From: a virus
Direction: 5' to 3' (one strand)
DNA length: 46,145 nucleotides
Virus record (IMG/VR): IMGVR_UViG_3300025960_000006
Location: 1 to 46,145 of that record
A program made the translations under genes and the position numbers. Shown here in pieces: positions 1 to 46,145 of this stretch. How positions within the stretch are numbered: position 1 is the stretch's first letter; the number at the start of each line of letters is the position of its first letter. Under the pieces are notes generated by a model. It did not search any database, had not been told where the DNA came from, and worked only from the letters and a program-made list of their open reading frames with translations.

Positions 1-137
1 CACTATGGTTCTTGCCCTCTGGGTCTCTCTCATCAATCCCAGACATGACTTTTATGTATATTTCGCGGGCCTTTCGATGGCCACGTAGTGCGCGATCTTG
101 GCTCTCTTGATTCGTGTCGGTCATCCAGTTCTGAAAC
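1..137. repeat. Terminal redundancy, left copy
   Basis: These 137 bases recur at 46008-46145 with a single T inserted in a T run near the beginning. The two ends therefore overlap, as in an assembly of a circular or circularly permuted genome. The indel changes the reading frame of the small gene that crosses the junction. Confidence 0.95.
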
Positions 138-319
138 AGAAGTCCTACGCGAGCACTATACGCAGCTTCCACACCCCGTCGGTCGAGCCTATCAAGTTTC
201 TTATCGTAAACAGAGGGTTTCAGCGGAGGTACATCACCACTAGCGTCGTCAAGGAAGAAGATGGCGGTTAGCGTGAACACCACCGTAAGGACCGCCACCG
301 CCACCCCACTTGGATTCAT
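1..319 (-). CDS. Membrane-anchored small protein, junction-spanning (possible spanin)
   Basis: An open frame starts with ATG at 319 and runs off the left end. Read into the right-hand copy of the redundancy it ends at TAG (46010-46012), giving about 105 residues. The N-terminus is a single hydrophobic stretch (about residues 6-23, VAVAVLTVVFTLTAIFFL) followed by a charged, probably helical region rich in Lys, Arg and Asp. Its ATG overlaps the stop of the preceding gene (ATGA), so it is translationally coupled. Position just downstream of the endolysin and the N-in membrane-anchor topology fit an Rz-like inner-membrane spanin, but no family was recognised. In the left copy the missing base shifts the last codons. 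The spanin role is inference. Confidence 0.7.
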   Translation of the reverse strand, partial: MNPSGVAVAVLTVVFTLTAIFFLDDASGDVPPLKPSVYDKKLDRLDRRGVEAAYSARVGLLFQNWMTDTNQESQDRALRGHRKAREIYIKVMSGIDERDPEGKNHS

Positions 320-504
320 AGCATCTGTTCCAGTGCCTTCGTCGCGATTTCGATATCGCCCTCGAGCAGCTTCAGGTCAGACTGTAACTGCTCAGTCTTA
401 GTCTCGGGCGGTGACATCGACGTGAAGTACTTATCGAACACACGTCCAAGGTGACGCTTGACTGCGTTGTCCAGTTCGAGGTCTAGTTCATTCGCTAGAT
501 TCAT
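316..504 (-). CDS. Small charged protein, unknown function
   Basis: A 62-residue, Leu-, Glu- and Lys-rich protein with no membrane segment, likely all helical with a C-terminal coiled-coil-like stretch. The start overlaps the endolysin stop by ATGA, and its own stop overlaps the next ATG in the same way, so three genes (endolysin, this one, membrane-anchored protein) are tightly coupled. The context suggests a lysis-associated or virion accessory role. No family was recognised. Confidence 0.7.
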   Translation of the reverse strand: MNLANELDLELDNAVKRHLGRVFDKYFTSMSPPETKTEQLQSDLKLLEGDIEIATKALEQML

Positions 505-1619
505 GTTGGAAACTCCACTTCTACTTCGTCATCGGTTTCAATTCCCAGTGCTTCCATTAGGCCAGGAGAGAGATCGGCTACCCGTCCTGTACCTGCATTC
601 GGCCCCCAATCGGCAGGGTACGCAGAGTGTTCGATCCCGGTACCTATTGCTCGAACGATTGCTTTCCTACTCAGTAGCATGGCTCGCGGCGTTCTCTTAT
701 AGTCCCATCGACAGGCAATGTAGAACACTTCAGGATCGAGTCGTCGCGCTAGTCCTGTCGTTCCACTAGGTTGATATGGCAGGAACAAGTGCGGTGCCTG
801 ACTTATATCGGTAATGAAAGCAAGTCCCTCATCAGGTGCGACGCCTGTATCGTTCGGGCCACCGAACCACGAACACGGTCCCTCTGTGCCAAACACTGGA
901 ACCGTATTCGGAGGAGGCTCTTCGTCCAACAGAGCCGCCCATGTCTGTTCCCCTACTACACCATCCACCTCAAGTCCCTCAGACCGCTGGAACTCCTTGA
1001 CTAGAGATTCAGTGGTGGTGCCGAAATCGCCATCGATCCATTTAGGTAGCAGTTCCTGCAATCTAACAACGTCGGGGCCGGTGCTCCCCTTTCGCAACAC
1101 AGGCAACGAGGTCGAGGGCGGATCGATTGGAAGCGGAATTGGTTCACTTTTTGGCCAAACCAACGCAACAACATTCGACTTAGGAAACGGGGCAAGGTTA
1201 ATGGCGTCAGACTGGTTCCCTCCACGACACATGTAGTTGGTTCCACTCGTGCTTTCGTAGAACGTAACATGTCCTCCGCCCGAACGGGTAAGTACCACAA
1301 CGCATCCGAGCCTGGGTACTTTAAGAACACCATAGTTGGGGTCGTCTGCCCAACTCCTTGCCCACAGAAACCTATCCGTATCTGTACTTCCAAATGGGGG
1401 TCGTACACCGACAGTTGCCATGCAGTCAGCCGCCGCGAGTCCGCACCAGGGGATTGAGTCATGGCTGTACCCATTACAGTAAGATTCCATCTCAGGGTAG
1501 GCTCTAGCGATGTTATCTGCCATAGCCAGTATCTTTGTCTCGTCTGGTGCACCTGGCTTCTCTGATAGCCCATTCATCGAGCGCATCCTTAGGAGCCAAA
1601 GAGGAGCTTCATCAGTCAT
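501..1619 (-). CDS. Endolysin: NlpC/P60-CHAP-like amidase/peptidase + PG-binding + double-psi barrel
   Basis: A 372-residue modular peptidoglycan hydrolase. The first module (about residues 5-155) has the TIGR02594/CHAP-like layout, with candidate catalytic Cys59 in IPWCGLAAADC and His117 in SGGGHVTFY. Residues about 175-232 are a PG_binding_1 repeat (LRKGSTGPDVVRLQELL, then DGVVGEQTWAAL). Residues about 245-372 look like an RlpA-type double-psi beta barrel (CSWFGGPNDTG near its start, GRVADLSPGLMEALG near its end), an unusual third module for an endolysin. The family normally begins with a P-x-W-L helix right at the N-terminus, and APLWLL at residues 5-10 matches this, so the start at 1619 is supported even though the 13-bp palindrome abuts the ATG. 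The overall role is clear; the exact bond cleaved is not. Confidence 0.85.
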   Translation of the reverse strand: MTDEAPLWLLRMRSMNGLSEKPGAPDETKILAMADNIARAYPEMESYCNGYSHDSIPWCGLAAADCMATVGVRPPFGSTDTDRFLWARSWADDPNYGVLKVPRLGCVVVLTRSGGGHVTFYESTSGTNYMCRGGNQSDAINLAPFPKSNVVALVWPKSEPIPLPIDPPSTSLPVLRKGSTGPDVVRLQELLPKWIDGDFGTTTESLVKEFQRSEGLEVDGVVGEQTWAALLDEEPPPNTVPVFGTEGPCSWFGGPNDTGVAPDEGLAFITDISQAPHLFLPYQPSGTTGLARRLDPEVFYIACRWDYKRTPRAMLLSRKAIVRAIGTGIEHSAYPADWGPNAGTGRVADLSPGLMEALGIETDDEVEVEFPT

Positions 1620-1632
1620 GTGTGACTCACAC
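1620..1632. repeat. 13-bp palindrome copy 1
   Basis: Exact GTGTGACTCACAC. On the minus strand its first base is the G of the upstream gene's TAG stop, and its last base directly precedes the endolysin ATG. Confidence 0.95.
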
Positions 1633-1838
1633 TACCTATTGAACCGGCTTCTACCAGACGTATCTTCGACTGCATTGTTCAGGATCAAGCCAAGCCGCTG
1701 CTCAAGCTGATCTTTAACTGGACCACGTGCGATTGCCAAATATGGCTGACATACTTCTTCCCAAACAATATTCAGGATATTGCCTGGAATCACGTAGAAC
1801 GACGCTGGATTGAACCTTGGCTTTGGGTCTGCCATCAT
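1632..1838 (-). CDS. Hypothetical protein between terminase and endolysin
   Basis: A 68-residue protein without membrane segments; no family was recognised. Two adjacent ATGs (1838 and 1835) overlap the terminase stop (ATGATG with TGA), behind a GGGGA Shine-Dalgarno. The gene ends with TAG whose G is the first base of the 13-bp palindrome. Coupling to the large terminase suggests a packaging or lysis accessory function, but the sequence does not show which. Confidence 0.7.
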   Translation of the reverse strand: MMADPKPRFNPASFYVIPGNILNIVWEEVCQPYLAIARGPVKDQLEQRLGLILNNAVEDTSGRSRFNR

Positions 1839-3376
1839 ATTCCCCTTTGTCTTGATCGTTGATAGTCATCTATGCTCATTTCCTGCCAGAAAGACCAGCT
1901 AGGTGGGAGCATTTCCTCTGGCACTTTGATCTCGCTAGGATCAGGTAGCTTACTGAGCATGTATTTTAGTGTGTTCATAGCATGATCGTTATGGTCTACT
2001 GGTTCATCGATGTTCTTGCCTTGGTTATCTCTTTTCCAGTAGTAGCTCATCACTTCGTCCAAGAACCACGGGAGTTCTTCAGCAATGTAGAATAGTGGCC
2101 CAGGACGCTCCTCAGTGACCAAATGTGGCGTCTTAGGAGTGCCAGCGATATACGAATTAACCTTAGCGATACCAGATAGGATATCACTGCTCCCTGGACG
2201 GACATTAAGACCACTATCCTTGAGAATCTTTGCGATCGTCGTGCTTCTGATGGACTGACCAGCAACGACGATTCGCCGGAAGATTGCAGGGTCCGCAATG
2301 ATCGGCTCATGTGTATGTAGCAGTCCTGCATATCGTGCCCTTATCTCTCTTATAGTATTACCATGCTGCATAATGTCAAAATTAGGATGATAAAACCCGT
2401 CCAGTACAATAACTCGCCCATAATCATCAACAAACCCAAGCATGTAACACGTGGGTGTGACGATCCCAAAGTCGTAGCCTTCGATTGATTTGACCTTAAC
2501 GTGTCGTCTTTTACAATCTGCAAGATGGTCAAGGATCACCTCTCTCTTTATAACGTGACGAGACACATCGAACTCAGGGTGTACTAGCCCTTCGAATGCT
2601 GCCCACTTCCCGAGCAGGTACCTCTCACGCATCTGTCCTTTGTACGTCGTCTCAAGCGTAGCGATAAAGTCAGGCTTAAGATTGGCCTTATTGGCATAAG
2701 TGTCGCTCTCGCACAGCTCGATAATTGGCGTGTGAGTCACACTATCTACGAGCAGTTTGTTCGAGAAGATCTTCTTGTCACGCCAGTCGATATACGGCTT
2801 GATCAGTTCGTGATACGCCCAGTTCTGACTAGGATTGAGCGTCATCATTAACCATCTTGGACCGTCACTCGGCATGGTAGCGTCTTCTTCTCCTTCTTCC
2901 ACACGGTAAGGGGTGTCTCCTCGCAGCCGTCCGAGCAGATCAAGGAAGTCTTTATGCGTGATGCCAGGGTCGTCGATTTGATCCAGTCCAATCCAATCGT
3001 ACGTAGCCGATAGTAGGTTACTGGTCGTGGTCCCGTCTTCATTCGTGCTCTTACCTCGTTGGGCCACATATCGAAAATGTACGACGCTTCCGTTGATGAG
3101 ATACGCACTATTATCCTCCTGGGTTGGCTTCTTCTTGATCCAGTAGCCAGGGCACCACTTAAAGAACTCCTTTCGCAGCGTGTCATTCAGCTTGGGGTAG
3201 GTTTCTCGTCCAAGTAGTCCCATGCAGCCAGGGTAGGCTTTCAAGAGCATCAGGGACTTGATCACAAGACCAGTCGTCTTTCCATTCGCAAACCCACCCC
3301 CAAAAATCTGAACCTTCGCGCGGCTTTGTTGGAAACCATGCTGGGCCGACCCTTCTTGCAAACGATAATTTGGCAC
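1835..3376 (-). CDS. terL: Terminase large subunit
   Basis: A 513-residue ATP-driven DNA packaging motor and headful nuclease. The Walker A-like loop GGGFANGKTT is at residues 26-35, followed by a Walker B-type segment (WIGLDQIDDP, about residue 130). The RNase H-like nuclease half shows the spaced acidic positions: YDFGI (about 300), IIADPAIF (about 365) and the C-terminal DHNDHAMNTLKY. The length is typical of the family. It starts at GTG (3376) with GAGG six bases upstream, while the upstream gene ends only a few bases away. The gene contains an internal copy of the 13-bp palindrome (2730-2742) that encodes VTHT. Confidence 0.93.
   Translation of the reverse strand: MPNYRLQEGSAQHGFQQSRAKVQIFGGGFANGKTTGLVIKSLMLLKAYPGCMGLLGRETYPKLNDTLRKEFFKWCPGYWIKKKPTQEDNSAYLINGSVVHFRYVAQRGKSTNEDGTTTSNLLSATYDWIGLDQIDDPGITHKDFLDLLGRLRGDTPYRVEEGEEDATMPSDGPRWLMMTLNPSQNWAYHELIKPYIDWRDKKIFSNKLLVDSVTHTPIIELCESDTYANKANLKPDFIATLETTYKGQMRERYLLGKWAAFEGLVHPEFDVSRHVIKREVILDHLADCKRRHVKVKSIEGYDFGIVTPTCYMLGFVDDYGRVIVLDGFYHPNFDIMQHGNTIREIRARYAGLLHTHEPIIADPAIFRRIVVAGQSIRSTTIAKILKDSGLNVRPGSSDILSGIAKVNSYIAGTPKTPHLVTEERPGPLFYIAEELPWFLDEVMSYYWKRDNQGKNIDEPVDHNDHAMNTLKYMLSKLPDPSEIKVPEEMLPPSWSFWQEMSIDDYQRSRQRGI
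2730..2742. repeat. 13-bp palindrome copy 2 (inside terL)
   Basis: Exact GTGTGAGTCACAC, read as Val-Thr-His-Thr in the minus-strand terminase frame. Confidence 0.95.
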
Positions 3377-3379
3377 GCA

Positions 3380-3955
3380 TCACCTCGACACTTTCCGTGT
3401 TGGATAGAAATTAGCCTGATCGAAGTTTCTCGGAGCCATTCCCTCAACTAGGTGGTAGTTTTCAGCCCCTGGTCCATAGTAGAAATCGTTGTTGTGCATG
3501 CCACCGATTACACGATTGATGTATTCCTGTGGAGTGAGTTGACTAAGATCTTCATCTCCCATCGTGGTCTGCAACATTCCAAGAGCTGCTTCTAAGCTCG
3601 ATTGGCTTCTACGATCCTCTATGTTCCCTGAGAAGCCACCACTAGGGTTAGGATCTTTCATCCATGCCGCTGCGCCTGCCTCATTCGTTAGCTTAGGTAG
3701 GTCGCGCCAGTAGTGTTGGAGCCCTACCGTATCCATACCACTGTAAGCTTCGTCATCCGTTTCTGGAATTGCATTCATTCCAGGGGACATCTCAGCCTGA
3801 TCGTTCCAACCGAGTTTAGGAAAGCGTTGGTTGATCGTTTCCTGCACGCTACCTACCGGAGCATTCTGGCGAGCTAACTGTGCTGCGATCCAGTCATCGA
3901 CCTCAGGGTCTTCATAACCGACCGCAGGGACCGTTATCTGTAATGGTTCAGCCAT
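3380..3955 (-). CDS. Hypothetical virion/packaging-associated protein
   Basis: A 191-residue, acidic, soluble-looking protein rich in Asn, Gly and Pro (for example GGMHNNDFYYGPG near the C-terminus), with no membrane segment. It lies immediately before the large terminase. Its start is three bases downstream of a 13-bp palindrome, and the only Shine-Dalgarno-like AGG lies on the far side of that palindrome. No family was recognised. A structural or packaging accessory role is inferred from position only. Confidence 0.75.
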   Translation of the reverse strand: MAEPLQITVPAVGYEDPEVDDWIAAQLARQNAPVGSVQETINQRFPKLGWNDQAEMSPGMNAIPETDDEAYSGMDTVGLQHYWRDLPKLTNEAGAAAWMKDPNPSGGFSGNIEDRRSQSSLEAALGMLQTTMGDEDLSQLTPQEYINRVIGGMHNNDFYYGPGAENYHLVEGMAPRNFDQANFYPTRKVSR

Positions 3956-3958
3956 CTT

Positions 3959-3971
3959 GTGTGACTCACAC
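3959..3971. repeat. 13-bp palindrome copy 3
   Basis: Exact GTGTGACTCACAC. It shares the G of the upstream TAG stop and lies three bases before the next minus-strand ATG. Confidence 0.95.
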
Positions 3972-4153
3972 TACCTAACAGGACTTCCAAAGACGTGAAG
4001 ACCAAGGAGGCCAATGAGGATAAACAGGACTAGCCAGCCACCAAATGGTCCCCATGGACCGACACGATCCCTATACCAAGGGCCGATACCAAGAAGGCCA
4101 AAGACCCCAAAGATCACGTAGATCAGCCAGAACCAAATGTTCGCGCCCATCAT
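3971..4153 (-). CDS. Small two-helix membrane protein, candidate holin
   Basis: A 60-residue, very hydrophobic protein with two predicted transmembrane helices (about residues 5-24 and 38-56) joined by a short loop rich in Trp, Gly, Pro and Arg (WYRDRVGPWGPFGG). Size and topology fit a class II holin, and the endolysin lies in the same operon about 2.3 kb downstream. ATGs at 4153 and 4150 are both possible; AGGAGG gives better spacing to the second. It ends in TAG shared with the 13-bp palindrome. The holin call rests on topology and context, because holins share little sequence. Confidence 0.72.
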   Translation of the reverse strand: MMGANIWFWLIYVIFGVFGLLGIGPWYRDRVGPWGPFGGWLVLFILIGLLGLHVFGSPVR

Positions 4154-4329
4154 TTCCTCCTCTTCGGCGGCTTGTTGCTTAAACCTGCCTCGGACAACGC
4201 AATTGCAATCGCCTGCTGTCGATCCTTGACGATTGGCCCTTTCGCACTTCCACTGTGAAGCTGTCCATGCTTGAACTTGTGCATTTCGGTGTGTACTGCC
4301 TCTTTCGGGGACTGGCCTTTGACTGGCAT
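4150..4329 (-). CDS. DUF6496-like small basic protein
   Basis: A 59-residue basic protein. The central segment MHKFKHGQLHSGSAKGP followed by RQQAIAIALSEAG resembles the DUF6496 family, found in many phages and bacteria with no known function. I chose ATG 4329 (AGGTGAT upstream) because residues before it do not fit the family and would run into the tail-spike gene. The stop overlaps the start of the two-helix membrane protein. Confidence 0.75.
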   Translation of the reverse strand: MPVKGQSPKEAVHTEMHKFKHGQLHSGSAKGPIVKDRQQAIAIALSEAGLSNKPPKRRK

Positions 4330-4333
4330 GATA

Positions 4334-7300
4334 TCACCTGATTCGTATTCTTGGTCGACTAGACTGGTAACTTGCTGTGGCAGTTTCCATGGAATCGTAA
4401 CCATCAAGATAAAGCGCCGCAGCATAAGCAGGAATCAACTGTTGCTGAGTAGTGAACTCCATATGTTCAATCGCATCGTATCGCTCCATCAACATCTCCC
4501 AGCGTGGGAAGCAGCGTTGATGATATGGGTAATTCTCACGGAACGGCAGTGTAGGATCAATTGTAGCCATCTCAGGATCAGCCTGAGGTTCAGCTATGCG
4601 GTTAATAAAGCTCTGGCCGAAGAATACAGGCAAGAATGGATAGTTGTTCGCCCAGCCTTCACTACATAGCCCAATTGGAAATGTCTGATTATTATAACGA
4701 GAGTCTATGTGTAGAGTCTCCAGGAGATTCCGGACTCCAATCCCTTTAGTCATACAAATACCCATTTGGTTTGCGCCATGGCGATGTTGCATTGCATATT
4801 GCATAGCACGTCGGCATCGCCGAGCGTTTGTCATATCGCCGTCGCGCGCAAACGCTATAGCGCCAATTGTCAAGCTTGGCATATTATCAATGAAATTATT
4901 GGCGCCTCCAAAGCCCATAGACCAGAACCCAGGATACTGGCCGTTAGCATATGTTACGTCAGGAGCCTCTTGATAAAGACACCACGCACTGAGGGCTCTG
5001 TCTTTAATTAGTGCGATGCAAGCATCACGAATGGTTGAATTTGCACCAGGAGCGTTAGCGTACTCAAAACTGCCATACAGATTAGCTGGTGCAGACGCGC
5101 CTGGCGGGAAGAGTGAGTCACACACGGTTTTGTACGTTGTGAGTCCTGTTAGGTAAAAGAGTGCTGCAGCAGCATTAGGGTACCATGTCGGAAACTGCGA
5201 AGCTAAGGATGCAATAGTCGCATTATATTGCGCAGTCGTCCACTGTGCTCGAGTCTTCACAGGTAGATAATGAGCATCACGAGTAGTCGCATCTGTATGA
5301 ACTAAAACAGCCCAATCATAAGCTGCAATGGCGGACGCCTTATATGTATTCGAGAGCGCTGTATAACCCATAGTGGCTAGGATACGTGCAAGTTTCGCTG
5401 CAACGAAGACATACTGTATGCTCGTTATGTGGTCTGGATACCAAGTGTAGACGGACATAGAAGTGTTCCAGCTAGTTTCATAGCCTGGAATACCTTCGCC
5501 GTAGTTCATGCCTGCACTTACTGCCCCGCTGCCCTGTTGGCTCTGCCTAACCTGCTCTATGCCCCAGATCACTTCAACAATCGGTGAAGGCAATCCGTTC
5601 GTTCCCGCAAAGATCGTTGGATCAAGCCCTATCTCCAGACACGTTGGAATACCGTAATTTATAGCCAACCTGCTAGTCGAATTTAGAAACTCGAATGTTG
5701 TGAGTATCTGCGACCACCCTCCATGCGTCTCCGGAAAGCGTACGTCCCAGTCTCCTGCATCCGAGTGTCCTCCGTAAGCAGGGTCTTCGACGGACGTGAT
5801 CCAGGGTTCATAGCCCCCACCTGCACCTACCGGATAGCCTGCGTCGTGAATGCCATTCGTAGTACCTGCAAGGCTGTAGCCAGACATAGCATACGGAACG
5901 TAACTCTTATAGACCTTGTATGTGGACGTGTTTCTAAAGTTAAGCGGTCGCGTGTAGCCAAAACGACCATCTTGCACACAACCCATTCGTTGATGGTAAC
6001 AACCCTTAGCATATACTGACGCTACAGTGTTCCAAATTCGGTCGTCGATAATTATAGGATCAGAGACCCCGATGCCAGGAAGCCATATGTAGTACGTGCC
6101 TGGCGATAAGGTTGCAGTAGAGTAGTCCAATCCATAGACGTATGTCTGCGAGCGATTTCCATTCATGTTGACTCGGAAGCATAGGTTTCCCTTATTTCCC
6201 GAGGTACTCTGAGTAAAGTCACTGAAGCCTGTACTGTTTACTCCAACAAGATCGAAGCTGTTACCTGACTTGTTCCCTACAGTATGAAAAAGCTGATTTC
6301 CTCCAGGAGCGTCAACTTCAGACATGCCGCCATTAGAGGCAGCACCCGCGGTATAGTGAGTCATACCAACACAAACGACCCTATCACCATTAGACAAGCT
6401 TGACGCATCGTCTACTGTTACACGAGCTGTCGTAGCCTTTGTGATCCCGCTTATCTTCATTGGCTTAGGCTGAAACACCTCATACGGAACTTGCTCTACA
6501 TGCTGCGGCGCATCAAACGAATGACCCTCGACCGATGTCGGCGTCGCACGCTGCACCGGGGCACCACTAGAGGTGAACACAACCGTTCCAGCCGCATTAA
6601 TTATGTACCAGTTTGCGATACCGGCGAAGCTAACTTCACCATCTGTACCTTTGCCAGGAACCCACTCACTCAGGTACGCAAGCTTACCTACATCATTCGG
6701 CCTGTGACCACTTTGGTCAACATGAATGGCACGACATCGTGTCGATTTCTCCTGGAACGTGAACGTGTAAGCATTAATCGAGGCTCCTGGAGGAAACGTA
6801 ATAGTGTACGAAGACCCAGACGTCAGTGTTCCGCTGAGCTGAAGATAGATTGTATGCTTAAACGAAAGACAAGGTTGCTGAAAATTCGTTCCAACAAACA
6901 TTCCGCCACCACCACTATACGGCTTTGTTTTAAGGTACATACCCGTAACCGTAAGCCCTCCCGTAATGCCATAATTCGCAGCGACCTTTGCCGCCTCACG
7001 ATCTAGATACGTCGTCGAACGAATGTCTGAATATCTTCGCGTTTTACCATCACGGCCGACGAGCAAGCACCATTGAGGTGTACCAAGAATGGGATGCGTC
7101 CGCTGTACAAACGTGTTAGGGTCTATAAGAACGCCACCTGAGGTATATGTGTTCGTAAACACAGAACTCTGCAAATCGATCGTGCCTGAGCCCGAACGTG
7201 ACGCTGCCCAATGCCGGTTTGCCTCAGTTGTACCCACAGTGCTATGAACAACTATACGGTTCAGCTCACCAAGATACGCGGCAGACTGTCCAAAGAACGC

Positions 7301-8812
7301 CGCCCCACCAGTATACGCATTCACGAAGGCTGAAGGAATGCCGCTGTCCACTTGTTCTGGGAATTTGGAGAACCTATTCTCCAGAAGTATGTGCGTCCCA
7401 TCAACAACAGTAAGTTTCCAGTTCGACCATTCATCAGTGCAGTTAGCCTCAATGCATCCGCGAGCACCACGAATGCCACAAAGCTGGCCTGTAGTGTAGC
7501 CTGCGGTACTCCACACAGTGCAGAGAATTTTTCCTCCTGCACCTGCTCCCATAGCTTGAATGTACGTCGCACCCACATTAGCTGCGAACGTAGTCGTCAG
7601 CCGAATATGGCCATGGCCATTATTCACCGCTCCTGTGATAGGGTATGTGCCTGTCCCCGAATCAGGTGAACTTAATACCTCGGTGTACCCCTGAATTACA
7701 GGCGGATCGACCACTTCCACACATATCAGTGCATTCGTCCTGTTGTCCACTGTGCTGAAATCTTGAACGGTAAAAGTCGAACCTCCTCCCCCTCCGCCGA
7801 CGTAGTAAACTTCGGTCAGTGAGGTAAAGTAGATAGTATTAGCAGAAACGGTGCCACCAACATCAGTCGTTGCAGCAACATCCCCCGATGTAGCTGCACC
7901 AGTGTATCCTGTAACACCAGAACCAGTAGAACCGAAGCCTCCACTAATGGAAGCATGCACGCGAATGACAAGCGGCTTGGTTTTATTGAAAGCATAGGTT
8001 ACCTCGTCGCTTGTCACTAACGCTTGAGGAAAGCCCACAGACCCAGTTACGTTTCCACCAAATGTTACTTGTACTTGTGTACCATCGAAGTCCCAAGCAT
8101 CTCCACTACTAGCAGCATGCCCAACATACATCTTATCCCAGGTGACACCGCTAGTATTACCTCCCTGAACAGTTATACGCAGCTTACTCCCCGTTGCTGG
8201 AACCGAACCGTCATAGGCAGCTACAGGGACAACTTGTGATAGAGTCTCGGTTGAGGCTGTTCCAATCGACGAGTTCAACGTGATGTTATGAAGAGTGAAC
8301 CAATTAGCCTCGGGGGTAAAAACCTCGACACGAGCAACGCCAATTGAGGAATTTGCAGAAGCCGGAGTGTAACCTGCGACGTCAGTAGTAGCCGCCTCAT
8401 CCACGCTAGCTTTAATATAGCTAGTCCAGCCAGTACCGCTCGCTTGGCGTAAATCGGAAGCGCCGCTACAATGAAACGCAACAACTAGCGGCTTCGCTTT
8501 ATCAAATGCGTAGTCCGCAACGTCACCAATTCGAAATGTTGAGATATTCCATGTAGTTGAGGCGAACGCCGACAGTTGAACCTGTGTGCCATCGAAATCG
8601 TAAGCATCGCCACTTGTAGCGGCGTGGCCAACATACACCTTATTAGCAGTAGCACCAGCAGCGCTGCTTATAGTTACGCGAATCTTTGTGCCAGTGGCAG
8701 GAACGCCAGCACCATACGCCGATACAGGAACAACGACACGTATAGTGTAACCGTTTAGATCGCCGGTGTTACCGCCACCTGTTCCGAGATTTACTAGGTC
8801 TTTCCAAGGCAT
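4334..8812 (-). CDS. Giant tail spike with duplicated N-terminal module and GH9-like glycosidase domain
   Basis: A 1492-residue protein, the second largest of the phage. The N-terminus carries two tandem copies of a beta-rich module of about 160 residues (VYVGHAATSGDAYDFDGTQV and MYVGHAASSGDAWDFDGTQ), then beta-rich linkers. The C-terminal third (from about residue 880) looks like a family 9 glycoside hydrolase: a beta-sandwich, then a helical barrel containing GGHSDAGDWD with the paired Asp1018/Asp1021 that GH9 enzymes use as base. The acid Glu was not identified. The likely role is degradation of host exopolysaccharide or a cellulose-like capsule at adsorption. The first module repeat needs the ATG at 8812, which directly abuts the 13-bp palindrome and has no Shine-Dalgarno. 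Carries a one-mismatch palindrome at 5111-5123. The GH9 assignment is from motif recognition only. Confidence 0.8.
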   Translation of the reverse strand: MPWKDLVNLGTGGGNTGDLNGYTIRVVVPVSAYGAGVPATGTKIRVTISSAAGATANKVYVGHAATSGDAYDFDGTQVQLSAFASTTWNISTFRIGDVADYAFDKAKPLVVAFHCSGASDLRQASGTGWTSYIKASVDEAATTDVAGYTPASANSSIGVARVEVFTPEANWFTLHNITLNSSIGTASTETLSQVVPVAAYDGSVPATGSKLRITVQGGNTSGVTWDKMYVGHAASSGDAWDFDGTQVQVTFGGNVTGSVGFPQALVTSDEVTYAFNKTKPLVIRVHASISGGFGSTGSGVTGYTGAATSGDVAATTDVGGTVSANTIYFTSLTEVYYVGGGGGGSTFTVQDFSTVDNRTNALICVEVVDPPVIQGYTEVLSSPDSGTGTYPITGAVNNGHGHIRLTTTFAANVGATYIQAMGAGAGGKILCTVWSTAGYTTGQLCGIRGARGCIEANCTDEWSNWKLTVVDGTHILLENRFSKFPEQVDSGIPSAFVNAYTGGAAFFGQSAAYLGELNRIVVHSTVGTTEANRHWAASRSGSGTIDLQSSVFTNTYTSGGVLIDPNTFVQRTHPILGTPQWCLLVGRDGKTRRYSDIRSTTYLDREAAKVAANYGITGGLTVTGMYLKTKPYSGGGGMFVGTNFQQPCLSFKHTIYLQLSGTLTSGSSYTITFPPGASINAYTFTFQEKSTRCRAIHVDQSGHRPNDVGKLAYLSEWVPGKGTDGEVSFAGIANWYIINAAGTVVFTSSGAPVQRATPTSVEGHSFDAPQHVEQVPYEVFQPKPMKISGITKATTARVTVDDASSLSNGDRVVCVGMTHYTAGAASNGGMSEVDAPGGNQLFHTVGNKSGNSFDLVGVNSTGFSDFTQSTSGNKGNLCFRVNMNGNRSQTYVYGLDYSTATLSPGTYYIWLPGIGVSDPIIIDDRIWNTVASVYAKGCYHQRMGCVQDGRFGYTRPLNFRNTSTYKVYKSYVPYAMSGYSLAGTTNGIHDAGYPVGAGGGYEPWITSVEDPAYGGHSDAGDWDVRFPETHGGWSQILTTFEFLNSTSRLAINYGIPTCLEIGLDPTIFAGTNGLPSPIVEVIWGIEQVRQSQQGSGAVSAGMNYGEGIPGYETSWNTSMSVYTWYPDHITSIQYVFVAAKLARILATMGYTALSNTYKASAIAAYDWAVLVHTDATTRDAHYLPVKTRAQWTTAQYNATIASLASQFPTWYPNAAAALFYLTGLTTYKTVCDSLFPPGASAPANLYGSFEYANAPGANSTIRDACIALIKDRALSAWCLYQEAPDVTYANGQYPGFWSMGFGGANNFIDNMPSLTIGAIAFARDGDMTNARRCRRAMQYAMQHRHGANQMGICMTKGIGVRNLLETLHIDSRYNNQTFPIGLCSEGWANNYPFLPVFFGQSFINRIAEPQADPEMATIDPTLPFRENYPYHQRCFPRWEMLMERYDAIEHMEFTTQQQLIPAYAAALYLDGYDSMETATASYQSSRPRIRIR
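5111..5123. repeat. Near-match 13-bp palindrome (12/13) in tail spike
   Basis: GAGTGAGTCACAC differs from the consensus only at position 2. It lies in the longest stretch without an exact copy (3971-8813). Confidence 0.6.
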
Positions 8813-8825
8813 GTGTGACTCACAC
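8813..8825. repeat. 13-bp palindrome copy 4
   Basis: Exact GTGTGACTCACAC, flush with the ATG of the tail-spike gene; the upstream gene's TAA ends one base before it. Confidence 0.95.
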
Positions 8826-8826
8826 G

Positions 8827-9648
8827 TTAATAAGTGTTGATGCCGAGCGCGGCCATATATGCGTTAATGCGACTCATGTACGCGAGTGCTTGGGTAGGAG
8901 TCAATGCACCACCAAGCATAGTCGCGGACATCTGTACAGCCAGCCAATTTCCAGTGCCGCCACTGACAGAGAACAGAGCAAAGTTTCCTATACTCGGACC
9001 TGCTGTTGCAGCGCCGCCCGCCGTACCTCTTGCGGTTCCGTTTTTGTATATCTGTAAGGACGAAGAACTCGTACGTACTATCAGAGCGTTTCCTCGTGTA
9101 GTTCCACTTGCCGTTGCGTTCTGACCCCCACCCCCGATAGCACTGTATATGTCGCCTGCAAAAAGAGGACAGAGATATGCAACGTTCCCTGCCGTATGGG
9201 CTGCGTAGCTGAACGCCCCTGTAGTGTCGTTCGTCTGAATGTAAGCGGCAATGCTCCCTTCTGAACCATCAGCCTTCATGTTAGGGTCTGCTGCTGTATT
9301 CGGATTAAACCCTGTATCCATCCATGCTGATGTTCCGTTCCCACTCCATCCTGCATCCGCAGCAAACGTACAACCATGGTTCACTAATGGATAAGCCGAT
9401 GACTTAAGATTTATAAGAGAAGTTGCTGAATCTGCTGCTGCCTGTACGTAAAGTGCAGTTATCTTGGGCCACACGGTGTCGGCAACAAGTCCATCAATCA
9501 ACGCTGCATAAGCCGCCTTACGCGGTGCTGATGGAGCAGTGATTCGTGCCAAGAACTGAGTCATCTCGGCACTATCTGCACCGCCTGCCGCAACTTTGTC
9601 CAGCGCAGGCCACGACTGCCATTGCCTCTTTGCATCTAAGAAAGGCAT
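8827..9648 (-). CDS. Tail fibre/receptor-binding protein with LamG-like fold
   Basis: A 273-residue protein. The N-terminal helical part (MPFLDAKRQWQSWPALDK) precedes a Gly-, Ala-, Ser- and Thr-rich beta region from about residue 90 that reads like a laminin-G/concanavalin-type jelly roll (SLQIYKNGTARGTAGGAAT is typical of its strands). It starts at ATG 9648 in a TAATG overlap with the preceding gene. It sits between other tail-surface genes and just before the tail spike, so a host-recognition role is likely. The fold call is by eye. Confidence 0.75.
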   Translation of the reverse strand: MPFLDAKRQWQSWPALDKVAAGGADSAEMTQFLARITAPSAPRKAAYAALIDGLVADTVWPKITALYVQAAADSATSLINLKSSAYPLVNHGCTFAADAGWSGNGTSAWMDTGFNPNTAADPNMKADGSEGSIAAYIQTNDTTGAFSYAAHTAGNVAYLCPLFAGDIYSAIGGGGQNATASGTTRGNALIVRTSSSSLQIYKNGTARGTAGGAATAGPSIGNFALFSVSGGTGNWLAVQMSATMLGGALTPTQALAYMSRINAYMAALGINTY

Positions 9649-10259
9649 TAGGTAAGATTCCCCGAGGCGCGAAGATGAACAGACGCACCTGTGACAACCT
9701 TCCACGCACCATTAACTGAGGTGTTCCCTAAAGGAATCCAGAACGGAACAAGGGTAACGACCGAACCTGTTCCACCCTGAAAAATAATCACAGCAGTTAG
9801 CGCTCCATCTTGGAGCGTAATCTGTCCAGGGTTCAGGCTCTCAGGGAAAACAGTAATCCCTGCAAGATAGTCACCTGTTGCACCCGTCGCTCCAAGAACT
9901 GTCGACGCCTGCGAGGCCGCAACGTCTTTATATTTAGAACCTTCGGTCTGCTCACTAACCAACACAACCCTAAGCGTGTTCGCAGTGGCAGCACCGGCAC
10001 CACGATCCGCGGCCGTTGTAGGAACGCCATTGACCGTAAGGGTCCCACTTACCGGAATAGCCGTTCCGGAACCGTCAACCTTCAGCCCTCCACCAGCACC
10101 AAGTGCGGCAGGAAGACCGCCTGCAAGTTTGGCAAAGTCCTCATTTGACAGAACGACCGGCCTACTGTCTGCCGCATTAGCTCGAGCCGGAACGATAGGC
10201 TTCTCAATGTTGACTGTGGCACCAGAGGCGTCTTTTACAGCGATAAGTGCGCTAGGCAT
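9648..10259 (-). CDS. Virion surface protein, unknown family
   Basis: A 203-residue protein rich in Ala, Gly, Val and Thr, predicted mostly beta, with no membrane segment or signal peptide. It is coupled on both sides by TAATG overlaps, behind GGAGG seven bases from its ATG. Neighbouring genes are Ig-like and LamG-like tail proteins, so it is probably part of the adsorption apparatus. No family was recognised. Confidence 0.72.
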   Translation of the reverse strand: MPSALIAVKDASGATVNIEKPIVPARANAADSRPVVLSNEDFAKLAGGLPAALGAGGGLKVDGSGTAIPVSGTLTVNGVPTTAADRGAGAATANTLRVVLVSEQTEGSKYKDVAASQASTVLGATGATGDYLAGITVFPESLNPGQITLQDGALTAVIIFQGGTGSVVTLVPFWIPLGNTSVNGAWKVVTGASVHLRASGNLT

Positions 10260-11191
10260 TAGATATCCTCCAAGATAGCCATGAGGCCAGAGTTATTCGC
10301 AGATGAGAAGTCAAGCTGTCCATCAGGCGCACCAACTGGCTGGACCCAAGCCACAATGTTGTCTGTACTGGTCGAAGCAAAGTTCAGATTTCCCGACAGA
10401 TCTTGACAAACGTTAGCTGCAATACTTGCTGTGACATTTCCGTCACCCGTCATACCAGAGACGTCAAGCGTATACGTCGGACCAGTGCCTGTTAGGTTAA
10501 AGACTGGCGTCCCAGTTCCACTGAACGTTACTGTGACATCCGAAGCGATAAATCCTGTAACAGGCTCATTGAATACGATAGTGAACAAGATCGGAGATAC
10601 ACTTGTTGGATCGGCCTGACCCGCTGCCTTATCAATTGTGACGCTCGGCCGTGTGACGTCAGGGTTCCAAGTGACCGTATTGTCTGTACTCGTCCCTGCC
10701 GTGTTCAATCCCCCAACGCCAGTCGCTACACCTGCCGGTACACTAGCAATTACCGTTCCAGCCGTTGTCATTCCCGTCACAGTGATAGTATAAACGCTCG
10801 GTCCACCACTCACAGCCTTAGCTAAAGTTCCACCAGCCGTTCCTGTGAGCGTGACCCCGCCAGAGCCAAACCCTGTAACAGCCTGACTAAACACAGCAGT
10901 GAACAAAATTGGGCTGAAGCCTGCCGGATCGGCTTGTCCTGCCGCCTGATTGATTGTAACATTCGGTTGAGGAATCGTTCCTGCAATTACCGATGTTACT
11001 GGCCCCAACAATCCCCAAGTCGTACCGCCTAACGCACGGTAAATGCGCCCAGTATTGAGCGCCATCACAATTTCGCCGGTGTACAGAGGAGTTAGGGCCA
11101 AAATAGCAGTCAAATCCGCTGCGGTGCGGTTAAACGACGTATATTTTACGTCTGTTGGGCTGTTTCCGCTTAAATCCCGCACCGTGGCCAT
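10259..11191 (-). CDS. Tail fibre with virion-anchor domain and two bacterial Ig-like domains
   Basis: A 310-residue protein. Residues 1-65 form a small anchor module (TRTAADLTAILALTPLYTGE-like) shared with the neighbouring 67-residue gene. Residues about 77-170 and 173-265 are two copies of an Ig-like repeat found in large bacterial adhesins: VTINQAAGQADP and VTIDKAAGQADP open the two copies, and TSTDNTVTW and TSTDNIVAW close them. Surface Ig domains on phage particles bind host glycans weakly. The start is ATG 11191, 18 bases after a 13-bp palindrome. Confidence 0.8.
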   Translation of the reverse strand: MATVRDLSGNSPTDVKYTSFNRTAADLTAILALTPLYTGEIVMALNTGRIYRALGGTTWGLLGPVTSVIAGTIPQPNVTINQAAGQADPAGFSPILFTAVFSQAVTGFGSGGVTLTGTAGGTLAKAVSGGPSVYTITVTGMTTAGTVIASVPAGVATGVGGLNTAGTSTDNTVTWNPDVTRPSVTIDKAAGQADPTSVSPILFTIVFNEPVTGFIASDVTVTFSGTGTPVFNLTGTGPTYTLDVSGMTGDGNVTASIAANVCQDLSGNLNFASTSTDNIVAWVQPVGAPDGQLDFSSANNSGLMAILEDI

Positions 11192-11209
11192 GCGTTTCGC
11201 CTATTTTAA

Positions 11210-11222
11210 GTGTGAATCACAC
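11210..11222. repeat. 13-bp palindrome copy 5
   Basis: Exact GTGTGAATCACAC. It shares the G of the upstream TAG stop and lies 18 bases before the next ATG, which has its own weak Shine-Dalgarno. Confidence 0.95.
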
Positions 11223-11425
11223 TACATTTCGACGAAAATCTGGCCCCAACGTCCTAAAACTAACTCGAGCCCTCGGTATCTGATGCCAGTATCTAGCGCG
11301 AGGACAACTTCGCCAGGAAAAAGAGGCGTCAACGCAAGAATCGCAGTCAAATTTGCCGCAGTTCTCGTATGTGAATTGAACTTCTGATCTGTAGAACCCG
11401 TGCTCAGATCGGCAACGATAGCCAT
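11222..11425 (-). CDS. Stand-alone virion-anchor module
   Basis: A 67-residue protein clearly paralogous to residues 1-65 of the Ig-domain fibre next door. Both share RTAA-LTAILALTPL followed by a GE-V-ALDTG/ALNTG stretch. It may be an attachment adaptor, or the head of a fibre that lost its distal part. It has a strong GGGAGG Shine-Dalgarno and ends in TAG shared with the 13-bp palindrome. Confidence 0.75.
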   Translation of the reverse strand: MAIVADLSTGSTDQKFNSHTRTAANLTAILALTPLFPGEVVLALDTGIRYRGLELVLGRWGQIFVEM

Positions 11426-11447
11426 GGCTTCCTCCCTCTAGGAATGC

Positions 11448-11474
11448 AGGGGGCGACGGTGGACGATACCCCCT
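11448..11474. other. Intergenic hairpin
   Basis: AGGGGG and CCCCCT arms are separated by 15 bases, in the 83-base gap between two minus-strand genes. A second arm pair, GAGTAG/CTACTC, lies next to it. There is no T run, so this is more likely a processing or attenuation element than a classical terminator. Confidence 0.45.
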
Positions 11475-11508
11475 ACACCCATTCTCCAACCGAGTAGGCG
11501 TGGTAAGA

Positions 11509-11904
11509 CTACTCAGCAGGAAGAATACGAACACCTGACGCCTGAACTTGCTCGAGTTCCTCAGGTGTCAGGGTGACCTTATCGCCTCGTTTATAAACTG
11601 TACCCTTGATGGCAACTTCGACGGAATCGAGTTTGTAGACTCCTCCTTCGGAAGCGGCAGTCTCGGTCTGTACCGGAACCTCGGAGGTTTGCGACCCTGC
11701 TTGATCGGCTTCTCCTTCATTGTGTTGGTCGGTGGTCTGCTCGCTGCCTTCTTCAGTCTCGAACTCATCCGACTGGTCCTCATTCTCAGTCTTGTCCCAA
11801 GAAGACTTCTTCTTCGCCATTGGTGCTCTCCGTTTGGCTACACGTTTAACTTTGCGCTTCACAACGCGGGCTTTGACACGCGGCTTTTTCTTCCGCTTGT
11901 ACAT
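11509..11904 (-). CDS. Basic-acidic tail-region protein, unknown function
   Basis: A 131-residue protein in three parts: a strongly basic N-terminus (about residues 1-33, Lys/Arg rich with KRKVKRVAKRR), an acidic Glu/Gln/Thr-rich linker (about 40-85), and a small C-terminal domain (GTVYKRGDKVTLTPEELEQV) that reads like a short beta barrel, as seen in head decoration proteins. It starts one base after the small terminase stop, with AAGG eight bases upstream. The basic tail could contact DNA. No family was recognised. Confidence 0.7.
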   Translation of the reverse strand: MYKRKKKPRVKARVVKRKVKRVAKRRAPMAKKKSSWDKTENEDQSDEFETEEGSEQTTDQHNEGEADQAGSQTSEVPVQTETAASEGGVYKLDSVEVAIKGTVYKRGDKVTLTPEELEQVQASGVRILPAE

Positions 11905-11905
11905 T

Positions 11906-12490
11906 TTACAAGCCTTCGATCCTCACGTCTTGATCCTTAGCGATAATCACAATGCGGAGATCGTTCTTCGCCGCAGAGTTACCCATGTTCGTCTTGTCAC
12001 CGTATCCACCAGCATTCATCAAGTACGTACTACCACGCAGCCGGTTCTTCTCCTCCTTCCCATTCAACGCAATGTTCGCTATCTCCGTCAGTGCGTCATG
12101 ACTGTAGGCCGCGATACGTGCGTTGATTAGATCGCTATTGATGCTGATGAACTCGGAGGTGATCGCTTCGAAGCACTCGGCATATGCTGGATGACTGCGC
12201 ACGTCCTTGAGCTGCTTCACTGAGATGTTGAGCGTATCTGCAATTTCGCGATCACCTAGACCCAAAGTGGTGTACATAAACACACAGGCGACGGCATTCA
12301 GGGTCGGCACAGGCGCTGGCAAATCCTTAACTGTGCGTCTACGCTTCGGCTTATATTCCTTCACGTCAAGTTTAGGCAGGGCCTCATCGACCCCACCCTT
12401 AATGTGATCTGGTGGAACGATCGAACCGTCTGGGTTAACCAAAGGATCACCCCATTTCGCCAACGGCCTCGCCAATAGTTTCGGAGCCAT
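11906..12490 (-). CDS. terS: Terminase small subunit-like protein
   Basis: A 194-residue protein with a helix-turn-helix segment in the first half (GDREIADTLNISVKQLKDVRSHP), preceded by a basic stretch (KPKRRRTVKD) and followed by a long helical region. This is the usual design of a small terminase, which recognises phage DNA and delivers it to the motor. It lies among the first genes of the late operon. I chose ATG 12490 in the TGATG overlap over the TTG three bases upstream. It is 8.5 kb away from the large subunit, and no sequence signature is diagnostic, so a different DNA-binding role is possible. Confidence 0.62.
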   Translation of the reverse strand: MAPKLLARPLAKWGDPLVNPDGSIVPPDHIKGGVDEALPKLDVKEYKPKRRRTVKDLPAPVPTLNAVACVFMYTTLGLGDREIADTLNISVKQLKDVRSHPAYAECFEAITSEFISINSDLINARIAAYSHDALTEIANIALNGKEEKNRLRGSTYLMNAGGYGDKTNMGNSAAKNDLRIVIIAKDQDVRIEGL

Positions 12491-12741
12491 CAACGTCGCT
12501 CATTTAGATTTGGAAGTCCACCTTTACTCGATTGGCTCGACTGCTCCCGCATCTGTCTCTCTTCATCCGTCTCCACCATCGACAGGATCTTCGAGATCAC
12601 CGTCTTCAACTTCTCGTTGCCTGCACCTTCTGCTGGAGACGTCGGCGCGTTTCGAGTCATGTCGTTCAGCACGCCGTAAAGCTCATTGACGACCTCCTTG
12701 CGCTGATCGTCTTCGAGTGTAACTGATTTTTTCTGTGCCAT
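12490..12741 (-). CDS. Small hydrophilic protein, unknown function
   Basis: An 83-residue, charged, Gln/Ser-rich protein, probably helical, without membrane segments. ATG 12741 lies one base after the 13-bp palindrome, and no Shine-Dalgarno is visible on either side. The frame stays open upstream, but those residues read through the palindrome and the upstream gene. The stop overlaps the small-terminase-like start (TGATG). No family was recognised. Confidence 0.7.
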   Translation of the reverse strand: MAQKKSVTLEDDQRKEVVNELYGVLNDMTRNAPTSPAEGAGNEKLKTVISKILSMVETDEERQMREQSSQSSKGGLPNLNERR

Positions 12742-12742
12742 G

Positions 12743-12755
12743 GTGTGACTCACAC
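12743..12755. repeat. 13-bp palindrome copy 6
   Basis: Exact GTGTGACTCACAC. It shares the G of the upstream TAG stop and lies one base before the next minus-strand ATG. Confidence 0.95.
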
Positions 12756-13144
12756 TATCTGGTGCCAAGGGGGTTACGATCAAGATTCGGGGGCGGGTTC
12801 GCACCAAACGTTGTCCTCGTCGTATACGTTAGAAAGTCCGTAACGATCTCAGTCACATCAGCCGCGGTAGTCACACGGTTAACAACCGCCACCGTCTCGA
12901 TGGGACGCTGCCCACCAAGCTCAGGACTGGCAGCAATCCTCGTCAAGTTCTTCTGAGCAAGCCCACCAGGCGCAGCACCCGTAAGCGCTCGCCAAATCTC
13001 TCGAGTGTTCATCAGACTGCGATGCCCAAGTGCCTTCGCAACCTGCCTCCGTTCCTCGCTCTCACCACTCATACTCGCGAGGCTATTCACGCCGTTAGTC
13101 GGCCAGAAGCCACCCAATACGGTGGCTGTCGCCATAGTCGTCAT
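12755..13144 (-). CDS. First gene of the late operon, virion-like protein
   Basis: A 129-residue protein without membrane segments, ending in a Pro/Asn-rich tail (FGANPPPNLDRNPLGTR). It is the promoter-proximal gene of the late minus-strand arm, preceded by AGGAG nine bases before the ATG, a 13-bp palindrome and a strong promoter about 150 bases upstream. No family was recognised. A structural or early-late regulatory role cannot be separated from the sequence. Confidence 0.72.
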   Translation of the reverse strand: MTTMATATVLGGFWPTNGVNSLASMSGESEERRQVAKALGHRSLMNTREIWRALTGAAPGGLAQKNLTRIAASPELGGQRPIETVAVVNRVTTAADVTEIVTDFLTYTTRTTFGANPPPNLDRNPLGTR

Positions 13145-13167
13145 GGCGTACTCCTATGATTCTGTTT

Positions 13168-13180
13168 GTGTGATTCACAC
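13168..13180. repeat. 13-bp palindrome copy 7
   Basis: Exact GTGTGATTCACAC in the 5' leader of the late operon, 23 bases before the first ATG. Confidence 0.95.
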
Positions 13181-13209
13181 CCGCTAGGGGCGGTTCGCCT
13201 AAGCGAGAA

Positions 13210-13248
13210 GGTGGCCGAGGAAAGGTGTGCCAGCGATCCTCGGCCACC
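13210..13248. other. Leader hairpin of the late operon
   Basis: A perfect 12-bp inverted repeat (GGTGGCCGAGGA with TCCTCGGCCACC) and a 15-base loop, lying between the late promoter and the first late gene. No U tract follows on the minus strand, so it may be an attenuator, stabiliser or protein-binding leader structure. Confidence 0.6.
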
Positions 13249-13285
13249 GATGGACTGGAGCAAGATTGTCCATCAAACAACGAGA

Positions 13286-13314
13286 AGCCTAACACGCTGA
13301 GGTTGTATTGTCAA
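13286..13314 (-). promoter_or_regulatory. Late (leftward) sigma70-type promoter
   Basis: On the minus strand, TTGACA (13314-13309), a 17-base spacer and TAGGCT (13291-13286). It is the only good promoter seen ahead of the late operon, which appears to run through the circular junction to 27648. Confidence 0.6.
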
Positions 13315-13332
13315 GTGTTATGTTATTTAGTC

Positions 13333-13345
13333 GTGTGAATCACAC
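13333..13345. promoter_or_regulatory. 13-bp palindrome copy 8, between divergent promoters
   Basis: Exact GTGTGAATCACAC. Its centre (13339) is exactly 25 bases from the nearest base of the -35 box on each side (13314 and 13364). That places it about 60 bp upstream of both predicted start points, where class I activators or shared operators bind. Confidence 0.85.
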
Positions 13346-13363
13346 TTGATATGAAAATAGTTC

Positions 13364-13392
13364 TTGACAACGGTATTGACTTGTAGTAGATT
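13364..13392 (+). promoter_or_regulatory. Rightward sigma70-type promoter 1
   Basis: TTGACA (13364-13369), 17 bases, TAGATT (13387-13392). It is divergent from the late promoter and shares the palindrome at 13333-13345 with it. The transcript would begin in a G-rich, hairpin-rich leader. Confidence 0.6.
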
Positions 13393-13417
13393 ATGTGATA
13401 TGTGGGGGGTAAGGGGG

Positions 13418-13436
13418 GCAGGGCCATTGGCCCTGC
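13418..13436 (+). terminator. Early-leader hairpin, possible attenuator
   Basis: GCAGGGCC and GGCCCTGC form a perfect 8-bp stem with a 3-base loop about 20 bases after the predicted start of rightward promoter 1. No T run follows, so a pause or attenuation role is only suggested. The preceding G runs could also form a G-quadruplex. Confidence 0.4.
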
Positions 13437-13539
13437 AGATCAGCGTAGCGGGTCTGCTGTGATCAATATCTGGGCGGGAGAGGGGTGGGTGAATATGCCC
13501 ATATCCTCTACACAATACATCACCTCTCAACCCAACCTC

Positions 13540-13552
13540 GTGTGACTCACAC
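13540..13552. repeat. 13-bp palindrome copy 9
   Basis: Exact GTGTGACTCACAC in non-coding DNA, centred 63 bases upstream of the -35 box of rightward promoter 2. Confidence 0.95.
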
Positions 13553-13608
13553 CACATATTCCCCTTATGTCGGATACCCGACGGTATAAAAATACTTATT
13601 AATACCGC

Positions 13609-13637
13609 TTGACAACCCCTCACAGACCTGCTATTAT
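13609..13637 (+). promoter_or_regulatory. Rightward sigma70-type promoter 2 (strong)
   Basis: TTGACA (13609-13614), 17-base spacer, TATTAT (13632-13637). This is the closest match to consensus in the window. It would transcribe the structured region that follows and could continue toward the first early genes. Confidence 0.72.
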
Positions 13638-13644
13638 TCACACA

Positions 13645-13949
13645 CTGAGAGGTCGTAGACTCGCTTCACACCTCTGTGTGAGTCACACAACCTCTTAGAT
13701 GAGTCCATGGGTTGCCTGGTCGGACTCGTGGTGAGGTCTTCGTCCTCCTAGCAGTCGTAAAGACCTCACCATTTCTCCAGGCGAAAGCGCTCCCTCACCC
13801 GAATGGGAGACATGCCCCCCGTGATCCAGTGACGCCTGGGTCCGGGGGGGATTCATTTTCAGACCCCGCCCACTGTCTAGATCCTCCTAAACCGTCCGGG
13901 TTCGTTGACGCAGCCAATCTCCGGCGCCGCAGGCACGGATCTTGGCTGC
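13645..13949 (+). ncRNA. Candidate structured non-coding RNA or long leader
   Basis: Just after rightward promoter 2 lies a chain of strong inverted repeats and no convincing gene. The pairs are: CTGAGAGGT 13645 with ACCTCTTAG 13690 (one G-U); TCACAC 13666 with GTGTGA 13676; GAGTCC 13701 with GGACTC 13722; GGTGAGGTCTT 13730 with AAGACCTCACC 13760; CTCCC 13790 with GGGAG 13805; CCCCCCG 13815 with CGGGGGG 13843; GCAGCCAA 13910 with TTGGCTGC 13942, the last enclosing TCCG/CGGA. Such density suggests a folded RNA. An open frame of 89 codons exists here but has no Shine-Dalgarno and improbable composition. Function unknown. Confidence 0.45.
13676..13688. repeat. 13-bp palindrome copy 10
   Basis: Exact GTGTGAGTCACAC inside the candidate structured RNA. 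Its left half can pair with an upstream TCACAC (13666-13671). Confidence 0.95.
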
Positions 13950-13975
13950 TTATACCGTGGGTGTGGTCCCCGCTC

Positions 13976-13988
13976 GTGTGACTCACAC
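13976..13988. repeat. 13-bp palindrome copy 11
   Basis: Exact GTGTGACTCACAC in non-coding DNA at the end of the structured block. Confidence 0.95.
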
Positions 13989-14191
13989 ACACATTTGCAC
14001 AGTCTAGAACGTTCTAAACAACGATTATTCTAGGTCTAAATCCGACGTCGACACACCTCCACTTCGTTCCGCCCCCCCTCATGTCAAGAGAGAATAAAGT
14101 CCTATTTGGACTAAGGGGGAAGTAGGGGGGTGGCTACGTAGCGTAGGCAAGGATGACTACACGGACGACAGGGCGAATGCATAACGTGCCC

Positions 14192-14212
14192 AGGCGCGAA
14201 CGCGGGGCGCCT
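14192..14212 (+). terminator. Possible Rho-independent terminator
   Basis: AGGCGC and GCGCCT arms with a 9-base loop, followed by a T-rich GTTTGT-type stretch. It could end the transcript of the structured region before the early genes. Confidence 0.45.
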
Positions 14213-14217
14213 CGTTT

Positions 14218-14246
14218 CGTGTTTGTGTTTGTGTTTGTGGTTTTGT
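14218..14246. repeat. Short TTTGTG tandem repeats
   Basis: Three to four copies of TTTGTG lie between the GC-rich hairpin and a 13-bp palindrome. This is low-complexity T/G DNA with low melting temperature. Confidence 0.6.
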
Positions 14247-14259
14247 GATTTTGATTCGC

Positions 14260-14272
14260 GTGTGATTCACAC
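14260..14272. repeat. 13-bp palindrome copy 12
   Basis: Exact GTGTGATTCACAC in non-coding DNA. Confidence 0.95.
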
Positions 14273-14312
14273 TTGAGGTTGTGATTCGTGTTGTGGAGGC
14301 AATCCCGGGTGT

Positions 14313-14365
14313 TGAACGTGATCTATTCCGTGCCTACGGCGCGTAGTTAGGAATGATCACGTTCA
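14313..14365. other. Long three-tier hairpin
   Basis: TGAACGTGATC (14313-14323) pairs with GATCACGTTCA (14355-14365). Inside, ATTCC pairs with GGAAT, and at the tip CTACG pairs with CGTAG across a GCG loop. The 53-base element can fold almost completely. It lies just before a palindrome that is followed by AAGGAGG. Confidence 0.6.
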
Positions 14366-14379
14366 TTAGAAAATTTCAT

Positions 14380-14392
14380 GTGTGATTCACAC
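14380..14392. repeat. 13-bp palindrome copy 13
   Basis: Exact GTGTGATTCACAC, followed directly by TAAGGAGG, a perfect Shine-Dalgarno with no convincing start codon at the normal distance. Confidence 0.95.
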
Positions 14393-14602
14393 TAAGGAGG
14401 ATTGACAACCCGGCCGAAATGGAGGACTTTGGGGTCACGCCAGCGCTGACTTGGGAATGCCACCGATGACCCGGTATTAATGGCGCGCCTTTCCCCGCGT
14501 GCGTCTTATGCCGAGTGCCCCTCGTGGCCGTGCTTCGTAGGCTCCCGACGCAATCTCGCCCCGGAAAGGCAAAAGCCTAACCTTTCATTAGTCCATTTGG
14601 AC

Positions 14603-14625
14603 ACCTGAACCATTCCGGTTCAGGT
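14603..14625 (+). other. Hairpin ahead of the first early gene
   Basis: ACCTGAACC and GGTTCAGGT form a perfect 9-bp stem with a 5-base loop, 19 bases before the first early start codon. No T run follows. It may stabilise the message or regulate initiation. Confidence 0.5.
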
Positions 14626-14643
14626 CTCATAAGGTGCTAGGCT

Positions 14644-14907
14644 ATGAATAAGCTTATTCTGACGGTCGCGTTTGTCGTGGGATCATTCGTCACGGCCAAC
14701 GCGGAAAACGCACCCACGGGCGCCGCACCGGCTTGGAGCGACGTTCTAAAGACTTGCAGCGCGGAGTATAAGGAGCGTGCCGACAAGACTAAGGGTCGCG
14801 AGGTTTGGACGGCCTTTTTGACGGATTGCAAGGCTCGCAAGGGCTTTGTTGCCAAAAAGGATCAAGGCAAAGGCGAGTTTACTCGCGTCCCGGACAAGGG
14901 GGCGTGA
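14644..14907 (+). CDS. Secreted small protein, PsiF-like
   Basis: An 87-residue protein with a clear Sec signal peptide (about residues 1-20, MNKLILTVAF..., cleavage after TANA). The mature part has two cysteines (LKTCSAEY and FLTDCKARKG) in a spacing reminiscent of the PsiF repeat of periplasmic proteins of unknown role. As an early gene with export signal it may act on the host envelope, for example in superinfection exclusion. That role is inference. The Shine-Dalgarno is weak (AAGG). Confidence 0.75.
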   Translation: MNKLILTVAFVVGSFVTANAENAPTGAAPAWSDVLKTCSAEYKERADKTKGREVWTAFLTDCKARKGFVAKKDQGKGEFTRVPDKGA

Positions 14908-14908
14908 T

Positions 14909-15109
14909 ATGCCAACGTTCTATGATGACAATTTCGGCCATTACGAAATTGAAGATGAGGACGACGTTGCATTTTATTTCGAAATGCAACGCGAAAGCGT
15001 CGAAAAAGAGTGCAAGGGTTGTGGGCGTATGGTTCGGATTAAACCGGACTATGCGCTTTGCAACTCTTGTGCTGACAAAGTAGAGCGTGGCTATGATCTA
15101 GACTACTAA
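14909..15109 (+). CDS. Small zinc-ribbon protein
   Basis: A 66-residue acidic protein with CKGCGRM and CNSCADK, two CxxC pairs about 15 residues apart, as in a zinc ribbon. The N-terminal part is strongly acidic. ATG 14909 follows the previous stop by one base, with GGGGGCG upstream. It could be a protein-protein or nucleic-acid adaptor that targets a host complex. No family was recognised. Confidence 0.75.
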   Translation: MPTFYDDNFGHYEIEDEDDVAFYFEMQRESVEKECKGCGRMVRIKPDYALCNSCADKVERGYDLDY

Positions 15110-15114
15110 GCTTT

Positions 15115-15149
15115 GCCAGGAATAGGGCCGGATCGGTCCTATTCCTGGC
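15115..15149 (+). terminator. Rho-independent terminator
   Basis: GCCAGGAATAGG pairs perfectly with CCTATTCCTGGC and extends inward through G-U to CCG/CGG, followed within nine bases by CCCTTTTT. It ends the two-gene early unit. Confidence 0.8.
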
Positions 15150-15171
15150 GTTTGTCCCTTTTTAGAGACAT

Positions 15172-15205
15172 ATTGCAGTGCACAACAGCTCCAGTGCACC
15201 GCAAT
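15172..15205. promoter_or_regulatory. Inverted repeat upstream of an early promoter
   Basis: ATTGC-A-GTGCAC and GTGCAC-C-GCAAT are 10 bases apart and end six bases before a TTGACA box. This looks like a regulator site different from the 13-bp palindrome. Confidence 0.45.
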
Positions 15206-15210
15206 AGAAC

Positions 15211-15236
15211 TTGACAACGTGTTGCAAATATGCAAC
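15211..15236 (+). promoter_or_regulatory. Probable early promoter with overlapping operator
   Basis: TTGACAAC (15211-15218) matches the other -35 boxes of this phage, but the -10 region is poor. GTTGCA-AATA-TGCAAC (15221-15236) is an inverted repeat in the spacer, where a repressor could bind. Downstream there is also TGTGGCCACA (15257-15266). Confidence 0.4.
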
Positions 15237-15290
15237 GCTGTCAGGGTTGTGGTCGTGTGGCCACAATATCACACTATGGAGCAAGCTACA

Positions 15291-16262
15291 ATGGCAATAC
15301 TTAAGAAGACGAAGACCGTCGCGGCGCAAGCCCCGGCGCAAAAGGTTCAATCCAAGCCCCAAGAGATGGGGAAGATTGCGCCAACGGAAAGCAAGGCTGT
15401 AGCAATCCCGCAGGTGAAAGCGGGCGCAATGTCGGTTGATTTGGGGCCGATGATTGCGAAGTCAATTGCCCAGTACACGGAGAGTAGTGAGGCTTTACAA
15501 CAGGCTCGAATGGAACTTGGCGAAAGAGAATATGCTATCGCCAGCGCTATAACCGAAGCCTGTGTTAAGGCAACGCGCGCTGATCCCTCAATTGATTTCA
15601 GCGTGGTAATGGGCAAGGACATTGCGGCAAAGCGCGAACTAAACGCTAAGATGTACATTGCCTTAGGTCTTAAGACTACGGTCTTGAGAGGTAAGGAAGG
15701 CCAAAAGGTAGCTTCGCTCGAGTGGAACCCGAATAATGAAGTCGGGAAGCTACTCGGCGAACAAGACAGTGATAGTGCAGCGATTAAGCAGAAGAAAGAA
15801 AGCTACCGCACTAATCTTTCTCACACGTTAACTAAGTGTGAGAAAGCGGCGTTGTGGCTTGTTGAGACTAAGGGCGTTAACTTCACTCACGACAAGGACA
15901 GTGGAACGTTAAGGCTGTCTGGCCCTGGCGTTCAGCAAGTCTACGGTGCGCCCACCGTGTTGCTAAATCAGAGTGCCACGCAACCCTTGCGCGACGCTGA
16001 CGGTAAGGACACGGGAAGCACCGTTAACTTGAAGGCAAAGCCTAGCTATACAGACATTGCTAGGCGCGCGGCCGAAGCACACGGTAAGGTCATCATGACG
16101 CGGGCAGATAGTCGCCCGAAACAATTTGATGACCCGCATGCTCAGGTTGTGCATATGTGCGAGTTGCTTGTTAAGACGCTGGAAAAGTACTCCGATCCTA
16201 ATCCGGCGGCACAGAGTGCACTCGAAAGCGCTTTGAGTGCAATTGAAGAAACGCTAGGTTAG
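15291..16262 (+). CDS. Early protein of unknown function, 323 residues
   Basis: A largely helical, Lys- and Ala-rich soluble protein. A flexible N-terminus (about residues 1-45) precedes a helical core (YTESSEALQQARMELGEREY near residue 70) and a C-terminal helical tail. I chose ATG 15291 (GGAG nine bases upstream) because earlier in-frame ATGs lie inside the promoter. It has its own transcription unit, bounded by a terminator upstream and a hairpin downstream. The coding sequence contains an 11-bp inverted repeat built from the half-sites of the 13-bp palindrome. It ends in TAG sharing the palindrome's first G. No family was recognised; a DNA-binding or regulatory role is possible. Confidence 0.75.
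   Translation: MAILKKTKTVAAQAPAQKVQSKPQEMGKIAPTESKAVAIPQVKAGAMSVDLGPMIAKSIAQYTESSEALQQARMELGEREYAIASAITEACVKATRADPSIDFSVVMGKDIAAKRELNAKMYIALGLKTTVLRGKEGQKVASLEWNPNNEVGKLLGEQDSDSAAIKQKKESYRTNLSHTLTKCEKAALWLVETKGVNFTHDKDSGTLRLSGPGVQQVYGAPTVLLNQSATQPLRDADGKDTGSTVNLKAKPSYTDIARRAAEAHGKVIMTRADSRPKQFDDPHAQVVHMCELLVKTLEKYSDPNPAAQSALESALSAIEETLG
15816..15846. promoter_or_regulatory. Inverted repeat of palindrome half-sites inside a gene
   Basis: CTTTCTCACAC and GTGTGAGAAAG are perfect 11-base arms 9 bases apart. Each contains one half-site of the genome-wide palindrome (TCACAC, GTGTGA), here inside out and spaced. Confidence 0.55.
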
Positions 16263-16274
16263 TGTGACTCACAC
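16262..16274. repeat. 13-bp palindrome copy 14
   Basis: Exact GTGTGACTCACAC; its first base is the G of the TAG stop of the plus-strand gene. Confidence 0.95.
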
Positions 16275-16282
16275 TTGAAAAC

Positions 16283-16312
16283 GGTGGCAGTGGCATTCGT
16301 GTCACTGTCACC
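16283..16312 (+). terminator. Hairpin, probable terminator
   Basis: GGTGGCAGTG and CACTGTCACC form a 10-bp stem (one G-U) with a 10-base loop 20 bases after a stop codon, followed by TATTTACAT rather than a strong T run. Confidence 0.5.
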
Positions 16313-16362
16313 TATTTACATCGTGACATTTTTATCACTGTGATATTTCGGCCACAGGCCCT

Positions 16363-16374
16363 CCCCCCCCCCCC
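16363..16374. repeat. Homopolymer of 12 C
   Basis: A 12-base C tract lies in non-coding DNA upstream of an early promoter. Its length is prone to sequencing and replication error. Confidence 0.8.
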
Positions 16375-16414
16375 ATCTGCTGTAAACTCCGCGGCACCCT
16401 ACTGTAAATAGTGC

Positions 16415-16443
16415 TTGACAACCATTCTGAGTTGTGCTATCAT
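16415..16443 (+). promoter_or_regulatory. Early sigma70-type promoter 4
   Basis: TTGACA (16415-16420), 17 bases, TATCAT (16438-16443), heading the unit from 16503 to 17525. A 9-bp inverted repeat follows over the predicted start point. Confidence 0.7.
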
Positions 16444-16449
16444 TATACT

Positions 16450-16471
16450 ATCATTGTGTTGTCACAATGAT
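16450..16471. promoter_or_regulatory. Operator-like inverted repeat
   Basis: ATCATTGTG and CACAATGAT are perfect 9-base arms 4 bases apart, spanning the predicted transcription start. Confidence 0.6.
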
Positions 16472-16477
16472 TAGCTC

Positions 16478-16490
16478 GTGTGAATCACAC
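16478..16490. repeat. 13-bp palindrome copy 15
   Basis: Exact GTGTGAATCACAC, followed directly by TAGGAGG and the ATG at 16503. Confidence 0.95.
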
Positions 16491-16502
16491 TAGGAGGCCA
16501 CA

Positions 16503-16727
16503 ATGGGTAAGATATGGTACGGTGATGTGAATAACATCGATGACTATGGACGCGCGATTGATAATGTGTTCATCGATGGTAGAACTAAGCATGGTCCGTG
16601 GGCCATCATGAATCCAACGTCGTTTGAAATGTATGGCGTTGGGTTAGGTTTAGGTAAAGGCCAGAAGTATCAGCGCAGTGGTGTTGGCGTTGATGGTAAG
16701 GTCACGTGGTCAAAGGTGGCGGGTTAG
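16503..16727 (+). CDS. Small early protein, unknown function
   Basis: A 74-residue, Gly-rich, soluble protein with aromatic residues (MGKIWYGDVNNIDDYG at the N-terminus). It has a strong AGGAGG Shine-Dalgarno between the palindrome and ATG. It is first in a four-gene unit. No family was recognised. Confidence 0.75.
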   Translation: MGKIWYGDVNNIDDYGRAIDNVFIDGRTKHGPWAIMNPTSFEMYGVGLGLGKGQKYQRSGVGVDGKVTWSKVAG

Positions 16728-16838
16728 ATGGACACACCAATTGAGAGGATTGTGATCATTGCATTGGTCTTAGGGATATGCGTGATCATGGTGATGTTAG
16801 CTACTGGTTGTCAGATGCCGTTGAGGACAGGAGGCTAG
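16728..16838 (+). CDS. Tiny lipoprotein-like membrane peptide
   Basis: A 36-residue frame that starts right after the previous TAG and stops one base before the next ATG. It consists of an Ile/Val/Leu-rich helix (about residues 8-25) followed by LATGCQ, close to a lipobox, then MPLRTGG. This is the design of a very small lipoprotein or single-span membrane peptide, as seen for outer-membrane spanins or exclusion peptides. Exact packing between its neighbours supports it; a conventional Shine-Dalgarno is not obvious, so it may rely on coupling. Confidence 0.55.
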   Translation: MDTPIERIVIIALVLGICVIMVMLATGCQMPLRTGG

Positions 16839-16839
16839 G

Positions 16840-17163
16840 ATGAGGCTAGGTCTCGCATGGGAGTTGTTGCATCCAGAGATGACGCCTGAACACTTGGGTT
16901 TGATCCCGTTCTGGTTATCACACGATGATCCTGATCCAGCGTGGAAGCAGATCGATAAGAACTACGGCCATGGTGGTGGCTGGCGTCACGGTGACATGAA
17001 CTTCCATATGGATGCGCATCATGTGTTGCGTTATCCTGGTGATCCTCCACTTAATCCGTTAGCGCAGGCAAGGCTGCGAGATGAGCTGATTGTGTTTTAT
17101 GATCATGCAATTGTGGCCATCGTGCAAGAGGATGGTTCATTTGAAGTGGCGAGGATAGACTGA
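16840..17163 (+). CDS. Small early protein, unknown function
   Basis: A 107-residue soluble protein rich in His, Asp and Pro (GHGGGWRHGDMNFHMDAHH), which could bind a metal. AGGAGG lies seven bases before ATG 16840, and its stop overlaps the next gene (TGATG). No family was recognised. Confidence 0.75.
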   Translation: MRLGLAWELLHPEMTPEHLGLIPFWLSHDDPDPAWKQIDKNYGHGGGWRHGDMNFHMDAHHVLRYPGDPPLNPLAQARLRDELIVFYDHAIVAIVQEDGSFEVARID

Positions 17164-17525
17164 TGAAGAGCAAGAGACAGATGGGACGTGAACGAAGACG
17201 TGTGTTGTGTGAGCAGTTGAGGCTTCAGAGTGAGATCTTGTGTGACTCACACAGGCATGAGGGCAGACAGACGATTGTGTTGAGTCGCATGATGAATATC
17301 ATTCTCGATATCCTTGGTCGAAGGGAGTTGAATGATGCGACGAGACAGGCGCTTGCGAACCACTTCGAAGACTCAGCCTACGCACGAGAAGGTAGCGTTG
17401 AGTTGGGTGGGGACGGTGAGCGGAACGCACTACACCTTGATGGTGCGTTCCGTATCGATGAACTCGCAAAGCGGATCACTTGGAGTCAAGTACGAACAGG
17501 TGAGATTATCGAGGTTGAAAGATAA
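17163..17525 (+). CDS. Small early protein with basic N-terminus
   Basis: A 120-residue protein with a Lys/Arg-rich first 20 residues (KSKRQMGRERRR), then a helical region. The internal 13-bp palindrome at 17240-17252 encodes CDSH. It is the last gene before a new promoter (17529). The basic head suggests nucleic-acid contact, but no family was recognised. Confidence 0.72.
   Translation: MKSKRQMGRERRRVLCEQLRLQSEILCDSHRHEGRQTIVLSRMMNIILDILGRRELNDATRQALANHFEDSAYAREGSVELGGDGERNALHLDGAFRIDELAKRITWSQVRTGEIIEVER
17240..17252. repeat. 13-bp palindrome copy 16 (inside a gene)
   Basis: Exact GTGTGACTCACAC, read as Cys-Asp-Ser-His. Confidence 0.95.
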
Positions 17526-17528
17526 TGC

Positions 17529-17557
17529 TTGACAAAGTGTTTGCACTATGCTAGCAT
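17529..17557 (+). promoter_or_regulatory. Early sigma70-type promoter 5
   Basis: TTGACA (17529-17534), 17 bases, TAGCAT (17552-17557). It drives the long early unit that carries the recombination genes. Confidence 0.68.
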
Positions 17558-17560
17558 AGT
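17545..17560. promoter_or_regulatory. 16-bp perfect palindrome over the -10 box
   Basis: ACTATGCTAGCATAGT is self-complementary and covers the -10 box, a typical operator position. Confidence 0.6.
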
Positions 17561-17606
17561 AGTCTTCGCTTGGAACAGAGGTGTCCCAAGTCTTTTGCGT
17601 TTCTAA

Positions 17607-17619
17607 GTGTGACTCACAC
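17607..17619. repeat. 13-bp palindrome copy 17
   Basis: Exact GTGTGACTCACAC in the leader, followed directly by TAGGAGG and ATG 17633. Confidence 0.95.
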
Positions 17620-17632
17620 TAGGAGGACGAGC

Positions 17633-17893
17633 ATGTCTGAACTGACTAACATTATCATTGGACTTCAACGGCTGGGTGACGCTGTGCAAACTCGTGGCGA
17701 CGACCTACGTTATGTGCAGCAGCAACAGACATACGATCATGTTGGGTGGATAGACCAGCAACTTGATATGGTCGAGAAGGTACGCAGCGTCTTGTTACAG
17801 GAGCGAAAAAAGTTTATGCCTGTTGACGAGAGACGTCGACTCGAGGAGAAGCAGGACTCGATGCCTAAGGTGGTGCAAAAAGGCCCAGTGTGA
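17633..17893 (+). CDS. Small helical early protein
   Basis: An 86-residue, Gln/Arg/Glu-rich protein, almost entirely helical by composition, with a probable coiled coil over about residues 35-75. ATG 17633 has AGGAGG eight bases upstream; frame upstream of it lies in the promoter leader. It ends in GTG-TGA, both codons belonging to the 13-bp palindrome. No family was recognised. Confidence 0.75.
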   Translation: MSELTNIIIGLQRLGDAVQTRGDDLRYVQQQQTYDHVGWIDQQLDMVEKVRSVLLQERKKFMPVDERRRLEEKQDSMPKVVQKGPV

Positions 17894-17900
17894 ATCACAC
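17888..17900. repeat. 13-bp palindrome copy 18
   Basis: Exact GTGTGAATCACAC; it supplies the last Val codon and the TGA stop of the preceding gene. Confidence 0.95.
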
Positions 17901-17918
17901 AAACGGTGGAGCAAGGCT

Positions 17919-18332
17919 ATGTCTTATGAAACGACAATCGTCAAAGCCCTTTCACGTCTCGGTAAGAACGGGACTGAAAATCCTGATTCGAAGCATAACA
18001 CTGGTCGCCTGTTGGGCGAAGCGTACATGTGGGATCAGGTAGAGAAGTATGCCAAGGCTAGGAGCGCTGCAATCTGGAAGGAGATGGAAAAGGAGGGGCT
18101 AGTGCCTGACAAGAAGACGCTTGATCCTGGCGACCATCAATTGTCAGACAGTCCTAGCTTCGCAGTGTTCGCCAAGGTAACGCAGCCAATCAAGAGGTTT
18201 GATGGTGACGAGTTGGCGAACCTACTGGCGAGGAGTAAGTACAAGGTGCCGCTCAGCACGACCAAGGAGATGATCGATCAGGCGAGGGTACCTGGCAATC
18301 CTGCGGTGCGAATGGTGGTGGTCGAGCGATGA
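17919..18332 (+). CDS. Early protein, unknown function
   Basis: A 137-residue soluble, Lys-rich protein. ATG 17919 follows GGTGGAGCAAGG, 18 bases after the palindrome. The stop overlaps the next start (ATGA). The family is not recognised; the neighbours are helical early proteins ahead of the recombination genes. Confidence 0.75.
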   Translation: MSYETTIVKALSRLGKNGTENPDSKHNTGRLLGEAYMWDQVEKYAKARSAAIWKEMEKEGLVPDKKTLDPGDHQLSDSPSFAVFAKVTQPIKRFDGDELANLLARSKYKVPLSTTKEMIDQARVPGNPAVRMVVVER

Positions 18333-18634
18333 CAGCAGGCAATGGTACACTTGTGCTCCAGCCTACCGTTGCAGAGATGACAACGGAAGAGCTGGAGCGT
18401 CATATCGAGTACGTGCGAGCTAGGCGTATTGTCGTTGCGATGGAGTACATCGAAGGACAGAAGCTCAAGGTTGAGCACGAGGTCGATAAGGCTAAACGTA
18501 AACTCAAGGCTCACTACGAGATGTTAGAGAAAGAACTCGATCGCTTGGACCGTGCCATATTCACATGTGAGGCACGAGTCCGAGCGATCGAGCAACTGCG
18601 TCAGGAGATTGAGTTCGATATCGACTATGTGTGA
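18329..18634 (+). CDS. Coiled-coil early protein
   Basis: A 101-residue protein. From about residue 17 on it is continuous charged helix with heptad-like Leu/Ile spacing (LERHIEYVRARR near 25, YEMLEKELDRLDRAIF near 65), so a coiled-coil oligomer is likely. It ends in GTG-TGA supplied by the 13-bp palindrome. No function is evident. Confidence 0.75.
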   Translation: MTAGNGTLVLQPTVAEMTTEELERHIEYVRARRIVVAMEYIEGQKLKVEHEVDKAKRKLKAHYEMLEKELDRLDRAIFTCEARVRAIEQLRQEIEFDIDYV

Positions 18635-18641
18635 GTCACAC
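18629..18641. repeat. 13-bp palindrome copy 19
   Basis: Exact GTGTGAGTCACAC; it supplies Val-stop to the preceding gene and is followed by GTGGAGG and ATG 18654. Confidence 0.95.
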
Positions 18642-18653
18642 GTGGAGGTCGCG

Positions 18654-18998
18654 ATGGACAAGGAGCAGTTACCTAGTTGGTACAGGGTTGCAGAGGATCA
18701 GGCAGACCGTGTGTTTGGAGACTTCGTGTATCGGTCGATCAGTCAGATAAGCAACAGCCGTGACTGGTCTCCAGAGGCACTCACAAGGTTCCAGACGGAT
18801 ACGGTTCGTGGGATTGAGTTGCGTGAGTTGGTCATCGAGAAGCTTCAAGGGATTGTCGCATTGCAGCGACTGAGTGTAAAGAGGGAGAACGACGATGCAG
18901 TTTATGGAGTTCAATCGAAGGTTGGAGAGTTGTCATCTGGACGAGGAGACGAAGTATCTATTGACTCATCTGTTCGAGGTACTCACGGAGAACGCTAA
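18654..18998 (+). CDS. Early protein, unknown, long 3' overlap
   Basis: A 114-residue frame with GGAGG eight bases upstream. The first 80 residues look like ordinary helical protein. The last 34 overlap the next gene by 104 bases in another frame and are Gly/Ser-rich and unlike the rest. Either a true overlap or a base error that removed an earlier stop near 18895 would explain this. Confidence 0.65.
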   Translation: MDKEQLPSWYRVAEDQADRVFGDFVYRSISQISNSRDWSPEALTRFQTDTVRGIELRELVIEKLQGIVALQRLSVKRENDDAVYGVQSKVGELSSGRGDEVSIDSSVRGTHGER

Positions 18999-19146
18999 GC
19001 AGATGGATGTTATGGCAGGGCTAATGAATGCCTTTGCCAACACGTTGCAAGGTATCACGACACTGCATGAGAGTACACAGGAGCGGCTGAAGGACTTGAC
19101 TCAGGAGCGGCACGCGGAGGTTAGGAGCGTCAGGGAGGAGTTTTAA
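18895..19146 (+). CDS. Small helical early protein
   Basis: An 83-residue helical protein with a hydrophobic-heptad C-terminal half and a charged end (QERLKDLTQERHAEVRSVRE). ATG 18895 has AGGGAG eight bases upstream, inside the preceding gene. No family was recognised. Confidence 0.7.
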   Translation: MQFMEFNRRLESCHLDEETKYLLTHLFEVLTENAKQMDVMAGLMNAFANTLQGITTLHESTQERLKDLTQERHAEVRSVREEF

Positions 19147-19147
19147 C

Positions 19148-19573
19148 GTGAAGATGGCGCAGGGGTATGTGACGGATGACGGCACGTTCTTTGAGAGTAA
19201 GCTAGAGGCTGAGCTATTCGAGGCTGAGATGCGGCTGAGGGGTCAGCTGGTTGGTATGGATGCGAAGCTTAACCCTGAACAAATACTGGCAATAATAATT
19301 GAAGTTATGCCAGATGTACGGAGATACATAGATGCCTATCAAGCCCAGGATACCGCTGCACGAAATCAACAGGCCAAAGAGCAGGAGCGAGAGCCGCCTG
19401 ACTCAAGTCAAAAGGCCGAGGTTGTGGAAAGTGGAGGCTACGTCTCCGGCTCAGAAGAAGAGCTTGCATCCCTTCTCAAACTCCCGACTAGAAGACCTAG
19501 CCATGTGCCCGACATGGGGCGTGGTGCACAGTCAGAAGAGGTACCCGTCAGGCGCAAGGTCGATGGCGCTTGA
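19148..19573 (+). CDS. Early protein with conserved-looking C-terminal tail
   Basis: A 141-residue protein starting at GTG 19148 (GGAGG eight bases upstream) or ATG 19154. The N-terminal part (GYVTDDGTFFESKLEAELFEAE) and helical core look like small phage proteins found near recombination genes. The tail (LPTRRPSHVPDMGRG) resembles the end of such proteins. Its last 242 bases also encode the start of the downstream nuclease in another frame. Function unknown. Confidence 0.68.
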   Translation: MKMAQGYVTDDGTFFESKLEAELFEAEMRLRGQLVGMDAKLNPEQILAIIIEVMPDVRRYIDAYQAQDTAARNQQAKEQEREPPDSSQKAEVVESGGYVSGSEEELASLLKLPTRRPSHVPDMGRGAQSEEVPVRRKVDGA

Positions 19574-20471
19574 GTGTGGTACGGCTTTGCATGAAGTGTT
19601 TGCGGCTGTCAGGTTGTGGCAGTTGGATAGGGTGCAGGGCTTACCGAAGCATACGAAGTACAATGGTGCCAGGATATTTGGAGAGCTGCGATGGAACATG
19701 TGCTGGAACCATTGTGTGACTCACACCGACGAACGGGATCAGTTGCTCGAGTTGTGTTTTGCGATATTGAAGTCAGGCAATTGGAAGGACGACGAGAAAG
19801 ATCAAGTGAGGACCATGACGAACATGGAACTCGCAACGATTGTGTACTGCGATGAGCAGCTCCCGAAGATGGACAACTGGCCAATCTACGTGGAGGATAA
19901 GGCGAATCCTCAGTCTCTGGTGGGAATTGAGCAAGTGTTTGATGTGGTTCTTACTTACGATGATAACTATGAAGTTAGGTATATCGGTACGGTTGACGGC
20001 TTGGTGCAGAAGGCGAGCACTAAGGAGTATTTCGTCGACGAGAACAAGACAGCTGCTAGATTAGGTGAGGGTTGGCGCAACGCGTTCGACATGAAGCATC
20101 AGCAGACGGGCTACTGTGCTATCAGCTCGGCGTTGTTCCGGTTCAAGGTGTTTAGGTGTCGGGTGACTGGACTGAGGATCAAACCAGCAAACAGAGGTGA
20201 AGATGTCTATCCTTTCGAGACGATCGAGCGTACCGAGGACTCGTTTCAGCATTGGGCTACGTGGGTTCGTGAGATGGCTGAAACGTATATCCGGTATAAG
20301 GATGACTTTGAGCATGCAACTAGGTTCACGCACTCTTGTAATCGCTTCTTTCGGCCGTGTTCGTTACTTAGTTTTTGTTCAGACACGCCGACGGGACGGT
20401 TGCTTGCTTATCACGAACACATGGTCCCAATGGATCTGAGCCCCAGCGAACGAGCAGTGAGTGATGTTTGA
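19332..20471 (+). CDS. Cas4/RecB-type PD-(D/E)XK nuclease
   Basis: A 379-residue exonuclease-like protein. Family landmarks occur in order: SNSRLEDLAMCP (residues 49-60), GTALHEVF with His87, Asp222 in GTVDGL, the ENK triad part at Glu237-Asn-Lys239, and QQTGY near 255-260. Cys59 together with three Cys near the C-terminus (SCN, RPC, SFC) could hold an Fe-S cluster as in Cas4 and AddB. It probably resects DNA ends for recombination together with the neighbouring ATPase and ssDNA-binding protein. ATG 19332 has GGAG nine bases upstream, giving a 45-residue basic head encoded over the previous gene. Contains a palindrome copy encoding VTHT. Confidence 0.82.
   Translation: MPIKPRIPLHEINRPKSRSESRLTQVKRPRLWKVEATSPAQKKSLHPFSNSRLEDLAMCPTWGVVHSQKRYPSGARSMALECGTALHEVFAAVRLWQLDRVQGLPKHTKYNGARIFGELRWNMCWNHCVTHTDERDQLLELCFAILKSGNWKDDEKDQVRTMTNMELATIVYCDEQLPKMDNWPIYVEDKANPQSLVGIEQVFDVVLTYDDNYEVRYIGTVDGLVQKASTKEYFVDENKTAARLGEGWRNAFDMKHQQTGYCAISSALFRFKVFRCRVTGLRIKPANRGEDVYPFETIERTEDSFQHWATWVREMAETYIRYKDDFEHATRFTHSCNRFFRPCSLLSFCSDTPTGRLLAYHEHMVPMDLSPSERAVSDV
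19714..19726. repeat. 13-bp palindrome copy 20 (inside nuclease gene)
   Basis: Exact GTGTGACTCACAC, read as Val-Thr-His-Thr. Confidence 0.95.
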
Positions 20472-21282
20472 AATTGAGAAACATGAGCGATTGGTCAAGC
20501 GGATGACCATGATCTTATGGGGGCCTGCTGGCGTAGGCAAGACGACGTTGGCTGCGACGGCTCCAGGACATAAGCTGTGGTTATCGTTTGGTGACAATGA
20601 ACATGTGTCTGTTGCGGGACGCAATGACGTGGAGGTCATGCCACTATACAAGTACAGTTATGATGATGTGCTAAAGCATGGAAGGAGTCCTAATCCATTT
20701 GGGTTGGATAACATATTGGAGAAGAGGGACTACATCGATACGGTTGTGCTCGACTCAATAACTGCATTGACAGATATGGCGTTGAGGAAGGCGGTTGATG
20801 CTGGGCTGGGGGCGAGTAGGGAGTTTAGGCCTACGATGGAGCACCCAGGCATGTCAGCGTATGGAGGCCGCAACGCGATCACGCTTGATGTGGTGTATAG
20901 GTTGTTAACGGTTACGGCGAAGCATGGTGTGCATCTGATCATCACGGCGCATGAGGCTGATCCAGAGAAGGATAAAGAAGGCGTCGTTCAGTACATTACG
21001 ATCATGCTTGGCGGTAAGATGGTGAACAACGTGTCGTGTCGTCTGTCGGAGATATGGTATCTAAGTGAGGATGCTAAGGGTAGACAGTTAGCGGTGAGGC
21101 CTACGCGGAAGCACAGGCCGATGAAGTCACGTATGTTTAGGGGTGTAGGTGAGCCTGAGTTCATTCTGACATATGACTCGGATAAGCCTGACGAGGGGCA
21201 GATGACCATTGCCTCGTTCTTTGATAAGTGGGCAGCGAACGGGAGCAAGTTGCCAATTCCACCGTCCAGGAGGGACAAATGA
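20464..21282 (+). CDS. Sak4-like RecA-fold ATPase (AAA_24)
   Basis: A 272-residue P-loop protein with Walker A GPAGVGKTT at residues 20-28 and Walker B-like TVVLDSIT near 95-100, the layout of AAA_24/Sak4 single-strand annealing recombinases. It is downstream of the Cas4-like nuclease and upstream of a DUF669-like ssDNA-binding protein, a recurrent phage recombination trio. I chose ATG 20464, which overlaps the nuclease stop by eight bases. Its stop overlaps the next gene (ATGA). Confidence 0.85.
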   Translation: MFEIEKHERLVKRMTMILWGPAGVGKTTLAATAPGHKLWLSFGDNEHVSVAGRNDVEVMPLYKYSYDDVLKHGRSPNPFGLDNILEKRDYIDTVVLDSITALTDMALRKAVDAGLGASREFRPTMEHPGMSAYGGRNAITLDVVYRLLTVTAKHGVHLIITAHEADPEKDKEGVVQYITIMLGGKMVNNVSCRLSEIWYLSEDAKGRQLAVRPTRKHRPMKSRMFRGVGEPEFILTYDSDKPDEGQMTIASFFDKWAANGSKLPIPPSRRDK

Positions 21283-21458
21283 AGCCAACAGAGGAGGTAA
21301 AAGCGGCATGCGAGAAGATATGGAAAGAGAAGGGCGTGTCCTCAGTATACAAGAGGGCAAAGTGGGCATGGTATCGCGGTCGTCTTGTCCCGTTTGTGGG
21401 CAAGAAGTACCTGTCGGACTACGATTCCGTCTTGTCGAAGGACGAGCGGTCTGTGTGA
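21279..21458 (+). CDS. Small basic early protein
   Basis: A 59-residue Lys-rich protein (YKRAKWAWYRGR). ATG 21279 follows AGGAGGG in an ATGA overlap with the ATPase gene. It ends in GTG-TGA inside the 13-bp palindrome. It may accompany the recombination module, but no family was recognised. Confidence 0.72.
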   Translation: MKPTEEVKAACEKIWKEKGVSSVYKRAKWAWYRGRLVPFVGKKYLSDYDSVLSKDERSV

Positions 21459-21465
21459 TTCACAC
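21453..21465. repeat. 13-bp palindrome copy 21
   Basis: Exact GTGTGATTCACAC; it supplies Val-stop to the preceding gene. Confidence 0.95.
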
Positions 21466-21536
21466 GAGTTCCCTGAGCAGAGGGTTCAATGGTGCGGACA
21501 GCTGCTCCTGTCCAGCAGACAGAGGAGAAGACCAAG

Positions 21537-22031
21537 ATGGCAAACGATGAACCCATGGGAATCATCGAACTTGAGGATAGTCTTGCCGACGTCGAGAAGC
21601 CTCAGGAGATTCCTGCAGGTAAGTACGTCGCTGAGATTCAGGACGTGCAGGAGCGAACGTCTGCTAACGGCAATACGTACTATGCCATCCAGTTTCGCGT
21701 GGCACCAGACGAGCTTCCTGCTGATGTTGCTGAGGAGTACGAAGACGGAGCACTCTTGTTCTGGAATCGTCTTCTAAAGCCAAGAAGCCGTTCAGATAGG
21801 CGCGCATTGTTTAACCTGCGTAAGTTTATCGAGGCGATTGGACTCGACGCGAATACTACATCGATCGATCCGAACGATTGGATGGGTCGTTCTGCACGGT
21901 TGCATGTCGCTTTGGGCAAGTACCAAGGTGAGGATCGTGCAGAGATTCGTGCAGTCGAAGCTGCTGAGGCGGCTGCTCCGGCTCGGGCAGCTGCGAAACC
22001 GGCGAGTCGTCGTCGGGCTGCTGCTGAGTAA
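21537..22031 (+). CDS. DUF669-like ssDNA-binding/recombination accessory protein
   Basis: A 164-residue protein. The segment AGKYVAEIQDVQER, then GNTYYAIQFRV, FWNRLLKPR and SARLHVALGKYQG has the OB-fold-like layout of DUF669 proteins, which act as ssDNA-binding partners of phage recombinases. The C-terminus is a low-complexity Ala/Arg tail. ATG 21537 is chosen for GAGGAG nine bases upstream. It follows the Sak4-like ATPase and is closed by a strong terminator. Confidence 0.75.
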   Translation: MANDEPMGIIELEDSLADVEKPQEIPAGKYVAEIQDVQERTSANGNTYYAIQFRVAPDELPADVAEEYEDGALLFWNRLLKPRSRSDRRALFNLRKFIEAIGLDANTTSIDPNDWMGRSARLHVALGKYQGEDRAEIRAVEAAEAAAPARAAAKPASRRRAAAE

Positions 22032-22039
22032 CTGAGTCT

Positions 22040-22073
22040 GGGGTCTGGTGTGATTCACACCGGACCCCTTTTC
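22040..22073 (+). terminator. Rho-independent terminator built around the palindrome
   Basis: GGGGTCTGGTGTGA and TCACACCGGACCCC form a stem whose core is the 13-bp palindrome, followed by TTTT. One G-U pair, otherwise complete. Confidence 0.75.
22048..22060. repeat. 13-bp palindrome copy 22
   Basis: Exact GTGTGATTCACAC at the heart of a terminator-like hairpin. Confidence 0.95.
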
Positions 22074-22086
22074 ATGGAGAGTAGAT

Positions 22087-22305
22087 ATGAACGAGAGTCA
22101 ACCGATGAAACGGCCTACCCAGATTGCGATTAGTCTGGGCGACCTGACAGCGCGTGGTGGCGGTTATCAGACTGTGTTCCGCTCTTCTTGGGAAGACAAG
22201 CAGGACGTAGACACGGCAGCGCAAAGGTTAAACATGTCGAGTGCACAGTTCATTCGCATGGTGGTGATTCAAGCGGCACGTAAAGTCTTGGCTGAAGTCG
22301 CATGA
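22087..22305 (+). CDS. Small protein, possible ribbon-helix-helix
   Basis: A 72-residue protein. The second half (DTAAQRLNMSSAQFIRMVVIQ) has the two-helix spacing of ribbon-helix-helix regulators, with a short beta-prone segment ahead. It is first after the terminator, with GGAG at 22076-22079, seven bases before the ATG. It is a candidate DNA-binding regulator of the phage. The family call is tentative. Confidence 0.62.
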   Translation: MNESQPMKRPTQIAISLGDLTARGGGYQTVFRSSWEDKQDVDTAAQRLNMSSAQFIRMVVIQAARKVLAEVA

Positions 22306-22589
22306 GTCAGAAGGTATTCGTTAAGACAGAGAAGTGCCTTGCGTGCGACTTGAAGCCAGGGGAATTGTTCATCAAGGAATTACCTGATCAGGAGTACTTT
22401 GGTCGGGAGTTGAACAGAGCACATGCCGCATTGGGCGTGTTGCTCCGTACGAATGTCGGGGCTCGAGATGCACCAGACAGGGAGGACATGGTTTACAGAG
22501 TTCATATCGTGATCATTGATCGTGATGATCCGTTACCTCCGAGGGTTGATCCACATAAGCCGCCAGGAGCTAAAGATGACAGACGTTGA
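22302..22589 (+). CDS. Small protein with CxxC, unknown function
   Basis: A 95-residue protein with CLAC near residues 12-15. Coupled to its upstream neighbour (ATGA) and overlapping the helicase start by 14 bases. No family was recognised. Confidence 0.7.
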   Translation: MSQKVFVKTEKCLACDLKPGELFIKELPDQEYFGRELNRAHAALGVLLRTNVGARDAPDREDMVYRVHIVIIDRDDPLPPRVDPHKPPGAKDDRR

Positions 22590-23784
22590 GTTTAGTCTGG
22601 AGCAGAGGAACGCCATTGATTTGTGTTGTGATACGCATACGACGATTGCCAGTGTTACAGGGGGTGCAGGTGTTGGGAAGACGCTAGTAATGGGGGAGGT
22701 CTATAATGAATTAGTAGACATGAAGAAGTCCGTCGCGCTGTGTGCTCCAACTGGACGCGCAGCGAAACGTATTGAGGAACTGACAGGGATCAAGGCACTG
22801 ACGGTACATAGGTTGTTATCGTTTCCAATGCCGTATGAGAACCAGGATAAAAAGCTTGACCCTCATTTGCCAAGAATGAATAAGGAGAACCCGCTGAAGC
22901 ATGACGTTGTGATTGTGGACGAGTCGTCTATGATTTCACCTAGTCTGTATAGGTTCTTGATTGATGCGTTGAAGAAGGGGGCAGTCATTAGATGGTTTGG
23001 GGATAACAATCAGCTGCCGCCGGTCGAGGAGGGAAAGCCACCGTTCCTGACACTGCTAAGGAAGCACCCAAAGGTGGAGCTGACGTATAACTATAGAAGT
23101 GGCGATGCTATTGTAAGCAATGCGCAGAGGATACTACGGGGGCAGTTACCGTTAAGGAATGAGCGGTTTGAGATTATCTATAGTGAGAACCCATTGATGA
23201 CGATGTTTGAGTTCGTGACAGAGCACTTCATGCAGGAGGATCATCAGATTATCATGCCCACACGGAAGGGCAAGGCTGGAACGCTTAGAGCTAATCCGTC
23301 TTTGCAGGTGAAATTCAATAGCAAGGGGCCAATGCTAAGGCTGGATAGGTTCGAGAAGAGTGAGGCGCCTTTGACGGTGAGGGCAGGGGATAAGTTCATA
23401 TGGATTAAGAACGATTATCATCTGAACCTATTCAATGGGGAGATTGGGTATATTGATTGGATTGATGCGGATGCGGGTGACCTTGGGATTGTGACGGGGG
23501 CGAGGTCGGAGCAGATACCGCCAAGGATCAAGTTCTATGATCCATTCGTAGGGACTGTGCTTAACTATGACCCGAGGAAGCAGATCGAGTTAGGGTATGC
23601 GATCACGACGCATAAGGCTCAAGGCTCGGAGTTCGATACAGTTGTGTACTGTATGAGTAGGAGTCAGATGTGGCTGTTGAATAAGCGGAACTTCTATACA
23701 GGGATCACGCGGGCGAAGAAGAACGTGATACTGATTACAGACAGGAAGGCAATGGGTCTAAGTATGAGACAGTATGATGTGTGA
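22576..23784 (+). CDS. RecD/TraA-like SF1 DNA helicase
   Basis: A 402-residue ATP-dependent helicase. Walker A GGAGVGKT is at residues 29-36, CAPTGRAAKRI follows as motif Ia, then VVIVDESSM (motif II), FGDNNQLPPV (motif III), GYAITTHKAQGSEFD (motif V) and YTGITRAKKNV (motif VI). It is shorter than RecD2 and lacks the long N-terminal part. It probably opens DNA for phage replication or recombination; no replicative DnaB-type helicase was seen. ATG 22576 has AGGAG upstream. It ends in GTG-TGA inside the palindrome. Confidence 0.9.
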   Translation: MTDVEFSLEQRNAIDLCCDTHTTIASVTGGAGVGKTLVMGEVYNELVDMKKSVALCAPTGRAAKRIEELTGIKALTVHRLLSFPMPYENQDKKLDPHLPRMNKENPLKHDVVIVDESSMISPSLYRFLIDALKKGAVIRWFGDNNQLPPVEEGKPPFLTLLRKHPKVELTYNYRSGDAIVSNAQRILRGQLPLRNERFEIIYSENPLMTMFEFVTEHFMQEDHQIIMPTRKGKAGTLRANPSLQVKFNSKGPMLRLDRFEKSEAPLTVRAGDKFIWIKNDYHLNLFNGEIGYIDWIDADAGDLGIVTGARSEQIPPRIKFYDPFVGTVLNYDPRKQIELGYAITTHKAQGSEFDTVVYCMSRSQMWLLNKRNFYTGITRAKKNVILITDRKAMGLSMRQYDV

Positions 23785-23791
23785 CTCACAC
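23779..23791. repeat. 13-bp palindrome copy 23
   Basis: Exact GTGTGACTCACAC; it supplies Val-stop to the helicase gene and is followed by GAGGAG and ATG 23806. Confidence 0.95.
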
Positions 23792-23805
23792 GAGGAGCCA
23801 AAGCC

Positions 23806-24054
23806 ATGACCGATATTGCTGAACAGTTACAAGGCGTGGCTGTCCATCTCGACAACCACAATAATGAGTGGGCTTCCCGTATCGCATTTGAAGCCGTTAA
23901 CGAGATCGAGTGGCTGCGGGCGCTCTTGCGCGAGCCCACGCCGGAAATGCTAGACGCAGCCGAGCAATACAATCGCGAACACATTACGGGCGAGTGGTCC
24001 TTTGCGGACTGCTACCGCGCCATGACGCGCCGCGCACTGGAGCCAAAGCCGTGA
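23806..24054 (+). CDS. Small early protein, unknown function
   Basis: An 82-residue acidic helical protein (residues about 50-78 PEMLDAAEQYNREH...). It has a good GAGGAG Shine-Dalgarno. No family was recognised. It is followed by a hairpin that separates it from the PEP-CTERM gene. Confidence 0.72.
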   Translation: MTDIAEQLQGVAVHLDNHNNEWASRIAFEAVNEIEWLRALLREPTPEMLDAAEQYNREHITGEWSFADCYRAMTRRALEPKP

Positions 24055-24057
24055 GTT

Positions 24058-24091
24058 CAGCGCAGTGGGCATCGTGGTGCCCATCACGCTG
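24058..24091 (+). terminator. Hairpin between early gene and PEP-CTERM gene
   Basis: CAGCG and CGCTG flank TGGGCA and TGCCCA with a small loop. It is a strong stem without a T run, possibly a Rho-dependent or partial terminator. Confidence 0.45.
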
Positions 24092-24117
24092 CACCCCCGC
24101 AGCAAATGGAGAAGAAG

Positions 24118-24669
24118 ATGAAGAAGCTACTACTCGGAACGGCGCTGTTCATCGCTGGAATGGCGTCTGCGAATGCGGCAGTAGTTGCCAACCTTGGAGT
24201 GAACCCAACTTCGAGGACGGGTGACTTCGCGAGTGGCACTGTCGGTGTGAATGCTACTGGAGCAGGGGCCTTCACCGATCAGGTTGTATTCAGTCTGCAA
24301 GGTGGTCCCCAGTTCCTCACCATCTCTAGCGCGACCAATGTCTATCCGGCCACGACAGACTTCATCACTAACTTTACCGCTCAAGGCTTCCGTATTGTTG
24401 GAGGCATTGGTGGTGGAGATGATGTCCCAGTGACACCTGTGCTGGCGGCTACGTCGTGTCCTACGCAGTCAAACTGTCAGGGCTTTGCTGGGAGTGCGTT
24501 ACTTGCTGCCGGTAACTACTACCTGCAGCTGTCCGGCATTGGTGGTGGTACGAGTGGCTATGGTGGTAACCTCGCAGTGACACAGGTACCGATCCCAGGA
24601 GCACTGGCCATGTTTGGACTTGGGCTGGCTGGTCTTGGTCTGCTCAGCCGTCGTCGTAAAGTAGCGTAA
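24118..24669 (+). CDS. Exported PEP-CTERM-type protein
   Basis: A 183-residue protein with a Sec signal peptide (residues 1-20, cleavage after SANA), a Gly/Thr-rich beta-like mature region containing one Cys pair (ATSCPTQSNCQ), and a C-terminal sorting tail. The tail is VPIPGA, then a hydrophobic helix, then SRRRK at the very end. This three-part tail is the PEP-CTERM/VPxPA signal cut by exosortases, which places proteins in the biofilm matrix or on the surface. Such a protein is unexpected in a lytic-looking phage. I chose ATG 24118 (GGAGAAG upstream) rather than the in-frame ATG at 24106. Hairpins on both sides make it look like an acquired cargo gene. Confidence 0.82.
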   Translation: MKKLLLGTALFIAGMASANAAVVANLGVNPTSRTGDFASGTVGVNATGAGAFTDQVVFSLQGGPQFLTISSATNVYPATTDFITNFTAQGFRIVGGIGGGDDVPVTPVLAATSCPTQSNCQGFAGSALLAAGNYYLQLSGIGGGTSGYGGNLAVTQVPIPGALAMFGLGLAGLGLLSRRRKVA

Positions 24670-24719
24670 TCGAACACGTCCGCTGGTGGTTGCATAGTCC
24701 TCGTGGCCAGTGGACGTTA

Positions 24720-24753
24720 GGCCCGACACCTTACTGCCGTTCGGTGTCGGGCC
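24720..24753 (+). terminator. Hairpin terminator after PEP-CTERM gene
   Basis: GGCCCGACACC and GGTGTCGGGCC are perfect 11-base arms with a 12-base loop, 51 bases after the stop. No T run follows. Confidence 0.6.
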
Positions 24754-24760
24754 GCCCTCA

Positions 24761-24773
24761 GTGTGACTCACAC
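24761..24773. repeat. 13-bp palindrome copy 24
   Basis: Exact GTGTGACTCACAC, nine bases before the polymerase ATG. Confidence 0.95.
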
Positions 24774-24782
24774 TTGCTAGGA

Positions 24783-27278
24783 ATGATCATGGATAGAACA
24801 ACACTCAAACTGGACTTTCAAGATCTTGCGGCGCAGCTGATGCTAGAGACAGAGGTGTTCTCAGATGGACCAACAACGTGCAACGTTGCGATTGTCGGCG
24901 AGGGACCGGGAGAAACTGAGCTTCGCCATCCTCAGAGACTTCCTTTCGTTGGTGGAGCGGGCAACCTTCTATGGGACAGTCTCCGATCCTTTGGCCTCAA
25001 TCGAACAAACGTTTATACTACTAACGTCGTTAAAAGACAGATCAGCCTCTCGAGAAAAGGAAACGAACGACACATTGTTCACCGTGACGAATTGGATAAA
25101 TGGATCGGAATGCTTAGGTGGGAACTTGAGCAGCTCCCAAATATCAACACTATCTTTGCGATGGGAAACTATGCTCTCGAGGCTGTTTACGGGGCCTCAG
25201 GAGTTACCAACTGGAGGGGCTCTGTTATTAACGCAACGCTGCCTAATGGTAGGAGAGGGCGAATTGTGTGCGCGTATAACCCTGCCTATGCTATCCGTGA
25301 GCTTAAGTTTGAGCCGGTGTTTCGAATGGACTGCAAAAAACTGGACCTTGTCGCTCGAAACGTCTTCAAAGAGCACAAGGTGGACGCCATCATCAACCCC
25401 ACGTTCAGGGAATCCATGGCATTCATCCGAGACTTGGAGAGATCAGAGAGACCAGTGAGCTTCGATATCGAGACGATGAACACAACGGAGACAGTGTGTT
25501 ATGGCCTATCGAATAACGCGCATAAAGCTATATGTATCAACCTCCGTGACAAGGACTGGAACCGCTTCACTGTACCAGAGGAGCGTAGTCTTCTACTGGC
25601 CTTGCAAAGACTGTGTGACTCACACAGAATTGTGGCACAAAACGGGTCGTTCGATACGTATCATGAGTGGCTTCGCAATGGCCTACGGATCAGGATTTGG
25701 TTCGACACGCTACTTGCACATCATACTCTCTACCCCCAGCTTCCTCACAGCTTGGCGTTCTTGGTTTCACAGTATACTACCCACCCGTTTTACAAGGACG
25801 AGGGAAGGCGATGGAAAGAAGGAGGCGACGTTGATAGTTATTGGATTTATAACTGTACCGACGCCGCGACGACATACGCCTGTTATGAAGGACTCGCCAA
25901 AGAACTTAAAGCTCAGGGACAGGAAAAGTTCTTCTTCGACCACGTGATGCGTGCACAGCCACATCTGGTCGAGGCGGCTGTGCATGGGGTGCAGGTAGAT
26001 ATGAGTGTGAGGGACGTCATTGCGGATCAGGTGAATAGAGATGTGGACGAGTACAAGGCTGAGTTTCATAGACATGTGCAGGAGTTGACGGGAGAGCCTG
26101 ACTACTATCCGAACCCAGGGTCGTGGCAGCAGCTACAGGACTTGTTCTTTAACAGGCTGAAGCTGAAGGGTAAAGGTACGAGTACAGACGAGGCGAATAG
26201 AGAGAACATTATGAAGGACTCTAGCACGCCTCCGCAGGCTAGGGAGATGATCAGTGCGCTGACACGGTGGAAGAAAGAAGACAAGTTCCGTGGCACATAC
26301 GTGGAGTCTAGGGTTTCTCCGGATGGCCGGTTTCGATGTGAGTACAAACAATATGGGGTTGCTCGCGCCCCAGGCCGGTTATCCAGTGCGGCGCTTATAT
26401 ATGGAGAAGGCGGAAATATGCAGAACCAACCCATGCGTGCGAGGAGCATGTATGTTGCTGATCCTGGCTGTGTCCTGCTGTATTTTGATTTGGCCCAAGC
26501 CGAAGCGCGTGTTGTCGCGTACCGTGCTAATATCCCAAAGTGGAAAGATCAGTTCGAACAGGCTCGAATTGATGGTAAGTACGACTGTCATCGAGCCCTA
26601 GCATCAGAAATGTTTAAGGTGGAGTATGATAATGTCCCAACCAAAGACTGGAACGCCGACGGGAGTCCGACTATACGCTACGTTGCGAAAAGATGCCGTC
26701 ATGGTCTTAACTATCGCATGGAAAAGTGGAAACTTGCAGAAGTCACTGATCTACCGTTCCACCAAGCCTCTCGTGCCTGGTCAGTCTATCACGCTATCAC
26801 GCCTGAACTTCGCGCGTGGTGGGGTGCGGAAGAAAAGCAGTTCAAGCTAACGCGCGAGATTTACAATGGTATGGGCCGTAGGTTTAAGGTGATCCAGCGT
26901 ATCGATGACGATGTTCTTGATAGTATCATTGCTTTCTATCCACAGTCCACGATCGGAGATAAGGTTACGCGCGTTTGGTATATGTGTGAGGAGGACGACG
27001 CTTGGCCCGATAGGATGTACGCTCGTATCGCCATAGATGTGCATGACAACCTCGTACCTATCGCGCACCCACGATATGCTAAGACGTGTCTTAGGATAAT
27101 GAAGAAGCATGCCGAGTCCCCTATTATGGTTCAAGATGTGTACAAGAACAAGCCGGAACCATTGATAGTTCCGGCAGAGTTGAAGATGTCATACCCAACC
27201 TTGTGGGATGGTGAAGCGTTTGTCGAAGACCCTCAGGGTCTACACAGGTGGAGTCACATGAGAGAGGTTCACCTGTGA
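24783..27278 (+). CDS. DNA polymerase I with N-terminal uracil-DNA-glycosylase-like domain
   Basis: An 831-residue three-part protein. Residues about 30-200 match family 4/5-type uracil-DNA glycosylases (GEGPGETE at 39-46, PFVGGAG at 54-60), but the second active-site motif reads YNPAY with Asn166 where family 4 has His. A 3'-5' exonuclease follows (Asp228/Glu230 in FDIET, Asp291 in NGSFD, Asp360 in YNCTDA). The family A polymerase has motif A Asp569 (YFDLAQAEAR), motif B Arg632/Lys636 and motif C VHDNL at 753-757, where the usual HDE Glu is Asn756. It is the replicative polymerase. The start at ATG 24783 follows the palindrome. Contains a palindrome copy encoding CDSH. Confidence 0.9.
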   Translation: MIMDRTTLKLDFQDLAAQLMLETEVFSDGPTTCNVAIVGEGPGETELRHPQRLPFVGGAGNLLWDSLRSFGLNRTNVYTTNVVKRQISLSRKGNERHIVHRDELDKWIGMLRWELEQLPNINTIFAMGNYALEAVYGASGVTNWRGSVINATLPNGRRGRIVCAYNPAYAIRELKFEPVFRMDCKKLDLVARNVFKEHKVDAIINPTFRESMAFIRDLERSERPVSFDIETMNTTETVCYGLSNNAHKAICINLRDKDWNRFTVPEERSLLLALQRLCDSHRIVAQNGSFDTYHEWLRNGLRIRIWFDTLLAHHTLYPQLPHSLAFLVSQYTTHPFYKDEGRRWKEGGDVDSYWIYNCTDAATTYACYEGLAKELKAQGQEKFFFDHVMRAQPHLVEAAVHGVQVDMSVRDVIADQVNRDVDEYKAEFHRHVQELTGEPDYYPNPGSWQQLQDLFFNRLKLKGKGTSTDEANRENIMKDSSTPPQAREMISALTRWKKEDKFRGTYVESRVSPDGRFRCEYKQYGVARAPGRLSSAALIYGEGGNMQNQPMRARSMYVADPGCVLLYFDLAQAEARVVAYRANIPKWKDQFEQARIDGKYDCHRALASEMFKVEYDNVPTKDWNADGSPTIRYVAKRCRHGLNYRMEKWKLAEVTDLPFHQASRAWSVYHAITPELRAWWGAEEKQFKLTREIYNGMGRRFKVIQRIDDDVLDSIIAFYPQSTIGDKVTRVWYMCEEDDAWPDRMYARIAIDVHDNLVPIAHPRYAKTCLRIMKKHAESPIMVQDVYKNKPEPLIVPAELKMSYPTLWDGEAFVEDPQGLHRWSHMREVHL
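25613..25625. repeat. 13-bp palindrome copy 25 (inside polymerase gene)
   Basis: Exact GTGTGACTCACAC, read as Cys-Asp-Ser-His. Confidence 0.95.
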
Positions 27279-27439
27279 AAACTGAACACGTAGAGCCTCA
27301 TCAGCTTGGCTGGCTTCGGCGTCCTGAACTCGATTATGATAAGGTCGAAGTTTGGGAGCGCCCCGACGGAAAGCTGTTTGCACACAGGGTAGGCACGCGG
27401 CTTTACTTTGTTGTATATAAAGGTCCGGTCGATGAGTGA
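27275..27439 (+). CDS. Small protein after the polymerase
   Basis: A 54-residue protein starting at GTG 27275 in a GTGA overlap with the polymerase stop, with AGAGAGG upstream. Beta-rich, aromatic (GTRLYFVVYKG). Another in-frame GTG at 27248 is possible. No family was recognised. Confidence 0.65.
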   Translation: MKTEHVEPHQLGWLRRPELDYDKVEVWERPDGKLFAHRVGTRLYFVVYKGPVDE

Positions 27440-27641
27440 GCTGACGCCTATGATTAGGGCGTTCCTGTTCGAGGCAGGAACGCAAGGCCGGACGCAGAGA
27501 GAGGTCTTCAAGCGGTTCCAGTACATTCCTCAGGAAGAGTTGTTAACGGAGCTGCACGCGCTTTGGTCTGAAGAGCGCGTGCAGCGGTTCTCGGTCAAGA
27601 AGACTTTCGTGTGGCGTGCCACAGATAAATTTAACGTGTGA
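27432..27641 (+). CDS. Small winged-helix-like protein, last early gene
   Basis: A 69-residue protein. The segment GRTQREVFKRFQYIPQEELL followed by LWSEERVQRFSVKKTFVWRAT has the helix and beta-wing spacing of a winged helix, so it may bind DNA and could regulate early or late expression. It overlaps the previous gene by eight bases and ends in GTG-TGA within the palindrome at the convergent junction. Confidence 0.65.
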   Translation: MSELTPMIRAFLFEAGTQGRTQREVFKRFQYIPQEELLTELHALWSEERVQRFSVKKTFVWRATDKFNV

Positions 27642-27648
27642 CTCACAC
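27636..27648. repeat. 13-bp palindrome copy 26, convergent junction
   Basis: Exact GTGTGACTCACAC. It supplies GTG-TGA to the plus-strand gene, and its other end is the G of TAG for the minus-strand gene, so one element ends both arms. Confidence 0.95.
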
Positions 27649-30600
27649 TACATCAAGTCAGGGTACATGAACGGTGACGGCTCGGATGGTTGATCGAACG
27701 GTTTAAGGTCTTTTAGCCTGATCTCCTTGCCGTACTTTGCAGACATAGCAGTCTCGACGGCTCGTCGAACGTAGTTGATAACTCTGAGGGCCTCGAACTG
27801 CTTCTTCCTATAGAAGTTCACGACTTGTTGCCGATCGGTGGTGTCGATGCCGGACTGCTCAAGTTCCTCCTTGGCGTCAGGTTCCATTTCACGCTGCCAC
27901 CGATCATAGGTACCATGGTTTACGTCTTTAAGGCGTTCGAGTTTCTGTGTGGCTGTTCCATAGTTTCGCCACAGAGATTTGAAGCCTATGCCCCCTTGGT
28001 CCATACCTTTGACCATGTTAGGGCTTTCCTTCATGTATCGGTTATAGAACTCTTGCATATACTCGTTGTAGAGGGGATTGATTGGCATGCCTTGTTGTAA
28101 GCCAGGATTGCCTGGACTGAGCTGTTGGAGTCCGTACTGTTCCTGCGCAGCTATACCACCACCAGTACTCGCAGGCTTAACGCCGATCCGTCCCTCGTTG
28201 ACTGTCCATTTCTTGAAGAACCGTGAGAGGTCGTTGAACTCCTTCTGGTGTTCGAACACTTCCTTTGATAGGTCGGTGACGTTCGACACGTCAGGTAACG
28301 TGCCAATGAGGTCACGGAGGATCGGTGTCTTCCTAATGTTGATGTCTCTAGCCTGCTTCATACCGTTGTTCACAGCATTCCACCAACCACCCTCTGACTG
28401 TGTTGCTGCTGCATAGAAACCACCGAGTGACTCGGCCACACCGCCGAACATTGCGCGGGTGGCCAGTTCGAGGCTGGTAGGTAACCCGCCATTCTGATTG
28501 AATGGGTCACCCTTTACTGGATAAGCAACACCGCCGAACATACCCTGCGGACCTCGTATACCGTACGCCCCGAATGCTGTGTTGACGATTGGTGGCATTG
28601 GAGGAATGACCGCAGTGTCAAGGAACATGTGCGCGGCAATCCACAGGTCTTCGTTCAGTGGGCGTCTTGCTGTTACGTTGTCGGGCATGCCTAGTAGGAA
28701 GTGACTGGGGTCATCCTTTGGTATGCCGCTGCCAAGCATGTGGTGCCATGCAATTTCAGCAGCGCGTTTGAATGGGTTGAGTTCGTGGAAGAACGTAATC
28801 TCCATAGACTTTTCGACAGGCTGGCCTGGAAGTGGAACGGCGAAGTTCATCTGTCGATTGAACGCGCTTCGACCATTCAAAATCCAGTCGACATAGCTAC
28901 GTCCGTTAGGATCACCGCCCTGAGCGTCAAGGGCCTTGGCGTAGTAAAGTAGCCCAACCGCAGGAGCCATGGCATAGAGCGCAGTGCTTCGTGTGAATCG
29001 CACAGGGTCATGGAGGAAGGCTTCGCCGATACGCTTAGCGCCTTGCAGTGTAGGGTTCCACCACGGAATTGCGTTCTTGCCTATGTTCTCAGCGGTCCAG
29101 CCATAACCTTTGACTAGTGTATGTGCAATCCTTTGAGTCATCGATCCATCAGTTTCGAATCGAATGGGTCGTTTGTTGCTGTCCCGACCAACGTAGTACT
29201 CGCCACCAACTCGAGGGTCACCTGTCAGACGGCGAGCACGCAGGGCTAGGTCGGGAGCCGACTCGGTCCCTAGGTTTCGTTTGACAAAGTTGAAGGCTGG
29301 TCCATTATGGATCGACTCGATAGATGCTTTCCAGGCATTCCAGAAGTGCTGCGCTCCACGAACCGTGTTGCTCGCCGCTGCATTAGCGTCGAACCACTTA
29401 GTAACGTCTTCTAGCCCCTTAGCGCGCGCTTGCTGTTCGAGGACACTGCCGCGATGGGAGCCTGCTGCCTTGAGCTGGGCGTACACGCTTTCGTCGTAGA
29501 CAACGGCAAGGCGCTTCGATAGTCCATCCATCCAGCCCTTACCATAGATTTCACCAAGCATTCCTGCACTACCGTTCTCGAGGCCGCGCGAAATCGATTT
29601 AGCGATCTGAGGGATCAGTTGCTGAGGAATGGCAAGCAATGTTCCGACGGCCGTCGGTGCCTTGAAGCCTTGTTCTGTAGTGAACTTGGCAATCCAGTAT
29701 GAACGGATCGCGCTGGTGACGGCGAAGTTAGGCGCGAGTACGCCAGTAGTCGTACTCTCCAACATGCGCTTGGTCGAATGAAGGGCGTTCCCTCCCCATC
29801 CAGTGATTGTGGTATGGTCAAGGCGCAGTACGTCGGCTAGGAAAGGATCGGTCGTGTAGTATTCTGTTTGACCTCGACGTTTAAACGATACGACGTTCTG
29901 CTTCCAAGAGGGGTTCTCGGCTAGTTGCTCCTTGGTCACTTCCACGAATGAGTCGGGATTGCGCTTGCGCATTGCGTCGACGTATCGACCGACAGCCTCG
30001 TTGTCAAGGCGCTCCTTGATAAGTCCGCGTGCCATGTCTGCCTGCGACTCAATGGCATTGGCTCCCGTCTCTTTTCCACGAAGGTTTCCGAGAGCGTTCG
30101 GGCGTGAGCTGTTTAGGAAGGCTTGACTGCCGTCATCCATGGCAGGTTTATTTGGGTCGAGATGCTTCTTCGGAACGGTACCGTATTCGCCGCTAGCTTG
30201 AAAATCGCGGATGGCTTTGTTCCATCCTTGGTTGGCTTTTAGCATATCTCTGAGGCCAGGATCAGCACGCTCCAAGTCTGAGATTGCTTTGGTTACGTCG
30301 TCGATAGTCTGGCCTTCAAGCGTCGGCGGTCCTGCCTTAGGAGTCTTTCCCTCAGCAACCTCGTACTTGCGCATCTGAGACATGAGCGTGAGTTCGTCTG
30401 CTCGGTCCCACAGCTTAAGATAGGTATCTGACTGGGCCGTTGACTGCCTTGCCATATCGTTCAAGGCAACTGGCGCATTGAACCGGAATGATGGCGTTTC
30501 CATCCTGGCGGTTTCAACAGCGCTATCTGCAAGGGCACGCCCCCCTTGCCGAGTCGTGATGCGGAAGTTCTTATCGAGGCTATCGACTACCTCTTCTGGG

Positions 30601-32204
30601 ATGCCGTTACGCTCAGCGATTCGAGCAAGGGGAGCATTGATATCATCGGCAGCACGGATAGCATCACCAAGCGTGCTCGTTGCAATGGTTCCAGGGGCAG
30701 CATTGGCAACTTCGCGTGCTGTTCCTGCCTCGACTGTACGAACCGCAGGAAGCTCTGCCCTTGAGAACCTAGCGAAAACCTTCGGTGCGAGAATCATTCC
30801 GACCAGTGTGCCACCAACGACTCCCATAGCCTTGTATTCAGACTGCGAGGTCTTCTGCATACCTGCGACTGACTGGAAGATTTCCATGGCAGTCGGGGAG
30901 TAGGTACGTGCTGCGATCTCCTTCGCGACCCAGGCGTTCTCCACTCGTTGTGCGAAAGCCTCGTCGGACTCGGCACCAACACGTTCGCCTGCTCTATTCA
31001 GTCGCCCCTTGCCCTGGCTCAGTTTGGGTGGTGTGGTTGTACGCATGTCTGGAGGAGGGATTGTCATTCCCTCTGGAACGGTAGGAGCCTCAGCGCCTTT
31101 CTTTTGTCTGTCTGTGTGAGTCACACTAGGTACAATTGCCGACCCCGGTACGACAGTTGAGCCTGGGATCGTGGGGGCGGATATGGTTGGTGCGCCTGGT
31201 GTCGGAGCTACTGCCACTGGTGGTCCTGACAGCGCCGATGGAGGCTTAGTGGTTCCTCGAGATTCAGCAAAGCCAGCCTCGGCAGGAGTCGTGACTGAAG
31301 GAATGGGTATCTCACTGGTGTCGAGTGCCGTTAGACCTGCTCGCGCAGCGACACCGGTTAGAGTAAGACCTGCTGTAGTCAGGGCGCCTTTCATTGGCAT
31401 GAAGTATTCGCCGGTCCAGACACCTGCCTGTTCTACAGCGGTCTCAGGCTTCAAGCCTGTGGTGCCTGTCACGGTCTTAGTAAGTCCTCGCGTACCTTCC
31501 GCAAGCTCGTTGAGGTAGTCGGCGACGTTCTGCATCGTCGAACTCTCCTCGACTGCCTGCATGCCACCCACGTGTCGAGCAGAGCGCGGTACGTCCTCCC
31601 GTGGAGTATTTGCCTCGATGCCTGCAAGGAATTGTGCTCCTGCGGCTGGGAGCGAGTAGACCAAACTGCCAAGCTCAGCGGCTTTCTGTCCTGCAAATCG
31701 TATCGGCCGCGTCATTTTATCCAGAGTCTCCATCGGAGTCTCTGGCTTGAACGGTCCTTCTTGTTCACGAGGAAAGAAGTCGGGCTCTGTGATCGGACGG
31801 TCGTGTACTACGCCGCGACGGGTTCGAAGCGCAGCGAGTTCGAAAGGGTCAGTCGTTGCGTAGTCTTCCATCGGCCCACGAGGCACAGGCTCTGGAAGAG
31901 GATCGGGCTCGGTAATAGGCTGAGGGATGACGACAGGTTGCTGGTCGAGATCGTGCATCTCCGTGAGGGGAGCAGGTCGAGGGAAACGCTGAGCCGCCAG
32001 GACGGGGTCACCGGCTTCTGGTGGAGCGCTAGGCTCTGATAGTGTTGTGTCGGGTGTGTAGTTAGGATCGCCCCACTCTAGCAACATTCTAAGCTGTTTA
32101 GCCTTCTCGTCTTCTTCGGGACTGAGGAGTGCCTGTAGCTCTTCCTGAGCGTCAGGAGGCGTGAACGAGCCTTCAGGGCCTCGACGAGCTGAGCGGAATG
32201 CCAT
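27648..32204 (-). CDS. Giant internal virion/ejection protein
   Basis: A 1518-residue protein, the largest here. The N-terminal 400 residues are Pro-, Glu- and Thr-rich and low in structure. A hydrophobic Gly/Ala stretch lies near residue 450 (MGVVGGTLVGMILAPK), and the rest is mostly helical, with another hydrophobic stretch near 1080 (ALYAMAPAVGLLYYAKALDA). Size, late position after small internal proteins and the helical build fit ejection proteins of short-tailed phages, which leave the capsid and span the envelope at infection. No lytic transglycosylase motif was seen. The start lies two bases after the palindrome. It carries an exact palindrome (31114) and a one-mismatch copy (28991). 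Confidence 0.75.
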   Translation of the reverse strand: MAFRSARRGPEGSFTPPDAQEELQALLSPEEDEKAKQLRMLLEWGDPNYTPDTTLSEPSAPPEAGDPVLAAQRFPRPAPLTEMHDLDQQPVVIPQPITEPDPLPEPVPRGPMEDYATTDPFELAALRTRRGVVHDRPITEPDFFPREQEGPFKPETPMETLDKMTRPIRFAGQKAAELGSLVYSLPAAGAQFLAGIEANTPREDVPRSARHVGGMQAVEESSTMQNVADYLNELAEGTRGLTKTVTGTTGLKPETAVEQAGVWTGEYFMPMKGALTTAGLTLTGVAARAGLTALDTSEIPIPSVTTPAEAGFAESRGTTKPPSALSGPPVAVAPTPGAPTISAPTIPGSTVVPGSAIVPSVTHTDRQKKGAEAPTVPEGMTIPPPDMRTTTPPKLSQGKGRLNRAGERVGAESDEAFAQRVENAWVAKEIAARTYSPTAMEIFQSVAGMQKTSQSEYKAMGVVGGTLVGMILAPKVFARFSRAELPAVRTVEAGTAREVANAAPGTIATSTLGDAIRAADDINAPLARIAERNGIPEEVVDSLDKNFRITTRQGGRALADSAVETARMETPSFRFNAPVALNDMARQSTAQSDTYLKLWDRADELTLMSQMRKYEVAEGKTPKAGPPTLEGQTIDDVTKAISDLERADPGLRDMLKANQGWNKAIRDFQASGEYGTVPKKHLDPNKPAMDDGSQAFLNSSRPNALGNLRGKETGANAIESQADMARGLIKERLDNEAVGRYVDAMRKRNPDSFVEVTKEQLAENPSWKQNVVSFKRRGQTEYYTTDPFLADVLRLDHTTITGWGGNALHSTKRMLESTTTGVLAPNFAVTSAIRSYWIAKFTTEQGFKAPTAVGTLLAIPQQLIPQIAKSISRGLENGSAGMLGEIYGKGWMDGLSKRLAVVYDESVYAQLKAAGSHRGSVLEQQARAKGLEDVTKWFDANAAASNTVRGAQHFWNAWKASIESIHNGPAFNFVKRNLGTESAPDLALRARRLTGDPRVGGEYYVGRDSNKRPIRFETDGSMTQRIAHTLVKGYGWTAENIGKNAIPWWNPTLQGAKRIGEAFLHDPVRFTRSTALYAMAPAVGLLYYAKALDAQGGDPNGRSYVDWILNGRSAFNRQMNFAVPLPGQPVEKSMEITFFHELNPFKRAAEIAWHHMLGSGIPKDDPSHFLLGMPDNVTARRPLNEDLWIAAHMFLDTAVIPPMPPIVNTAFGAYGIRGPQGMFGGVAYPVKGDPFNQNGGLPTSLELATRAMFGGVAESLGGFYAAATQSEGGWWNAVNNGMKQARDINIRKTPILRDLIGTLPDVSNVTDLSKEVFEHQKEFNDLSRFFKKWTVNEGRIGVKPASTGGGIAAQEQYGLQQLSPGNPGLQQGMPINPLYNEYMQEFYNRYMKESPNMVKGMDQGGIGFKSLWRNYGTATQKLERLKDVNHGTYDRWQREMEPDAKEELEQSGIDTTDRQQVVNFYRKKQFEALRVINYVRRAVETAMSAKYGKEIRLKDLKPFDQPSEPSPFMYPDLM
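28991..29003. repeat. Near-match 13-bp palindrome (12/13) in the ejection-protein gene
   Basis: GTGTGAATCGCAC differs at one base and lies in one of the longest gaps between exact copies. Confidence 0.6.
31114..31126. repeat. 13-bp palindrome copy 27 (inside ejection-protein gene)
   Basis: Exact GTGTGAGTCACAC, read as Val-Thr-His-Thr on the minus strand. Confidence 0.95.
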
Positions 32205-32206
32205 TC

Positions 32207-32219
32207 GTGTGACTCACAC
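32207..32219. repeat. 13-bp palindrome copy 28
   Basis: Exact GTGTGACTCACAC; it shares the G of the upstream TAG and lies two bases before the ejection-protein ATG. Confidence 0.95.
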
Positions 32220-32431
32220 TAACGTTGCTGGGCGAGAAGCATCTGAATGAGCTGTTCGGGTGTCATTCCATTGCTTGGCATTGGGCGGTTGGCTTCTTGG
32301 ACAGTCTCGATTGGACGGCTTCGCTGGGCTGTAGCAGTCATTTGGTTCAGAATGTTAGCGATCCCCGACTGGGGATCAATGAACTCCTCGAGAGGAGCGT
32401 TCTCGAGTTCGCCAGTTGGAAGATCAGGCAT
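32219..32431 (-). CDS. Small virion-region protein
   Basis: A 70-residue protein whose C-terminus (MTPEQLIQMLLAQQR) resembles the N-terminal helix of its upstream neighbour (ELIAQMMAQQ), suggesting related docking helices. Coupled by TGATG overlap with a GGGAGA Shine-Dalgarno. It ends in TAG shared with the palindrome. No family was recognised. Confidence 0.7.
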   Translation of the reverse strand: MPDLPTGELENAPLEEFIDPQSGIANILNQMTATAQRSRPIETVQEANRPMPSNGMTPEQLIQMLLAQQR

Positions 32432-32802
32432 CAGTATTCTCCCTCTGCGGACTCAGGTGGGCCAGACGATTCGTTTTCATCAGCTCCAGCCTGAATGTCT
32501 TTCGGAAGATTCTCCTGGCCCCAGTATTGGACGAAGGCCTGAATGTTCTCTGGCGACGGGTTGGCTTGAAGAGCGGCTTGGTCATCCTGTAGGTTCTCCC
32601 ACTTCATTCCGCTGCCAGGAGGCGGACCGCCTTCAGTTCCAGGAGCGGCACCCATGGCTCCTTGTACCTGTGCTAGCATAGCCTCGTCAGGCTGCATCGG
32701 TGGGGGCGCTGGCGGTCCTTGGTTCATAGGCATGCCCGGGGAGCCGCCTCCTCCCTGCTGCGCCATCATTTGAGCGATAAGTTCGTTCGGATCACCGGGC
32801 AT
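32431..32802 (-). CDS. Pro/Gly/Met-rich small virion protein
   Basis: A 123-residue low-complexity protein rich in Pro, Gly, Met and Gln (GGSPGMPMNQGPPAPPPM near residue 20) with an acidic end. I chose ATG 32802 in the TAATG overlap because GGAG lies eight bases upstream. Short disordered proteins of this kind occur beside ejection proteins. No family was recognised. Confidence 0.7.
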   Translation of the reverse strand: MPGDPNELIAQMMAQQGGGGSPGMPMNQGPPAPPPMQPDEAMLAQVQGAMGAAPGTEGGPPPGSGMKWENLQDDQAALQANPSPENIQAFVQYWGQENLPKDIQAGADENESSGPPESAEGEY

Positions 32803-33956
32803 TAGAATCTCCATGGAGTGGCGTAATCGCCATATGGCGAAGACGTATAGTCATAGGCTGCGTAAGGCGTATTGGGGTACGGCGGGCCTAGGGAACCAGA
32901 GTACTCGTCGGGATACGCGCCACCAATAGACGCGGCATCTTTTCCGACTAGCTTTGAGTATGGATGGTCTGAAGGATAGATGCTGCCGTAGCTGCCACTG
33001 GAACCTGAGGCATTTCCGTCTGAGTCGTAGGTCGCCCCTGTGGTCCCACCGACTGTGCCTTTAGTCGCGGCCTCTTTTCCAGGCATCAGCATCTTGGCAA
33101 GGCTTAGGAAATCAGATGACTTTGGTCCCTGCGCATCGGCCCTGCCTAGGTTTGCAGCGGCAGCATTCGCATTCGAGGCTCCTGACCCGTAGAGAGTGGT
33201 CATTAGCTTGTCGTAGTCGGACATGGTGCTGAGCTGCTGTTTACGACCCTCCGACTCTAACCCGACGATGGTTGAACCTGTGGGATCGACTGGAGCCACG
33301 TAGTTCGCTGTATCCTCGAACTGTTTCAGAGCAGGCAGGTACTGAGAAGTATGGCCAGCCTGACGTTTCAGAGACTCGTCGAGCGCAGAGCCACGAGCCT
33401 TGAGCATCGTCTCGGCGAGTTGCTGCCCAGGAGTTGGTCCCCTATCAGTCTGGCTTAGGGTCGGGAGGTTGCCTGCTGTACGCGTGCCCCAGCGATCCAT
33501 CAGAGTGTTAAGCTGACGTTCGCCGGTGCCCTGGGCTTGGTTGAGTAGGTTGATTATTTCGGCGTAGCTTTCGGCTTCCGATTTAGGCTTTTGATAGAGA
33601 TATTCGCCTCTGAGTCGATCATAATCTTGGGAAGCCTGTGCACCCCGAGTCTGAGCACGCCCCTGTCGCTCTTGTCCTTGATCGATAAGTCGCTGTTGGG
33701 TTGGGGAGTAGCTGGTAACCCATCGTCCTTGGTTCGGGTCATAGTAGGTTGCATTCCCAAATTGATCCGTGCGTAGTGCACCAGCCATACCTAATGCGCG
33801 TTCACGCTCTGCGCCAGTGTTGCCCAGAGCCTCATACAGCTGAGACATCTGAAGGGCTTGGTTCTGCTTCGCATCCTGACGAGCCTGCTGGCTCTTCAAG
33901 AAGTCAAGCACCATACCGGCTGCGGCAGTTCCCGCTGAAATCGGATCAAAAGGCAT
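32802..33956 (-). CDS. Internal virion-like protein A
   Basis: A 384-residue protein. The N-terminus (DPISAGTAAAGMVLDFLKSQQARQDAK) is a hydrophobic-amphipathic helix typical of internal/ejection proteins. The middle is helical and Gln-rich, and the end is a Tyr/Gly/Ser/Pro-rich tail (YPNTPYAAYDYTSSPYG). It is the first of three consecutive genes downstream of the two paralogues. GGAGG lies between the palindrome and the ATG. Confidence 0.72.
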   Translation of the reverse strand: MPFDPISAGTAAAGMVLDFLKSQQARQDAKQNQALQMSQLYEALGNTGAERERALGMAGALRTDQFGNATYYDPNQGRWVTSYSPTQQRLIDQGQERQGRAQTRGAQASQDYDRLRGEYLYQKPKSEAESYAEIINLLNQAQGTGERQLNTLMDRWGTRTAGNLPTLSQTDRGPTPGQQLAETMLKARGSALDESLKRQAGHTSQYLPALKQFEDTANYVAPVDPTGSTIVGLESEGRKQQLSTMSDYDKLMTTLYGSGASNANAAAANLGRADAQGPKSSDFLSLAKMLMPGKEAATKGTVGGTTGATYDSDGNASGSSGSYGSIYPSDHPYSKLVGKDAASIGGAYPDEYSGSLGPPYPNTPYAAYDYTSSPYGDYATPWRF

Positions 33957-33967
33957 AGCTGCCTCCG

Positions 33968-33980
33968 GTGTGAGTCACAC
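33968..33980. repeat. 13-bp palindrome copy 29
   Basis: Exact GTGTGAGTCACAC; it shares the G of the upstream TAG and is followed by GGAGG and the next ATG after 11 bases. Confidence 0.95.
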
Positions 33981-34786
33981 TAAAATACGGTCGAGGTGCG
34001 CTTCTGGACAGGCTTCTGACCGGAGAATGGATCGTTCGGGTCTTCGGACGACGTAACAGGGCCAGCCACAGCGTTAGGATCGAAGGGAGTGTTCCCAGCG
34101 CCTTGGGCACCACCGGCGATTGAGGCAAGTGCGCTTGTGTCGAATAGATCGCCTGGAACACCTGCACGGAACATGTCCGCGAACTTGGAACCGAAGTCAC
34201 CAATTGACGACTGAACCTGTGAGCTGTACGGGTTGACATCAAACGGATCACCAACTTCCAGCGTGCTTGCCCTCTGACGTCCAGTATTGGCGATGTCACC
34301 GAGCTTGCTGCGCTCTTGGTCGAGTAACGTCTTGCCGATATCTTGTAGCTGAGTGCGTACGCGAGAGCCTTGAGTGTCTAGTTCTTTAGCGCCAGCCCCG
34401 TATCCAGTGTCTGTGATGACACCGCGCTTACGTAGGTTGTCTAGGTAGCTGGTCGCCTTGCCGTACTGCTCGTTGTAGATGTCCCCAGCCAGAGGGTCAT
34501 CATACGTATCTGGTAGATAGGTCGACTCGAAACCTGGAGCGAACGTCGTGTCAAGCTGTCTATTTGCTGCGCTTCGTGTCGCCGTTGGATCTTTTGCAGC
34601 AATTGCAGCTTCTTTGGCCTGTTGATCAGCCCTGAGCTGGTTCAGATAGTCGAGCTGCATCTGCATTTGACGGTCTGAGGCTTGCTGTGCTGCAACGGCT
34701 TGAAGTCGAGCTGCCTCTGCCTGCCGCTGACGTACTGCCTCGGGGTCTTCGCCGCCGCCGCCGAATAGTGAACTGAGCCAAGACAT
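33980..34786 (-). CDS. Internal virion-like protein B (paralogue 1)
   Basis: A 268-residue protein. From about residue 85 it matches the neighbouring 273-residue protein: FEST-LP against FENTLVP, DIGKTLLDQERSKL against GIGDTLLANERAKL, FDPNAVAG against YDPYAVEG, and the identical-style end QKRTSTVF against KKRSTSVF. The N-terminus is a Gln/Ala-rich helix. The pair probably arose by tandem duplication and may form a mixed oligomer in the virion. AGGAGA precedes the ATG. Confidence 0.75.
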   Translation of the reverse strand: MSWLSSLFGGGGEDPEAVRQRQAEAARLQAVAAQQASDRQMQMQLDYLNQLRADQQAKEAAIAAKDPTATRSAANRQLDTTFAPGFESTYLPDTYDDPLAGDIYNEQYGKATSYLDNLRKRGVITDTGYGAGAKELDTQGSRVRTQLQDIGKTLLDQERSKLGDIANTGRQRASTLEVGDPFDVNPYSSQVQSSIGDFGSKFADMFRAGVPGDLFDTSALASIAGGAQGAGNTPFDPNAVAGPVTSSEDPNDPFSGQKPVQKRTSTVF

Positions 34787-34795
34787 GATGATCTC

Positions 34796-35617
34796 CTAGA
34801 AAACGGATGTTGAACGCTTCTTCGATGGAGGAGGCGAGCCAGACTCGTCGAGGCCAGTGGATAGTTTCCCGCCTTCAACTGCGTACGGATCGTATGAAAC
34901 GTTATTCGGACTCCGTACACCGCCACCCGCCGCAGCAAGACCACTAGTGTCGTATAGACCGCCTGTATCACCTACCGCGGTTGTGTACGAAGACGGAAAT
35001 GCCGCTAGGAACTGCGCAGCCTCAGTATTGGCTCTGTTATAGTATGGACTAGGATCGAAAGTTTCACCTGACTGACCACTTGCAGCAGAGAACCCTTCGT
35101 TCGCAAAACCTCTGAGTTTTGCTCTTTCGTTCGCAAGCAATGTGTCTCCGATGCCAGATAGCTTAGTGCTAACGCCTGGGTCTTGTGCTGTTATGGCTGC
35201 GAGCCCTGCATCTCTGCCAGAACTTGAGAGCGTCCCTCGCCTGAACATGTTGGCAATGAAATCCTGTGCGGAGCCTCGAGCTTTGTTAGTTATTGAGGTT
35301 GCGGTCGGACCATATGCTCCCGATGGCACGAGTGTGTTTTCGAAGCCCGTAGGCAGGAGTGCCTGAAGCTTTGCCTCGGCTGTAGGTCCGCTATATGCTG
35401 GCGGTGCAGGATTTGACGCCTGAGCGGCAGCGATCTGTTGAGCACTCGTATCCGGGGTCGGTGCGTCCAGAGGCTGACCTGCCTTAGGGTCTAGATACGC
35501 GATCTTGGCATAGACGGCAGGGTTCTCTCGACGAAGATTATCGAAATATGCTTGTTGCTCTGACGGAGAGTCGCCAGTAGATGTAACTTGTTGGCCGAAG
35601 CTAAGACCTACGGGCAT
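34796..35617 (-). CDS. Internal virion-like protein C (paralogue 2)
   Basis: A 273-residue homologue of the downstream gene across the last 190 residues, with a different N-terminus (Pro- and Gln-rich, GLSFGQQVTSTGDSPSEQQ near the start). No membrane segment. Strong AGGAGGGG Shine-Dalgarno. The conserved KRSTSVF-type C-terminus looks like a docking or processing tail. Function within the virion is inferred from position. Confidence 0.75.
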   Translation of the reverse strand: MPVGLSFGQQVTSTGDSPSEQQAYFDNLRRENPAVYAKIAYLDPKAGQPLDAPTPDTSAQQIAAAQASNPAPPAYSGPTAEAKLQALLPTGFENTLVPSGAYGPTATSITNKARGSAQDFIANMFRRGTLSSSGRDAGLAAITAQDPGVSTKLSGIGDTLLANERAKLRGFANEGFSAASGQSGETFDPSPYYNRANTEAAQFLAAFPSSYTTAVGDTGGLYDTSGLAAAGGGVRSPNNVSYDPYAVEGGKLSTGLDESGSPPPSKKRSTSVF

Positions 35618-35636
35618 CTGCCCCTCCTATCGAGTC

Positions 35637-35649
35637 GTGTGAGTCACAC
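35637..35649. repeat. 13-bp palindrome copy 30
   Basis: Exact GTGTGAGTCACAC; it shares the G of the upstream TAG, and the next ATG follows 19 bases later behind AGGAGG. Confidence 0.95.
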
Positions 35650-37943
35650 TAGCCTTGGATTGATCCCGTGAGCCAGATATTGAAGTACACAGTATAGCTA
35701 CCGGCGTAGCCCGCAGGGTAAAATGCATGGAATCCTTCTGTGTAATCAGCAACGTCCCGTGCCGATATGTCTAGGCTCCACCCTATATTAGGGCTGATCT
35801 GATAGGCGTAACTTACCAACCCAGCACCGGCAGTCGTTAACTGGTCTATTGCGAAGCCTCCGTACCAGCCAGCTGGTCCTGTATCAGCCACCCAGGCGTA
35901 CCCAATCGCACTCAAGTCACAAGCTTCATCTCCCCAAGTGAGGAAGTAGCAATAAGAAGCGCCGTTTATGGTTGTCCATGATCCTACCCCAATAGTGGTA
36001 TTGGTTCCTGGACCTTTTATAGGTCGCGATCGTCGGTTGAACCAACTGAGTACAAATCTGTTCTGCGGATTGTCTATGAACGTTGTGGCTCCGTTAGCGG
36101 TCCGGATCATTCCAATTAGTGTACGTGTGTTGTCGCCGCTCTTGATCTCCGTCCCTTCATTGGTCAGGGCAACGCTTGTCGCGTGTCCCGTAAGTGAGAA
36201 GTCAGCCGTGAGCACACCAGCATTAGAGAAAACATAAACATAGTACACTGTGGCTGCTCCAAGGGACTGACCTGCAACGCCATTGACATACGCATTGGAG
36301 TTGGTAAGTCCAACAATTCCAGATGTAGGAATCGGGACTAGAACCCCATTGATCTTGATGTGCCCACCATTAAATGGTGTGAAGCTCAGCTGCGTAGGGC
36401 TTATATAGCGCAGCCTGCCACAGTTTATCGACGGAGAAACAGTCGAGCCTGTTGGTCCTGTCGGCCCTGTCGGGCCTACTTCGCCTTGCGCTCCTGTAAT
36501 ACGGTGTCCGGCGAAGTATGTATTGGCTGCCGAGCCATCAATAAATGCAGCGCCGCCAGTCGACACGTACGCGAATGCTTCGTAGTAGTCGGTTCCACTC
36601 GCTATGTCATCTACACTAACCTGAGCAGTCACGATCCCGCCGCTTGAGGCGACATCTATTCCAGACTTGAGGGACACACCATTCTTGTAAATACCGACGG
36701 CTGCTACACCGCCAACTGCAATAGCGCCATTCACGACCATTGAGGCAGTAAGGCTTACCAATCCCGTCGGTGGCGTCCAGCGACTAATCGCAGGGTCGTA
36801 GCGAGCGCCTTGATCATATTCCTCGGTACCAAACGACATCTTAGTGTATACTTGATTAGGAATACCAGTCTGATTCGTGCCACCCTTAGATGCTCTGAAC
36901 CCAACTTCAGCGAGGCCCATCGTGACGACGCCGACCTCACCGAGAAAGGCGCCCATGAGAAATGTACCAATCCCTCCGAGGATTGTAGGAGTACCCGCAG
37001 AGGGTATATACGCCCACATCTCGTAGTAATCAGTACCGTTTGCGATGTCATCGATACTAAGTGTGGCTCCTGCCGCTGTACTGGGAGAGTAAAGATTAAC
37101 TGATCTAAAGCCTGATCCGTTCTTATAGATCGAAATAGCCACGAACGTATCGATGGTGTGGCCTGCAACATCCATCCCGCAGTCGATATGGATTTGCCCT
37201 GATGGCGGCGTCCATCGACTATTAGCTGTATCGTAAAAGCTTCCAGAGTCGTATAGCTCGGCTCCGAACGTAACCTTCGTCCATGTGGCTGCGGTGAGGC
37301 TTTGCGTTACACCGTTCTTGTGCGCACTGAACCCAATGGCATCGCCACCCGCAACACCCGCAGAAACAATCAACTGCTCCGTACGCAGTGGAGTCATCAG
37401 CTGCGTGTTATTCGTACCTGCTGTAGCCTCGGCTTGTGTCGCGATTCGAGCAGTAATCCCTTGACCGACACGCAAAGGCGTCATTATCTCTGTGTTGTTC
37501 GTGGCTTCCTGTGCTTGTGCCACCGTTGCAATACCAGGGGTAGGGCTTTGCGCGGTGATTGCCTGTGCAGTTCGCAGCGGCGTCATGTACTTATTGTTAT
37601 CGGTACCCTGCTCAGCCTCTGTCTGTGAGGCAGCGATCACCGCAAACGAAGTCCAGTAAGTGGGGTGCGCTGCAAATTCCTGAGCAAACGTTGGGGCGAT
37701 TGCTGCATTAGAACTTGTGTGTGCAACAGCACAGGAATACAACGTGCCAGTGCTAGGATCGATTATGAGATCACCAACCAAATAAGCGTGATCGTTCAGC
37801 CACTGGTTAGTCTCTTGGGCAACGATCGCAGTGAAGAGTGCCTGGTCGATTGACTCCATTGCAGCAGCGAACTCGGCGTGCCAAGGCTCCGATAGGAAGT
37901 CGGGAACGGCAAGATGGAAACGCGGTGTGTATGATAAGGTCAT
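35649..37943 (-). CDS. Tail fibre with stalk repeats, duplicated C1q-like modules and collagen-like insert
   Basis: A 764-residue fibre. After a short head, three stalk repeats occur about 32-36 residues apart (NNKYMTPLRTAQAI, NTEIMTPLRVGQGI, NTQLMTPLRTEQLI), a pattern common in phage fibres. Two C1q-like modules follow (each with SRWTPPSG or SRWTPPTG and SIYKNG or GIYKNG), then a GPTGPTGPTG collagen-like hinge and a C-terminal receptor-type domain. The ATG at 37943 abuts the palindrome and no Shine-Dalgarno is present. It ends in TAG shared with another palindrome. Confidence 0.85.
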   Translation of the reverse strand: MTLSYTPRFHLAVPDFLSEPWHAEFAAAMESIDQALFTAIVAQETNQWLNDHAYLVGDLIIDPSTGTLYSCAVAHTSSNAAIAPTFAQEFAAHPTYWTSFAVIAASQTEAEQGTDNNKYMTPLRTAQAITAQSPTPGIATVAQAQEATNNTEIMTPLRVGQGITARIATQAEATAGTNNTQLMTPLRTEQLIVSAGVAGGDAIGFSAHKNGVTQSLTAATWTKVTFGAELYDSGSFYDTANSRWTPPSGQIHIDCGMDVAGHTIDTFVAISIYKNGSGFRSVNLYSPSTAAGATLSIDDIANGTDYYEMWAYIPSAGTPTILGGIGTFLMGAFLGEVGVVTMGLAEVGFRASKGGTNQTGIPNQVYTKMSFGTEEYDQGARYDPAISRWTPPTGLVSLTASMVVNGAIAVGGVAAVGIYKNGVSLKSGIDVASSGGIVTAQVSVDDIASGTDYYEAFAYVSTGGAAFIDGSAANTYFAGHRITGAQGEVGPTGPTGPTGSTVSPSINCGRLRYISPTQLSFTPFNGGHIKINGVLVPIPTSGIVGLTNSNAYVNGVAGQSLGAATVYYVYVFSNAGVLTADFSLTGHATSVALTNEGTEIKSGDNTRTLIGMIRTANGATTFIDNPQNRFVLSWFNRRSRPIKGPGTNTTIGVGSWTTINGASYCYFLTWGDEACDLSAIGYAWVADTGPAGWYGGFAIDQLTTAGAGLVSYAYQISPNIGWSLDISARDVADYTEGFHAFYPAGYAGSYTVYFNIWLTGSIQG

Positions 37944-37956
37944 GTGTGACTCACAC
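37944..37956. repeat. 13-bp palindrome copy 31
   Basis: Exact GTGTGACTCACAC, flush with the tail-fibre ATG on the minus strand; the upstream TAA ends four bases before it. Confidence 0.95.
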
Positions 37957-37960
37957 TTGG

Positions 37961-46007: not shown

Positions 46008-46145
46008 CACTATGGTTCTTTGCCCTCTGGGTCTCTCTCATCAATCCCAGACATGACTTTTATGTATATTTCGCGGGCCTTTCGATGGCCACGTAGTGCG
46101 CGATCTTGGCTCTCTTGATTCGTGTCGGTCATCCAGTTCTGAAAC
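46008..46145. repeat. Terminal redundancy, right copy
   Basis: This is a 138-base copy of the left end that differs by one T in a short T run (three Ts here, two at the left end). This version closes the junction-spanning minus-strand gene with a TAG stop at 46010-46012 and is the more plausible reading. Confidence 0.95.

Follow-up and report, generated by a model that had tools for sequence, protein, structure and literature searches.

The stretch of DNA analysed here (the window, 46,145 bases) is an IMG/VR virus record that carries terminase, major head protein, tail and endolysin genes, and it is a phage from soil. On its replication strand (+), between a RecD-like helicase gene and a polA gene whose product bears an N-terminal domain of the uracil-DNA-glycosylase superfamily, lies a gene for an exported protein of the FxDxF family, preceded by a small ORF with which it forms a cassette (Table 1). 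An alternative upstream ATG at 24106 would give a product of 187 aa, but because the GGAG element stands at good Shine-Dalgarno spacing from the ATG at 24118, the latter is the likely start. The window also holds two long ORFs on the minus strand, at 27648-32204 (1518 aa), for which no Pfam match was found, and at 4334-8812 (1492 aa), which gave a single, sub-threshold Pfam match and no PHROG match.

Table 1. Features of the FxDxF cassette and its flanking genes in the window.
Feature	Position	Strand	Basis or remark
RecD/Dda-like helicase	22516..23784	+	phrog_4412 E 4e-67; AAA_30; homology to L091 from 22570
Palindrome GTGTGACTCACAC, upstream end of cassette, over helicase stop	23779..23791		repeat scan
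82-aa ORF, upstream in cassette	23806..24054	+	no family match
Hairpin upstream of FxDxF gene	24048..24103	+	stretch 24040-24106 folds at -26.7 kcal/mol, z -2.8
GGAG ribosome-binding site	24108..24111	+	sequence; 6 nt before ATG 24118
FxDxF-family PEP-CTERM-type exported protein gene	24118..24669	+	183 aa; NF038126 63.7 bits vs cut-off 50
Sec signal peptide MKKLLLGTALFIAGMASANA, AxA cleavage site, no lipobox cysteine	24118..24177	+	sequence; AxA-type site conserved across family
Beta-sandwich body with TTDFITNF, GNYYL and GGTSGYGGN motifs and covarying cysteine pair	24178..24585	+	alignment, AlphaFold model
VPIPGA sorting motif	24586..24603	+	sequence; profile match
C-terminal transmembrane helix LAMFGLGLAGLGLL	24604..24645	+	AlphaFold helix 165-186
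Basic SRRRK stop-transfer cluster	24646..24660	+	sequence
12-bp hairpin just past stop codon	24676..24717	+	fold of 24666-24790
11-bp-stem hairpin downstream, no T-run	24720..24753	+	stretch -31.5 kcal/mol, z -5.5
Palindrome GTGTGACTCACAC, downstream end of cassette, before polymerase start 24789	24761..24773		repeat scan
DNA polymerase A with uracil-DNA-glycosylase-like domain	24789..27278	+	PF00476, PF03167; phrog_17

The encoded protein has the architecture of an exosortase substrate, with a signal peptide at one end and a motif, a transmembrane helix and a basic cluster at the extreme C-terminus. By inspection, the KK-hydrophobic-AxA pattern places the predicted cleavage between MKKLLLGTALFIAGMASANA, which ends in ANA, and AVV. 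The following 136 residues constitute the body, and the tail then runs in the order VPIPGA-LAMFGLGLAGLGLL-SRRRK-VA (full C-terminus VPIPGALAMFGLGLAGLGLLSRRRKVA). Further membrane spans are absent, since the AlphaFold model shows only strands over residues 25-160. Both cysteines of the covarying pair are present in 18 of the 21 aligned FxDxF members and both are missing from the other three, which form one clade, as would be expected of a disulfide formed outside the cytoplasm. The signal peptide, beta-rich body and VPIPGA-helix-SRRRK tail that the earlier note had described are thus confirmed.

The curated NCBIfam model NF038126 (FxDxF family PEP-CTERM protein) matches over residues 9-184 with an E-value of 2.3e-17, above its cut-off (Table 1), so that by this test the protein, on its sequence, is an FxDxF family member over nearly its full length. 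The tail-only models TIGR02595 (13.9 against a cut-off of 16) and PF07589 (17.9 against 20.7) stayed just below threshold; the tail in itself is a VPIPG variant that generic tail models under-score. The PEP-CTERM-type identity proposed earlier is therefore borne out by the curated family model, while the generic tail models narrowly fail to recognize it. Like the NF038126 proteins of Gram-negative bacteria, the phage protein combines a full-length match with a signal peptide, an FxDxF core and a C-terminal sorting tail. However, those proteins are encoded on bacterial chromosomes and end in VPEP-type tails, whereas the gene described here lies in the replication operon of a phage and its product carries VPIPG; moreover, the TTDFITNF and GGTSGYGGN motifs, which are common to the phage members, were confirmed in none of the scanned species genomes. 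A tail resembling that of the phage protein (best stretch 152-185) is also found in the flocculation protein PepA (NF033554), for which a role in tying exopolysaccharide (EPS) to the cell has likewise been proposed (PMC9850573), but the body of the phage protein is not matched by the PepA model (32.6 bits against a cut-off of 80).

Modelling with AlphaFold gave a beta-sandwich (residues 25-160) followed by a helix (165-186) at a mean pLDDT of 76 when 21 sequences were supplied, while the model built from 7 sequences was poor (pLDDT 62). The closest structural (VIA) matches of the pLDDT 76 model, of moderate strength, were PPC/collagen-binding domains from secreted collagenases (Z 9.3; 91 residues at an rmsd of 2.4 A), tied with a few other beta-sandwich folds, and Pfam PPC gave no match up to E 1. 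Foldseek returned nothing with E < 1e-3, its top match being a CBM35 domain (E 3e-3), and the jelly-roll-like body is weakly similar to carbohydrate-binding modules (CBMs) and to a phage tail spike domain. The predicted fold would fit a ligand-binding surface domain and proves no ligand.

In the nearest relative (L005) the FxDxF gene occupies the same place, and a dN of 0.059 against a dS of 0.373 between the two copies gives a ratio of 0.16; the protein is therefore being kept by purifying selection. In a more distant relative (L091) the gap between helicase and polymerase measures 273 bases, compared with about 1 kb in the window, where it holds the 82-aa ORF and the FxDxF gene. Because L091 has no FxDxF gene at this position, the gene is dispensable for this phage type; elsewhere in its early region L091 encodes a different secreted protein (1840-2511), belonging to what we call family B. 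The hairpins that had been noted on either side of the FxDxF gene are real (24720-24753 and 24048-24103; Table 1); both lack a U-tract, and neither was listed by the terminator scan.

In both the window phage and L091 the secreted-protein cassette is flanked by copies of the palindrome GTGTGANTCACAC. This 13-bp palindrome occurs throughout the window, with 76 strand-wise matches at 38 places when up to 2 mismatches are allowed, compared with a mean of 1.6 in shuffled sequences. The sites in the window (about 36-38) include those at 1620, 3959, 8813, 23779, 24761, 37944, 39821 and 41670, and many copies stand directly 5' of start codons. The same palindrome was also found in L091 (11 sites) and L005 (9 sites), and it is absent from 110 of the 117 loci. 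It resembles a start-associated repeat or a stoperator network.

Scans of IMG/VR viral contigs, which are predicted viruses, recovered about 20 different FxDxF bodies, and NF038126 recognizes each of the 21 phage sequences in the alignment with an E-value of 0.1 or better. Two of the FxDxF-bearing phages encode an adjoining second, unrelated secreted protein, that of family B, and a scan of viral contigs for the latter found 93 relatives; 79 loci were retained, with 61 distinct proteins. Family B, which is marked by an FEHxRID motif and has no NCBIfam body model, is thus present at 79 viral loci at least (L013-L091). Phage markers (RecE/RecT, DNA polymerase, primase, terminase, endolysin, tail fibre or integrase; 25 probes) were detected in 58 of 76 non-redundant stretches. 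The substrate genes are co-stranded with replication or recombination genes at 33 of 41 loci and opposite in strand to structural genes at 17 of 21. At two loci (L006 and L007) the FxDxF gene stands beside the terminase gene, outside the replication cluster; in L007 (2506-4343) it lies between the terminase gene and that of a tail-spike-like beta-helix protein, and the FxDxF stop codon is overlapped by the start of the latter.

Pattern scans for two of the tail classes revealed more body families in viral contigs, such as NDGPDSFF and APNQALGFA, which likewise bear more than one tail class (L118-L180). Some of these contigs have identifiers in the style of isolate genomes and may be prophages with known hosts. 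Neither the FxDxF protein nor family B had a match among INPHARED phages or PLSDB plasmids, and tail-only searches of plasmids returned nothing usable. Likewise, no cellular relative of the FxDxF protein was confirmed when 84,980 species genomes were scanned twice with patterns, although these scans used exact short motifs, which distant relatives could escape. The best matches of the terminase, helicase and polymerase were remote and mixed, and therefore no host could be derived from them. The gene at 24118 belongs to a phenomenon that is widespread among phages and in which tails are exchangeable, an aspect that the earlier note had missed.

Every complete FxDxF and family B member ends in a sorting tail of one of three exosortase-type classes, which were drawn up after the data had been seen. 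The PEPxxWA class includes 19 family B members and three FxDxF members that match NF035944, and the VPLPA/VPIPG class includes five FxDxF members that match TIGR03370, while no curated NCBIfam model matches the third class, VPGPxxGAGLPGL. On trees built from the bodies only, the tail class changed about 15 times in family B and about 7 times in FxDxF. Tails were found to differ even between closely related bodies, as in L052 and L020, which are 86% identical in the body and end in PEPxxWA and GAGLPGL tails, respectively, and at least two tail classes occur in each of the five recurring body families that number four members or more. Conversely, in all 13 of the 13 phages with two unrelated substrates, both substrates had the same tail class (mean of 4.7 after shuffling, p 2e-5). 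After the addition of more loci the agreement stood at 17 of 17, or 18 of 18 with L096, corresponding to about 15 independent cases as three phage pairs look related; the second candidate of L024 and the third of L109 were left out as chance ORFs. In the counts of tail classes, the L011 tail (VPIPGALALFASGL, not GAG) and that of the L096 family B protein were assigned by hand. In L037 two unrelated bodies share a common 30-residue tail with a single difference. Tail class thus tracks the phage and not the body, as would be expected if a host-specific enzyme reads the tail.

A search for exosortase (PF09721) in which the control genome, M. jannaschii, was detected found none in 51 phage records, namely the window and 50 related ones. 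Since the phage itself lacks an exosortase, any sorting must be the work of the host, in agreement with the dependence on a host enzyme that had been proposed. In the bacterial PEP-CTERM/EpsH system the substrates are built alike, with a signal peptide, one C-terminal motif followed by a helix and a basic cluster, and no other membrane span, and the exosortase EpsH was proposed to cut such tails, whereupon the proteins join the exopolysaccharide (Haft et al., 2006; PMC1569441). However, that system includes the enzyme, whereas in the phage only the substrate was seen, with neither an exosortase nor an EPS locus. Overexpression of the PEP-CTERM protein PepA was reported to decrease soluble EPS and to increase bound EPS, so that EPS was bound to the cells (PMC9850573).

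In summary, we consider it probable, at roughly 60%, that the gene encodes a protein destined for the surface or the EPS of the infected cell, which alters the envelope by way of the host exosortase, and that tails are exchanged to fit the host while bodies are kept. According to this model, the FxDxF protein would be expressed with the replication genes, probably early given the position of the gene, exported by the Sec system of the host and anchored in the inner membrane through the helix at its C-terminus. The host exosortase would then recognize VPIPGA and presumably process the protein, which may be released or become attached to the exopolysaccharide and outer surface of the host. There, the carbohydrate-binding-like beta-sandwich could alter the envelope, most likely by retaining EPS or by masking receptors, with the possible benefit that other phages would be unable to adsorb and that the infected cell would stay in its aggregate. 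Tails would be exchanged so as to match the sorting enzyme of the host, and the bodies would persist. The candidate purposes are superinfection exclusion, EPS retention or an exosortase decoy. The core of the earlier reading, a phage-borne protein of PEP-CTERM type in a phage without exosortase, holds, while the roles it attached to the protein (coating the cell, blocking superinfection or altering the EPS) are best regarded as suggestions.

If the protein acted as an exosortase decoy, the phage substrate would flood the host exosortase, leaving host PEP-CTERM proteins unsorted and weakening the EPS coat for release or for the tail spike. The retention of the tail in every complete member and its matching within each phage are what a decoy would require, and several unrelated bodies use the tail. 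However, a decoy would need no conserved body, yet the protein is under purifying selection and its body motifs are invariant across phages, which makes this explanation unlikely. It is also rather doubtful that a bacterial PEP-CTERM gene was simply acquired by accident and is carried without benefit. Although FxDxF is a bacterial family by annotation and carriage varies among phages of one group, such passive cargo is difficult to reconcile with the dN/dS of 0.16, with the occurrence of at least five recurring body families in dozens of phage contigs and with the failure of both species-genome scans to confirm a cellular relative.

A virion decoration or tail-associated adhesin whose beta-sandwich binds polysaccharide would be in line with the jelly-roll-like fold, which weakly resembles CBMs and a domain of a phage tail spike. 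The position of these genes mostly on the replication-gene strand, opposite the structural genes, together with the signal peptide and the C-terminal membrane anchor, nevertheless disfavours a virion part, and this alternative is improbable; the best reading is that the FxDxF protein does not belong to the virion. A unimolecular spanin, a lysis protein with an N-terminal outer-membrane anchor, a beta-rich ectodomain and a C-terminal inner-membrane helix, follows a similar plan of signal, beta body and C-terminal helix, but is highly improbable here given that none of the 21 members has a lipobox cysteine at the end of the signal peptide, that the gene lies among the replication genes, a long way from that of the endolysin (501-1619), and that the protein matches the curated PEP-CTERM model NF038126.

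The preferred reading, a protein that alters the surface of the infected cell, resembles phage morons for superinfection exclusion or surface conversion, which likewise are accessory envelope proteins thought to change the host surface. To our knowledge, none of these uses exosortase sorting. We found no description of PEP-CTERM proteins as a phage-encoded class in the open-access literature. Proteins of the TIGR03118 family, which likewise carry an exosortase-interaction domain, were reported in viral contigs among the genes transferred to viruses of Yellowstone hot springs (PMC11003980). TIGR03118 is a family other than that of the phage protein, and tail exchange, phage context and function are not given in the parts of that report concerned with these proteins.

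The wide distribution of phage-borne tailed proteins suggests that phages commonly borrow the sorting route of the host to change the surface of the infected cell. Moreover, phages of soil and freshwater bacteria probably encode a large class of surface proteins routed by exosortase, in which a few recurring bodies bear exchangeable tails that track the enzyme of the current host and which remodel the cell surface. Little is known of what PEP-CTERM proteins do, and phage substrates provide a direct way to ask about their role at the surface, while conserved bodies with swapped tails represent a natural experiment on exosortase specificity. If the proposed reading is correct, the exosortase/EPS system would be a new pathway among those of the host that are exploited by phages, the tails of phage proteins could help to match exosortases to their substrates, and the tail class could predict the hosts of uncultured phages.
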